Assembly (NCBI GenBank): GCA_025351795.1
Contig: JANXVG010000093.1
Location: forward strand, 1 to 47,722
Length of the DNA: 47,722 bases
Source of the DNA: Salinibacterium sp.
GTDB taxonomy: Bacteria > Actinomycetota > Actinomycetes > Actinomycetales > Microbacteriaceae
Direction of reading: 5' to 3'
The position numbers and the translations under genes are program-made. Shown piece by piece: positions 1 to 47,722 of the stretch (the stretch's first letter is position 1; the number at the start of each line of letters is the position of its first letter). The notes beneath the pieces were generated by a model, which was given only the letters and a program-made list of their open reading frames with translations, did not search any database and was not told the DNA's origin.

Positions 1-351
1 CCGGGCTTGAAGGTGGTCGCCGTGGAGCCTGCCGAGTCTCCCATCCTCAACGGTGGAGCTCCAGGCCCACATAAGATTCAGGGCATCGGCGCGAACTTCG
101 TGCCCGAGGTTCTTGACCGCGAGGTCTATGACGAGGTCATCGATGTGAACATCATGCAATCGGTGGTGATGGCACGGCGCCTTGCCGCGGAGGAGGGCAT
201 CCTCGGCGGAATCTCGTCCGGCGCGGCCGTCGAGGCAGCGGTGCAGCTTGCGGCGCGTTCGGAAAACGCTGGCAAGACGATTGTCGTGATACTGGCGAGC
301 TTTGGTGAGCGCTATCTCTCGACGGTGCTGTACGAGGATCTGGTGGACTGA
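1..351 (+). CDS. cysK: Cysteine synthase A, C-terminal part (5' end outside window)
   Basis: C-terminal about 116 residues of an O-acetylserine sulfhydrylase, the PLP enzyme that makes cysteine from O-acetylserine and sulfide in the cytoplasm. The reading frame is open from base 1, so the gene starts upstream of the window. Visible family features are [11 protein letters not shown] and the GGISSGAAV segment, which in this family binds the PLP phosphate and is followed by the final helix. It ends with [10 protein letters not shown] shortly before the stop, the usual CysK C-terminus. cysE follows after 2 bases, so the two consecutive steps from serine to cysteine are co-transcribed. CysK and CysE C-termini form the cysteine synthase complex in other bacteria; whether they do so here is inference. 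Confidence 0.95.
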
Positions 352-353
352 GC

Positions 354-917
354 GTGCGGTTTGCCCAGATCAGGGAGGACATCGCCACTGCTCGACGCCG
401 TGATCCGGCTGCACGCAGCGGGGCGGAGGTGTTGCTCACGTACTCCGGACTACACGCGGTGTGGGCATATCGTGCGGCGCATCGACTGTGGTCGTGGCAC
501 TGGTTTCTGCTCGCGCGGATGGTGTCGCAATTCACCCGGTTTCTGACCGGTGTGGAGATCCACCCCGGCGCGACGATCGGCCGGCGCTTCTTCATCGATC
601 ACGGCATGGGCGTGGTGATCGGCGAGACGACCGAGATCGGCGATGACGTGCTGATCTACCACGGCGTGACACTAGGCGGCACGACGACAACCCACGAGAA
701 GCGGCATCCCACGATCGGAAACGATGTGGTGGTGGGCGCAGGCGCGAGCGTCCTAGGCCCTGTGACGATCGGATCGCACTCGCTGGTGGGCGCGCATGCG
801 GTCGTGCTCGCTGACGCCCCGGAACACTCAGTGCTCACCGGCATCCCGGCCGTCGCGCGACCGAGAGCGGGGCGTGAGCGTACCGTGCTCTACGACGACC
901 CCGGGCTCTATATCTAG
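354..917 (+). CDS. cysE: Serine O-acetyltransferase
   Basis: 187-residue serine acetyltransferase that transfers acetyl from acetyl-CoA to serine, giving the CysK substrate. The GTG start lies 2 bases after the cysK stop. The N-terminal half is helical; the C-terminal half is a left-handed beta-helix with hexapeptide repeats ([35 protein letters not shown]). The catalytic-type His occurs in FIDHGMG and the GGT/KRHPTIG loop is present. It is the short bacterial form without a long N-terminal extension, as in Bacillus and actinobacteria. Identification as SAT rather than another hexapeptide acetyltransferase is secured by the neighbouring cysK. Cysteine feedback inhibition is expected from the family but cannot be read here. 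Confidence 0.96.
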
Positions 918-934
918 GCGAATGACCGAGTCGT

Positions 935-1810
935 TCAGCCGAGTGCAAGCATTGCTCCGGCGGCAACGGCGAGAACCAGACCCACGTACTGCAGCCAAGC
1001 GATGCGTTCCTTGAGCACGATCGCGGCGAGAATGATCGTGCCGACCGGGTAAAGCGCCGTGAGTACGGCGATCACCGAGAGTTCACCGAGCCGCACTCCG
1101 AGGAGGAGGCCGGTGTTTGCGATGGCGTCGATCACCCCACTAGCAATGGCCAGTGGGAGGCCCGCGCGCCAGCCGGTGGTCACGACGGGAAGGCCCGATG
1201 CGCGCGACCGGCGCAGGGCGAGAAGCGCGACGACGCCAATGACCGTGAACATGAGTGAACTGTTTACAGCGCGATTGATGACGAGTGGAATGAGCCCTGA
1301 GTCGCGCGGTGTCTTGTCGATCACGATGAGGAAGACGCCGATCGCGATGCCGGATCCGATCGCCATGAATACCCCCTTGGGGGATGGCCGCACGGCGTGT
1401 TTCTCCGGCACGAAACCGACGAGGACGATCGCGATGAGCGCTATCGCGAGAGCCAGGTAGCCGACCAGGTGCATGCGCTCGCCGCCAACCAGCCCCACGG
1501 CGAGTGGGACGAGCGCCGAGACCACGGCGGTGAGCGGCGAGAGGATGCTCATCGGTCCGATTGCGAGACAGGCGTAGAGCAGTGCGATCGCGATCGCACC
1601 GCTCACGCCAGATAGCGCTCCGAGCCAGATAGCGGTCCACGACCAGGTGGCGCCGACGAACGGCATCGCGATGAGTAGCACCACAAGGCCGACTGCGGCG
1701 GCGATGGCAGTGACCCGCAACGGACTAATGCGCTTTGACGCCATCCCGCCGAGGAAGTCTGCTGAACCGAAAATAATCGCGCTCGAGAGTCCGACGAGAA
1801 CAGTGAGCAT
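935..1810 (-). CDS. EamA/DMT family transporter (paralogue 1)
   Basis: 291-residue integral membrane protein of the drug/metabolite transporter superfamily with about ten hydrophobic segments arranged as two EamA repeats. The N-terminus (residues about 1-15) includes a GSADFLGG motif and the C-terminal repeat has PVGTIILAAIVLKERIAW, the conserved EamA end-of-repeat signature with a Glu-Arg pair. Substrate is unknown; family members export amino acids, metabolites or drugs. It converges on cysE with 17 bases between stops. The next gene on the same strand (1892-2755) is a clear paralogue with the same motifs, so the pair arose by tandem duplication. With 81 bases between them they may be co-transcribed. 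Confidence 0.85.
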   Translation of the reverse strand: MLTVLVGLSSAIIFGSADFLGGMASKRISPLRVTAIAAAVGLVVLLIAMPFVGATWSWTAIWLGALSGVSGAIAIALLYACLAIGPMSILSPLTAVVSALVPLAVGLVGGERMHLVGYLALAIALIAIVLVGFVPEKHAVRPSPKGVFMAIGSGIAIGVFLIVIDKTPRDSGLIPLVINRAVNSSLMFTVIGVVALLALRRSRASGLPVVTTGWRAGLPLAIASGVIDAIANTGLLLGVRLGELSVIAVLTALYPVGTIILAAIVLKERIAWLQYVGLVLAVAAGAMLALG

Positions 1811-1891
1811 GCTGGAGCCAATCGCGCGAGGAGGAACCTTAACGGTATCGGTTCGAGCGCGGACGCAGCCGTGGGTCGACGGCGTTCGCGG

Positions 1892-2755
1892 TCAGGCCAG
1901 CGCGAGCAGTGCCGCGGCCAGGAGCGCCGTGGCCAGCCCGACCCACTGCACGATAGCGACACGTTCCTTGAGCACGATCGCAGCGAGCACAATGGTGCCG
2001 GCCGGTGAGAGCGCGTTGAGCACCGAGACCACCGATAGATTCCCGACGCGCAGCGCGAGGATGAAAAAGATGCTTGCGGCAGAGTCAGTCAACCCCGAGT
2101 AGATGGCAAGAGCGGTTGCCGACGACCAACGGTGGTCTGCCGCGGGCATCGGCGATGGGCCGCGAACGATCCGCAACACCAGCACGGCACCCCAGGAAAT
2201 CCCTCCGGCGACCGAGAACACGACCAGCAGTGGAGCGAGCCCGCTGTCGGACGGCGAGAGGTCGATGAATACGAGATATAGGCCTACGCCGAGCCCCGCA
2301 CCCACTGCCATGACGATGCCGCGCACTCGAGGCCGAACCGTTCGAGCGCCCGGCACGAAGCAGATGAGCACCACGGCAAGTAGGCCGACGGCGAGTCCGA
2401 GATAGCCGATCGAGCTGAGGCGCTCGCCTCGGATGAAGGCGACAGTCACCGGCACGACGGCCGAGAGGAGCGCCATGATCGGGGCGAGGATGCTCATCGG
2501 CCCGATCGCGAGGCATCCGTACAGCAGGGCAAGCGACACGGCCCCAACGGCACCGGCGATGCCACCCCAGATGATCGCGTCGGCGCTCCACCGCGCACCG
2601 AGGAACAGCGAGACGCCGGAGAGCAACGTGACGCCTGCGATCGAGTTGACCGCGGTGACCTTTACCGCGCGCATTCGGCCAGCGGCGAGCCCACCGAAGA
2701 AGTCACTTGCGCCGTAAATGAGTGAGCCTAATAGTCCAAACAACGCGCTAAGCAT
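1892..2755 (-). CDS. EamA/DMT family transporter (paralogue 2)
   Basis: 287-residue membrane transporter with the same design as its downstream neighbour: GASDFFGGLAAGRMR near the N-terminus, AIGPMSILAPIMALLSA in the middle and SPAGTIVLAAIVLKERVA near the C-terminus. The closest match for each of these motifs within the window is the gene at 935-1810, which supports tandem duplication followed by divergence. About ten transmembrane helices are visible in two halves. The substrate cannot be inferred. No strong ribosome-binding site precedes the ATG; the upstream bases are merely G-rich. The gene diverges from the surface protein gene at 2898. Confidence 0.85.
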   Translation of the reverse strand: MLSALFGLLGSLIYGASDFFGGLAAGRMRAVKVTAVNSIAGVTLLSGVSLFLGARWSADAIIWGGIAGAVGAVSLALLYGCLAIGPMSILAPIMALLSAVVPVTVAFIRGERLSSIGYLGLAVGLLAVVLICFVPGARTVRPRVRGIVMAVGAGLGVGLYLVFIDLSPSDSGLAPLLVVFSVAGGISWGAVLVLRIVRGPSPMPAADHRWSSATALAIYSGLTDSAASIFFILALRVGNLSVVSVLNALSPAGTIVLAAIVLKERVAIVQWVGLATALLAAALLALA

Positions 2756-2897
2756 TGCCCCACTCTCGCAGACGCACCGCGGTGAATGACGGCACCCGAA
2801 TGGGGGGTCTTCTCGTGTCGTGCGGCGGTTGGCCAGTCCAATACACTTTTACCACCTAGTGGCATGCCCACAGATCACTTTCTCTTGAGCGGATGCC

Positions 2898-4763
2898 ATG
2901 CCTGCACTCTCTACCGCCCGGCGCGCCGCGGCAGCCATCGCCGCAATCACGCTCGCCGTTGGGCTCACTCTGGTCTCGGCTACCGCCGCCTCAGCCGCAA
3001 CAGTAGCCACCTACGCAGAGTTGGCAACGGCGTTTACCAGCACCGGCACTGCGCAGCTGAGTGCCGCTATCTCATCGCCAGCCAGCGAACTTGCGCTCTC
3101 CTCAAACGCCACGGTCACGCTCGACCTGGCCGGCAACACGCTCGATCTTCACAGCATCCAGTTGGGTGCCGGCTCGCAGCTCACGATCAGCGACTCGAGC
3201 GCCGGTCACACCGGTGTGCTGACAGCGGACGCGAGCGACATCGATCAGAACAGTGCGTACGCGGACGCGCGCGCCGGAATTATGGTGCCGACGACAGCGA
3301 AACTCGTCATCAGCAGCGGTACCATTCACGCGAAGGGTGGCGGCCAGGGCGGTTCGGGTATTGGTGCCCAAGGCCACGGCGGCATCGCGGCGACGCTCGG
3401 CACGATCGAAATCGATGGCGGCACCGTGGTCGCGGCATCCGCTCCGCTGGCAGCCGCAGGCATCGGGGGCGCTGCCGTGATGTCTGGCGGCACGGTGATC
3501 ATTACCGGCGGCACAGTGACCGCAACGGGCGATGGGTCGGGCGCGGGCATTGGTGGTGGGTTCTTGAGCAACATCGATGCAATCACGATTTCGGGCGGTA
3601 TCGTCACAGCGACGGGGAGTGCGGGCATCGGCAGCGGCTTATCCAGCAACGGTTCAGGTGCGATCACAATTTCAGCAGGTACCGTCACGGCAACGGGCGC
3701 GAGCGGTGGCGCGGGCATCGGAACCGGCTCCGACTCGGGGTTCACCGGCTCAATAGCTGTCTCCGGCGGCACGGTCAACGCAACTGGCGACACCGTCAGC
3801 GCGGGCATTGGCGGTGGGTCGAACGGAGCGTCTCCAGCGATCACCATCTCTGGTGGCACCGTCACGGCGACCGCGACAAGCGGTGCAGCGGTCGGTGGTG
3901 GATCGAATGGTTCCGCGGGCAGTATTGCCATTTCGGGGTCTGCGAACGTTACGGCGACGTCGAATTCAGGCGCCGGCATCGGTGGTGGGCTGCAGGGGGC
4001 GTCGACCACTATTGGCATAGCCGGCGGCACGGTGCATGCGCACTCGACGGGCGGCGGTGCGGCCATCGGAGGGGGCTTGCTCGGAGCGGCAGCCACAACG
4101 ACGATCTCCGGGGGAGTGGTTGTCGCAGTGACCGATACGTTCGCTCCGGTTATCGGCAGCGGCATCGGTGGTGGCTCTGGCGGCACAATTACGATCGACA
4201 CGAACGCAGACGTTTCCGTGGACCACAACCAGCAGTCGACAGTCATGGGTGGTTCGAACGGCACGGCGACGATCGTGGTCAACGGTATCCTCCGCATCCC
4301 GGAGACATACCTCTTGGCGCCGACGACTGGCAGCCTCACGGTTGGGTCGGCCGGCCGCATTACGGGAACGGGCGAGCTCAGGGGTGCCGCCACGGTCACC
4401 AACAACGGCAGCATCGGCCTCGCTACGGTGTCGGCGACCCACGTACAGGTACACAATTTTCTGGTGACTTTTAACACCGGCGGTCCAACGGTGCGGGTCT
4501 ACGCGTCGACCTTCGCGTACGGCGAACGTGCGTTTGCAGCCAACCCGACAAACGGTGCACTCGTCTTCGACGGCTGGTATACCCAGTCGACCGGCGGAAC
4601 CCCGTTCACGACAACCTCGCCAATCACCGCCGATATCACCGTGTTCGCTCGGTGGCAACCAGCTCTCGCCGCGACCGGCACCGACGTGGGTGCCCCGCTC
4701 TCGTTCGCCGCTCTACTCGTGCTGGGCGGTTTCGCGCTCGTGTACAGACGTCGGTTCGCCTGA
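2898..4763 (+). CDS. Secreted repeat-rich surface protein with InlB-type B repeat and LAATG sorting signal
   Basis: 621-residue exported protein. Residues about 1-33 form a signal peptide (positive start, hydrophobic core, ASA site). Residues about 110-430 are low-complexity and built from degenerate units alternating a glycine-rich GAGIGGG segment with ITISGGTVTATG, which looks like a right-handed beta-helix. Residues about 525-590 contain a Listeria-Bacteroides (InlB B) repeat with VTFNTGG, FDGWYT and VFARW. The C-terminus has LAATG, a hydrophobic stretch and RRRFA. This is a cell-wall sorting signal with the LAxTG variant used by class E sortases of actinobacteria. It is probably displayed on the cell wall and may be an adhesin or polymer-binding protein; the ligand is unknown. 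No sortase gene is in the window. The ATG follows a GAGCGGA sequence. Confidence 0.85.
   Translation: MPALSTARRAAAAIAAITLAVGLTLVSATAASAATVATYAELATAFTSTGTAQLSAAISSPASELALSSNATVTLDLAGNTLDLHSIQLGAGSQLTISDSSAGHTGVLTADASDIDQNSAYADARAGIMVPTTAKLVISSGTIHAKGGGQGGSGIGAQGHGGIAATLGTIEIDGGTVVAASAPLAAAGIGGAAVMSGGTVIITGGTVTATGDGSGAGIGGGFLSNIDAITISGGIVTATGSAGIGSGLSSNGSGAITISAGTVTATGASGGAGIGTGSDSGFTGSIAVSGGTVNATGDTVSAGIGGGSNGASPAITISGGTVTATATSGAAVGGGSNGSAGSIAISGSANVTATSNSGAGIGGGLQGASTTIGIAGGTVHAHSTGGGAAIGGGLLGAAATTTISGGVVVAVTDTFAPVIGSGIGGGSGGTITIDTNADVSVDHNQQSTVMGGSNGTATIVVNGILRIPETYLLAPTTGSLTVGSAGRITGTGELRGAATVTNNGSIGLATVSATHVQVHNFLVTFNTGGPTVRVYASTFAYGERAFAANPTNGALVFDGWYTQSTGGTPFTTTSPITADITVFARWQPALAATGTDVGAPLSFAALLVLGGFALVYRRRFA
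3480..4190 (+). repeat. Degenerate in-gene repeats encoding G-rich / ISGGTVTATG units
   Basis: Coding repeats within the surface protein gene. Each unit is about 80-115 bases and contains a variant of ggcggcacggtgaccgc plus a ggcatcggtggtggg segment. The units are diverged at the DNA level and vary in length. Because the repeat codons avoid stops in other frames, the region carries long spurious open frames on both strands. Confidence 0.7.
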
Positions 4764-4772
4764 CGCCCACGG

Positions 4773-4788
4773 GAGTCGTAAGCGACTC
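4773..4788. promoter_or_regulatory. Short palindrome between surface protein gene and recQ
   Basis: Perfect 6-bp inverted repeat GAGTCG-taag-CGACTC ending one base before the recQ -10 box. It could be a repressor operator overlapping the recQ promoter or a weak terminator for the gene ending at 4763. There is no T-run after the stem, so a terminator is the less likely reading. It does not match the actinobacterial LexA box. Confidence 0.35.
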
Positions 4789-4789
4789 T

Positions 4790-4795
4790 TAGAAT
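4790..4795 (+). promoter_or_regulatory. -10 box of a probable leaderless recQ transcript
   Basis: TAGAAT (TANNNT) is followed by exactly six bases and then the recQ ATG, so transcription should begin at or next to the start codon. No Shine-Dalgarno sequence can fit. Confidence 0.55.
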
Positions 4796-4801
4796 CACAG
4801 C

Positions 4802-6601
4802 ATGACCCCCGCGCTCGCAGTACTCGAAAAGACCTTCGGGTATTCGAGCTTCCGCGGCGACCAGGAAGAGATTATCCAGCAGGTCATCGCCGGGGGTGAC
4901 GCTCTCGTTCTCATGCCCACGGGTGGTGGCAAGTCTCTGTGCTACCAAGTGCCGGCACTCGTGCGCGAGGGTACGGGTGTGGTGATCTCTCCGCTCATCG
5001 CTCTCATGCAAGACCAGGTAGATGCTCTGTCCGCCGTCGGGGCGCGTGCGGCGTTCCTCAACTCGACGCAGTCAGCGGACGAGCGGGCACGGGTCGAGGC
5101 CGCCTACGTTGCTGGCGAACTGGACCTGCTGTATCTCGCGCCCGAGCGGCTGCGTGTTCCGTCAACCGCCGAGCTTCTCAGCCGTGGCACGATTGCTCTG
5201 TTCGCGATCGACGAAGCGCATTGTGTCTCGCAGTGGGGCCACGACTTTCGCCCAGACTACTTGCAGCTCTCCGTGCTCCACGAGCGCTGGCCGAGCGTGC
5301 CGCGCATCGCCCTGACCGCCACCGCCACCGATCGCACTCGCCAAGAGATTGTGGAGCGGCTCGATCTGGGTTCTGCGAGGCAGTTCGTATCGAGCTTCGA
5401 CCGGCCCAACATCCAGTATCGAATCGAGTCGAAGAACTCGCCAGGGCAGCAACTCCTGCAGCTGATCCGCAGTGAGCACGCGGGCGACGCGGGGATCGTC
5501 TATTGCCTGTCACGGGCATCCGTGGAGAAGACCGCTGAGTTTCTCGTCGAGCAGGGAATTGTGGCCCTGCCCTACCACGCGGGCCTGGATGCCCGGGTGC
5601 GCGCAGCGAACCAAAAGCGCTTTCTTCGTGAAGACGGTGTGATCATGGTCGCGACAATCGCCTTCGGCATGGGCATTGATAAGCCCGACGTGCGCTTTGT
5701 CGCTCACCTCGACCTACCGAAGTCGGTTGAGGGCTACTACCAGGAGACGGGCCGGGCCGGGCGTGATGGCCTTCCGGCTACCGCATGGCTCGTCTACGGA
5801 CTGCAGGATGTCGTGCAGCAGCGCCGGATGATCGACCAGTCAGAGGGCACCGAGACGCACCGTCGCAATCTCAGCGCGCATCTAAACGCGATGCTCGCCC
5901 TGTGCGAGACCGTGGAGTGTCGCCGGGTGCAGCTGCTCGCCTACTTCGGCGAGGAGTCGACGGCCTGCGGCAACTGCGACACCTGTCTCTCGCCGCCAGA
6001 GTCGTGGGACGGAACGGTGCCCGCCCAGAAACTGTTGTCCACGGTGGTGCGATTGCAGCGCGAGCGCAACCAGCGATTCGGTGCCGGTCACATCATCGAC
6101 ATCCTCATGGCTAAGACGACGCCGCGCACCACCCAGCACGGCCACGATGCGATCTCCACGTGGGGCATCGGCCAGGACCTCACCGAGCAGGAGTGGCGCG
6201 GGGTGGTGCGGCAACTGCTTGCGCAGTCCCTCCTCGCCGTGAACAGTGACGGCTTCGGCACACTCGTGATCACCGACGCGAGCGCGAGCGTTCTCGACAA
6301 CTCTCGTCGTGTGAAGATGCGCCGCGAGGTCGCACGCCCATCCAAGGCGGCGCGCAAGGCAGCTGCCATCGGTACGCTGCCGGCCGAGGCGATGCCGTTG
6401 TTCGAGAGGCTCCGCGAGTGGCGCGCCGCGGTGGCGAAGCAGCAGGCAGTTCCCGCATACATCGTTTTCGGTGATGCCACCCTGCGCGGCATCGCGATCT
6501 CGAAGCCGACAACCCTCGCCGAACTCGGCGGTATCAGCGGTGTCGGTGAGAAAAAGCTTGAGAACTGGGGCGAGGCGCTGCTCGCCGTGGTCGCGGGGTG
6601 A
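4802..6601 (+). CDS. recQ: ATP-dependent DNA helicase RecQ
   Basis: 599-residue 3'-5' superfamily 2 helicase for replication fork repair and recombination. The N-terminal motor has Walker [12 protein letters not shown] near residue 40 and the DEAH-type box [19 protein letters not shown] near residue 135, with the aromatic-rich loop. The second motor domain has PYHAGLDA and the ETGRAGRDG motif VI. A RecQ zinc-binding region follows around residues 363-398 (CRRVQLL with the CGNCDTC cluster), then a winged helix, and the protein ends with a complete HRDC domain ([13 protein letters not shown]). It is therefore a full-length RecQ, not a truncated RecQ-like form. The stop overlaps the GTG of the TetR gene, so the two may be translated from one message. 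Confidence 0.97.
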
Positions 6602-7146
6602 GTGCGAGCCAGCGCAGCAACCGTGGACCGGCGGCGGCAGTCGAGAACCGCGCTGCGATCATCCGGGCTGCCGGTGAGGTATTCGCCGAGCAAGGGCTGG
6701 ATGCCCCGCTCAATGCGATCGCGAAACGTGCTGGCGTCGGCCAGGGCAGTCTCTATCGGCACTTCCGCACTCGCGAGTCCCTCGCCATCGTGGCTTTCGA
6801 GGCCAACCTTGCACAGATCGAAGGTGTCGTGGCGGCAGGCGGCACTCTCGACGACGTGCTGAGGATGGTTTCCGACCAGGCCGCCAGGTCGTCGGCGTTC
6901 CTTCAGTTGATCGTTCGTCATCCCGACGACCCGCAGGTGGCAGAACTCGGTAGCCGGATTCGCGGCGTCGTCGCCGCTACCATCGATGACGGACGCATGG
7001 CGGGCACGGTGCCTGCGACGTTCGAAGTAGACGATCTGCTTCTGGCCATCCGTCTGCTGGCGGGCGCGCTCGCGGGATCGGTTCCCGCCGAGCGTACGCA
7101 ACTGGTCGAACGGGGCTGGCTGCTGCTGGGCATCCGCCTGAACTAA
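6598..7146 (+). CDS. TetR/AcrR family transcriptional regulator
   Basis: 182-residue one-component repressor. Residues about 10-60 are the TetR helix-turn-helix domain, with [20 protein letters not shown] followed by [18 protein letters not shown]; the remainder is a helical ligand-binding domain with no recognisable specificity. The GTG start overlaps the recQ stop by 4 bases. A perfect palindrome at 7193-7208, just in front of the SDR gene, is the best candidate for its operator, so it probably controls the downstream oxidoreductase in response to a small molecule. The ligand is unknown. Confidence 0.9.
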
Positions 7147-7192
7147 GTTCTCTGGCCGCGCCGGTCGCGAGGGTACATACTGGTCTCCTAAC

Positions 7193-7208
7193 CGGACACC
7201 GTTGTCCG
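7193..7208. promoter_or_regulatory. Candidate TetR operator upstream of the SDR gene
   Basis: Perfect inverted repeat CGGACA-ccgt-TGTCCG between the tetR stop and the SDR start, 22 bases before the SDR ATG. It lies just downstream of a TACATACT sequence that could serve as a -10 region, a position where a bound dimer would block transcription. Size and position fit a TetR-family operator. That it is bound by the adjacent regulator is inference from proximity. Confidence 0.55.
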
Positions 7209-7230
7209 CTTGCCAAGAAGGAGAATCATC

Positions 7231-8289
7231 ATGGCTGGTCCGTTGACCGCTAAATCGTCCATCGCCGACTGGCTGGCCGATCCGATCGGCGGACCCATCC
7301 TCACCGACCTCGTCGCCGCGGGCGGCATGGATGTTTCGGTGTTCAAGCCCGTCCGACGCTTTGCTCTCGCGCGGCTCGTGACGCTCAGCCGAGGTGCGCT
7401 CACCGCGGATGCCGTCAACGAGCTTGTCGCGAAGGTGCGGGCCGCCGAGGCGGCCGCGGGCGGCGCCTCCTACCACACACCCGACGACGAGCCCGCTGCT
7501 TCGGGGCTGAGGGAATCCGCCGCCGAGCAGTGGGTCGAGCGAATCACTCCCGGCCGCTTCGCGAGAAAGACCGTGATCGTGACAGGCGCGGGATCCGGCA
7601 TCGGTCGAGCTACGGCATCCCGGATTGCCCGCGAGGGCGGCCGAGTGGTCGCGGCCGACGTCTCGAAGGATCGCCTCGCTGACCTCGCGAAGGAGCTCAT
7701 GGGATTCGATGTCGTCACCGTGGTCGGTGACATCAGTGTGGAGAAAGACATCGTGGCGGTGGTGAAGGCGGCGAACGGCACGGTCGATGGCCTCGCTAAC
7801 ATTGCGGGAGTTGCTGACAACATGACGCCGCTGCACGAAGTGACCGATCAGGTCTGGGAACGCGTGATGCGTATCAACGTCGACGGCACGTTCAAACTGA
7901 GCCGTGCGGTCATCCCGCTCATGCTTGCCGCCGGTAGCGGCACGATCGTCAATACGGCGTCCGAAGCGTCGCTGCGCGGATCCGCGGCAGGCTTCGCGTA
8001 CACGACCTCCAAGCACGCGGTGGTCGGCATGACGAAGAGCTCTGCCTTCATGTACGGCCCGAGCGGCATCCGGGTGAATGCGGTCGCCCCCGGTGGCGTG
8101 GCCACGAATATTGAGGCGAGCTTCGACTCTGAGCTTGGCTCGGATCGCGTGGGCGGCCTGCTTGAGACGATTCCGACGATCGTGGACCCGAACGCACTCG
8201 CCGCATCGATCACGTTTCTGTTGAGTGACGACTCGGTGAACATCAATGGAGCGATCCTGCCGTCGGACGGCGGTTGGTCGGTTCAGTAG
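7231..8289 (+). CDS. Short-chain dehydrogenase/reductase with N-terminal extension
   Basis: 352-residue SDR-family NAD(P)-dependent oxidoreductase. The ATG at 7231 is preferred over an upstream in-frame TTG at 7210 because AAGAAGGAG lies 7 bases before it. The catalytic domain starts near residue 110 with the cofactor motif TGAGSGIG, has NIAG, and an active-site Tyr-Lys in AYTTSKHAVVG, then VNAVAPGGVATN. The C-terminus INGAILPSDGGWS is typical of classical SDRs. The first about 105 residues are not part of the SDR fold. They include IADWLADPIGGPILTDL, which resembles the small helical domain appended to some glycosidases and esterases (inference). The substrate is unknown. It follows a TetR gene and a likely operator. 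Confidence 0.88.
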   Translation: MAGPLTAKSSIADWLADPIGGPILTDLVAAGGMDVSVFKPVRRFALARLVTLSRGALTADAVNELVAKVRAAEAAAGGASYHTPDDEPAASGLRESAAEQWVERITPGRFARKTVIVTGAGSGIGRATASRIAREGGRVVAADVSKDRLADLAKELMGFDVVTVVGDISVEKDIVAVVKAANGTVDGLANIAGVADNMTPLHEVTDQVWERVMRINVDGTFKLSRAVIPLMLAAGSGTIVNTASEASLRGSAAGFAYTTSKHAVVGMTKSSAFMYGPSGIRVNAVAPGGVATNIEASFDSELGSDRVGGLLETIPTIVDPNALAASITFLLSDDSVNINGAILPSDGGWSVQ

Positions 8290-8299
8290 GCCTTTCATA

Positions 8300-8335
8300 G
8301 TTTCCACAACTGTTTAGCGGCCTCCCTGTGGAAAC
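8300..8335. promoter_or_regulatory. Inverted repeat between SDR and acyl-CoA oxidase genes
   Basis: 9-bp arms GTTTCCACA and TGTGGAAAC are separated by 18 bases, with a second overlapping pair CTGTTT/AAACAG inside. It begins 10 bases after the SDR stop. No T-run follows, so it could be a factor-binding site or a processed 3' hairpin. Confidence 0.35.
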
Positions 8336-8452
8336 AGCCAATGGATGCCGCCCTCCGTGTGATGCTTTCGTCTGACTTGCACGACCCGCTTTGTACACTG
8401 GGGTGCGGCTCGTACGGTGGAATCACGGTTCCAGCCACGAAACGAGAAACTT

Positions 8453-10546
8453 ATGACCCAGGTCACCGATCGCTTGAGTGCGTCACCGACGACACCGACG
8501 TCACCAGCACCAGCGTCGACCGCGGCTACCAAAACGGCGCAGATTGATGTCGCGTGGCTGGGCGAATATCTTTTGGGAACCTGGGCAGCCGAACGTAAGC
8601 AGTCGCGCGCACTGATGGCGCGGCCTGAGTTTCACCGCATCGATGGATTGACTCTCGACGAGCATCGCGAGCGGGTATTTGGCCAGCTCAAGCTGCTCGT
8701 CGGCGATGGCGCGGTTCATCGAGCGTTTCCCACCTCCCTCGGCGGCGCAAACAACCACGGCGGAAATGTTGCGGCATTCGAGGAGATCGTCACTGCCGAT
8801 CCGTCGCTCCAGATCAAGTCGGGGGTTCAGTGGGGGCTATTCGGCGCCGCGGTGCTGCACCTTGGCACGAAACTGCACCACGAGAAGTGGCTGCCCGGCA
8901 TCATGAGCCTCGAGATTCCGGGTGCGTTCGCGATGACCGAGACCGGGCACGGTTCGGATGTTGCGAGCATTGCGACGACGGCCACCTTCGACCCGAAGAC
9001 CGATGAGTTCGTGATCACCACCCCCTTCCGCGCCGCCTATAAGGACTACCTCGGCAATGCTGCAGTGCACGGCCGCGCGGCCGTCGTGTTCGCCCAGCTC
9101 ATCACGCACGGCGTCAACCACGGTGTGCATGCCCTCTACCTCCCGATCCGCGACGATAGCGGTCTGCTTCCCGGCATCGGCAGCGAAGACGACGGACTCA
9201 AGGGCGGGCTCAACGGCCTCGATAATGGCCGGCTGTTCTTCGACCACGTTCGAGTGCCACGCACCAACCTGCTCAACCGATATGGCGACGTGAACGAGCA
9301 CGGCGAGTACACCTCCCCGATCGAGAGCCCAGGCCGCAGGTTCTTCACGATGCTCGGCACGCTCGTTCAGGGACGCGTGTCCCTCGACGGCGCTGCGGTG
9401 ATCGCGAGCAAGCTCGCGCTGACTATCGCACTCATCTACGGGTCGGAGCGCCGCCAGTTCACGGCGTCGAGTGCAACGGACGAAGAGGTGATCCTCGACT
9501 ACCAGCGCCACCAGCGCCGATTGCTGCCCCGACTCGCCGAGACCTACGCGATGTCGTTCGCGCACGAAAAGTTTCTCAGCACTTTCGACGGGGTTTTCTC
9601 GGGAGCACACGACACCGACGACGACCGACAGGACCTTGAGACTCTGGCCGCAGCGCTCAAGCCGCTGAGCACCTGGAACGCGCTCGCCATCCTGCAGGAA
9701 GCGCGTGAAGCCTGCGGCGGCCAGGGCTTCCTCATGGAGAATCGGCTCACCCAGTTGCGGGCCGACCTCGACGTCTACGCGACGTTTGAGGGCGACAACA
9801 ATGTGCTCTTGCAACTCGTCGCCAAACGGCTACTTACCGACTATTCGCGCACGTTCGCGAAAGCGGATGCCGGGGCGATGGCCCACTATGCCGCTGAGCT
9901 GGTCGGAGATGTTGCGGTAAACCGCACCGGTTTGAGGCGCCTCGCGCAGAATGTGGTGGACTTTGGGTCCACCGCTCGCTCGATCGGCTACGTGCGTGAC
10001 ACGGCTTCCCAGCGCCAGTTGCTCACCGATCGTGTTCAGACGATGGTGGCGGAGGTCGCGGGCAAGCTGCGCCCGGCCTCGAAACTCGCGCGGGCTGGGG
10101 CTGCCGCTCTCTTCAATCGGCATCAGAATCTGCTCATCCAGACTGCTCAGGCGCACGGCGAACTGCTGCAGTGGGAGGCCTTTACTGACGCCCTCGAGGG
10201 TGTGCAAGACGACCAGACCCGGCAGGTGATGACCTGGCTTCGTGACCTGTTCGGGTTCACGTTGATCGAGCGCAACCTGGCGTGGTACCTCATGAACGGT
10301 CGCCTCTCGGCGAACCGCGCGCAAGCGATCACCGATTACATCGATGACCGACTTCTGCCGCGCCTTCGCCCGCAGGTCCTCGATTTGGTCGCCGCCTTCG
10401 GATTGACGGCGGAGCACGTGCGCGCGCCGATCGCTACCGGCATCGAGCGGGTTCGCCAGAACGAAGCGCGCGACTACTACGAGAACCTTCGTGCCAGTGG
10501 CAAACTTCCCATCGAGGAGAAAGACCTTAAGGCGAAGAAGCGCTGA
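8453..10546 (+). CDS. Acyl-CoA dehydrogenase / acyl-CoA oxidase family protein
   Basis: 697-residue flavoenzyme of fatty-acid beta-oxidation that introduces the 2,3-double bond into acyl-CoA. The ATG at 8453 is preferred over an in-frame GTG at 8417. The middle domain has FAMTETGHGSDVAS, the FAD-contact segment of this superfamily, and the C-terminal half has ACGGQGFLMENRL and DVYATFEGDNNVLLQLVAKR. The Glu in TFEGDN is at the position of the acyl-CoA oxidase catalytic base. Length and the extra C-terminal helical domain match acyl-CoA oxidases rather than the roughly 380-residue dehydrogenases. Whether electrons go to oxygen or an ETF cannot be decided from the sequence. An acyltransferase gene follows 20 bases later. 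Confidence 0.92.
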   Translation: MTQVTDRLSASPTTPTSPAPASTAATKTAQIDVAWLGEYLLGTWAAERKQSRALMARPEFHRIDGLTLDEHRERVFGQLKLLVGDGAVHRAFPTSLGGANNHGGNVAAFEEIVTADPSLQIKSGVQWGLFGAAVLHLGTKLHHEKWLPGIMSLEIPGAFAMTETGHGSDVASIATTATFDPKTDEFVITTPFRAAYKDYLGNAAVHGRAAVVFAQLITHGVNHGVHALYLPIRDDSGLLPGIGSEDDGLKGGLNGLDNGRLFFDHVRVPRTNLLNRYGDVNEHGEYTSPIESPGRRFFTMLGTLVQGRVSLDGAAVIASKLALTIALIYGSERRQFTASSATDEEVILDYQRHQRRLLPRLAETYAMSFAHEKFLSTFDGVFSGAHDTDDDRQDLETLAAALKPLSTWNALAILQEAREACGGQGFLMENRLTQLRADLDVYATFEGDNNVLLQLVAKRLLTDYSRTFAKADAGAMAHYAAELVGDVAVNRTGLRRLAQNVVDFGSTARSIGYVRDTASQRQLLTDRVQTMVAEVAGKLRPASKLARAGAAALFNRHQNLLIQTAQAHGELLQWEAFTDALEGVQDDQTRQVMTWLRDLFGFTLIERNLAWYLMNGRLSANRAQAITDYIDDRLLPRLRPQVLDLVAAFGLTAEHVRAPIATGIERVRQNEARDYYENLRASGKLPIEEKDLKAKKR

Positions 10547-10551
10547 CCGTT

Positions 10552-10557
10552 TAGGCT
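10552..10557 (+). promoter_or_regulatory. -10 box upstream of plsC-like gene
   Basis: TAGGCT lies 9 bases before the ATG and no Shine-Dalgarno sequence is visible, indicating a leaderless or near-leaderless transcript separate from the upstream acyl-CoA oxidase gene. Confidence 0.4.
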
Positions 10558-10566
10558 TGGCTTCCG

Positions 10567-11277
10567 ATGCTTAAGTTTCTCGCTAGGGCCTTTTTTGCCC
10601 CCGTCGCTCGACTGGTTTTTCGCCCGAGGATCCTCGGCAAAGAGAACGTTCCGCGGCGCGGCGCGGTGCTGATCGCGAGCAACCACCTCTCGTTCATCGA
10701 CAGCGTCGTCACCACACTCGTTGCCCCGCGATCGATCTCGTTTCTTGCGAAGTCCGAGTACTTCACCGGCCGAGGTCTGAAGGGCTGGATCTCGCGGGCG
10801 TTCTTCGAGGGAATCGGCGCCATCCCCGTCGAGCGGGGTGCTGGGCTCGCCGCGCAAGAGGCGCTCAACAGCGGACTCGCGGTACTCGACGCCGGCGGAG
10901 CATTCGCGATCTACCCCGAAGGAACCCGCTCGCGAGACGGACGCCTGTATCGTGGCCGCACAGGGGTAGCCTGGCTCGCGCTCACCTCGGCCGCGACAGT
11001 TATTCCAGTGGCTCTCACCGGCACCCAGAACCTGCAGCCGGTCGGCTCGAAGGGCATCAGGATCGCGCGAGTGACAGTGGAGTTCGGCGCTCCCGTCGAC
11101 GTTTCCCGCCGCGGGGCAGCCGACTCGGGCAAGGCCAGACGCAACGCTACTGACGACATTATGGAAGCCATCCAACGGATGAGTGGCCAGGAGTTCGCTG
11201 GCGAATACAACGAGCCACCCCCCGCGACGGTGGGCGAGCGCGTGCGCCGGGTATTCCGGCGGCGCGGCCGTCACTAG
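10567..11277 (+). CDS. 1-acyl-sn-glycerol-3-phosphate acyltransferase (PlsC family)
   Basis: 236-residue lysophospholipid acyltransferase, expected to acylate lysophosphatidic acid to phosphatidic acid at the membrane. The catalytic H(X)4D box is NHLSFIDS near residue 39, and the glycerol-phosphate binding motif is YPEGTRSRDG around residue 118. The short hydrophobic, basic N-terminus is a likely membrane-association helix, and the C-terminal tail is Arg-rich. Actinobacteria usually carry several paralogues, so the specific substrate is uncertain. It converges on the efflux pump gene with 28 bases between stops. Confidence 0.92.
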   Translation: MLKFLARAFFAPVARLVFRPRILGKENVPRRGAVLIASNHLSFIDSVVTTLVAPRSISFLAKSEYFTGRGLKGWISRAFFEGIGAIPVERGAGLAAQEALNSGLAVLDAGGAFAIYPEGTRSRDGRLYRGRTGVAWLALTSAATVIPVALTGTQNLQPVGSKGIRIARVTVEFGAPVDVSRRGAADSGKARRNATDDIMEAIQRMSGQEFAGEYNEPPPATVGERVRRVFRRRGRH

Positions 11278-11305
11278 AACGGGCAGCAGGGTCGGCGTGT
11301 CGCCC

Positions 11306-12925
11306 TCAGCCGTTGTTTCGCGGATTCTGCTGCGAGCCAGTCACCGCGGTGTCATCGTCATTGCGACGAGTCCCATCGAGTCTCAGCGTCGCGAGAAAAC
11401 CGAGTGCCAGGAATCCGGCGGCTGAGAATGCAGAGTAGCGGGTGCCGTCGCTGAAGGCCTCGCGAGCGTCGGCTGCTGCTGCGGGCGACTTCGCGGCGAG
11501 GGAGGGGATCGCTGTGCCCGCCGAATCGACGACGAGGTCGACGATCTGCGATCGCACAGCGCCAGGAATCTCGCTGCGTTCGGCGAGTTTCGCGTCGAGG
11601 ATCGAACCCACGCTCGTGAAGAGCACCGTTCCGAGGATGGCGATGCCGAGCGCGGAGCCGACCTGACGCGAGGTACTCTGCGTGCCGGAGCCCTGCCCGC
11701 TCTGCTCGACGGGAACATCTTTCAGTACCACGCCGGTCAGTTGGGCAGTCGCGAGTCCGACGCCGAATCCGTAGACGAACAGGTAGGGAACGATCGCCCA
11801 CCACGGTGTGCTCGAACTGATCACGATGCCGATAGCCACGAGTCCGACGACTTCTGCGAGGAGGCCGACGCGCACGATGAACACCGGGGTGAGTTTGTTG
11901 CCGGCCGTCGCCGCAAATCCACTCGCCACGAATGAGCCGATCGCCAGTGACAGAATGACGAACCCGGTTTGCAGGGCGTTGTAGCCGAGTACATTCTGCA
12001 GCCACAGCGGGAGCGACAGGATCAGCCCAAATTCGCCGAGCGACACGATCATCGCTGCGATGTTACCGTTGCGAAACGAGGCAATGCGCAGTAGCTCGAA
12101 AGCGAGCATGGTGCTCTTCTTAGCCCTCTGGCGCGCAAGGCCCCAGCCAATGAAGGCGATTGCGGCGAGCAGGGCGAGAGCGAAAGCGAATGGGATCAGT
12201 GAAACACCCCAAGGCCAGGTCCAACCAAAGAACGTCGGGGCCTTATTGGTGAGAAACCAGCCGTAGCTGCGGCCCTCGATGAGAGCGAAGACGAGCGACG
12301 CGAACAGCACCACCGAGAGCAGCGCTCCGACGACATCCACTCGTTGTGCCTTTCCTGTCTCGCTTGACTCGTTGACGAAAACCAGAATGCCGATGATGAT
12401 GATCGCGCCGAGCGGCACGTTGATGCCGAACGCCCAACGCCAGGAGAAGTAGGTGGTGAGCCAGCCACCCAGTAGCGGCCCGACGGCCGCCATGCCGCCG
12501 ATGGTCGAGCCCCAAATCGCGAACGCGATGCCGCGCTCTTTGCCGCGGAAGGTTGCGTTGATAATAGAAAGGGAGGTGGGCAGGATCATCGCTCCGCCCA
12601 CGCCCTGAACGAGCCGCGACAGGATGAGTAGCTCACCCGACTGAGCAAGAGCCGCAGAGATTGAGGCGAGTGCGAACACCGTGACCCCGATGATCAGCAG
12701 GTGGCGACGACCGAAGCGATCCGCGAGCGTGCCGAAGACGAGCAGTAGCGATGCGAAGACCAGAGTGTAGCTCTCCTGCACCCACTGCACTTGGGTCGAC
12801 GTGATTGCGAGGTCTCTCACCACCGAGGGGATCGCAACGTTGACGATCGTCGAGTCCACGATGATGAGGGCCACAGCCACACTGATGAAAACAAGGCCCG
12901 TCCAGCGCCTACGGGACTCGTTCAC
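11306..12925 (-). CDS. MFS transporter, DHA2 (EmrB/QacA) family, 14 TM
   Basis: 539-residue major facilitator with about fourteen hydrophobic segments. It opens with SVALIIVDSTIVNVAIPSV, the motif D1-type sequence of DHA2 drug:proton antiporters, followed by WVQESYTL, the LADRFGRRHLL loop (motif A) and the motif C-like GGWLTTYFSWRWAFGIN. The family exports drugs, dyes or metabolites using the proton gradient; the substrate is unknown. It has a C-terminal soluble tail of about 60 residues. Its start codon overlaps the end of the TspO-like gene by 4 bases, so the two are translationally coupled. Confidence 0.92.
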   Translation of the reverse strand: MNESRRRWTGLVFISVAVALIIVDSTIVNVAIPSVVRDLAITSTQVQWVQESYTLVFASLLLVFGTLADRFGRRHLLIIGVTVFALASISAALAQSGELLILSRLVQGVGGAMILPTSLSIINATFRGKERGIAFAIWGSTIGGMAAVGPLLGGWLTTYFSWRWAFGINVPLGAIIIIGILVFVNESSETGKAQRVDVVGALLSVVLFASLVFALIEGRSYGWFLTNKAPTFFGWTWPWGVSLIPFAFALALLAAIAFIGWGLARQRAKKSTMLAFELLRIASFRNGNIAAMIVSLGEFGLILSLPLWLQNVLGYNALQTGFVILSLAIGSFVASGFAATAGNKLTPVFIVRVGLLAEVVGLVAIGIVISSSTPWWAIVPYLFVYGFGVGLATAQLTGVVLKDVPVEQSGQGSGTQSTSRQVGSALGIAILGTVLFTSVGSILDAKLAERSEIPGAVRSQIVDLVVDSAGTAIPSLAAKSPAAAADAREAFSDGTRYSAFSAAGFLALGFLATLRLDGTRRNDDDTAVTGSQQNPRNNG

Positions 12926-13713
12926 GCCACGCCGACCCTTCCGCTACGTGCCCGGATGGCTGCAGTCGCCGCCAGTACGATAACCGCTGCGGCAACCGCG
13001 GCGATTCCCACGGAAATCGAGACGAGCTCTCCCGTCAGGCGCCCGACAGCGACCCAGCCAAGCCCCCAACTGAGCGCGACGGCGGGGGCGATGCGCCCGT
13101 GACCGACGATGGCAACAGCCACACCCACGAGGCCGGCGACGGCGACAACACCGACGCCCCAGACGTTTGAGCTTATTCCGTAGCCGGTGAACCCGCTTGC
13201 GGTCAGGACGGCCGCGATATTGGCGGCAGTGGCGATGCTCACCCAACCAAGGTACAGGCCCACCGTACCGTCCGTCACGATTGTGTCGACGGCGCTGGTC
13301 GGCCGAAACGTGAGGCACAGCCCGAAAGCGACGCCGAGAACGGCAAGAAGAAGTGCGATCACCGGAACACTCAACGCGAGAAGATTGAATTGCACGCTCA
13401 AAATCCACCCGGCGTTCAGAATGAGGGATGCGGCTATCCAGTACCCGAGGCGTCGATGCCGCTCGACGCCGGACTGTTTCGGCAGAAGCTGCCACACCGC
13501 GTACGCAACGAGTCCCAGGTAGATGACGCTCCAGATCGCGAACGCGGGGCCGGCGGGCGCAATCGGTGTCGCCGTGGCGCTGAGCGCACCGCCGGCGGCA
13601 TTCTGGATGGGCGTTCCCCCTGCGGCACCTGACCCCACGAATGATCCGGCTATCGCGATCACAGCGCTGGCCGCGACGACAACCTGCCGCACGATGTCTC
13701 GTGTCTCTCGCAT
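12922..13713 (-). CDS. TspO/MBR-family tryptophan-rich sensory protein homologue
   Basis: 263-residue membrane protein with about seven to eight hydrophobic segments, longer than the 5-TM classical TspO (about 160 residues). The N-terminal half carries the TspO-like PAFAIWSVIYLGLVAYAVWQL segment and LILNAGWILSVQ. Bacterial TspO proteins bind porphyrins and are linked to light or oxygen response; such a role here is only a family inference. A GAGGGG ribosome-binding site precedes the ATG. It is co-directional and overlapping with the efflux pump gene, which suggests a joint export or stress function. Confidence 0.72.
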   Translation of the reverse strand: MRETRDIVRQVVVAASAVIAIAGSFVGSGAAGGTPIQNAAGGALSATATPIAPAGPAFAIWSVIYLGLVAYAVWQLLPKQSGVERHRRLGYWIAASLILNAGWILSVQFNLLALSVPVIALLLAVLGVAFGLCLTFRPTSAVDTIVTDGTVGLYLGWVSIATAANIAAVLTASGFTGYGISSNVWGVGVVAVAGLVGVAVAIVGHGRIAPAVALSWGLGWVAVGRLTGELVSISVGIAAVAAAVIVLAATAAIRARSGRVGVA

Positions 13714-13782
13714 GGAAAGCCCCTCGTTGTGGTGCTCGACGTATCCTTTTACGCTACCAATATTGCGCTACAACGCTGCGAA

Positions 13783-15219
13783 TTATCTCAGTGGGACATC
13801 GCGGATGCCGAAATGCGTTGCGAGCGCGAGCGTCGCCGCGTGCCAGCCGTTCATGCCCTGCACTGCCGGACCGGGCGGGGTCGCGGCCGAGCACAGGTAG
13901 AGTCCGTCGATCGGGGTCTGCCACGGCCGTGTCGATACGACCGGCCGCTTGATGAGCTGGCCGATGGTGACGGCCCCAGCAGACATGTCGCCGCCGACGT
14001 AGTTCGGGTTGTAGGCCTCGACATCACGGGCGGTCATTGCCGCGCTGGCGAGCACGATGTCTCGGAAGCCCGGCGCAAAGCGCTCGAGTTGGGCGGTGAC
14101 CAGTTCGGTCGGGTCGAGGGCCGAGTTGCTCGGCACGTGGATATAGGCCCACAGCACGTGCTTGCCGGTCGGCGCGCGCGACGGGTCGAGGATGGTGGGC
14201 TGGGTCACGAGCACGTAAGGGCTGTCGGGCACCCGACCTTTCGCGACCGCGTTTTCGGCTTCAACGATCTGCTCCCGCGTGCCGCCGAGGTGCACCGTCG
14301 GGGCGTTCGCGACCGCGGGATCCGCCCACGGCACGGCAGCGGAGAGGGCGAAGTCGACCTTAGCGACGGCGTTACCGTGGCGATAGCGGGTGAGCGCGCG
14401 GCGGTAACCTGCGGGTAATCGCTCGCCGCCGAACGACGCCAGGAAATCGGCCGAGGTATCGAGCAGGGTGACCGTGCTCGGCTCGAGGTCGGCTGGGCTC
14501 AACACCTCGGTGTCACAGTGGATTCTGCCACCGTGCGCCTCGAGATCGGCGGCGAGGGCATCCGCTATCGCCTGTGAACCGCCGATGGGGAAACCCCAGC
14601 CGGCCGCATGCGCGTGCGCTCCGAGCAGGAGGCCTGCGCCCGCCGACGCGAGTGACGGGAGAGAGCTCACGGCGTGCGCCGCGATACCGGTGATGAGGGC
14701 GGGCGCGACCGTGCCGCGGAATCGCGCGTTCCACAGCGCAGTGCCCTGCTCGAGCGCACGGAGCCCGAATGCCACCGCTGCGATCGGATCGCGTGGAACG
14801 CGGATGAGCTGGTCGTCGGTGAAGGCGATGACCCCGGCAATACGGTCGACGAGTGGTTCGAACAGCGACTTCCAGGCGCGGCCATCGCGGCCGAGGCCCT
14901 CCGCGGTGCGATCGAGGTCACGCCAGACAATGCCAGCCGTTCCGCCGTCGAACGGATGCGCGTATGAGGCATCCGGAATAACAAACGGTACGCGCTCGGT
15001 GAGCCCGAACGCCCGGAAGAATGGTGACGCGAGCGCGGCCGGGTGCACCGCCGAGCACACGTCATGGCGGAAGCCCGGGAGGGTGAGTTCTTTGGTGCGC
15101 ATGCCGCCACCCACGGTGGACTCACGCTCGACAACCCGCACGGTGAGTCCGGCCCTCGCAAACACCACGGCAGCCGCGAGGCCATTCGGCCCACTTCCAA
15201 CCACCGTTGCATCGATCAC
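13783..15219 (-). CDS. Phytoene desaturase-like NAD(P)/FAD-dependent oxidoreductase
   Basis: 478-residue flavoprotein of the CrtI/PYROXD2 group. The N-terminal Rossmann motif is VVGSGPNGLAAAVVFARAG, followed by the VVERESTVGGGMRTKE dinucleotide-binding extension. The C-terminus has DGLYLCSAATPPGPAVQGMNGWHAA, the conserved FAD-binding end of the phytoene-desaturase family. No carotenoid biosynthesis genes are nearby and the closest named homologues are generic oxidoreductases, so it should not be called crtI. The start is GTG with AGGAAA just before it. The response regulator gene lies 87 bases upstream on the same strand. Confidence 0.85.
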   Translation of the reverse strand: MIDATVVGSGPNGLAAAVVFARAGLTVRVVERESTVGGGMRTKELTLPGFRHDVCSAVHPAALASPFFRAFGLTERVPFVIPDASYAHPFDGGTAGIVWRDLDRTAEGLGRDGRAWKSLFEPLVDRIAGVIAFTDDQLIRVPRDPIAAVAFGLRALEQGTALWNARFRGTVAPALITGIAAHAVSSLPSLASAGAGLLLGAHAHAAGWGFPIGGSQAIADALAADLEAHGGRIHCDTEVLSPADLEPSTVTLLDTSADFLASFGGERLPAGYRRALTRYRHGNAVAKVDFALSAAVPWADPAVANAPTVHLGGTREQIVEAENAVAKGRVPDSPYVLVTQPTILDPSRAPTGKHVLWAYIHVPSNSALDPTELVTAQLERFAPGFRDIVLASAAMTARDVEAYNPNYVGGDMSAGAVTIGQLIKRPVVSTRPWQTPIDGLYLCSAATPPGPAVQGMNGWHAATLALATHFGIRDVPLR

Positions 15220-15306
15220 TTTCCTAGCATCGCAGCTTGTCCGCCGATCAGGTGTTATGCGTGCCCTGTGCTTTGGGTCTCAGCTCGAACCGGCACCCAG
15301 ACGATG

Positions 15307-15930
15307 TCAGTGGCGCTTGAGCATGGTTCTGTACACGGCCGCTTGCGTGCGGTGCTCCATTCCGAGCTTGGCGAGCAATCCCGAAACGTAGTTTTTCACG
15401 GTCTTCTCGGCCAGTTCGAGTCGTTCGCCGATCTGTCGGTTGGTGAGCCCGTCGGCGATGAGATCGAGCACCTGTCGTTCGCGCAGACTGAGCTCCATCG
15501 TCGGGCTCTTGGCATTGTTGAGTTCTTCGACGACCCGTCGGGACACCGACTTGTCGATCAGATTTTCTCCCTGTGCCACCCGACGAATGCTGTCGAGGAG
15601 ACCCTGGCCCCTGATGTCTTTCAATACATACCCGGATGCACCGGCCAACACCGCCGAGTAGCTCGCCTCGTCGTCGTCGTATGCGGTCAGGATGAGGCAC
15701 TGCACATCCGGGAATTTCGAGCGGATGTCGCGGCAGAGGTCGATGCCGCTGCCATCGGGCAGGCGTACGTCGAGAACCGCCACGTCTGGCACCGTGGCGG
15801 CAATCCGACCAATAGCCTGGCGCACGCTCGCAGCCTCTCCCACGACCTCAAGGTCATGCTCCATGTTGATGAGGTCGACGACCCCCCGCCTGACGATCTC
15901 GTGGTCATCTACCAGAAACACTCTGGTCAT
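15307..15930 (-). CDS. devR: NarL/DosR-type response regulator
   Basis: 207-residue two-component regulator. The receiver domain has the acidic pair in FLVDDHE and a phosphoacceptor Asp54 in LDVRLPDG, the same position as Asp54 in M. tuberculosis DosR. The LuxR-type helix-turn-helix (residues about 140-200) contains LAEKTVKNYVSGLLAKLGME, almost the same recognition helix as DosR. This makes a DosR-like DNA target likely, and two such palindromes are present in the window (17692-17705 and 24724-24737). It follows the sensor kinase by one base in an apparent operon. The symbol is by similarity to the DevR/DosR subgroup. Confidence 0.88.
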   Translation of the reverse strand: MTRVFLVDDHEIVRRGVVDLINMEHDLEVVGEAASVRQAIGRIAATVPDVAVLDVRLPDGSGIDLCRDIRSKFPDVQCLILTAYDDDEASYSAVLAGASGYVLKDIRGQGLLDSIRRVAQGENLIDKSVSRRVVEELNNAKSPTMELSLRERQVLDLIADGLTNRQIGERLELAEKTVKNYVSGLLAKLGMEHRTQAAVYRTMLKRH

Positions 15931-15931
15931 T

Positions 15932-17644
15932 TCAGCGAGCCTCCGATCGCGACTGGAGGGGGGCGGTCCAGGTCAGAACCGAACCGTTGGTTTCCCCCGG
16001 TCGAAGCTCGAAGGTTCCGCCCCAGGCGCGCGCGCGTTCCTCCAGGTTTTTGGTACCGCTGCGACGGTCAGACTTCGATGTGCCGACGCCGATGCCGTCA
16101 TCGATGATCTCGATGGTGACGACGTCGTCTACCACGGAAGCGGTGACCGCCGTCGATCGTGCTTGGGCGTGGCGAGCGACGTTGCTCAGCGCCTCGCGCA
16201 CGACCGCGATGAGATCCTCAACCATCTCTGGCGGAACCAGAAGATCGATGGGACCGGAGAAGCTGAGGCGCGGAGCCTCGTCGAATAGCTGAGCCGTCTC
16301 GCCGAGAAGGTCGATAAGGCGATGACGCAGAGACGGGCTGTCCACGTCGACTTCCGTCGTCATCGTGAAGATCGCCGTGCGAATGTCGACGATCGCTGCA
16401 TCGAGGGTGGTGATCTCGGCAGTCAATTTCGACCGAACGGCCTGGTCGGAAATGGTGCCAGCGAGCGCCTGGAGGCCGAGTCCCGCGCCGAAGAGTCGCT
16501 GGATCACGTTGTCATGGAGGTCGCGAGCGATTCGACTTCTGTCTTCGAGCATGGCGAGCCGCTGGCGATCAAATCGACCCCGGGCAAGTTCGAGCGCCAC
16601 AGTCGCCTGCGCCGCGAAGTCCGCCGCCATTTCCAAATCGGCGTTGGTGAATCGTGCACCACCCGGCATCCGGGCCACGCTGAGCACGCCAGTTGGCCCG
16701 CGTGCCGACGTGAGCGGTACGACCATGGTTGGGCCGAAGGTGACGTCTGAATCGACGCTGCGCCGCACATCCGCTTCAGACAGAATCGGTTGTCGACTCT
16801 CGTATGCGCGGCCAGGAAGGGTTTCAGCCATCGCGAATGTCACCCCGCGAAATCGGTCGGCTAGAGCGCCGCGGGCGACTTCCACTAAGAATCCGGTGTC
16901 ATCAACCGGAACCAACACGGAAACGAGGTCGGCCTCCGCGAGTTGCGCAACGCGGTCCGCGAGGATAGTCAGCGAATCTTCTCCCTCACCAGAAAGCAGC
17001 GCAGAGCTGATTTCGGCAGAGGCGGCCGCCCACCGCTGCCTGCGGATCGTCTCGTCGAATAATCGGGCATTGTCGATCGCGACCCCGGCGGTCGCAGCAA
17101 GCGCGACCAACAACTCTTGGTCCTCCGCTGTGAACGAGCCGTCGCGCTGCTCAGACATGTACAGGTTTCCGTAGACCTCGCCACGAACTTGCACGGGAAC
17201 GCCCAGAAAACTCTCCATGGGTGGGTGGCCGGTAGGAAAGCCGCTGGATCTCGGATCCTCGCGGAGGTGCTCAAGACGGATCGGGATCTGTTCATCGATG
17301 AGGGCACCGAGCAGTCCGTGGCCCTCGGGAAGGTGTCCGATCTGGGCGACCAGCTCATCCGGCAGGCCCACGTGGATGAACTGCTCGAGGGTTCCGTCGG
17401 GAGAGATAACGCCGATCGCTCCATAGCGGGCCCCGACGAGGTCCACCGCGGCCGTGATGATGCGATGCAGCACCGTCGCAAGGTCGAGTTCCTCGACGAC
17501 CGCTTGGCTCGCTCTCAGCAAGCTGCGAAGCCGCCCCTGGGTTGCGAGCACCTTCTGGGCATTCTCCACCAGTTCAGAGAGGTTTCGATCCAACTCCGAC
17601 CGTGGGCCGTCGGGAAAGCTCAGCGAGAGCGTCTCGGTCGTCAC
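15932..17644 (-). CDS. devS: DevS/DosS-type sensor histidine kinase, two GAF domains
   Basis: 570-residue cytoplasmic kinase. The GTG at 17644 is chosen because GGAGGTGAG lies 3 bases upstream, although the frame stays open to 17716. GAF domain 1 spans roughly residues 50-195 and GAF 2 roughly 210-355. A HisKA_3 domain follows with phospho-acceptor His377 in ARDLHD, and an HATPase domain with the N box VREALSNVARHA and G box DDGIGVG. The layout and the SGFPTGHPPMESFLGVPV segment match DosS/DosT. His140 in that segment lies where I recall the DosS haem ligand, so redox, O2, NO or CO sensing is possible, but this motif also occurs in non-haem relatives. It partners with the adjacent response regulator. 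Confidence 0.88.
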   Translation of the reverse strand: MTTETLSLSFPDGPRSELDRNLSELVENAQKVLATQGRLRSLLRASQAVVEELDLATVLHRIITAAVDLVGARYGAIGVISPDGTLEQFIHVGLPDELVAQIGHLPEGHGLLGALIDEQIPIRLEHLREDPRSSGFPTGHPPMESFLGVPVQVRGEVYGNLYMSEQRDGSFTAEDQELLVALAATAGVAIDNARLFDETIRRQRWAAASAEISSALLSGEGEDSLTILADRVAQLAEADLVSVLVPVDDTGFLVEVARGALADRFRGVTFAMAETLPGRAYESRQPILSEADVRRSVDSDVTFGPTMVVPLTSARGPTGVLSVARMPGGARFTNADLEMAADFAAQATVALELARGRFDRQRLAMLEDRSRIARDLHDNVIQRLFGAGLGLQALAGTISDQAVRSKLTAEITTLDAAIVDIRTAIFTMTTEVDVDSPSLRHRLIDLLGETAQLFDEAPRLSFSGPIDLLVPPEMVEDLIAVVREALSNVARHAQARSTAVTASVVDDVVTIEIIDDGIGVGTSKSDRRSGTKNLEERARAWGGTFELRPGETNGSVLTWTAPLQSRSEAR

Positions 17645-17691
17645 GCGCTCACCTCCGAAGCAATGTGCCGAATATCTGAAGTGTATCCACT

Positions 17692-17705
17692 GGGACTTTC
17701 GACCC
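17692..17705. promoter_or_regulatory. DosR-box-like palindrome in devS-usp intergenic region
   Basis: GGGACTTTCGACCC matches the core of the mycobacterial DosR box GGGACTWWAGTCCC at 12 of 14 positions. It sits 47 bases upstream of the devS GTG and 54 bases upstream of the usp ATG, so it could control both divergent units. On the opposite strand it reads GGGTCGAAAGTCCC, which differs by one base from the site upstream of cydA. Confidence 0.65.
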
Positions 17706-17759
17706 TGACCCGCCACCGCCCAATTTGCGAGTCTAGAGGGTGACGGTGAGGAGTATCCG

Positions 17760-18626
17760 ATGCAGGGGACAGAGCCGGGTGCCCACGTGATCGTTGGATT
17801 CGACGGATCGGCACCGAGCCGAGCAGCGCTCGACTGGGCCGTGTCGCGCGCGCGCCTGCGCGAGTGTGCGGTGGTTGTCGCCTACGTCGTGAACGACGAG
17901 TGGGGGGCAGAAGCCGCCGAGCTGCTGGGCGCAGAAGAAGCAGTTGCCACCCAGCTGCTTGACACCGTTGCGGCGCGGGAGAGGGTCGCAGCGCCCGAGC
18001 TGAACCTGTCGACCACTGTCGTTCTCGGGCGACCCGCGACCGCTCTCGCATTGCTCGCGCGCCCCCAGGATCTGATCGTGGTCGGAACTCACAAGACCGG
18101 GTACCTTCGCGGTCGCGTTCTCGGCAGTCTGAGCGTGGCTATTGCCTCCGCCGCCGCGTGCAATGTCATGGTCGTCCCCGAATCCCGTTTCTCGACCAGA
18201 TCAGGGGTAGTTGTTGGAGTGGGCACCGTCGGTTGGCGTTCGGCGGTCGTCGCCGGTGCCCTCGAGGCCCAGAGGCTGTCGCAGGAACTGCGCCTCATCC
18301 ACGCCGTTGGTGGGCATAACGACGCAGGCGAGTCGGGTCGGCTCGCCGCGGGGCGCGCGCTGTTGGCTGCGGCAGCGCACGTCGCCGCCAGTGTCGCGTC
18401 GAAACTCGAGATACAGAGCCGAGTGTCCCAGCGTGGAATCGCGGACACACTGCTCGACGCGAGTCGACTGGCGAGTATTCTCATCCTTGGCGATTCCCGC
18501 GATTCCCGCGATTCCCGCGATTCGCTGCATCCGTCATTCGTCGGATCCGTGGCGCACGATGTGTTGTTGAACATCAACTCGCCCGTGCTGATCGTTCGCC
18601 ATGAAACCCCGAATGCGCTCGGCTGA
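17760..18626 (+). CDS. Universal stress protein, two UspA domains
   Basis: 288-residue cytoplasmic protein with tandem Usp domains. Domain 1 (residues about 5-140) starts VIVGFDGSAPSRAAL and has a complete ATP-binding motif, VVGTHKTGYLRGRVLGS. Domain 2 (about 150-285) starts VVVGVGTVGWRSA and ends PVLIVRH. Its ATP-binding loop is replaced or expanded by an RDS-RDS-RDS tract encoded by a 9-bp tandem repeat, before a normal GSVAHDVL. The ATG is preceded by GGTGAGGAG. It diverges from devS and shares a DosR-box-like palindrome, matching the DosR regulon of mycobacteria where Usp genes are prime targets. The biochemical function is unknown beyond stress or dormancy association. Confidence 0.88.
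   Translation: MQGTEPGAHVIVGFDGSAPSRAALDWAVSRARLRECAVVVAYVVNDEWGAEAAELLGAEEAVATQLLDTVAARERVAAPELNLSTTVVLGRPATALALLARPQDLIVVGTHKTGYLRGRVLGSLSVAIASAAACNVMVVPESRFSTRSGVVVGVGTVGWRSAVVAGALEAQRLSQELRLIHAVGGHNDAGESGRLAAGRALLAAAAHVAASVASKLEIQSRVSQRGIADTLLDASRLASILILGDSRDSRDSRDSLHPSFVGSVAHDVLLNINSPVLIVRHETPNALG
18491..18523 (+). repeat. 9-bp tandem repeat (cgattcccg) inside usp
   Basis: Three perfect copies plus a six-base partial copy encode repeated Arg-Asp-Ser. The unit is a multiple of three, so slippage would change the protein by whole RDS units without a frameshift. It falls in the nucleotide-binding loop of the second Usp domain. Confidence 0.85.
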
Positions 18627-18659
18627 CGGCGCACCGTGCGAATTGTACCCGTCGAGACT

Positions 18660-18682
18660 AAAACGTCGCTGGACAAAGCGAC
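18660..18682 (-). terminator. Putative Rho-independent terminator after cydDC
   Basis: Read on the minus strand: a GTCGCT-N6-AGCGAC stem-loop followed by G and four Ts, starting 14 bases after the cydDC stop. The stem is short (6 bp), so termination strength is uncertain. It lies in the convergent gap with usp. Confidence 0.45.
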
Positions 18683-18696
18683 CCCGGTGTCGTGCG

Positions 18697-21600
18697 CTAT
18701 ACCTGAACAGCGACGCGCGGCGCGGCGTGACGACCCAGAACCACCACGTGGTCGGTCGCGAGCACGTCATCCGCTCGGTGGGTGACGAGCACGACGATTC
18801 GATCTCGCATCGTGACGCGGAGGTCGCGCATCAGTTCCTCGGCCGTGTCATCGTCGAGATGGGCGGTCGGTTCGTCCAGAAGCACGAGCTCGGCACGCGA
18901 TAGTAGGGTTCGTGCGATTGCCAGGCGCTGGCGTTCGCCACCCGACAGGTGTGATCCTTCTGAACCGATCCGCGTATCGAGCCCGTTGAACAACTTCGCG
19001 ACAACGTTTTCGAGTCCGGCAGCGCGGAGTGCTCCGCTCATTTCGTCTTCTGTGGGCGGGTCGTCACGTCGACGCCCGAGCAGCAGGTTAGCGCGAAGGG
19101 TCGAATCGAAGAGGTGCGCCTCCTGCGGGCACCACGCCACGTGTCGCAGGAGTTCGGCGCGATGGACGGATTCGAGGTCGATCCCTTCAACGTGCACGAT
19201 TCCGCTCGATGGCTCGAGGTACCCGAGCAGCACCGACAACAGGGTCGACTTGCCCGACCCCGATGGCCCCTCCACCACGAGCCATTCACCGGAGTCGACG
19301 TGAGTATTTAACCCCGAGAATGCGGGAACTGGCGAGTGCGGCCAGGTCGCAGCGACATCCGTGATCGACACCGAGCGCACTGCTGGCAGCACAGTGACGG
19401 GCCTGCGTCGTGCCGAGTTTGCTGGCGCGTCCAATTCGCTCGTGTGGGCAAGGGCGGCCGCAAGGACCGGCCACTGCTGCGCCGCGACCACGAAACCGAT
19501 GAGTGGATCGATGAGGGCTACCGGAAGCAACACCAGAACAGCCGCGGTTTCACTATCTATCCTCCCCGCGATGATGCCACCGGCACTCACCGCAAGCATG
19601 GCCATGGCACCAGCGGACGACGCAACGATCACGATCGCCGACCCGACCCCACGTGCGAGCGCGCTGCGGCGACTCGCGACTCCCGCCAGGCGATCGACCG
19701 CATCGAGATCGGCTTGCACGTGACCGTTGACGCCGTTGCCGGTGAGGTCATCGGCCGCCCCAAGCATGGCCGAGAACTTCCTGAGGAAACCGGAACGGAT
19801 GTCCTGCCGCCCGATTCCTGAGGCGCGATCGGCGAGAACTGCGGTGAGCGGGGCGATAACCAGTGCTCCCAGCAGCATCCCTATCAGGGCGAGCACGGCT
19901 GGCGGGTAGAGCATGCCGACTGTCAGCACGACTGCCGATGAAACAGCCACTCCGACGAAGGCCGGCAGGACGACCCTGGGCACCAGGTCTCTCACGTTGT
20001 CGGTACCAGCGACCAGGTAGTCGAGCGCCGTGCCGCCGCGCTGGAGCACTCTCGAGTTGGCCCCGAGCGACGCGAGTCCTGCCCAGAGGCGCATGCGAAG
20101 TCTCGCCGTCGAGCCGAGTACGGCGTCATGCGTGAGAAGGCGCTCACAGTATCTCAGTGCGGCGCGACCGAGCCCGAAGAACCGCACTCCGACGATTGCC
20201 ACCAAGAGGTACATCATTGCCGCGTGATCGCTTGCTCGCACGATGAGCCACGCCGAGACGGCGGTGAGTGCGATCGCGAATCCGGCCGCCAGAGTCCCGG
20301 CCAGCGCAGCAGCGATATATCTCCCGGCGGCGGGCCTGAGGAACATGATTAACGCGCGCATGGAATGACGGTGGGCGGCACCAAGAGACACCGGAGTAAA
20401 CGGATCGGCCGCGGTCGTCACGTCGGGAAGGCGGACGATCGCCTCTCGATCTACCCGCGTTGACGTCGTGCCTACCCTGATCGAGTGGGTCGCGAGCGCG
20501 ATAATCGTTTGGTCATGCGAGGCGACGAGCACACTGGCACGCTGCCCGGCTTCCTGAATGAGTTCGATGACGGCCCGCGCGCTCGCGTCATCGAGGTGTG
20601 CGGTCGGCTCGTCGAGCAGCAGGAGGGTCGCGCCTGCGTAGACGCGAAGCATCGCGCGCGCCACGGCTATCCGCCGTAGCTCGCCCGCACTGAGTTGGGC
20701 CGGATCTGCGGCACTGAGCGAGGCGATGCCCAGTATCGAAGACAGGCGAGCAATCTCGGCGCTGGCGTTCTCAACTCCTTCCGCATACAACTCAAGCTCC
20801 GCCCGCACAGTGTCCGACACCGTGTGCGGATGCTGGGGCACCCATGCTATGCGTGTCTCGTCGACACCCCCGATCGATCCACTGAACTCCGCGTCATCGT
20901 CAAGACGCCCGGCGAGGGCCCTGATCAGGGTGGATTTGCCGCTGCCGCTGTGCCCTACGACGGCCGTGATGCCGATGCGGGGCAGACTGAACGAGAGATT
21001 CACGACCGGATGTGCACCGGAGCCGGGAAAACTCACGCATAGGGCACGCACGCGGATCGATGCGCTGGTGTCACGTGAAATGCGACGCCTGGCGACGTTC
21101 ACGAGAGTGCGCGCGCGATCGAGGGCGAGCGTGCCCGCTCGCGACGCGTGATACGCCGCGCCAAATTCGCGCAACGGCGCGTAGCATTCGGGCACGAGAA
21201 TGAGCACGAGCAGCCCGGTCTGCAGGCCAAGGTCACCGGCCAGCAATCGGATGCCCACGAAGACTGCGACGATGGCCACCGAGATCATGGCAATCAGCTC
21301 GAGCACCATCGACGACAGGAAAGCGGTTCGCAACGTCACCATCGTGGTGATCCGGTAGTCGTCCGAGATGCGCTCCAGCGCTGCGGCCTGATCCTTCACC
21401 CGGCCAAGCCCGACCAGTACCGGCAGACCTCTGGCGAGCTCGACGACGTTGTCGGACAGCCGATCCAGGGCGCTCGCCGCTCGCGCCGTTCTCTCGCTGG
21501 TGTGCTTTCCCACCAAGACCATGAACAGCGGGATGAGCGGAACGGTGACCACCACAACAACTGCGCTCACCCAGTCCGCAAAGAGAATCCGCGCGCCGAT

Positions 21601-22020
21601 GAGTAGGGGAATGACGGCCAGCCCGGTGATGGCGGGCAGCACGCTGGTAAAATATTCGTCGAGTTCGTCGAGACCGCGCGTGGCGAGGGCGGTCGCGGAT
21701 CCGACCTTCCCGCCACCGGCCAGCATCGCGTCGGCGAGTTGTCGGCGAACGGCCTCTTTGGTGCCAATCGCTGCGCGAGCTGCCACGACAGTCGTTGCCC
21801 AACTCGCGGCCGCACGCAGCAGTCCGGCGCCAACCCCCACTATCAGCGCCGACTGCCACTGGGCATCGCCGCGGGCGAGGGACGATACGCCGCGGGCAAT
21901 TGCTTCGGCAAGAAGCACGAGCCCGAGAGCCTTGGCACCGCTGAGTACGCCGAGCACGTACACGGCTCGCCGGGGTACGAGACCGTCAATCAACCCAGAT
22001 CGTCGTGGTACGCGCGTCAT
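18697..22020 (-). CDS. cydDC: Fused CydD-CydC thiol reductant ABC exporter
   Basis: 1107-residue fusion of the two half-transporters that export glutathione or cysteine to the outer face and are needed for cytochrome bd assembly. The first half (about 1-540) has a six-helix membrane domain and an ATPase with Walker A GHSGSGKST, signature LSAGELRRIAVARAML and Walker B LLLLDEPTAHLD. The second half (about 555-1107) repeats this with GPSGSGKST, LSGGERQRLAIARTLL and LVLLDEPTAHLD. Both ATPase sites look intact. The fused form is common in actinobacteria, whereas E. coli has two genes. The ATG overlaps the cydB stop by 4 bases, so the exporter is translationally coupled to the oxidase. Confidence 0.95.
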   Translation of the reverse strand: MTRVPRRSGLIDGLVPRRAVYVLGVLSGAKALGLVLLAEAIARGVSSLARGDAQWQSALIVGVGAGLLRAAASWATTVVAARAAIGTKEAVRRQLADAMLAGGGKVGSATALATRGLDELDEYFTSVLPAITGLAVIPLLIGARILFADWVSAVVVVVTVPLIPLFMVLVGKHTSERTARAASALDRLSDNVVELARGLPVLVGLGRVKDQAAALERISDDYRITTMVTLRTAFLSSMVLELIAMISVAIVAVFVGIRLLAGDLGLQTGLLVLILVPECYAPLREFGAAYHASRAGTLALDRARTLVNVARRRISRDTSASIRVRALCVSFPGSGAHPVVNLSFSLPRIGITAVVGHSGSGKSTLIRALAGRLDDDAEFSGSIGGVDETRIAWVPQHPHTVSDTVRAELELYAEGVENASAEIARLSSILGIASLSAADPAQLSAGELRRIAVARAMLRVYAGATLLLLDEPTAHLDDASARAVIELIQEAGQRASVLVASHDQTIIALATHSIRVGTTSTRVDREAIVRLPDVTTAADPFTPVSLGAAHRHSMRALIMFLRPAAGRYIAAALAGTLAAGFAIALTAVSAWLIVRASDHAAMMYLLVAIVGVRFFGLGRAALRYCERLLTHDAVLGSTARLRMRLWAGLASLGANSRVLQRGGTALDYLVAGTDNVRDLVPRVVLPAFVGVAVSSAVVLTVGMLYPPAVLALIGMLLGALVIAPLTAVLADRASGIGRQDIRSGFLRKFSAMLGAADDLTGNGVNGHVQADLDAVDRLAGVASRRSALARGVGSAIVIVASSAGAMAMLAVSAGGIIAGRIDSETAAVLVLLPVALIDPLIGFVVAAQQWPVLAAALAHTSELDAPANSARRRPVTVLPAVRSVSITDVAATWPHSPVPAFSGLNTHVDSGEWLVVEGPSGSGKSTLLSVLLGYLEPSSGIVHVEGIDLESVHRAELLRHVAWCPQEAHLFDSTLRANLLLGRRRDDPPTEDEMSGALRAAGLENVVAKLFNGLDTRIGSEGSHLSGGERQRLAIARTLLSRAELVLLDEPTAHLDDDTAEELMRDLRVTMRDRIVVLVTHRADDVLATDHVVVLGRHAAPRVAVQV

Positions 22021-23045
22021 TTCCTGACGGCGGGAACCACAAAGTGGGCGGCAGGAATGTGGGATTCACTCACCCGCTTGCGGAACACCCAGTATGACCA
22101 CGTCTGGTAGACGAGCACGAGCGGGAGTCCGAACGCCGTGACGACCGACATCACGCCGAGCGTGTAGTCGCCACTGGACGCATTGTCGACCGTGAGGCTG
22201 AATGAGGGATCAATGGTCGAGGGCAGCACGGTCGGGAAGACAGACGCGAAGATGGATGCCGCACCGAGAAGCAGGAAAACCGCCATCCCGGCGAACGCGC
22301 GGCCTTCACGCACGGCCCTCGCGCTGATCCACGCCCAGGTCACTGCGGCGACCGCTCCAACGATAAGGATGAGCGTGTACACCTTGCCGTGCTGGAACTG
22401 GATAACCAGAACCCACGCGACGATCGGAAGCAGCGCGATGGGCGCCCAGCTTCGAACAATTGTTCCTGCCCGTTCCCTGACCGGACCATCCGTTTTGAGG
22501 GCGAGAAACGCAGCACCGTGAACGAGGCAGAAGCCAACGACTGCCAGCCCGCCGAGAACTGCATAACCGTTGAACCACGCGAACGGTCCGCCGACACGAT
22601 CGCCGTTGGCGTTGATCGGCAGCCCGGTCGTGGTCAGCGCGAGTGCGGCTCCGATGCCGAACGCTGCGACCAGCGAGCCCAACCCGATCGCGAGATCCCA
22701 CAGTCGACGCCATCGGTCGGATGCGCCCTTTCCGCGGAACTCGATCGCCACTGCGCGCACGATGAGAGCAACGAGCACAAGCGTCAACGGCACGTACAGC
22801 GTTGAGAAGAGCGATGCGTACCAGAACGGGAATGCGGCAAAAGTGGCGGCACCGGCAACGAGCAGCCAGACCTCGTTGCCGTCCCATACCGGTCCGATGG
22901 TGTTGAGCATGACGCGGCGGTGGGTGTCATTGCGCGCGGTGAACAGCATGTGCATTCCGACCCCAAGGTCGAAGCCCTCGAGGATGAGGAATCCGATCCA
23001 GAGTGCGGCGATGGCGACGAACCAGACGATGTGGAGTGCATCCAT
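22017..23045 (-). CDS. cydB: Cytochrome bd ubiquinol/menaquinol oxidase subunit II
   Basis: 342-residue membrane subunit of the bd-type terminal oxidase, with about eight to nine transmembrane helices. The ATG at 23045 (MDALHIVWF) is chosen because it has an AGGAAA ribosome-binding site and yields the canonical CydB N-terminus; the open frame continues upstream without coding character. Conserved features are FDLGVGMHMLF near the N-terminus, the TIGPVWDGNEVWLL motif around residue 50, and a C-terminus TWSYWVFRKRV. It lies 22 bases after cydA. With CydA it forms the high-affinity, non-proton-pumping quinol oxidase used at low oxygen. Confidence 0.96.
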   Translation of the reverse strand: MDALHIVWFVAIAALWIGFLILEGFDLGVGMHMLFTARNDTHRRVMLNTIGPVWDGNEVWLLVAGAATFAAFPFWYASLFSTLYVPLTLVLVALIVRAVAIEFRGKGASDRWRRLWDLAIGLGSLVAAFGIGAALALTTTGLPINANGDRVGGPFAWFNGYAVLGGLAVVGFCLVHGAAFLALKTDGPVRERAGTIVRSWAPIALLPIVAWVLVIQFQHGKVYTLILIVGAVAAVTWAWISARAVREGRAFAGMAVFLLLGAASIFASVFPTVLPSTIDPSFSLTVDNASSGDYTLGVMSVVTAFGLPLVLVYQTWSYWVFRKRVSESHIPAAHFVVPAVRK

Positions 23046-23067
23046 GACTTTTCCTATTTCCGGTTGT

Positions 23068-24636
23068 CTAGTAAGCGAAGGCGAGAACGTCGTCGCGGTG
23101 GTCAGAGTCGTCGTCGGGAGGCATCTCGGCGAGCTCTGGCATCGCTCCGGCAACCCCCGCTCGTATGTACTTGACGAGCAGGGTCACCTCGACGACCATG
23201 AGCGCGGCGTAGAGCAGCGTGAGCGTGATGACCGAGAACAGCAATTCTCCTGAACTCACCCCCGGCGACACGGCAGCCGCGGTGAACATGAACACACCGT
23301 CGACGCCGCTCGGGTTCGGATTGGGCGCGACCACGAACGGCTGCCTACCCATCTCGGTGAATACCCAGCCGGCGGCGTTTGCCGCAAACGGTGCGAAGAT
23401 ACCGAGCACGGCGAGGCGCATGATCCACTTCGAGCGCGGCACGGTTCCCTTGCGGGTTATCCAGAGAGCGACTATTGCGGCGAACGCTGCGAGGGCGCCG
23501 AAGCCGATCATGAGTCGAAAACCCCAGTAGGTGACGGCCATGAGTGGAACGTAGTTGATGGTCTGGCCTGCCCTGGCGCCGTAGATCGGGTTGTTGGGCA
23601 GGGTCGTTCCGTACGTGGTCTGGTAGCTCGGAACGAGGTCGTTGACCCCGGTGACCTTGGTTGTCAGGTCGCCCTTGGCGAGAAACGACAGCAGCCCGGG
23701 GATCTCGATGATATTCACGACCTGATTGCAGTTCTGTGCGCTCAGGTCACCGATGGCGAGCACCGAGAATCCTGTTCCGGTTTGGCAGGCCGCCTCAGCG
23801 GCGGCCATCTTCATGGGTTGCTGATCGAACATCAGTTTCGCCTGCTGGTCGCCGGTGAATGCAACTCCGGCAAACCCGACGATCGCAATGATCGCTCCGA
23901 GTCGAAGTGAAATGATCCAGACACCGTGGTCAGCCCGATCACGGCCGGGGATGGTGAGGGCTTCGCCCGGCACGACGCGACCGGTGATATCGACAGTATC
24001 AATGCCATCCCGGCGTCGCTGCCAGAGCTGGTACCAGGCGATGCCGAGCAAAAATCCGCCGCCGACGCCGAGCGAGCCGAAGAGCGTGTGAGAGTAGGCG
24101 GCAACGGCCGTGTTGTTGGTGAGAACCGCCCAGATGTCGACGAGTACCGGGCGACCGTCGATGAGTTGTACGCCCACGGGGTGCTGCATCCACGAGTTCG
24201 CAACGATGATGAAGTACGCGGATGCGATGGATCCGGCAACCGCGATCCACAATGCGGCCAGATGGATGCGCTTGGGCAAGCGGCCCCAACCGAAGATCCA
24301 GATTCCGAGGAACGTCGATTCGAAGAAGAACGCGAGCAAGCCTTCCATAGCGAGCGGCGCCCCGAAGACATCCCCGACGAAACGGGAGTATTGGCTCCAG
24401 GCCATCCCGAACTGAAACTCCTGCACGATGCCGGTCGCGACACCCATGATGAAGTTGATCAGGTAGAGCTTGCCCCAGAACTTTGTCATCCGCAGGTATC
24501 GCTCATTACCGGTGCGCACCCAGAGGGTTTGCATGATCGCGATAGTCGGACCGAGTCCGAGGGTCAGCGGTACGAGCAAGAAATGGTAGACGGTAGTGAT
24601 TCCGAATTGCCAGCGGGCGATGTCGACGGGATCCAC
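23068..24636 (-). CDS. cydA: Cytochrome bd ubiquinol/menaquinol oxidase subunit I
   Basis: 522-residue haem-carrying subunit of cytochrome bd. Candidate haem ligands are His18 (TVYHFLL), His183 (YSHTLFG) and a Met in FTEMGRQPF. The conserved acidic pair is in MEGLLAFFFEST (Glu98, Glu106). The quinol-binding Q-loop starts at GDQQAKLMFDQQPMK (about 262-276). Two cysteines in the loop, Cys284 and Cys303, are 19 residues apart, the same spacing as the Q-loop disulfide described in M. tuberculosis CydA (Cys266-Cys285, from memory). The start is GTG with GAGGAAGG 10 bases upstream. A DosR-box-like palindrome lies 87 bases upstream. It is the first gene of cydA-cydB-cydDC. Confidence 0.96.
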   Translation of the reverse strand: MDPVDIARWQFGITTVYHFLLVPLTLGLGPTIAIMQTLWVRTGNERYLRMTKFWGKLYLINFIMGVATGIVQEFQFGMAWSQYSRFVGDVFGAPLAMEGLLAFFFESTFLGIWIFGWGRLPKRIHLAALWIAVAGSIASAYFIIVANSWMQHPVGVQLIDGRPVLVDIWAVLTNNTAVAAYSHTLFGSLGVGGGFLLGIAWYQLWQRRRDGIDTVDITGRVVPGEALTIPGRDRADHGVWIISLRLGAIIAIVGFAGVAFTGDQQAKLMFDQQPMKMAAAEAACQTGTGFSVLAIGDLSAQNCNQVVNIIEIPGLLSFLAKGDLTTKVTGVNDLVPSYQTTYGTTLPNNPIYGARAGQTINYVPLMAVTYWGFRLMIGFGALAAFAAIVALWITRKGTVPRSKWIMRLAVLGIFAPFAANAAGWVFTEMGRQPFVVAPNPNPSGVDGVFMFTAAAVSPGVSSGELLFSVITLTLLYAALMVVEVTLLVKYIRAGVAGAMPELAEMPPDDDSDHRDDVLAFAY

Positions 24637-24723
24637 GGCGGGACAGCCTTCCTCAGCGGGTCGAGCGGTTCAAGCCTGAATCGGGCTCGAAGCCAGACTC
24701 GCGCGAATCGAGGCGCGGTCATA

Positions 24724-24737
24724 GGGCCGAAAGTCCC
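24724..24737. promoter_or_regulatory. DosR-box-like palindrome upstream of cydA
   Basis: GGGCCGAAAGTCCC matches the DosR core consensus GGGACTWWAGTCCC at 12 of 14 positions. It differs by one base from the reverse complement of the devS/usp site, and the flanking A on each side is also shared. It is 87 bases upstream of the cydA start, between cydA and the tRNA cluster. Confidence 0.6.
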
Positions 24738-24847
24738 ATGACCATCCGGATTGCTTTCCTGGGCAATCCGCACGCAGCTGGTGGGGCTCGATCGGCCGCG
24801 GTGAGCGCGTTCGTGGCGACGGCCTGGATGGCGATTATGCCTAAAGG

Positions 24848-24920
24848 TGGCTCCGACCGGCGTCGATCCGGTGACCTTTCGATTTTCAGTCGAACGCTCT
24901 ACCAACTGAGCTACAGAGCC
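24848..24920 (-). tRNA. tRNA-Phe (GAA)
   Basis: 73-nt cloverleaf on the minus strand. Acceptor GGCTCTG pairs with CGGAGCC (one G-T-type pair), the anticodon loop is CTGAAAA with anticodon GAA, and the T-arm carries the GGATCGAC variant of the T-loop. CCA is not encoded; the bases after the discriminator A read CCT. It is the last tRNA of the Glu-Asp-Phe cluster. Confidence 0.95.
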
Positions 24921-24943
24921 GAAGGGCCGAGGCCCTCCTGCGC

Positions 24944-24971
24944 AAAAGGCCCCTCCATCTGAAGAGGCCTT
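24944..24971 (-). terminator. Hairpin between tRNA-Asp and tRNA-Phe
   Basis: On the minus strand: AAGGCCTCT, an 8-base loop, AGGGGCCTT, with the last Ts continuing into a run of four. The 9-bp stem (one G-T wobble) and T-run suggest partial termination or a processing signal after tRNA-Asp. Confidence 0.45.
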
Positions 24972-24979
24972 ACGCGTTG

Positions 24980-25053
24980 CGACCCTGACCGGACTTGAAC
25001 CGGCGACCTCCGCCGTGACAGGGCGGCGCGCTAACCAACTGCGCTACAGGGCC
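24980..25053 (-). tRNA. tRNA-Asp (GTC)
   Basis: 74-nt cloverleaf on the minus strand. Acceptor GGCCCTG pairs with CAGGGTC including a G-T wobble at position 2-71. The anticodon loop is CTGTCAC with anticodon GTC on a CCGCC/GGCGG stem, the T-loop is TTCAAGT, and the discriminator is G as expected for tRNA-Asp. CCA is not encoded. Confidence 0.96.
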
Positions 25054-25078
25054 TAGCTATTTTTTTCTGTGGTGTGTT

Positions 25079-25154
25079 TGGTGACCCCAACGGGATTCGA
25101 ACCCGTGCTGCCGCCGTGAAAGGGCGGTGTCCTAGGCCACTAAACGATGGGGCC
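25079..25154 (-). tRNA. tRNA-Glu (TTC)
   Basis: 76-nt gene on the minus strand. Acceptor GGCCCCA pairs with TGGGGTC (one wobble), the anticodon loop is CTTTCAC with anticodon TTC, and the T-arm has TTCGAAT. Discriminator A is followed by an encoded CCA (25079-25081), unlike the other two tRNAs of the cluster. It is first in transcription order. Confidence 0.95.
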
Positions 25155-25189
25155 GCGACGTCACAGAACGTCTTAGCTACCGAGGGATA

Positions 25190-25218
25190 AGCATAAGGGG
25201 CACCTCGCGAAATGCCAA
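25190..25218 (-). promoter_or_regulatory. Sigma70-type promoter of the tRNA-Glu-Asp-Phe cluster
   Basis: On the minus strand: -35 TTGGCA (25213-25218), a 17-bp spacer and -10 TATGCT (25190-25195), placing the transcript start about 25-30 bases before the tRNA-Glu 5' end. Spacing and hexamers are close to consensus for a housekeeping promoter. Confidence 0.65.
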
Positions 25219-25322
25219 ACGAGGCCGTTTCTGACAAAGCGCGCGGATGTGCGCGGTATCCGGGTCGTCCGCGGGTACTTTCAAGTCACTGTTGAAGCTT
25301 TGTACCACGGGCCGCAACGGAC

Positions 25323-25345
25323 GGATGCTGGGCAATTCAGCATCC
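25323..25345 (+). promoter_or_regulatory. Hairpin upstream of the M23 peptidase gene
   Basis: Perfect 8-bp stem GGATGCTG / CAGCATCC with a 7-base loop, immediately upstream of the 9-bp direct repeats. No T-run follows directly. The role is unknown; it could be in the 5' leader or act as a DNA palindrome. Confidence 0.4.
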
Positions 25346-25355
25346 TGTTGTTACT

Positions 25356-25391
25356 GTTATCAATGTTACTAGTGTGACCCGCGTGACTAAT
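25356..25391 (+). promoter_or_regulatory. Four 9-bp direct repeats resembling MtrA sites
   Basis: Consecutive 9-mers start GTTATC, GTTACT, GTGACC and GTGACT at 25356, 25365, 25374 and 25383, exactly one unit apart; a further GTTACT begins at 25350. Direct 9-bp repeats of a GTNAC type are the described binding mode of the actinobacterial regulator MtrA, whose targets include NlpC/P60 and M23 cell-wall hydrolases, the very genes that follow. The array ends 26 bases before the M23 start codon. Assignment to MtrA is inference. Confidence 0.45.
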
Positions 25392-25417
25392 GCGCGCCAA
25401 GCACGGGCCGGGGAATC

Positions 25418-26656
25418 ATGAACATCAGGCTTATGCGACGAACGACGTCGGTGCGCGTCGGTGCGCGGTCGCGAGCGCTCGCCATTCTTGCGGTCCTGGG
25501 CGTGCTCGTTTCCGGCACGATCGTGGGTGCGAGTGCCTCCCCTGCGTACGCGACTGACTACCCGTCGTGGCACGACGTCGCGGCCGCCCGAACCAACGAG
25601 GCGAACGCCAAAGATCAAATTGCGCAGATCCAGTCACTGCTCGCTGGGTTGAAAGCCGATGCTGAACGCACGGCCGCCGACTCAGACGCCAAGGGGATTG
25701 TCTACCGCGAAGCCGACCAAAAGTTTCAGGAGGCTGCCGCCCGGGCCTCTCAATTGCAGGGTCAGGCGGATGCCGCCCAGTCCAAGGCTGACTCGTCTAA
25801 GCAGCGCGCCGGGCAGATGTACGCGCAGCTCGCCCGCACTAACTCAAGCGACGTCACTGCGCACCTTCTGGTCAATGCGAAGCAAGCGGATGGCCTGCTC
25901 TATGGCCTGGGCATGGCCAGCAAGATCTCTGCTCAGGCGCAGGCGATCTACGACCAGGCGATCCAGGACTCGAACACCGCACAGTCCCTCACCGATCTGG
26001 CCAACCAGCAAAAGAAGATTCTTGAGACACTCAAGGTCGCCGCAGAAAAGGCCCTGGCCGAAGCACAGACCGCTGCGACCGCCGCAGCAACCGCGTTCAC
26101 GGCGCAACAAACTCACGCCGCAATCCTGCAGCAACAACTGATCGTGCTCACCCAAAACCGTGAAGCGACCGAGGCAGACTTCCTCGCCGGCATCATCGCG
26201 CGCACGGGATCGGGCGCTAACCTCGCCGCCGGTGAGATCAGCCTCAGTGGATACGCGCTGCCAGCATCCGGAAGAATCACCGACTCGTTCGGCTACCGCA
26301 TTCACCCGGTATATGGCGGATGGCGCTTCCACTCCGGCACAGACATCGGTGCCTCCTGTGGCGACAACATCTATGCAGCCCACAGCGGCACGGTCGTCTA
26401 CGCCGGTCGCAACGGCACGTACGGCAACTGGATACTGATCGACGATGGTGACGGAATCAGCACCGGCTATGCACACATCGTCGACGGGGGCATACTCGTG
26501 GATGTCGGACAGTCGGTCGAGGTGGGCACGAATATCGCGCACGTGGGCACCACGGGGGCCTCTACCGGATGCCATTTGCACTTCGAAGTTCGTGAAAATG
26601 GAGTCGCCGTTGACGCGGTTCCGTTTATGGCCGGCCAGGGAATCACGATTGGCTAG
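25418..26656 (+). CDS. Secreted M23 (LytM-type) peptidoglycan endopeptidase
   Basis: 412-residue exported cell-wall hydrolase. A signal peptide ends near residue 45 (PAYA-T). Residues about 47-260 begin with YPSWHDVAAART and form a long Ala/Gln-rich coiled coil. The C-terminal M23 domain (about 270-400) has zinc ligands in HSGTD (His305, Asp309) and HLH (catalytic-type His386, zinc ligand His388), plus YAHI (His353), so the active site is complete. M23 enzymes cut peptide cross-bridges during growth and division. An ATG at 25433 is an alternative start. The next gene has a homologous N-terminal half but an NlpC/P60 domain. Possible control is through the MtrA-like repeats directly upstream. 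Confidence 0.93.
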   Translation: MNIRLMRRTTSVRVGARSRALAILAVLGVLVSGTIVGASASPAYATDYPSWHDVAAARTNEANAKDQIAQIQSLLAGLKADAERTAADSDAKGIVYREADQKFQEAAARASQLQGQADAAQSKADSSKQRAGQMYAQLARTNSSDVTAHLLVNAKQADGLLYGLGMASKISAQAQAIYDQAIQDSNTAQSLTDLANQQKKILETLKVAAEKALAEAQTAATAAATAFTAQQTHAAILQQQLIVLTQNREATEADFLAGIIARTGSGANLAAGEISLSGYALPASGRITDSFGYRIHPVYGGWRFHSGTDIGASCGDNIYAAHSGTVVYAGRNGTYGNWILIDDGDGISTGYAHIVDGGILVDVGQSVEVGTNIAHVGTTGASTGCHLHFEVRENGVAVDAVPFMAGQGITIG

Positions 26657-26677
26657 CCCGGGGGTGGGAAAAGGATA

Positions 26678-27883
26678 GTGAACACCAGATCGCGCGCCAG
26701 GGGGGCGCTGTGCATCGTTGTTGCCGCAATCGTCGTGATTTCGGTGGCGACCAGCGGCGCGGCGATTGCCGACCCCAGTTACCCCAGCTGGGGCGACGTG
26801 CTCGCTGCTCGGCAGAGTGAGGCAGACACCCAAGCGACCATCACGCAGATTCAAGGGATCCTTGTCGACCTTGAGGCGCAGTCCGCAGCGCTCGGCAAGG
26901 TGGCCCTCGTCAAGGACGAGGAATACAACGTCGCTCGGGATGCGCTCGACGCCGCTACGGCTACGGCGCAAAAACTCCAGGACCAAGCGGATGCAGCAAC
27001 CCTGCGTGCACAGGAGTCGAGCAGAAAGGCCGGCCAGCTCGTTGCCCAACTGGCCCGCGCCGGCGGTGGCGACCTCACCCTCGGGCTGCTCACGTCTAAC
27101 AACGCGGGTAACCTGCTCAGCCGACTCGGCACTATGAGCAAAGTCAGCGAGCAAGCTGCGCTCGTCTACCGCCAAGCCACGATCGACAAGAACCTGTCGC
27201 AGTCGCTCACCGACCAAGCCAAGGTTGCCCAACAGAAGCGCACTGCGCTCGAACTAGCGGCCCAGGTGGCGCTCGTTGCGGCCAAGGCGGCCTCCGTGGG
27301 TGCCCTAGCCAAGGTGGCCTCCCAGAAGGCTGCTGAAGACCAGATGTATGCGCAACTCGCCACTCTCAAGGGAACGACCGCGCAGGTCGAATCCGGCTAT
27401 CTCGCCGGAGTGGCGTGGGAAGCCGCGCAGGCGGCAGTGAAGAATCCGCCACCGGATGCGCCGCCGGTCAACCCGACGCCACCAGCCCCTAACGGCTCTG
27501 CGGTCAACACCGCGATCGCCTACGCATACGCCCAGCTCGGGAAGCCATACGTCTTCGGTGGGTCTGGCCCCGACGGATACGACTGCTCAGGTCTCACCAA
27601 GCAGGCGTACGCGGCTGCTGGCGTGTACATCGGTACGCATTCCTCGAATAACCAATACAACGTGATGGCCGATCAGGGTCGACTCATTCCGCTCAGCCAG
27701 ATGGTTGCGGGTGACCTGCTGTGGTACTCAGACGGCGGCGACCCGAATGGCGACAAGTACCACGTGACGCTGTATATCGGCGGCGGCCAAATGATCGAGG
27801 CGCCCTACGAAGGTCAGCCGGTGCGCATTCGTGCCGTGCGTTATGGCGACCTCGTACCATATGCCGGGCGGCCGACGCCGTAG
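26678..27883 (+). CDS. Secreted NlpC/P60 (C40) peptidoglycan hydrolase, RipA-like
   Basis: 401-residue exported hydrolase. The GTG start follows AAAAGGA. A signal peptide ends near residue 31 (AIA-D). Residues about 33-235 are a coiled coil starting YPSWGDVLAARQSEADTQ, clearly related to the same region of the M23 protein upstream. A Pro-rich linker follows, then the C40 domain from about 279, with catalytic Cys303 in YDCSG and His362 in KYHVTLYIG. The layout matches RipA-type D,L-endopeptidases needed for daughter-cell separation. It is 21 bases downstream of the M23 gene and probably co-transcribed with it, giving two cutting specificities on a shared targeting module. Confidence 0.93.
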   Translation: MNTRSRARGALCIVVAAIVVISVATSGAAIADPSYPSWGDVLAARQSEADTQATITQIQGILVDLEAQSAALGKVALVKDEEYNVARDALDAATATAQKLQDQADAATLRAQESSRKAGQLVAQLARAGGGDLTLGLLTSNNAGNLLSRLGTMSKVSEQAALVYRQATIDKNLSQSLTDQAKVAQQKRTALELAAQVALVAAKAASVGALAKVASQKAAEDQMYAQLATLKGTTAQVESGYLAGVAWEAAQAAVKNPPPDAPPVNPTPPAPNGSAVNTAIAYAYAQLGKPYVFGGSGPDGYDCSGLTKQAYAAAGVYIGTHSSNNQYNVMADQGRLIPLSQMVAGDLLWYSDGGDPNGDKYHVTLYIGGGQMIEAPYEGQPVRIRAVRYGDLVPYAGRPTP

Positions 27884-27971
27884 TTGTGGTCCGTTACGGC
27901 GTCTCGCAGATCAGGCCAGCGTCGGGTCGTGCGATCGCCATTACTGCAACGCACCCGGGCGGTCGGTCTCA

Positions 27972-28466
27972 CTAGTGCGCGACGTCTGCCCTGAGCTTGT
28001 CGATGCCAGCCTGCACGACGGCTTCCGCTTCTGCGGCGTTGCCCCAGCCCTCGACCTTGACCCACTTGCCCGGCTCCAGGTCTTTATAGTGCTCAAAGAA
28101 ATGCTGGATCTCCTGGCGAGTGAACTCCGGGATGTCATCGATGTCCTGAATGTGTGACCATCGCGGGTCCTTCGCCTGCACGCAGATTACCTTGGAATCG
28201 ATGCCGCCGTCGTCCGTCATATTGAACACCGCAACCGGCCGAACCGAGATACCGACACCAGGAAAAGTTGGCGCATCGAGCAGTACGAGTGCATCGACGG
28301 GGTCACCGTCGAGACCAAGGGTGTTCTCGAAGTAGCCGTAGTCGGTCGGGTAAGCAAAGGTGGTGAACAGGTAGCGGTCGAGAAAGACCCGGCCGGTCTC
28401 GTGGTCGACCTCGTACTTGTTACGGCTCCCTCGAGGAATCTCGATAACGACGTCGTATGCGGTCAT
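27972..28466 (-). CDS. ppa: Inorganic pyrophosphatase
   Basis: 164-residue soluble family I pyrophosphatase that hydrolyses PPi released by biosynthesis. The ATG at 28466 ([19 protein letters not shown]) is chosen because GAGGAG precedes it and the N-terminus is canonical; the longer frame to 28523 would overlap the tilS start. Active-site segments are [11 protein letters not shown], the [21 protein letters not shown] signature with metal-binding Asp residues, and later AKDPRW. Length matches other bacterial enzymes. It diverges from tilS with under 50 bases between starts. Confidence 0.97.
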
Positions 28467-28501
28467 TGCTGTACTCCTCGGTTCACACGCTATTGCTGGA
28501 A

Positions 28502-28507
28502 TAACGT
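28502..28507 (+). promoter_or_regulatory. -10 box of a probable leaderless tilS transcript
   Basis: TAACGT is followed by six bases and the tilS ATG; no Shine-Dalgarno sequence is present. Confidence 0.5.
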
Positions 28508-28513
28508 TAGTGG

Positions 28514-29617
28514 ATGCCAACACATCGCCCGAGACTCACGCCCGCTATCGCGGACGTGCGGAGGGCCGTGCGCGTTGCTCTGCCCGTCGTTGCTCGTCGT
28601 CTCATGCCAAATGAAGGAGATACTGCTGCCGATGGCCCTGGTGTCCCGCAATCGTGTGACTCGACTCCACCTTCTCCTTCATTTGGCACAGGCCACTCTC
28701 GACAGACCGAGCAGCCGCTGGTTCTCGTCGCGCTCAGCGGCGGCCCCGACTCCCTCGCGCTCGCCGCCGCCACGGCTTTTGAAGCGCCGCGCGCGGGGGT
28801 GCTGGCAGGTGTGGTGATCGTTGACCACGGTCTTCAGGCCGGGTCGGCGGATGTCGCAGCGCGAGCGGCCACGCAGGCCATCGAGCTCGGCCTCGCCCCC
28901 GTGCTCATCCGCGCGGTCACGGTCGGCTCGGATGGGGGGCCAGAGGCAGCGGCGCGCGCGGCGCGCTACGCGGCGCTCGACGCCGCTGCGGCAGAAACGG
29001 GGGCCACCGCCGTATTGCTCGGCCACACCCTCGACGATCAGGCCGAGACGGTGCTGCTCGGCCTCGCACGCGGCAGTGGCGCGGCGAGTTTGTGGGGCAT
29101 GCAGCAGGCGAGTGGGCTCTACCGCAGACCGCTGCTCGGCATCCGTCGTTCGACCACCGTGGCGTTCTGCACAGAGTCCGGGCTCGATGCATGGCTGGAT
29201 CCGCAGAACATCGAGCACCGATTCACCCGAGTTCGTGTGCGGTCGACCGTGCTCCCTGTGCTCGAAAGCGAGCTCGGCCCCGGGGTCGCCGAGGCTCTCG
29301 CGCGCACAGCAGGGCAGCTGCGAGAAGACGCGGAGGCCCTCGACTACTTCGCCGAGGAGATCGCCGAAGATCTGGCCGAGCACTCGCATGCCGGCATCTC
29401 GTTGCCCGTACTGGCGCTCGCGGCAAACCCCGCAGCCCTGCGCCAACGGCTCATCCGGTGGGCCGTCTGGAACGAGTTTCAGGTATCGCTCAGTCGCACG
29501 CAGACGCTTGAGGTTGCACGGCTCGTGACCGACTGGCGCGGCCAGACGGCCGTCGATCTGCCGGGCGTTAGGGTGGAACGCTTGGGCGCACTGCTCGTCT
29601 TCTCCGCCAGACCCTAA
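28514..29617 (+). CDS. tilS: tRNA(Ile)-lysidine synthase carrying an in-frame repeat insertion
   Basis: 367-residue enzyme that converts C34 of the CAU tRNA-Ile to lysidine using ATP and lysine, essential for AUA decoding. The PP-loop motif [12 protein letters not shown] starts near residue 75, followed by VIVDHGLQ and [21 protein letters not shown]. The N-terminus [17 protein letters not shown] is typical for actinobacterial TilS. Between this helix and the PP-loop, residues 31-58 are encoded by an 84-bp palindrome-ended repeat element (28605-28688) whose second copy is at 43022-43105. The insertion keeps the frame and falls before the ATP-binding core, so the enzyme should remain active. 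An internal ATG at 28604 could in principle serve as a start. hpt follows 7 bases after the stop. Confidence 0.95.
28605..28688 (+). repeat. 84-bp palindrome-ended element, copy 1, inside tilS
   Basis: The 16-bp ends are perfect inverted repeats (TGCCAAATGAAGGAGA and its complement) around a 52-bp centre. The length is exactly 28 codons and adds the peptide PNEG...SPSFG to TilS without disturbing the frame. A same-length copy lies at 43022-43105 in the opposite orientation. With that copy it shares the ends, an 18-bp stretch at one end and a CGAGTSACAC core. Confidence 0.85.
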
Positions 29618-29624
29618 GGACACC

Positions 29625-30176
29625 ATGGAACTCGCCGACGTTGCCGATGATCTCACCGAGGTGCTCCTCACCGAGGTGCAGATCCACGACAAGATTGCGG
29701 AACTCGCGCGTCGAGTCGAGCACGACTACGCGGGTGAGCGGCTACTTCTGGTTGGCGTACTCAAGGGCGCGGTGATGGTCATGGCAGATGTTGCTCGCGA
29801 ACTGAAGATTCACGTCGACATGGACTGGATGGCCGTCTCGTCGTACGGCATGAGCACGGAGTCGAGCGGCGTTGTGCGCATCCTCAAAGACCTCGACTCC
29901 GACCTCACCGGTCGCCATGTTCTCATCGTTGAAGACATCATCGACTCGGGGCTCACCCTGTCGTGGCTGCGGGCAAACCTCGCAAGTCGCGGACCGGCAT
30001 CCCTCGAAATTCTCGCGCTTTTACGCAAACCGGATGCCGTCAAGGTCGCAGTGGACGTCAAGTACATCGGCTTCGACATTCCCAATGCCTTCGTCGTTGG
30101 CTACGGCCTGGACTTTGCGGAAAAGTACCGCAACCTGCGCGGGGTGGCGGTGCTGGCTCCGCACGTATATGAGTGA
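29625..30176 (+). CDS. hpt: Hypoxanthine phosphoribosyltransferase
   Basis: 183-residue purine salvage enzyme that makes IMP or GMP from hypoxanthine or guanine and PRPP. The PRPP-binding loop is LIVEDIIDSGLTL around residue 105. Other family marks are VGVLKGAVMVMADVAR near residue 43 and the C-terminal base-binding segment KYIGFDIPNAFVVGYGLDFAEKYRN. An AAGGA ribosome-binding site sits 5 bases before the ATG. It lies between tilS and ftsH, the conserved tilS-hpt-ftsH order found across Gram-positive bacteria. Confidence 0.97.
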   Translation: MELADVADDLTEVLLTEVQIHDKIAELARRVEHDYAGERLLLVGVLKGAVMVMADVARELKIHVDMDWMAVSSYGMSTESSGVVRILKDLDSDLTGRHVLIVEDIIDSGLTLSWLRANLASRGPASLEILALLRKPDAVKVAVDVKYIGFDIPNAFVVGYGLDFAEKYRNLRGVAVLAPHVYE

Positions 30177-30293
30177 GCGGTCTGGATGGTATTACGCCTA
30201 GGGCAAACATCCAGTCGGCTTGCAGCGCAGTACCGGTAGCCTAGCGATACGTTTCTGAGCAGGAAAGGCGATGGGCGTTTTGCCCTGAACATC

Positions 30294-32300
30294 ATGGATT
30301 TCAAGCGCATTTTTCGCGGGCCGGTCATCTACATTGTCCTCGCCATCGCCGCAGTGGCTTTCGGGGCCACCCTGCTCACCGGCAGCGGATTTAAGGAAGT
30401 AACCACCCAGCAGGGGCTTCAGCTCCTCAAAGGGGACACCGTCGATTCAGCGAAGATCGTCGACGGTGAACAACGTGTCGACCTCAAGCTCACGCAGGCT
30501 GATGGCGCTAACGGCAGACAGGTGCAGTTCTATTACGTCGCTCCTCGAGGTGCCGAGATTGTCGCCGCGATCAACGCGGCCAAGCTGAAAAGCTTCAACG
30601 ATGAGGTGCCGCAGTCCAACGTATTCGTGTCACTCCTCGGGGTGATTGTCCCGTTTTTGCTCATCGGGGTCGTGTTCTACTTCCTTCTGCGGAGCATGCA
30701 GGGCGGCGGTAACCGGGTGATGCAGTTCGGCAAGTCCAAGGCGAAGCTTGTCGGTAAGGAGGCGCCGAAGGTGACCTTCGCGGATGTTGCCGGAGCCGAC
30801 GAGGCCATCGAGGAGCTCGAGGAGATCAAAGACTTCCTCAAGGAGCCTGCCAAATTTCTTGCTGTTGGTGCCCGCATCCCGAAAGGTGTGCTGCTCTACG
30901 GCCCTCCCGGAACTGGCAAGACGCTGCTCGCTCGCGCCGTCGCCGGTGAGGCTGGCGTTCCGTTCTACACAATCTCGGGCTCAGACTTCGTCGAGATGTT
31001 TGTGGGCGTCGGTGCGAGCCGCGTGCGCGACCTGTTCGACCAAGCCAAGCAGAACTCGCCTGCCATCATTTTCATTGACGAGATCGACGCCGTTGGTCGT
31101 CACCGCGGCGCGGGCATCGGCGGCGGCAACGATGAGCGCGAGCAGACGCTCAACCAGCTCCTCGTTGAGATGGACGGCTTCGACGTGAAGACGAACGTTA
31201 TCCTGATCGCGGCCACAAACCGCCCGGATGTGCTCGATCCTGCTTTGCTGCGTCCCGGTCGATTCGATCGCCAGATCGGTGTCGACTCCCCCGACCTTCA
31301 GGGTCGCAAGCGCATCCTCGAGGTGCACGGAAAGGGCAAGCCGCTGGCCAAGGGCGTTGACCTCGAAGTGCTCGCGCGAAAGACGCCGGGATTCACCGGC
31401 GCCGACTTGGCCAACGTGCTCAACGAGGCGGCACTGCTCACGGCGCGCTCCAATGCCCAGCTCATCGATAACCGCGCCCTCGATGAGGCGGTCGACCGGG
31501 TGATGGCCGGTCCGCAGCGCCGCACTCGCCTGATGAACGACAAAGAGAAGCTCATCACGGCGTACCACGAAGGCGGGCACGCGCTCGCCGCCGCCTCGAT
31601 GCGCAACACCGACCCGGTGACCAAGGTGACGATCCTGCCGCGCGGTCGCGCCCTCGGGTACACCATGGTTTTGCCGCTCGAAGACAAATACTCGATCACG
31701 CGCAACGAACTCCTCGACCAGCTCGCCTACGCAATGGGCGGTCGGGTCGCCGAGGAGATCGTTTTCCACGACCCAACGACGGGTGCATCGAACGACATTG
31801 AGAAGGCGACATCGATCGCTCGTAAAATGGTGACCGAATACGGGATGAGCGCGAAGGTCGGTTCCGTCAAGCTCGGCCTCACCGCGGGCGAGCCCTTCCT
31901 GGGTCGCGACATGGGCGCGAGTCGAGACTACTCAGACACCATCGCCGAAACGATCGATGAAGAGATACGCAAGCTCATTGAGCAGGCGCACGATGAGGCG
32001 TGGCAGGTGCTCAACACCAACCGCGCCGTACTCGACCGCCTAGCGACCGAGCTGCTTGAGAAAGAGACCCTCGACCACAACCAACTGGCCGAGATCTTTA
32101 CCGACGTCAAGAAGTTGCCCGAGCGCCCACAATGGCTTTCGAGCGACGCGCGCCCGATCTCGAACCTTCCCCCCGTGAAGATGCCAGTGCGGCTTCCGAT
32201 TGACGCCGGGCTTTCAGAAGGCGGAATCGAGTCAGGCACCCCACAGAAGCCGAAGCGCGCCCCTCGGCCGCGCAAAACCCCCGGCGTCGCTACCGCCTAG
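30294..32300 (+). CDS. ftsH: ATP-dependent zinc metalloprotease FtsH
   Basis: 668-residue membrane-anchored AAA+ protease that degrades misfolded membrane proteins and regulatory substrates. Two N-terminal transmembrane helices (about 10-28 and 102-122) flank a small extracytoplasmic domain. The AAA module has Walker A GPPGTGKT near residue 203, Walker [16 protein letters not shown] and the SRH segment [20 protein letters not shown]. The M41 protease domain has the zinc motif HEGGH near residue 424. The C-terminal tail is Pro/Lys/Arg-rich and about 60 residues beyond the protease domain, common in actinobacteria. No clear ribosome-binding site is seen. It heads the folate gene run. Confidence 0.97.
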
Positions 32301-32306
32301 GCATCA

Positions 32307-32891
32307 ATGGCAATCGACACCGAACGCATCGAAGCGGCGGTCGCCGAAATCCTCGCCGCCATCGGTGAGGACGTCGGTCGCGCAGGTCTCGCGTTTACTC
32401 CGCAACGGGTTGCGCAGGCCTATCAGGAGTTCTTCTCGGGAATTAATAATGACCCTCTTGGGCACCTCGCGGACTCTGTGGAACTCGCGGGTGGTGGCGA
32501 CGAGTTGAGTGAGCTCGTTGTGATGCGCGACATCGAGTTTCGGTCGGTGTGCGAGCACCACCTGCTTCCGTTTCTCGGGGTCGCGCACGTCGCGTACGTG
32601 CCAGGGTCGAGGATCGTTGGGCTTAGCGCGCTGCCGCGCGTTGTCGAAACGCTCGCCTCGCGGCCACAACTTCAGGAACGGCTCACGGAGCAGATCGCCG
32701 ACGCGCTTCAGTCGGGGCTCGATGCTCAGGGAGTTCTCGTCGTGCTCGATGCGATGCACGGCTGTGTGTGGGCCCGCGGCACCCGTCAGGCGAGAAGCTC
32801 AACCGTGACAATGGCCGCCCGCGGTTCGCTCGGCGACCCGGTGCAGCGCGCGGGAGTGCTCTCTCTCATTGGCGCGGGCAGCCGTGGGTAA
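32307..32891 (+). CDS. folE: GTP cyclohydrolase I
   Basis: 194-residue enzyme that converts GTP to 7,8-dihydroneopterin triphosphate, the first step of tetrahydrofolate synthesis. It has the zinc-binding CEHHLLPFLGVAHVAYVP segment around residue 77 and RIVGLSALPRVVE. The third zinc-ligand cysteine is in MHGCVWARGTRQ, where E. coli has a CMTMRG-type sequence, so this loop is divergent but the Cys is kept. It starts 6 bases after ftsH and overlaps the probable folP start region. It is the first of four consecutive folate genes. Confidence 0.96.
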   Translation: MAIDTERIEAAVAEILAAIGEDVGRAGLAFTPQRVAQAYQEFFSGINNDPLGHLADSVELAGGGDELSELVVMRDIEFRSVCEHHLLPFLGVAHVAYVPGSRIVGLSALPRVVETLASRPQLQERLTEQIADALQSGLDAQGVLVVLDAMHGCVWARGTRQARSSTVTMAARGSLGDPVQRAGVLSLIGAGSRG

Positions 32892-33729
32892 GGCGGTAGC
32901 CCGGGTGCCGTCGACGGTATCCGCAGCGCCGGCAATCATGGCTATCCTCAACGTCACTCCGGACTCCTTCAGCGATGGCGGCAAATGGGCAGACACCGAC
33001 TCGGCGATCGAACGCGGGATTGAGCTCCACGACGCTGGCGCAGACGTCATCGACGTGGGCGGGGAGTCAACCAGGCCGGGCGCAGATCGGGTGCACACCG
33101 CGCAGGAACAGGCCCGTGTCATCCCGGTGATTTCTGAGCTCACCGCGCGGGGCATCTCGGTAAGCATTGACACGATGAACGCCGAGACCGCGCGCGCGGC
33201 CGCTGCGGCCGGTGTGAGCATCATCAACGATGTCTCGGGTGGACTAGCCGACCCCGAGATGTACCGAGTGGTAGCGGAAGCCGGGCTGTATTACATTGCC
33301 ATGCATTGGCGCGGCCATAGCCACGATATGCAGGCGCTCGCGACCTACGATGATGTGGTGATCGATGTACGAAGCGAGCTCAAGACGCGCGTCGCGGAGC
33401 TCCTTGTGTGGGGAGTCGATCCCGCTAAAGTGATTCTCGACCCGGGACTCGGCTTCGCCAAGACGGCCGAGCATAACTGGAAGCTGTTGGGCCATTTGAG
33501 CGAGCTGCGGTCGCTAGGCTATCCGGTGCTGGTTGGAGCATCTCGCAAGAGGTTTCTCGCCGACGTCATGCCAAACGGCGCGCCAACGGTTGCCCGAGAT
33601 GAACCCACAGCCATGATCACGACCCTCGCCGCTCAGGCTGGCGTATGGGGCGTGCGAGTGCACGACGTGGCATCCACGAGAGTTGCACTCGCGGTGTGGA
33701 GTTCGTGGCACGCGGGAGCAACCGGGTGA
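32869..33729 (+). CDS. folP: Dihydropteroate synthase
   Basis: Up to 286 residues; condenses 6-hydroxymethyl-dihydropterin pyrophosphate with p-aminobenzoate and is the sulfonamide target. Family signatures are ILNVTPDSFSDGG and DVGGESTRPGA near the N-terminus, VSIDTMNAETA and IINDVSGG in the middle, then DPGLGFAKTAEHNW and GASRKRFL. The start is uncertain: TTG 32869, GTG 32884 and GTG 32905 are all in frame, and the first two overlap folE. GTG 32905 would give the most usual N-terminal length. The stop overlaps the folB GTG by 4 bases. Confidence 0.95.
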   Translation: MARAAVGKAVARVPSTVSAAPAIMAILNVTPDSFSDGGKWADTDSAIERGIELHDAGADVIDVGGESTRPGADRVHTAQEQARVIPVISELTARGISVSIDTMNAETARAAAAAGVSIINDVSGGLADPEMYRVVAEAGLYYIAMHWRGHSHDMQALATYDDVVIDVRSELKTRVAELLVWGVDPAKVILDPGLGFAKTAEHNWKLLGHLSELRSLGYPVLVGASRKRFLADVMPNGAPTVARDEPTAMITTLAAQAGVWGVRVHDVASTRVALAVWSSWHAGATG

Positions 33730-34094
33730 GCCCGCCTGATCTGCTCACGCTCACGGGGTTACGGGCAACCGGCTTCCACGGCGTGTTCGACCACGAGCGG
33801 CGAGATGGGCAGGAATTTGTGATCGACGTGATCGCGCATATCGCGACCCGAGCGGCCGCCGCCGCCGATGACCTCACGCTTACGGTGCACTACGGCGAAC
33901 TTGCCGAGGAAATTGTCGCCGCCGTCGAGCGCGATCCGGTTGATCTCATCGAGACGGTTGCCGAGCGAATAGCGCAGGTCGTGCTTGCCCATGAGTCCGT
34001 TCACCTCGTGCAGGTGACGTTGCACAAGCCGAGTGCGCCGATCACGGTGCCGTTCGACGATGTCTCCATCACAATCCAACGTGGCCGGTCATGA
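33726..34094 (+). CDS. folB: Dihydroneopterin aldolase
   Basis: 122-residue enzyme that cleaves 7,8-dihydroneopterin to 6-hydroxymethyl-dihydropterin and glycolaldehyde. The GTG at 33726 overlaps the folP stop (GTGA) and gives the canonical N-terminus LTLTGLRATGFHGVFDHER; the frame is open further upstream but inside folP. Other marks are YGELAEEIVAAVE, DLIETVAERIAQ and the C-terminal VTLHKPSAPI with a Lys at the catalytic position. It is translationally coupled to both neighbours by 4-base overlaps. Confidence 0.94.
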   Translation: MSPPDLLTLTGLRATGFHGVFDHERRDGQEFVIDVIAHIATRAAAAADDLTLTVHYGELAEEIVAAVERDPVDLIETVAERIAQVVLAHESVHLVQVTLHKPSAPITVPFDDVSITIQRGRS

Positions 34095-34615
34095 TCCGGC
34101 AACAACGGATGCGCGTCGAGCTGCCATTCGTGCTCTCGCTCGGGAGCAATCTGGGTGACCGCGAGGCCACCATTCGTAGCGCGGTGGCTGCGATAGCCGC
34201 AATCCCTGAAGTGACAATGCTGCGGGCATCCGGTCTCGTGGAGTCTGCTGCGCTCACGCTGCGCGGTGTAGACGACACCGCTCCCGCCTACCTCAATGCG
34301 ACCGTTGCGATTCGCACGGCACTGGCTCCAGAAGATCTGCTCACTGCCCTCAATGCGATCGAGGTCGAGAACGGTCGGATGCGTGACGAACGGTGGGGTG
34401 ATCGCACTCTCGACATTGATATCGTCGCGATGGGCGCGCTGCGGCATTCGAGCGACCGACTGGAGATTCCGCATCCGCGAGCAGCAGACCGCGCTTTCGT
34501 GGTCATCCCGTGGCTCGAGATTGAGCCAACGGCGGCCGTGCCCGGGGTCGGGCGCATCGATCAGCTCACCCTCAGCGACTCCGTGCAACCGTACCCAGCG
34601 GAGCCGCTCCTGTGA
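34091..34615 (+). CDS. folK: 2-amino-4-hydroxy-6-hydroxymethyldihydropteridine pyrophosphokinase
   Basis: 174-residue HPPK that transfers pyrophosphate from ATP to the pterin, making the FolP substrate. Signatures are LSLGSNLGDRE near residue 16, AYLNATVAI, and the metal and substrate binding stretch RWGDRTLDIDIV, followed by IPHPRAADRAFVVIPW. It overlaps folB by ATGA and the DUF3180 gene by GTGA. The order folE-folP-folB-folK supplies all steps from GTP to dihydropteroate except the phosphatase step. Confidence 0.95.
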   Translation: MIRQQRMRVELPFVLSLGSNLGDREATIRSAVAAIAAIPEVTMLRASGLVESAALTLRGVDDTAPAYLNATVAIRTALAPEDLLTALNAIEVENGRMRDERWGDRTLDIDIVAMGALRHSSDRLEIPHPRAADRAFVVIPWLEIEPTAAVPGVGRIDQLTLSDSVQPYPAEPLL

Positions 34616-35094
34616 ACCGCACGAAGCCGCTCACCCTCATCCTGCTTGCGGTGCTCGGTACCGTAGTCGCCTGGTTTCTAGAAACGGCTCTCGTCACGTC
34701 TAGCCAGCCGGTGTTGACCCCACCGTTCACTCTTGCGATCGCGTTGGTGTTGATTGGCGTGACCGTCGTGATCATGGCACTTCCGGTACGGCGCGTCGCG
34801 CGCGGCACGCACGGTCGCATCGACCCGTTCTACGCGACGCGAGTCGTCGTGCTCGCTAAGGCGTCGAGCCTGAGCGGTGCAGTGCTCGCGGGCGGCGGAG
34901 TCGGAATATCGGTTTTCCTGCTCACCAGGTCTGTTGTGCCAGGGGCCACCACGGTGTTTGCTGCGATCGCGATGGCCGTGGGTGCACTCGTACTGCTCGG
35001 CGGCGGTCTGGTAGCCGAAAGCATGTGTGCGCTCCCGCCAGACGACACGGCGAGCAACCACGATGCCCGACCCGGAAACCACGGAACCACGTGA
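34612..35094 (+). CDS. DUF3180 membrane protein
   Basis: 160-residue membrane protein with four hydrophobic segments: two in residues about 5-60 and two in about 85-145, with a short basic loop (RRVARGTHGRIDPFYATR) between the pairs. It fits the actinobacterial DUF3180 family, which is characteristically found directly after folK. Function is unknown. It is coupled to folK and to the next PH-domain gene by 4-base GTGA overlaps, so its stoichiometry is tied to the folate operon. Confidence 0.82.
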   Translation: MNRTKPLTLILLAVLGTVVAWFLETALVTSSQPVLTPPFTLAIALVLIGVTVVIMALPVRRVARGTHGRIDPFYATRVVVLAKASSLSGAVLAGGGVGISVFLLTRSVVPGATTVFAAIAMAVGALVLLGGGLVAESMCALPPDDTASNHDARPGNHGTT

Positions 35095-35576
35095 CGCGGC
35101 CACTAGAGCTAGACGAGCTCGACTGGCGTCGGGTATCGCCCAAATACGTCATCGTCGACATCGTGGGGCTTGTTGTCTCCGGCCTCGTTGCCTGTGTGGC
35201 CACGGCCGTTCCCGCGTTCACGACGAAACTCGTCTGGCTATGGTCCGCACCCGTTGTGGTCGCGATCGGATTCATCGTGGTTCTGTTCCTCACGCCGCGC
35301 CGGGTGCGCTCGATCGGCTACATTCTGCGCGCAGACGACCTGCTGTTTCGGCGTGGACTCCTGTTCCAGCGCTTCGTCGCAGTGCCGTACGGGCGCATGC
35401 AGCTCGTTGATATCAATCGTGGCCCAGTCGCTCGTGCCCTCGGCCTGAGCGAACTCAAATTCGTGACGGCGGCCGCGTCGAGCGGCGTGACCATTCCCGG
35501 GTTGCCCGCGGCGGAGGCCGATGAGTTGCGTGACCGGCTCGTGGCGCTGGCGGAGAGCAGGCGGGCGGGGTTGTGA
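35091..35576 (+). CDS. PH domain-containing membrane protein (YdbS-like, bPH2)
   Basis: 161-residue protein. The GTG at 35091 overlaps the previous stop and is preferred to the longer frame from 35025. Residues about 20-75 hold two transmembrane helices. Residues about 75-155 are a bacterial PH (DUF304) domain with VRSIGYILRADDLLFRRGLL and FVAVPYGRMQLVDIN, the family's core strands. Its neighbour is the longer three-PH-type protein, and the same pairing occurs as ydbS-ydbT in Bacillus. The role is unknown; suggested functions involve membrane stress or antimicrobial peptide resistance (family-level). Confidence 0.85.
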   Translation: MTRPLELDELDWRRVSPKYVIVDIVGLVVSGLVACVATAVPAFTTKLVWLWSAPVVVAIGFIVVLFLTPRRVRSIGYILRADDLLFRRGLLFQRFVAVPYGRMQLVDINRGPVARALGLSELKFVTAAASSGVTIPGLPAAEADELRDRLVALAESRRAGL

Positions 35577-37099
35577 ATCTGGAGCCCACACAACTCACGG
35601 ACGGCCAGTGGCACCGGCTGCATCCGGCCACCCCGCTCCTGCGCGGGGCAATCGCGTTGATCGTGATTCTGGGCTTCGTGCTCGGCAATCTGCGCGACAC
35701 GGTGATCCAGCTGATCGTGGGTGGCCCGCGTGCACCGGAAGATCCGCTTGACCTGATCTACTCGCGGGGGCTCACCGGCATCGTGCTTCTGGTGGTGTCG
35801 ACCGGACTCATCGTGTTTATGATCGCGTTCTACTTCTCATGGCGTATGCATACGTTTCGCATCACAGACGAACTCGTCGAAGTGCGCAGTGGCATCCTGT
35901 TTCGCACGAACCGTAAAGGCCGTCTGGATCGTATCCAGGGCATCAACATCGTTCGTCCGTTCTTTGCACGACTCTTCGGATCAGCCAAGCTCGAAGTTAA
36001 TGTTGCCGGCCAGGACGCCAACATTCAGCTCGCCTATTTGTCGTCAGCGAACGCGGATGCGCTGCGCCGAGAGATCCTGCGGCTCGCCTCGGGAACGCAC
36101 GAGGCGGCATCCACTACCCCGGTCGTTGCCGGTGCGCTCATCGAGCGTCGCATTGCCGAACTGCTCGCTCCCGAGCTGGACCCGGCAGCGGCAACCCCGG
36201 CCTCGATCGTCAACCTGCATCTTGGCCGGCTACTCGGCTCGATCATCTTGAGCGGCTTCACGGTGTTCGCGCTCGTCGTCGCCGGCACCATGATCTGGGT
36301 GACGTCGACCACGCACCAGGTTTTCTTTCTCGTGACACTCGCCGCTCCGATCCTCGGTGTCGGCAGCTACTACCTGCGCAAGTTTGCGAAGTCGCTGCGG
36401 TACACCATCGCGGGCACGCCCGATGGAATTCGAGTCGGTTTCGGATTGCTGTCGACGAGCAATGAGACGTTACCGCCCGGCCGCATCCATTCGATCGAAG
36501 TGAGTCAACCGCTCCTCTGGCGACCAGCTGGATGGTGGGAGATCAAGGTCAACCGAGCAGCCAATTCATCAACGAGAGGCTCGGCTGCGCAGGCCAACAC
36601 GACGATCCTGCCGGTCGGCAATCTGGCCGATGTAAAAAAGGTTCTCGAGCTCATGCTCCCCGGGCTCGTCGACGATCGATCCATCGCGCTTCTTGAGCGC
36701 GGGTTGATCTCCCAGGGCGGCGATGACGGCTTCATCAACTCACCTCGACGTGCCGTGATCATTCGCTGGTTCTCGTGGCGACGCAACGGCTTCGCTATCG
36801 AGCCGGATGCCGTGCTGCTGCGCAGCGGCGCAATCTGGCGCAGGCTGGTGGTCGTGCCGCACGCCCGCATGCAAAGTGTTGCCATGCACCAAGGGCCGCT
36901 GCTGCGTCGGCTGCGGCTCGCCGCGATCGTGGTGCACACCGTTCACGGTCCGATCCACGCGCGTCTGGGGGCCGTCGACCGGGATGCCGCCATCGCGTTC
37001 TTCACCGATCTCGCGCACACCGCAGCGCGTTCAAGCGGTCGCGACACCAGCCACCGTTGGCGCAGCGTTCCCCGCATCGCTCCAGAGGTCACAACGTGA
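35573..37099 (+). CDS. PH domain-containing membrane protein (YdbT-like)
   Basis: 508-residue membrane protein. It has two N-terminal transmembrane helices (about 20-42, 64-86), a first PH (DUF304) domain with FRITDELVEVRSGILFRTNRKGRLDRI, a second pair of helices (about 220-265), a second PH domain and a third one near residue 400 (FAIEPDAVLLRSGAIWRR, VVVPHARMQSV). The triple-PH layout matches YdbT. It overlaps its neighbours by GTGA on both sides. It likely forms a membrane complex with the preceding small PH protein; the function is unknown. Confidence 0.85.
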   Translation: MNLEPTQLTDGQWHRLHPATPLLRGAIALIVILGFVLGNLRDTVIQLIVGGPRAPEDPLDLIYSRGLTGIVLLVVSTGLIVFMIAFYFSWRMHTFRITDELVEVRSGILFRTNRKGRLDRIQGINIVRPFFARLFGSAKLEVNVAGQDANIQLAYLSSANADALRREILRLASGTHEAASTTPVVAGALIERRIAELLAPELDPAAATPASIVNLHLGRLLGSIILSGFTVFALVVAGTMIWVTSTTHQVFFLVTLAAPILGVGSYYLRKFAKSLRYTIAGTPDGIRVGFGLLSTSNETLPPGRIHSIEVSQPLLWRPAGWWEIKVNRAANSSTRGSAAQANTTILPVGNLADVKKVLELMLPGLVDDRSIALLERGLISQGGDDGFINSPRRAVIIRWFSWRRNGFAIEPDAVLLRSGAIWRRLVVVPHARMQSVAMHQGPLLRRLRLAAIVVHTVHGPIHARLGAVDRDAAIAFFTDLAHTAARSSGRDTSHRWRSVPRIAPEVTT

Positions 37100-37806
37100 G
37101 CGAACGCTCGGGGCGGCTCGGCGTGGGAATCGTGGGAGCCGGGCACGTCGGGCCGGTGCTCGGCGCTGCCCTCGCGGGAGCTGGGCACGCGATAGTCGGC
37201 ATCTCGGCCGTCTCAGCTGCGAGTCGGGAGCGCGCGAACGCGATGCTTCCGCGAGTGCCGATTCTCGAGATCCCCGAACTCATCGAACGCAGCGAACTGG
37301 TGATTCTCGCGGTGCCAGAGGGCGAGATTGAGTCCCTCGTGGCCGGGCTGGCCGCCATCGGCGCGTGGCAGCCGGGCCAGCTCGTCATGCACACGGCTCC
37401 CGGGCTGGGCACGGCTGTGCTCGCCCCGGCCATGGCTGCGGGGGCGATCCCGCTGGCCGTGCACCCGGCGATGGTATTCACGGGTACGAGTGTCGACCTC
37501 TTGCGTCTGCGGGAAAGTTACGCGGCCGTTACTGCACCCACGCCCGTGCAGCCGATTGGCCAAGCGCTCGTCGTAGAAATGGGTGCAGAGCCCATTGTGG
37601 TGGCGGAGGCAGACCGCGCCGCATGGGCGGAGGCGGTTTCTACTGCCACGAGTTTCTCGGCCGCGATCGTGAACCAGGCTGTGGGCATTCTCGCTGGGCT
37701 GGGGGTGGAATCACCGGGACGTGTGCTCGGTCCACTCGTGCGGTCATCGGTCGAGACGGCCCTGGGAAACATCACGGGAGACTCGGCCGCCGCCCTGCTC
37801 GACTGA
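37096..37806 (+). CDS. Rossmann-fold / DUF2520 protein
   Basis: 236-residue protein. The GTG at 37096 overlaps the previous stop and directly precedes the NAD(P)-binding motif VGIVGAGHVGPVLGAALAGAGH; the longer frame upstream is a shadow. The N-terminal domain resembles 6-phosphogluconate or ketopantoate reductases (ELVILAVPEGEIESLV), and the C-terminal domain is DUF2520 with a conserved HPAMVFTGT motif. Placement just before panC suggests, but does not prove, a part in pantothenate synthesis, for example as a ketopantoate-reductase-like enzyme. Confidence 0.85.
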   Translation: MSERSGRLGVGIVGAGHVGPVLGAALAGAGHAIVGISAVSAASRERANAMLPRVPILEIPELIERSELVILAVPEGEIESLVAGLAAIGAWQPGQLVMHTAPGLGTAVLAPAMAAGAIPLAVHPAMVFTGTSVDLLRLRESYAAVTAPTPVQPIGQALVVEMGAEPIVVAEADRAAWAEAVSTATSFSAAIVNQAVGILAGLGVESPGRVLGPLVRSSVETALGNITGDSAAALLD

Positions 37807-37885
37807 GGGGGCCGCCTATCGCCGGTACTATCGACTGGACCCCACCCGAGTCGTGGCTGGTCGACCCACCGCACCGAGGAGTACC

Positions 37886-38740
37886 GTGTCCGTCGTCGTC
37901 GCAGAGACCGTTTCCGAGTTACGCGGCCTCGTTCAGGGTCGAACTGTCGCCCTCGTGCCGACTATGGGAGCGCTGCACGACGGCCATCTCGCGCTCATTG
38001 CGCGCGCCCGCGAGTTGGTCACCGCGGCAACGGCAGATACGATCGTCGCCTCCATTTTTGTGAACCCTCTACAGTTCGGTCCCGGGGAAGACCTCGACAA
38101 GTATCCCCGCACCATGGATGACGATCTGGCGAAGCTTGAGGCGGCGGGCGTTGCCGTCGTATTCGCCCCATCCGTCGAGCAGATGTACCCGGATGGCGTG
38201 CTCGCGACGAAGGTTACCTCTGGCACCATCGGCTCGCTCTTCGAGGGCCGCACGCGTGCCGGCCACTTCGATGGCGTGCTCACCGTGGTCGCGAAACTGC
38301 TCAACATCGTCGACCCGACGGCGGTGCTATTTGGCCAGAAAGACGCACAACAGGTGTTTCTCGTGCAGCGCATGGTTCGAGACCTCAGCTTTGCGACCAC
38401 TGTGGTGGTGGTCGAGACCGTGCGCGAAGACACCGGACTAGCGCTTTCCAGTCGCAACCGCTTTCTTGACGCTAAGGAACACCGTGCGGCTCGCGCACTT
38501 TCGGCGGCGCTCGAGGCGGCCGCATCCTCCGGCGACCGCGGCATCGACTCGGTGCTCGCCGCCGCGCAGTCGGTGTTGATGGGCGAGAACCTTGTGGCGC
38601 TCGACTACCTTGCGGTAGTGAACCCGACCACGTTCTTGCCGGTGGATGATGCGTACCGTGGCCCGGCCCGCGTTCTTGTCGCGGCACGGGTCGGCTCAAC
38701 GCGGCTCATTGACAACGAGAAGATTCACCTGGGCGGCTGA
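37886..38740 (+). CDS. panC: Pantothenate synthetase (pantoate--beta-alanine ligase)
   Basis: 284-residue ATP-dependent ligase joining pantoate and beta-alanine, the last step of vitamin B5 synthesis. The GTG at 37886 has GAGGAG 4 bases upstream. Nucleotidyl-transferase motifs are PTMGALHDGHLALI (HIGH-like), FVNPLQFGPGEDLDKYPRT, ILFGQKDAQQVF-type FGQKDAQQVFLVQRMVRDL and the EDTGLALSSRNRFL loop that replaces KMSKS. Length matches the family. It is 79 bases after the DUF2520 gene. Confidence 0.97.
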   Translation: MSVVVAETVSELRGLVQGRTVALVPTMGALHDGHLALIARARELVTAATADTIVASIFVNPLQFGPGEDLDKYPRTMDDDLAKLEAAGVAVVFAPSVEQMYPDGVLATKVTSGTIGSLFEGRTRAGHFDGVLTVVAKLLNIVDPTAVLFGQKDAQQVFLVQRMVRDLSFATTVVVVETVREDTGLALSSRNRFLDAKEHRAARALSAALEAAASSGDRGIDSVLAAAQSVLMGENLVALDYLAVVNPTTFLPVDDAYRGPARVLVAARVGSTRLIDNEKIHLGG

Positions 38741-38800
38741 TCACGAGTGGCGCCCCCGCTGGCACTCGAACGGCCCAGCGAGGTGCGTCAGCACTCGCAC

Positions 38801-38806
38801 TACAAT
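38801..38806 (+). promoter_or_regulatory. -10 box of a probable leaderless lysS transcript
   Basis: TACAAT is followed by eight bases and the GTG start; the predicted start site falls on or next to the start codon and no ribosome-binding site is visible. Confidence 0.55.
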
Positions 38807-38814
38807 GAACCCTC

Positions 38815-40314
38815 GTGAGTGACGAGACTGAGACCCCAGACCTGACCGACGAAGAGATGTCGGAACAGAAGGCTGTGCGTCTCGGTAAGCGCGAGCGACT
38901 GATTGAATCTGGCGCCGGTGCGTACCCGGTTGGGGTCGCGATCACGACCACCATCCCGGCCGTACGCGTCACCTATCCGGCGCTGGAGGTTGATGCCGCC
39001 ACGGGCGACATTGTCGGTCTTGCTGGTCGCGTTGTGCACCTCCGCAACACCGGCAAGCTGTGTTTCGCGAGCTTGCAATCGGGCGATGGTCAACGCATCC
39101 AGGCGATGGTGTCGCTCGCCGACGTGGGCGCGGAATCGCTTGAGCGTTGGAAGGATCTCGTCGATCTCGGCGACCATGTTTTTGTCAGCGGTGAAATCAT
39201 CTCGAGCCGGCGCGGCGAACTCTCCATTCTCGCAAAGGAATGGGCGATGGCGTCGAAGGCGATCCGCCCACTGCCCAACCTGCACACCGAGTTGAGCGAT
39301 GAGGCGCGTGTGCGCAGTCGTTACCTCGACCTGATTGTGCGCGAGCAGGCGCGCGTCACGGTACGGGCCAGGGCACACGTGAACGCGTCACTGCGGGCGA
39401 CGTTCGCGAGCCACGAGTATCTCGAGGTCGAGACGCCGATGCTGCAGACCCTCCACGGTGGGGCGTCGGCTCGGCCGTTCGCGACCCACAGCAACGCGTT
39501 CGACACCGAACTCTTCCTGCGCATCGCCCCCGAGTTGTTCCTCAAGCGGGCCGTCGTGGGCGGCATCGATCGTGTGTTCGAGATCAATCGCAACTTTCGC
39601 AACGAGGGTGCTGATTCGACGCATTCACCGGAGTTCGCGATGCTCGAGGCGTACCAGGCATACGGCGACTACTACCAGATGGCTGACCTCACTCAAGAGC
39701 TTGTGCAGAACGTGGCGCTCGCGGTCGCCGGGTCGACAACGGTGACCTGGGCGGATGGCACGGAGTACGAACTGGGCGGTGAGTGGGACCGCGTGTCGAT
39801 GTACGAGTCGCTGAATGCGGCATCCGGTCTCTCGATAACACCGCAGACGTCCGTCGAAGCGCTGCTGCGCGAATCCGGGAAGGTGGGCATCGACGTGCAG
39901 CTGCCCACTCACGGCAAGCTTGTTGAGGAACTGTGGGAGCACTACGTGAAGGGTGGCCTCGTGCGCCCGACGTTCGTCATGGACTTTCCTGTTGACACCA
40001 GCCCATTGGTGCGCGACCATCGCTCAATTGCAGGCGTCGTCGAAAAATGGGATTTGTACGTGCGTGGTTTCGAGCTGGCGACGGGATATTCCGAGCTCAT
40101 CGATCCGGTGGTTCAGCGTGAACGATTTGTCGAGCAGGCACTGCTGGCGAGCAAGGGTGACGCTGAGGCAATGCGTCTCGACGAGGAGTTTCTGCGCGCG
40201 CTTGAACACGGGATGCCACCCACCGGTGGCATGGGTATGGGCATTGATCGCCTACTGATGGCTATCACCGGTCTCGGCATTCGGGAGACCATCCTCTTCC
40301 CGCTGGTGAAGTAG
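38815..40314 (+). CDS. lysS: Lysyl-tRNA synthetase, class II
   Basis: 499-residue enzyme charging tRNA-Lys. The N-terminal OB-fold anticodon-binding domain spans about residues 60-160 (IVGLAGRVVHLRNTGKLCFA). The class II catalytic core has motif 1 around ASHEYLEVETPML, motif 2 in EINRNFRNEGADSTHSPEFAMLE (fragments of which contact ATP), and motif 3 GMGMGIDRLLMAITG close to the C-terminus. Full length. It has its own promoter 75 bases after panC, so it need not depend on the folate/pantothenate operon. Confidence 0.97.
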   Translation: MSDETETPDLTDEEMSEQKAVRLGKRERLIESGAGAYPVGVAITTTIPAVRVTYPALEVDAATGDIVGLAGRVVHLRNTGKLCFASLQSGDGQRIQAMVSLADVGAESLERWKDLVDLGDHVFVSGEIISSRRGELSILAKEWAMASKAIRPLPNLHTELSDEARVRSRYLDLIVREQARVTVRARAHVNASLRATFASHEYLEVETPMLQTLHGGASARPFATHSNAFDTELFLRIAPELFLKRAVVGGIDRVFEINRNFRNEGADSTHSPEFAMLEAYQAYGDYYQMADLTQELVQNVALAVAGSTTVTWADGTEYELGGEWDRVSMYESLNAASGLSITPQTSVEALLRESGKVGIDVQLPTHGKLVEELWEHYVKGGLVRPTFVMDFPVDTSPLVRDHRSIAGVVEKWDLYVRGFELATGYSELIDPVVQRERFVEQALLASKGDAEAMRLDEEFLRALEHGMPPTGGMGMGIDRLLMAITGLGIRETILFPLVK

Positions 40315-40323
40315 GGTCGGCAG

Positions 40324-40470
40324 ATGAGCGATCTAAGGCTTCCGGGCGACGACGAGAAGAAAAAGAAGGTCCAGATTTCTCTCTCGCGTATTGCCATCTG
40401 GGTGTTTGTGGGGGGCGTCGGCGTCTACCTGGTGATCTCGGGGATCATCGGGATCATCGTCAAGGGCTGA
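40324..40470 (+). CDS. Small single-span membrane protein (48 aa)
   Basis: 48-residue predicted protein starting 9 bases after lysS. The first 16 residues are charged (LPGDDEKKKKVQ) and residues about 21-46 form one strongly hydrophobic helix with IAIWVFVGG and GIIGIIV. AGGG lies upstream of the ATG. The clean charged-then-hydrophobic layout and tight packing between lysS and the next small frame support it as real. Function unknown. Confidence 0.6.
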   Translation: MSDLRLPGDDEKKKKVQISLSRIAIWVFVGGVGVYLVISGIIGIIVKG

Positions 40471-40471
40471 G

Positions 40472-40558
40472 ATGAACCGAACGTGGTCCAGACTCATCAC
40501 GGCCGTGGCTCTCGTCGGAATTCTTCTGCTGATCGCGCTGGTCACCTTCGCGCGCTGA
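40472..40558 (+). CDS. Very small hydrophobic peptide (28 aa)
   Basis: 28-residue frame beginning one base after the previous stop, with AAGGGCTGAG as a possible ribosome-binding site. MNRTWSR is followed by a single hydrophobic helix rich in Leu, Val and Ile. It could be a membrane micropeptide or a chance frame; its tight placement is the main support. Confidence 0.4.
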   Translation: MNRTWSRLITAVALVGILLLIALVTFAR

Positions 40559-40564
40559 CGCGGT

Positions 40565-40570
40565 TACCCT
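40565..40570 (+). promoter_or_regulatory. -10 box of a probable leaderless small gene
   Basis: TACCCT is followed by exactly six bases and the GTG at 40577. Confidence 0.45.
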
Positions 40571-40576
40571 TGAAGG

Positions 40577-40747
40577 GTGCCTCAGGATTTTTGGTCGAAC
40601 GCGGTCTTTTCGGTGACGCCGACGATCCTCGTCGGCGTCATCTTCTGGTTCGTGATGCGTGCCGTCATCCGCGCAGATCGTACCGAGCGCAAGGTCTACG
40701 CGAAAATCGAGGCCGAGGAGCGGGCGAAGCTCACCACAAAGCAGTAG
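40577..40747 (+). CDS. Small membrane protein (56 aa)
   Basis: 56-residue predicted protein: one hydrophobic helix (about residues 10-30, TPTILVGVIFWFVMRAVI) followed by a charged amphipathic tail with RTERKVYAKIEAEERAK that looks like a short coiled coil. Its GTG is placed six bases after a TACCCT box, the leaderless arrangement seen at other genes here. The layout resembles small actinobacterial membrane proteins found next to lysS; the function is unknown. It converges on the aminotransferase gene with 13 bases between stops. Confidence 0.65.
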   Translation: MPQDFWSNAVFSVTPTILVGVIFWFVMRAVIRADRTERKVYAKIEAEERAKLTTKQ

Positions 40748-40760
40748 TGGGCGCTGGTCG

Positions 40761-42008
40761 TCACAGCACGGCGGCGAGTTCGGTGAGGAGTCGGTCGGCG
40801 TCTGCGATGCCGAATGGCAGTGGTGGCCGAATCTTGAGAACGGTGTTGCCGGCCCCGGATGCCGAGAGCAGTACCCCTCGCTTGCGCAGGCCGTTGACCA
40901 CGGTGAGCGCTCGCTGCTCTGACTCGAGCTCGGCTCCGATGAAGAGTCCCTGGCCGCGTACGTCGATGAATTTGCCGATGCCGCGCAGCTCACCGAGTAG
41001 GTAAGCGCCTACGTCGCGCGCATTCTCGGTGAGCTGTTCGTCGCGCAGCACGTCGAGAGTGGCCTGGGCGGCGGCAATCGACACCGAGCTGCCGCCGAAA
41101 GTGTTGAAGTATCGCGAGTGCCGGTTAAACTCATCGATCAGCGCTGGTTGCGCCATCACCGCCGCGACCGGCTGGCCATTTCCCATCGGCTTACCGACGG
41201 TCACGAGGTCGGGCACGATTCCGTAGCGAGTGAAGCCCCACATGCCGGTGCCGAGGCGTCCGAACCCTGGCTGCACCTCATCCGCAATGAAGAGGCCACC
41301 CGTAGCGCGCACCGCAGCGACGGCCTTCGCCAGGCCGGCAACCTCGGGGTAGATACCGTCTGAGGCAAAGATCGTGTCGACAATGAGCGCGGCGGGGCGG
41401 ATACCGAGCTCATCGAGCTCGGCGATCGCCGCGACCACCGCGTCCGCGAGATCCACCTCGGTGCCGGGCGCACGCACGACGCGGGTCCACGGCGCGAGAG
41501 AGTCGAGTCCGCCAAGCGATGGCGAGATCGCCGCGACCTCGGTGGTGACCCCGTGGTACGCGTTCGCCGAGACGATCACGCCCGCACCCCCCGTCGCGTA
41601 TTTCGCGATGCGCAGGGCGAGGTCGTTGGCCTCCGAACCCGTGCAGGTGAACATGATGTTGCCGATCTCGGTCGGCAGAGTGTCGAGCAGTTCCTCCGCA
41701 TAGCGGATGATCGGCTCGGAAAGATATCGCGTGTGCGTGGTCAGCAACGTGGCCTGCTTCGCCATCGCCTCCACGACTCGCGGGTGCGAATGCCCCACGC
41801 ATGGCACGTTGTTGTATGCGTCGAGGTACTCGTTGCCCTCCGCGTCCCACACCCGGGTTCCGCTGCCGCGCACGAGCTCGATCGGATACTCATAGAAGAG
41901 CCGGTAAGCGGAGCCGAGCACGCGTGCCCTGCGCTCGACGAGTTCGCGTGTGCGCGCGTCCAGTTCGCTCGCGCGACGGGGATCGAAGTAGCTGGTCGGT
42001 CCTGGCAT
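40761..42008 (-). CDS. Class III aminotransferase-fold PLP enzyme, possible phospho-lyase
   Basis: 415-residue PLP enzyme of the class III aminotransferase fold. Marks are FTCTGSEANDLALR (PLP phosphate cup), FIADEVQPGFGRLG and the Schiff-base Lys in VTVGKPMGNGQPVAAV. Starting DAYNNVPCVGHSHPRVVEAM, it most resembles the subgroup containing ethanolamine-phosphate and 5-phosphohydroxylysine phospho-lyases (AGXT2L1/PHYKPL), where the fold eliminates phosphate instead of transaminating. The adjacent kinase gene, 2 bases upstream, supports a kinase-plus-lyase pair. An ordinary omega-aminotransferase activity cannot be excluded. Confidence 0.85.
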   Translation of the reverse strand: MPGPTSYFDPRRASELDARTRELVERRARVLGSAYRLFYEYPIELVRGSGTRVWDAEGNEYLDAYNNVPCVGHSHPRVVEAMAKQATLLTTHTRYLSEPIIRYAEELLDTLPTEIGNIMFTCTGSEANDLALRIAKYATGGAGVIVSANAYHGVTTEVAAISPSLGGLDSLAPWTRVVRAPGTEVDLADAVVAAIAELDELGIRPAALIVDTIFASDGIYPEVAGLAKAVAAVRATGGLFIADEVQPGFGRLGTGMWGFTRYGIVPDLVTVGKPMGNGQPVAAVMAQPALIDEFNRHSRYFNTFGGSSVSIAAAQATLDVLRDEQLTENARDVGAYLLGELRGIGKFIDVRGQGLFIGAELESEQRALTVVNGLRKRGVLLSASGAGNTVLKIRPPLPFGIADADRLLTELAAVL

Positions 42009-42010
42009 GG

Positions 42011-42958
42011 CTATCCCTCGCTGAGCAGGTTGTCGAGCAGTCGGGTGTTGCGCTCGATCGAGTGCGCCACGTCGTTGCGCCCGTTCGAGAGCGCTGCCGG
42101 GATCACGATGCGCTGAACGAGCCGGGCTGCGACCAGTCCAGGCAGTACCTGGCGTTCGTCATCTTCCAGCCGTGTCACGCTGTCATAGCCATCAATGAAG
42201 GGCTGAATCGTGGGCCATACCGCACCGGTATCGGGTATGAAATATGCGAGTGACACGGCCACATCGATGACCCGAGCGCTATACAGCGTGTCTCCGAAGT
42301 CGAGAATGCCGACCACAAACGCCGGGTCAGAGCGGCGAACGAGCACGTTGCTCGGATTAAAGTCGTTGTGGATGACTTGGTGGGGTAGCGACGCGAGCTG
42401 CGGTTCGACGTGCGCGGTGAACGAATCGATGGTGCGTTGAACCGTTGGATTGTCGCAACGCAGAACGCCGAGTTGCTGCAGATCCCACGCACAGGTTCGT
42501 CGCGACGATGGGTGGTCGAATTCAGACAGCGCCGCTGCCAGGCGTGCCAGCATTGCGCCAGACCGTCGCAGTTGCTGCGGCGTCGGGGGGATCTCCGCGA
42601 GAAGGTCGCCCGAAAGCCACGTCATGACCCGCGCGACACGGCCACCCACCACCGCTTCGAGGTTGCCGGTCACCGTCGGGAGCACGCGCTGGAGTGGAAG
42701 CGCAGGGTCGCGTTCGCGGGCGTACGACATCGCTGCTGTCTGCAGGGTGATCACCCCGGGGTCATCGGCGGGATGGGCGACCTTCACCACGAGGTCGTCC
42801 CCACTCGGCAGCGTTACCCGGAAGGTATCGTCCCGTTCGGTGTCGAGTCGCTTGAGTACGGCGGCCTCGAGCGCGTAATGCTCAGCGAGCAGCGCGGATG
42901 CCTCGGCTGCTGGCATCCGCTCGAAGGGTTCGGCAAGCTCGCGCAGCAGGGAGGTCAC
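42011..42958 (-). CDS. APH/choline-kinase-fold phosphotransferase, hydroxylysine kinase-like
   Basis: 315-residue small-molecule kinase. The catalytic loop is VIHNDFNPSNVLV with Asp and Asn at the APH positions, and the metal-binding motif is GILDFGDTLYS around residue 216. The N-terminal lobe has DDTFRVTLPSGDDLVVKVAHP with the ATP-binding Lys. The sequence resembles hydroxylysine kinase (HYKK/AGPHD1), which makes the substrate of the PHYKPL phospho-lyase, the kind of enzyme encoded next door. The start is GTG, placed six bases after a TAAGCT box, so the two-gene operon is probably leaderless. The substrate could instead be another amino alcohol. Confidence 0.85.
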   Translation of the reverse strand: MTSLLRELAEPFERMPAAEASALLAEHYALEAAVLKRLDTERDDTFRVTLPSGDDLVVKVAHPADDPGVITLQTAAMSYARERDPALPLQRVLPTVTGNLEAVVGGRVARVMTWLSGDLLAEIPPTPQQLRRSGAMLARLAAALSEFDHPSSRRTCAWDLQQLGVLRCDNPTVQRTIDSFTAHVEPQLASLPHQVIHNDFNPSNVLVRRSDPAFVVGILDFGDTLYSARVIDVAVSLAYFIPDTGAVWPTIQPFIDGYDSVTRLEDDERQVLPGLVAARLVQRIVIPAALSNGRNDVAHSIERNTRLLDNLLSEG

Positions 42959-42964
42959 TCGCTC

Positions 42965-42970
42965 AGCTTA
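42965..42970 (-). promoter_or_regulatory. -10 box of a probable leaderless kinase/PLP-enzyme operon
   Basis: On the minus strand TAAGCT is followed by exactly six bases and the GTG start at 42958. Confidence 0.5.
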
Positions 42971-43021
42971 GGCTTGGCCGCTAGGTGGCCGTCGGCAGCG
43001 CGCGCGGTGGGCATGGCTCCA

Positions 43022-43105
43022 TGCCAAATGAAGGAGAAGTTGCGCGCGAGTGACACTCCGACGCGGGTTCCAGCGCATCCGAGAGCTCGGATCCTTCATT
43101 TGGCA
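43022..43105 (-). repeat. 84-bp palindrome-ended element, copy 2, upstream of clpC
   Basis: 14-bp perfect terminal inverted repeats (TGCCAAATGAAGGA and complement); total length identical to the tilS copy. Compared with copy 1 it is inverted. In the frame equivalent to the tilS insertion this copy has no stop and would encode PNEG...SPSFG, like copy 1. It occupies most of the 332-bp gap between the kinase gene and clpC, together with a ClgR-like box; the remaining bases show no gene. Confidence 0.85.
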
Positions 43106-43197
43106 CCTGACGGCAGCAGCAGCGGATGCCATGCGTACGGCAACCTCGCTCGAGACCGCTCGACGCGCGCCGGTAGCGCGCCGGTGAAACGCGGTCA

Positions 43198-43211
43198 CGC
43201 CTGCGGCGAAC
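43198..43211 (-). promoter_or_regulatory. ClgR-type box upstream of clpC
   Basis: CGC-N5-GCGAAC, which on the other strand reads GTTCGC-N5-GCG, the consensus given for ClgR in Streptomyces. ClgR activates clpC and clpP genes in actinobacteria. The site is 79 bases before the clpC ATG. No CIRCE element is present. Confidence 0.5.
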
Positions 43212-43290
43212 AGGGGCAGTAAACCGGGGGTTGCGTCGTTAGTCTCTTTGTATCGGCACCGAATCGTGCCCGGTGCCCAAGGAGTTAGAA

Positions 43291-45768
43291 ATGTTCGAGA
43301 GATTCACCGACAGAGCTCGCCGCGTTGTCGTCCTGGCCCAGGAAGAGGCCAAGATGCTCAACCACAATTACATCGGCACCGAGCACATCCTGCTCGGCCT
43401 TATTCACGAGGGTGAGGGAGTCGCGGCCAAAGCGCTCGAGTCGCTGAATATCTCGCTGGATGCTGTGCGTGAACAGGTGCAGGACATTATCGGCCAGGGC
43501 CAGCAGCAGCCGACCGGGCACATCCCGTTCACGCCGCGCGCGAAGAAGGTACTTGAGTTGTCTTTGCGCGAAGCGCTGCAACTCGGCCACAACTACATCG
43601 GCACCGAGCACATCCTGCTCGGCCTGATCCGCGAGGGTGAGGGGGTCGCGGCGCAGGTGCTCGTAAAGCTTGGCGCCGACCTGAACCGTGTTCGCCAGCA
43701 GGTTATCCAGTTGCTGTCGGGCTATCAGGGCAAGGAAGCCGTCACCGTCGGCGGTAACGACGCGACGCCAGATAAGGGATCGCAGATCCTCGACCAGTTT
43801 GGCCGTAACCTCACCCAGGCGGCGCGCGACGGCAAGCTCGACCCGGTGATCGGGCGCGAAAAAGAGATGGAGCGGGTCATGCAGATCCTCTCCCGTCGCT
43901 CCAAGAACAACCCGGTTCTGATCGGCGAGCCTGGCGTCGGCAAGACCGCCGTCGTCGAGGGACTCGCGCTCGCAATTGTGCGCGGAGACGTACCGGAGAC
44001 ACTCAAAGACAAGCAGCTCTACACACTTGACCTGGGTTCGTTGATCGCAGGATCGCGCTACCGCGGTGACTTCGAGGAGCGTCTGAAGAAGGTCACCAAG
44101 GAGATCCGTTCGCGCGGTGACATCATCACGTTTATTGACGAGATTCACACCTTGGTGGGCGCCGGCGCCGCCGAGGGTGCAATCGACGCCGCGAGCATCC
44201 TGAAGCCGTTGCTGGCGCGAGGTGAACTGCAGACCATCGGTGCCACCACCCTCGATGAGTACCGCAAGCACTTCGAGAAAGACGCAGCGCTTGAGCGTCG
44301 CTTCCAGCCAGTTCACGTGCACGAGCCGTCGCTTCCGCACACGATTAACATCCTCAAGGGTCTGCGCGACCGATACGAGTCATTCCACAAGGTGTCGATC
44401 ACCGACGGTGCGATCGTCGCTGCCGCGAACCTCGCTGACCGCTACGTCGCTGACCGCTTCCTGCCAGACAAGGCCATCGACTTGATCGATGAGGCTGGCG
44501 CGCGCCTGCGCCTTTCGATCTTGTCTGCCCCACCAGAACTGCGTGAGTTCGACGACAAGATCGCCACGGTGCGTGCCCAGAAGGAAGGGGCGATCGAAGA
44601 TCAGGACTTCGAGAAGGCCGCTTCGCTACGGGACGAAGAGAAGAAGCTACTTGGTGAGAGGCTCCGTCTCGAGAAGCAGTGGAAGGCAGGCGATGTATCG
44701 ACAACGGCCGAGGTGGATGAAGGCCTGATCGCCGAGGTCCTCGCTGCGGCAACCGGCATCCCGGTATTCAAGCTCACTGAAGAGGAGTCAAGCCGACTCA
44801 TCTTCATGGAGAAGGCGTTGCACATGCGGGTGATCGGGCAGGAAGAGGCCATCTCGGTGCTCTCGAAGACCATTCGTCGCACGCGTGCTGGCCTCAAAGA
44901 CCCGAAGCGCCCCAGCGGATCGTTCATCTTTGCTGGCCCCACCGGTGTTGGTAAAACCGAGCTCGCGAAGGCGCTCGCCGAATTTCTTTTCGACGACGAG
45001 AACGCCCTCATCGCCCTCGACATGAGCGAGTACGGCGAGAAGCACACGGTCTCCCGACTTTTCGGTGCTCCTCCCGGTTTCGTCGGCTTCGAGGAAGGCG
45101 GGCAACTCACCGAGAAGGTGCGCCGCAAGCCATTCTCCGTGGTGCTCTTCGACGAGATCGAGAAGGCTCACCCCGACATCTTCAACTCATTGCTGCAAAT
45201 TTTGGAAGAGGGGCGACTGACGGACGGCCAAGGCCGCGTCGTTGACTTCAAGAACACCGTGATCATCATGACGACCAACCTCGGTACGAAAGACATCACC
45301 GGTGGGCCGGTCGGCTTCCAGATCGAGGGCGATACGGCCACGAGTTACGACCGCATGCGTGGCAAGGTCGTCGACGAATTGAAGAAGCACTTCAAGCCCG
45401 AGTTTCTGAACCGCGTAGACGAGACCATCGTTTTCCCGCAGCTCACGAAGCCTGAGTTGTTGCAGATCGTGGATCTCTTCATCAAGCGCCTGAGCGAGCG
45501 GATGATGGACCGCGACCTTACCGTGGAACTCACTGTTCCAGCCAAGGAACGCCTCATTGAGATCGGGTTCGACCCGGCTCTCGGTGCACGCCCGCTGCGC
45601 CGTGCGGTGCAGCACGAGATCGAGGATCGACTGAGTGAGAAGATTTTGCACGGCGAGCTCAACGCGGGGGACCACGTTCACGTGGATTTCCTGGATGGCG
45701 AGTTCGTGATCACCACCCGTCGTCAGGCTGGCCTGCCAGACGCGGAACCGATCGCGGTCGAGGCATAG
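43291..45768 (+). CDS. clpC: ATP-dependent Clp protease ATP-binding subunit ClpC
   Basis: 825-residue HSP100 unfoldase that feeds substrates to ClpP1P2. The ATG at 43291 follows AAGGAG with 6-base spacing, so the upstream GTG at 43273 is rejected. Two N-terminal Clp repeats (about 3-70 and 78-145) each carry a [12 protein letters not shown] segment. AAA-1 has Walker A GEPGVGKT near 210 and [12 protein letters not shown], and is followed by the UVR/M-domain [16 protein letters not shown] near 435. AAA-2 has [17 protein letters not shown] near 550 and [16 protein letters not shown]. The C-terminal D2-small domain contains [15 protein letters not shown]. All ATPase motifs are intact. Regulation by ClgR is suggested by the upstream box. 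Confidence 0.97.
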
Positions 45769-45783
45769 GGTCGTGTACTAGCC

Positions 45784-45815
45784 ATCGAGCCCGTCGAGAA
45801 ATCGACGGGCTCGAT
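45784..45815 (+). terminator. Strong hairpin after clpC
   Basis: Perfect 14-bp stem ATCGAGCCCGTCGA / TCGACGGGCTCGAT closed by a GAAA tetraloop, 15 bases after the clpC stop. It is followed by CCGTTTA, so the T-run is poor; such stems still act as terminators or 3' stabilisers in high-GC bacteria. Confidence 0.65.
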
Positions 45816-45820
45816 CCGTT

Positions 45821-45826
45821 TAGGCT
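45821..45826 (+). promoter_or_regulatory. -10 box of a probable leaderless GNAT gene transcript
   Basis: TAGGCT is followed by exactly six bases and the GTG at 45833, directly after the clpC hairpin. Confidence 0.5.
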
Positions 45827-45832
45827 GGCAGC

Positions 45833-46336
45833 GTGAGTTTCTTCGAAGTGCGCCGTGCCCGTACAAGTGACGTGCCGTTCATCCAAGCGCTCGTCGAACC
45901 GCTCGTGCAGCAGCGCATTCTGCTCGGTAAAGACCTCGTCGTCTTCTACGAGGCCGTGCAGGAGTTTCGCATTGCGCTGGATGCAGCCGGCACACCCATC
46001 GGCTGTGGTGCGCTGCACGTTCTGTGGCAAGACCTCGCCGAGGTGCGCACCCTCGCCGTCACACCGGAGTGGCTGGGCAAGGGTGTCGGTCACGCCATCC
46101 TCGAGCGCATTGAGACGGATGCCGTCGAGCTCGGCCTGAACCGGCTGTTCTGCCTCACCTTCGAGGTCGAATTTTTCGAGCGACACGGCTTCGAACCGAT
46201 CAGTGACGAGGTTGTCAAGCCCGACGTGTTCGCCCAGCTTGCTCTCTCGTCTGACGAAGGTGTGGCGGAGTTTCTCGACCTCTCGCGGGTTAAGCCGAAC
46301 ACGCTCGGCAACACGAGAATGCTCAAACAGCTGTGA
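45833..46336 (+). CDS. Amino-acid N-acetyltransferase (GNAT; ArgA-like)
   Basis: 167-residue GNAT protein. The start reads FFEVRRARTSDVPFIQALVEPLV; the acetyl-CoA binding motif A is VRTLAVTPEWLGKGVGHAILERI (about residues 71-93), and FFERHGFEPI near 125 is motif B. Length and the TFEVEFFERHGFEP segment fit the short N-acetylglutamate synthase type (Rv2747-like) that opens arginine biosynthesis. A GNAT of other specificity is possible because no arg genes are nearby. It ends overlapping the leader of the next gene, whose ribosome-binding site GAGGAG touches its stop. Confidence 0.82.
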   Translation: MSFFEVRRARTSDVPFIQALVEPLVQQRILLGKDLVVFYEAVQEFRIALDAAGTPIGCGALHVLWQDLAEVRTLAVTPEWLGKGVGHAILERIETDAVELGLNRLFCLTFEVEFFERHGFEPISDEVVKPDVFAQLALSSDEGVAEFLDLSRVKPNTLGNTRMLKQL

Positions 46337-46344
46337 GGAGTCGC

Positions 46345-47124
46345 ATGGATCTCAGCACGATCTCGATTGGCCTGCCAGGCGCAACGGATCGCGCCATCAT
46401 TCGAGCGATCGCGCCCCGCATTGAGTCGCTGGGCTTTCGGGCGCTGTGGCTGAATGACACTCCAGACGGGGATTCGCTCGCGGGCCTTGCGGTGGCCGCC
46501 GAGGTGACAGGCACTCTGATGCTTGCCACCGGGGTGATCCCCCTCGATCGGCGGCCGGCATCCGCTATTGCGAAATCGCTTGACAATCTCGACCTGCCGC
46601 AGCATCGCGTCGAGTTGGGCATCGGTGCTGGTGGCCCGGCGAACGCTCTGTCACGCGTAGCCACCGCCGTGAGCACCCTCCGTGATGTGACACGTTCGCA
46701 CATTCTGGTTGGTGCGCTGGGGCCTCGAATGCGTCGCCTTGCCGCCGAAGTGGCCGATGCCGCGCTCTTCAATTGGCTGACCCCGGATGCCGCGTCGGCT
46801 GCCATGCACGATCTGCGTCGTGATTCGGCAGGACGCACGGTGCGTGGTGTGCTCTATGCGCGAACCGCTGTCGAGCCAGCCGCGTTGCCAGCCCTCGCGG
46901 ATGAGGCGGCCAGGTACGAGAGCTATCCCTCGTACGCGGCAAATTTTGAGCGCATCGGTGCGCGGGCGATTGACACCACCATTGACGGTGTAGTGCCGGG
47001 TGCTCTTGTCGAGCGGGCTGCCGAATACACGCACATCGTGGACGAACTTGTGCTGCGCGTCGTCACGGCAGACGCGTCGCTTGATGCATACTCGCGCTTC
47101 GTTGAGTCAGTCGCGACCGCGTGA
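46345..47124 (+). CDS. Luciferase-like monooxygenase family oxidoreductase
   Basis: 259-residue LLM-family protein, shorter than typical members (about 300). The ATG at 46345 is chosen because GAGGAG lies 4 bases before it. Family features are a TIM-barrel opening SIGLPGATDRAIIRAIAPRIESLGF, SLGFRALW-type strand, LATGVIPLDRRPASAIAKSL and VELGIGAGG. Many actinobacterial members use F420 or FMN. The substrate is unknown. The cofactor cannot be fixed from the sequence; no F420 genes lie in the window. It is probably co-transcribed with the GNAT gene. Confidence 0.78.
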   Translation: MDLSTISIGLPGATDRAIIRAIAPRIESLGFRALWLNDTPDGDSLAGLAVAAEVTGTLMLATGVIPLDRRPASAIAKSLDNLDLPQHRVELGIGAGGPANALSRVATAVSTLRDVTRSHILVGALGPRMRRLAAEVADAALFNWLTPDAASAAMHDLRRDSAGRTVRGVLYARTAVEPAALPALADEAARYESYPSYAANFERIGARAIDTTIDGVVPGALVERAAEYTHIVDELVLRVVTADASLDAYSRFVESVATA

Positions 47125-47175
47125 GCTATCGCGAGTCATTGGGCGTGCCCTGCTGGCATCCATCGCGGCGGCGTT

Positions 47176-47181
47176 TACCCT
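47176..47181 (+). promoter_or_regulatory. -10 box of a probable leaderless transcript at the window end
   Basis: TACCCT is followed by exactly six bases and the ATG at 47188. Confidence 0.5.
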
Positions 47182-47187
47182 AGCCTC

Positions 47188-47722
47188 ATGTCGACGTTCC
47201 GCACTCCCGTCGGCCCCCAACCCAGCACGGTGTACTGGCGCAGGCGGCTTCTCGTGCTCTTTGGGCTGCTGGCCGTCATTATCGTCATCGTGCTGATCGT
47301 GTCGCGGCCGGGCGGCGGCACCCCTGCGTCAACAGCCACCCCCCCGGTGCACTCTGTTTCTACTTCGAGTTCCACGTCCACGGCGAATGCGACGGCGTGT
47401 GACCCGAAGAAAATCATGCTCGAAGCCGTGACGAATGCCACATCCTATGATCCGGGGGTGAACCCGTTGCTCTCCTTCACCCTCAAGAGCACCGCACTCA
47501 CGCCGTGCACGCTCTCCGCCGGTACCGACACACAGCAGTACAAGATCACGAGTGGATCCGAGACCATCTGGAACTCGAAAGACTGCCAGTCCGGTGCGGT
47601 AGCAACTAGTGTGACCTTGCAGCCTGGCGTGCCGCTCTCGCCGGCAGCAATTCCGTGGGACCGCACCCGCTCGGCCACAGATACTTGCACAGCGGTGCGC
47701 TCTCCCGTGGTCGCGGGTGGTG
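47188..47722 (+). CDS. Membrane-anchored secreted protein of unknown function (3' end outside window)
   Basis: First 178 residues of a protein that runs off the window. Residues about 1-20 are cytoplasmic and basic (YWRRR), 21-39 form a single transmembrane helix (LVLFGLLAVIIVIVLIVS), and then a Gly/Pro/Ser/Thr-rich linker (about 40-70) leads to an extracytoplasmic domain with at least four cysteines that may form disulfides. It is a type II-like anchored exported protein. I do not recognise the family; a DUF4232-like beta-sandwich is possible. Confidence 0.7.
   Translation, partial: MSTFRTPVGPQPSTVYWRRRLLVLFGLLAVIIVIVLIVSRPGGGTPASTATPPVHSVSTSSSTSTANATACDPKKIMLEAVTNATSYDPGVNPLLSFTLKSTALTPCTLSAGTDTQQYKITSGSETIWNSKDCQSGAVATSVTLQPGVPLSPAAIPWDRTRSATDTCTAVRSPVVAGG

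Follow-up and report, generated by a model that had tools for sequence, protein, structure and literature searches.

An interrupted palindrome read in frame within tilS of Salinibacterium and its possible partnership with a DUF559-type nuclease

The stretch of DNA analyzed in this study (hereafter the window, 47,722 nucleotides from a Salinibacterium sp. whose assembly comprises 2.5 Mb in 97 contigs) carries, on the plus strand at positions 28514-29617, the gene of a tRNA-Ile lysidine synthetase of 367 residues, which was named tilS on the basis of its PP-loop motif and its alignment with relatives. Residues 31-58 of this protein are encoded by an interrupted palindrome of 84 bp (28605-28688), a member of what we call subfamily A, whose ends form a perfect 16-bp inverted repeat: the left arm, TGCCAAATGAAGGAGA, occupies 28605-28620 on the plus strand, and the right arm, on the minus strand at 28673-28688, is its exact reverse complement; each arm is a putative half-site. 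The reading frame is open across the whole element, which amounts to 28 codons, and it is restored when the element is removed, with CTC ACA GGC read across the junction, just as a preliminary description of this DNA had stated. That description had also supposed that the extra residues form a disordered loop. In the structural model of the window's TilS, the block of residues 31-60 shows a pLDDT of about 46-52 and no secondary structure, and the surroundings of the PP-loop reach 97-98; the linker holding the insert is variable and probably disordered. In addition, a second element of subfamily A, of the same length as had been noted (84 bp, with a perfect 14-bp inverted repeat), is located at 43022-43105, in the divergent intergenic region upstream of a plus-strand gene (43291-45768) that we take, from its sequence, to be clpC. 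This neighbor served as the anchor for reading the same intergenic region in relatives, and a degraded copy of the element could be recognized by eye upstream of clpC in one of them (G007). The element pattern matches the window twice and gave no match in 100 shuffled windows, which rules out chance. Elsewhere in the window, three clustered tRNA genes are found on the minus strand (24848-25154).

A tilS match was obtained in 25 of the 27 genomes of the genus, and 24 of these loci were read, that of G012 being left out; our grouping of the genus takes in Salinibacterium sp. SWN248, and the tilS locus of G006 is identical to the SWN248 record over 3,930 bp. Most relatives possess the same N-terminal helix and PP-loop joined by a short linker that lacks the segment, which agrees with its earlier interpretation as an insertion. 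A palindromic insert occupies the corresponding position in 6 of the 24 genus loci (G000, G007, G008, G022, G003, and G021, the last with one arm mismatch) and, clearly, in 3 of 79 named loci, a count that leaves out L094: the MAG RM56_bin.064, Homoserinibacter gongjuensis, and Homoserinibacter sp. GY 40078. The arms of these inserts vary by species; their reading phase is common to all nine (x-N-x-x-D at the left arm). As two phases are usually open in elements of this family, the single common phase points to one of two possible histories: an old insertion whose arms would have been rewritten later, or repeated insertion under a strong phase constraint. Other repeats were observed in these regions as well. 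In the tilS linker of G003 (L217), tandem PADRNPL-type repeats adjoin an 80-bp palindrome, CGCAACTCATGG, which matches a palindrome located beside a G003 nuclease gene of the type described below. Near tilS in G022 (L214, positions 3166 and 3513) and G021 (L215, position 828), inverted repeats of 22-26 bp, which span 68-76 bp and have arms ending in AGGTCTC, represent another palindrome family.

The further genomic copies that the preliminary description had predicted do exist. With a strict pattern, we identified 8 copies in the window's genome, 21 in G023, 10 in G016, 2 in G007, and 1 in G014, and none in the remaining 22 of the 27 genus genomes; the reversed control pattern produced no matches. 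A wider pattern (arms of the form AAAT-NNN-GGA) found copies in 17 of the 27 genomes, with at most 50 per genome and no control matches. The subfamilies differ by changes common to both arms (AAATGAAGGA, AAATGACGGA, AAAT(G/A)CAGGA, and AAATTCAGGA), and the arm of subfamily B is CCGAAATGACGG. At six loci of G023, the palindromes occur in local pairs 157-475 bp apart with partly duplicated flanks, and one local pair of another subfamily is present in G000 (C47:8184 and 8369). Between two tandem subfamily A copies of G023 (L200, contig C3, from locus position 2136) lies a different palindrome of 92 bp, its arms being GATAACTCCTGCAGA; arms resembling these, AACTCCTGC, flank nuclease genes in G007 (L309), G013 (L321), and G009 (L326).

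Five genes have an element close by on each side. Four of them are homologous and encode proteins of 289-329 residues, and the fifth is an acylphosphatase gene. Among eight proteins scanned against Pfam, five passed the cut-off of DUF559 (PF04480), and matches to MTES_1575 and AbiEi_4 stayed below theirs. NCBIfam returned no match for the four proteins searched, and PADLOC returned weak AbiEi matches for all four (best E 1.3e-5) and weak homing-endonuclease matches for three. A profile built from 20 sequences matched the structures 3hrl (1.3e-9) and 3r3p, a mobile intron protein (2.7e-5); the latter we take to be I-Bth0305I, a Vsr-like enzyme. The residues E, D, E, H, and D are kept in 95-98% of 88 sequences. 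Judged from these sequence matches, the partner is a DUF559, Vsr/EDxHD-like predicted nuclease with a weakly AbiEi-like N-terminus. Its likeness to the AbiE toxin-antitoxin systems consists of this N-terminal similarity, weak in PADLOC and below the Pfam cut-off for AbiEi_4, and it differs from them in its C-terminal nuclease domain and its flanking palindromes. The nuclease query found matches in all 27 genomes of the genus (E 1e-10), in 79 of 120 genomes and 60 of 85 genera of the family (E 1e-15), and in 28 of 296 genomes at class level (E 1e-12).

The palindromes around these genes were compared at 92 nuclease loci, 63 from the genus and 29 from other genera, leaving out 12 partial genus matches and the lower-ranked family matches. 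At 47 of the 92 loci, the palindromes on the two sides of the gene have at least 9 identical arm bases in common; the number rises to 60 with at least 8 bases and to 64 with at least 7, and 28 loci have none. The 32 loci below 8 shared bases were counted against a pairing of palindrome and nuclease. In the 47 matched loci, the median distance from the coding region is 106 bp for the upstream copy and 57 bp for the downstream one. Three controls were used: none of 48 tilS and clpC loci had matched flanking palindromes; mismatched flanks, a set that includes loci of one subfamily, reached at least 9 bases in 11 of 300 cases and at least 8 in 18 of 300; and none of 111 ordinary genes, 600-1300 bp long and drawn from the window and from the named loci, reached 8. 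The link is looser in a wider class-level sample, which also counts against the pairing: 2 of the 12 loci sampled within the family and, in other families, 3 of 16 reach at least 8 shared bases, and one of the latter has a 12-base identical arm with equal spans of 73 bp on both sides. Across 59 loci, arm similarity is correlated with protein similarity (Mantel r 0.559; 0 of 2000 permutations), including pairs below 50% protein identity (r 0.278; 0 of 1000 permutations). The correlation shows that arm and enzyme have been passed on jointly; by itself it cannot separate co-evolution from common descent, because synteny across species and genera is frequent among the nuclease loci. With regard to tilS, the arm of the insert matches a palindrome located next to one of the genome's own nuclease genes in G000, G008, G021, and G003, in the last case on just one side of the gene. 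G007 and G022 keep elements, and none of the nuclease loci read in them (5 and 2, respectively) has arms matching those in tilS, which is a point against the pairing. Nuclease genes with matching palindromes, all outside the window, change the class to which the tilS element belongs.

The arms and the interior of the palindromes behave differently. The 41 strict copies of subfamily A are 79 bp (28 copies), 80 bp (12), or 78 bp (1) long, and the identity of their interiors is 0.34 and 0.30, versus 0.29 when shuffled. Within the six tandem pairs of G023, the 15-base arms differ at 1 of 180 positions and the interiors at 45 of 294, with one gap (Fisher 3e-9). It is important to note that arm conservation is partly built into these figures, because the copies were found by their arms; no interior relics without arms were found in 52 fetched loci. 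Beyond the six local pairs, subfamily A interiors are unrelated, the best value being 0.58 for a G016/G023 pair from a shared nuclease locus, and gapped comparison of interiors at shared sites is uninformative since random pairs already reach 0.71. The absence of related interiors outside local pairs gives no sign of recent spread; dispersal looks old, with the arms kept in place. Covariation between arms could be assessed only at position 5 of the G021 arm and beside the core, because the 12-base core hardly varies within genomes. At that position (G/A), left and right arms agree in 8 of 17 copies, 8.6 being expected if they are independent; in G000, G016, and G023 (11, 11, and 17 copies, with one of each tandem pair dropped), shuffled right arms match the left arms as well as the real ones do. 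Where arms vary in these four genomes, no covariation was found, save in the outer flanks of G016, which exceed the shuffles (25 of 2000; one of nine tests). Fixed arms, drifting interiors, near-constant length, and lack of covariation argue for putative half-sites at a fixed distance and not for a hairpin stem; the arms look like two candidate protein half-sites, as would suit a dimer.

The reference case for short repeats partnered with a single-copy enzyme has so far been that of REPINs and their RAYTs. We favor, with a probability of about 0.58, a two-part system of similar design with an unrelated enzyme, in which a palindromic site of two half-sites is matched by a resident nuclease of the DUF559/EDxHD type. 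The element would be the recognition site, formed by two inverted half-sites of 12-18 bp at a fixed distance (core of 78-81 bp); each nuclease lineage would have its own half-site sequence, and its gene would occupy a constant chromosomal location, framed by a copy of its own palindrome on each side, with further copies scattered in the intergenic DNA of some genomes. A dimer of the nuclease most likely grips both arms, which would constrain the arm sequence and the spacing and leave the interior free. The copies probably spread by repair or copying provoked by the nuclease, as REPINs are thought to rely on RAYTs, and the copy in tilS would be one such site lodged in a tolerated protein linker. 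Binding, dimer formation, cutting, and mobility or spreading are steps that we infer for this system. If the proposal is correct, repeat/enzyme partnerships would have arisen independently with a second, unrelated class of enzymes; DUF559, listed by Pfam as a domain of unknown function, would gain a directly testable DNA partner; the many nuclease/half-site pairs of differing specificity could amount to a recognition code; and the odd in-frame repeat in a tRNA-modification gene would be explained as well. We found no DUF559-associated palindromes in the literature available as open-licence PMC papers, and the pairing looks like an undescribed counterpart of the known repeat-and-enzyme pairs; having no component in common with the closest kind, the system would be of a new kind.

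Two other groups of mobile elements offer partial parallels. At the level of sequence alone, the nuclease domain (3r3p, E 2.7e-5) and the catalytic residues resemble those of EDxHD homing endonucleases. One of these, I-Bth0305I, binds a target of nearly 60 bp as a dimer, according to PMC3943268, and a long DNA target bound by a dimer is what we propose here. The present nuclease differs in being encoded by a free-standing chromosomal gene with a palindrome on each side, in its weakly AbiEi-like N-terminus, and in the many palindromes that remain in the same genome. In TIRtrons, as presented in PMC3733652, RAYT-like genes have long TIRs on both sides, and some of these TIRs make up repeat families, so that in both cases an enzyme gene stands between repeats that are also dispersed; the TIRtron enzymes are tyrosine transposases.

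A more far-reaching possibility, which we regard as doubtful, is that these palindromes and nucleases constitute a separate class of selfish two-part elements in Actinobacteria. A Vsr/EDxHD-like nuclease would use its own dispersed palindromes as landing and boundary sites, and breaks would be repaired from other copies; the nuclease or a cargo (the acylphosphatase, or a TetR/epimerase pair) would be gained and lost as a unit, and the arms at settled sites such as tilS would be rewritten as the nuclease changes specificity. Bracketed units that are present in one species and absent in a relative also speak for the two-part system favored above. In G000, G016, and G023, one nuclease gene has a GDPD gene on one side and, on the other, a uvrD/pcrA-type helicase gene that turns its promoter side toward it; in G021 the nuclease gene lies beside the helicase gene with another left neighbor. 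Helicase loci were read in 11 of the 27 genomes, and six of them have a short gap and no nuclease; four of these gaps contain no inverted repeat of at least 8 bases, and that of G007 contains one of 9 bases. Occupied and empty nuclease sites near the helicase gene are the feature open to comparison with homing endonucleases. The palindrome-acylphosphatase-palindrome unit of G023 (L188) is wholly absent at the corresponding site of G016 (L184), where about 30 bp separate the matched flanks. Likewise, at L469 of G021 (G021:C1:1550100-1556200), TetR-family and epimerase-family genes (about 1.84 kb) lie between two palindromes with similar interiors, and the G022 counterpart has a single palindrome and neither gene. 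These cases, few in number, fit a presumed gain or loss of units between palindromes. The sixth short gap, that of G014 between the GDPD and helicase genes (L363), holds palindromes of another kind, one nested in the other: the outer is GGTTGAGTAG, with a span of 78, and the inner CGTATCGAAACC, with a span of 32. Other species have at this position either the nuclease unit or nothing.

It is rather unlikely, in our opinion, that the palindromes are host regulatory sites, that is, operators kept under selection for a domesticated nuclease-like protein, its nuclease activity secondary or lost, or for another regulator. Such a role would suit the arms kept in place after local duplication, the weak N-terminal matches to AbiEi antitoxin regulators, and the upstream palindrome of the 47 matched loci, whose median distance is one at which an operator could sit. 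It would also suit the ten locus pairs in which two species share an element at one site and the DNA is conserved to its left and right: seven from the first comparison and three from the five G022 loci compared with G021. These ten include L167/L173, whose matched flanks are 0.8-1.3 kb apart, and leave out L184/L188 (G016 empty), L166/L179 (different sites), the shared nuclease loci, and three pairs matched on one side (L181/L199, L183/L197, and L187/L189). However, the 50 copies scored on both sides fall into 14 divergent, 11 convergent, and 25 co-directional regions, which indicates no preference for promoters or terminators; another copy stands downstream of the nuclease gene too, and the catalytic-looking residues of the nuclease have been kept.

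The preliminary description had likened the tilS insert to the Rickettsia palindromic elements, selfish sequences tolerated in genes through being translatable, an account that we consider improbable for this family. The likeness stands for tilS itself, where a palindrome is translated in frame and lengthens a housekeeping protein, in a region of low model confidence, and two of the three phases are usually open in the family (0.81 and 0.77 of 110 strand-copies). It is not borne out for the family as a whole: among the 55 copies read in context (from G000, G007, G009, G014, G016, and G023) and scored with our own codon-usage gene calls, 51 are intergenic, 2 overlap the edge of a predicted ORF, and 2 lie inside genes, both of them tilS and in the same reading phase. 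Nor is the idea of an ORF-compatible family tolerated in genes supported: the core is 78-81 bp long in all 55 copies and a multiple of three in just 4, the tilS site being the exception. The elements described here are also shorter than those of Rickettsia, for which PMC2229807 gives 105-146 bp, and differ from them in having matching nuclease genes.

A function of the palindrome as a transcript hairpin, whether in a structured RNA, a terminator, or an RNase site, is very improbable: the arms can pair (mean fold energy of -36.6 kcal/mol over 55 copies), but the interior adds little folding (z -0.34, s.e.m. 0.17, same copies), the arms show no covariation where they vary, 14 of the 50 scored copies are in divergent regions, and Rfam gave no match at the tilS element. 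Even harder to credit is a true REPIN/RAYT system, in which hairpin-forming REP doublets are moved by a Y1 transposase. Its layout is the same: as described in PMC3116915, REPINs are mostly extragenic repeats with conserved inverted ends, a freer spacer of kept length, tandem copies, and a single-copy enzyme gene adjoining each group, and our palindromes likewise keep their inverted ends and the length of a spacer freer in sequence (41 strict copies), favor extragenic positions, form local tandems, and adjoin their own enzyme gene (the 47 of 92 loci with at least 9 shared bases). In contrast, the enzyme is a DUF559 Vsr/EDxHD-like protein and not a Y1/HUH transposase, with PF01797 in none of the 27 genus genomes and in 5 of 14 control genomes; membership is refuted by this missing RAYT gene. 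Moreover, the arm consensus of the 41 strict copies lacks GTAG, and the compensatory changes that PMC3116915 emphasizes, together with hairpin capacity, were not found here where arms vary, in palindromes whose core hardly varies. The nuclease-palindrome system works like REPIN/RAYT and is not a member of it. Mismatch correction, whereby a Vsr-like nuclease would nick mismatches and keep hairpin arms complementary, is similarly hard to believe: it suits a partner of Vsr type by similarity (3r3p being Vsr-like) and the symmetrical arm changes between subfamilies, but the G/A position of G021 shows the agreement expected of independent arms, and both this mechanism and selection for a hairpin were rejected on the fold energies and the lack of arm covariation.

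A phage origin was also considered and rejected: the pattern scan of viral contigs gave no matches, phage records gave one weak match, and the profile scan of viral contigs gave 32 pattern matches and no relatives. In the case of plasmids, 45 records were obtained, the best of which, a Tsukamurella plasmid, shows 32% identity.
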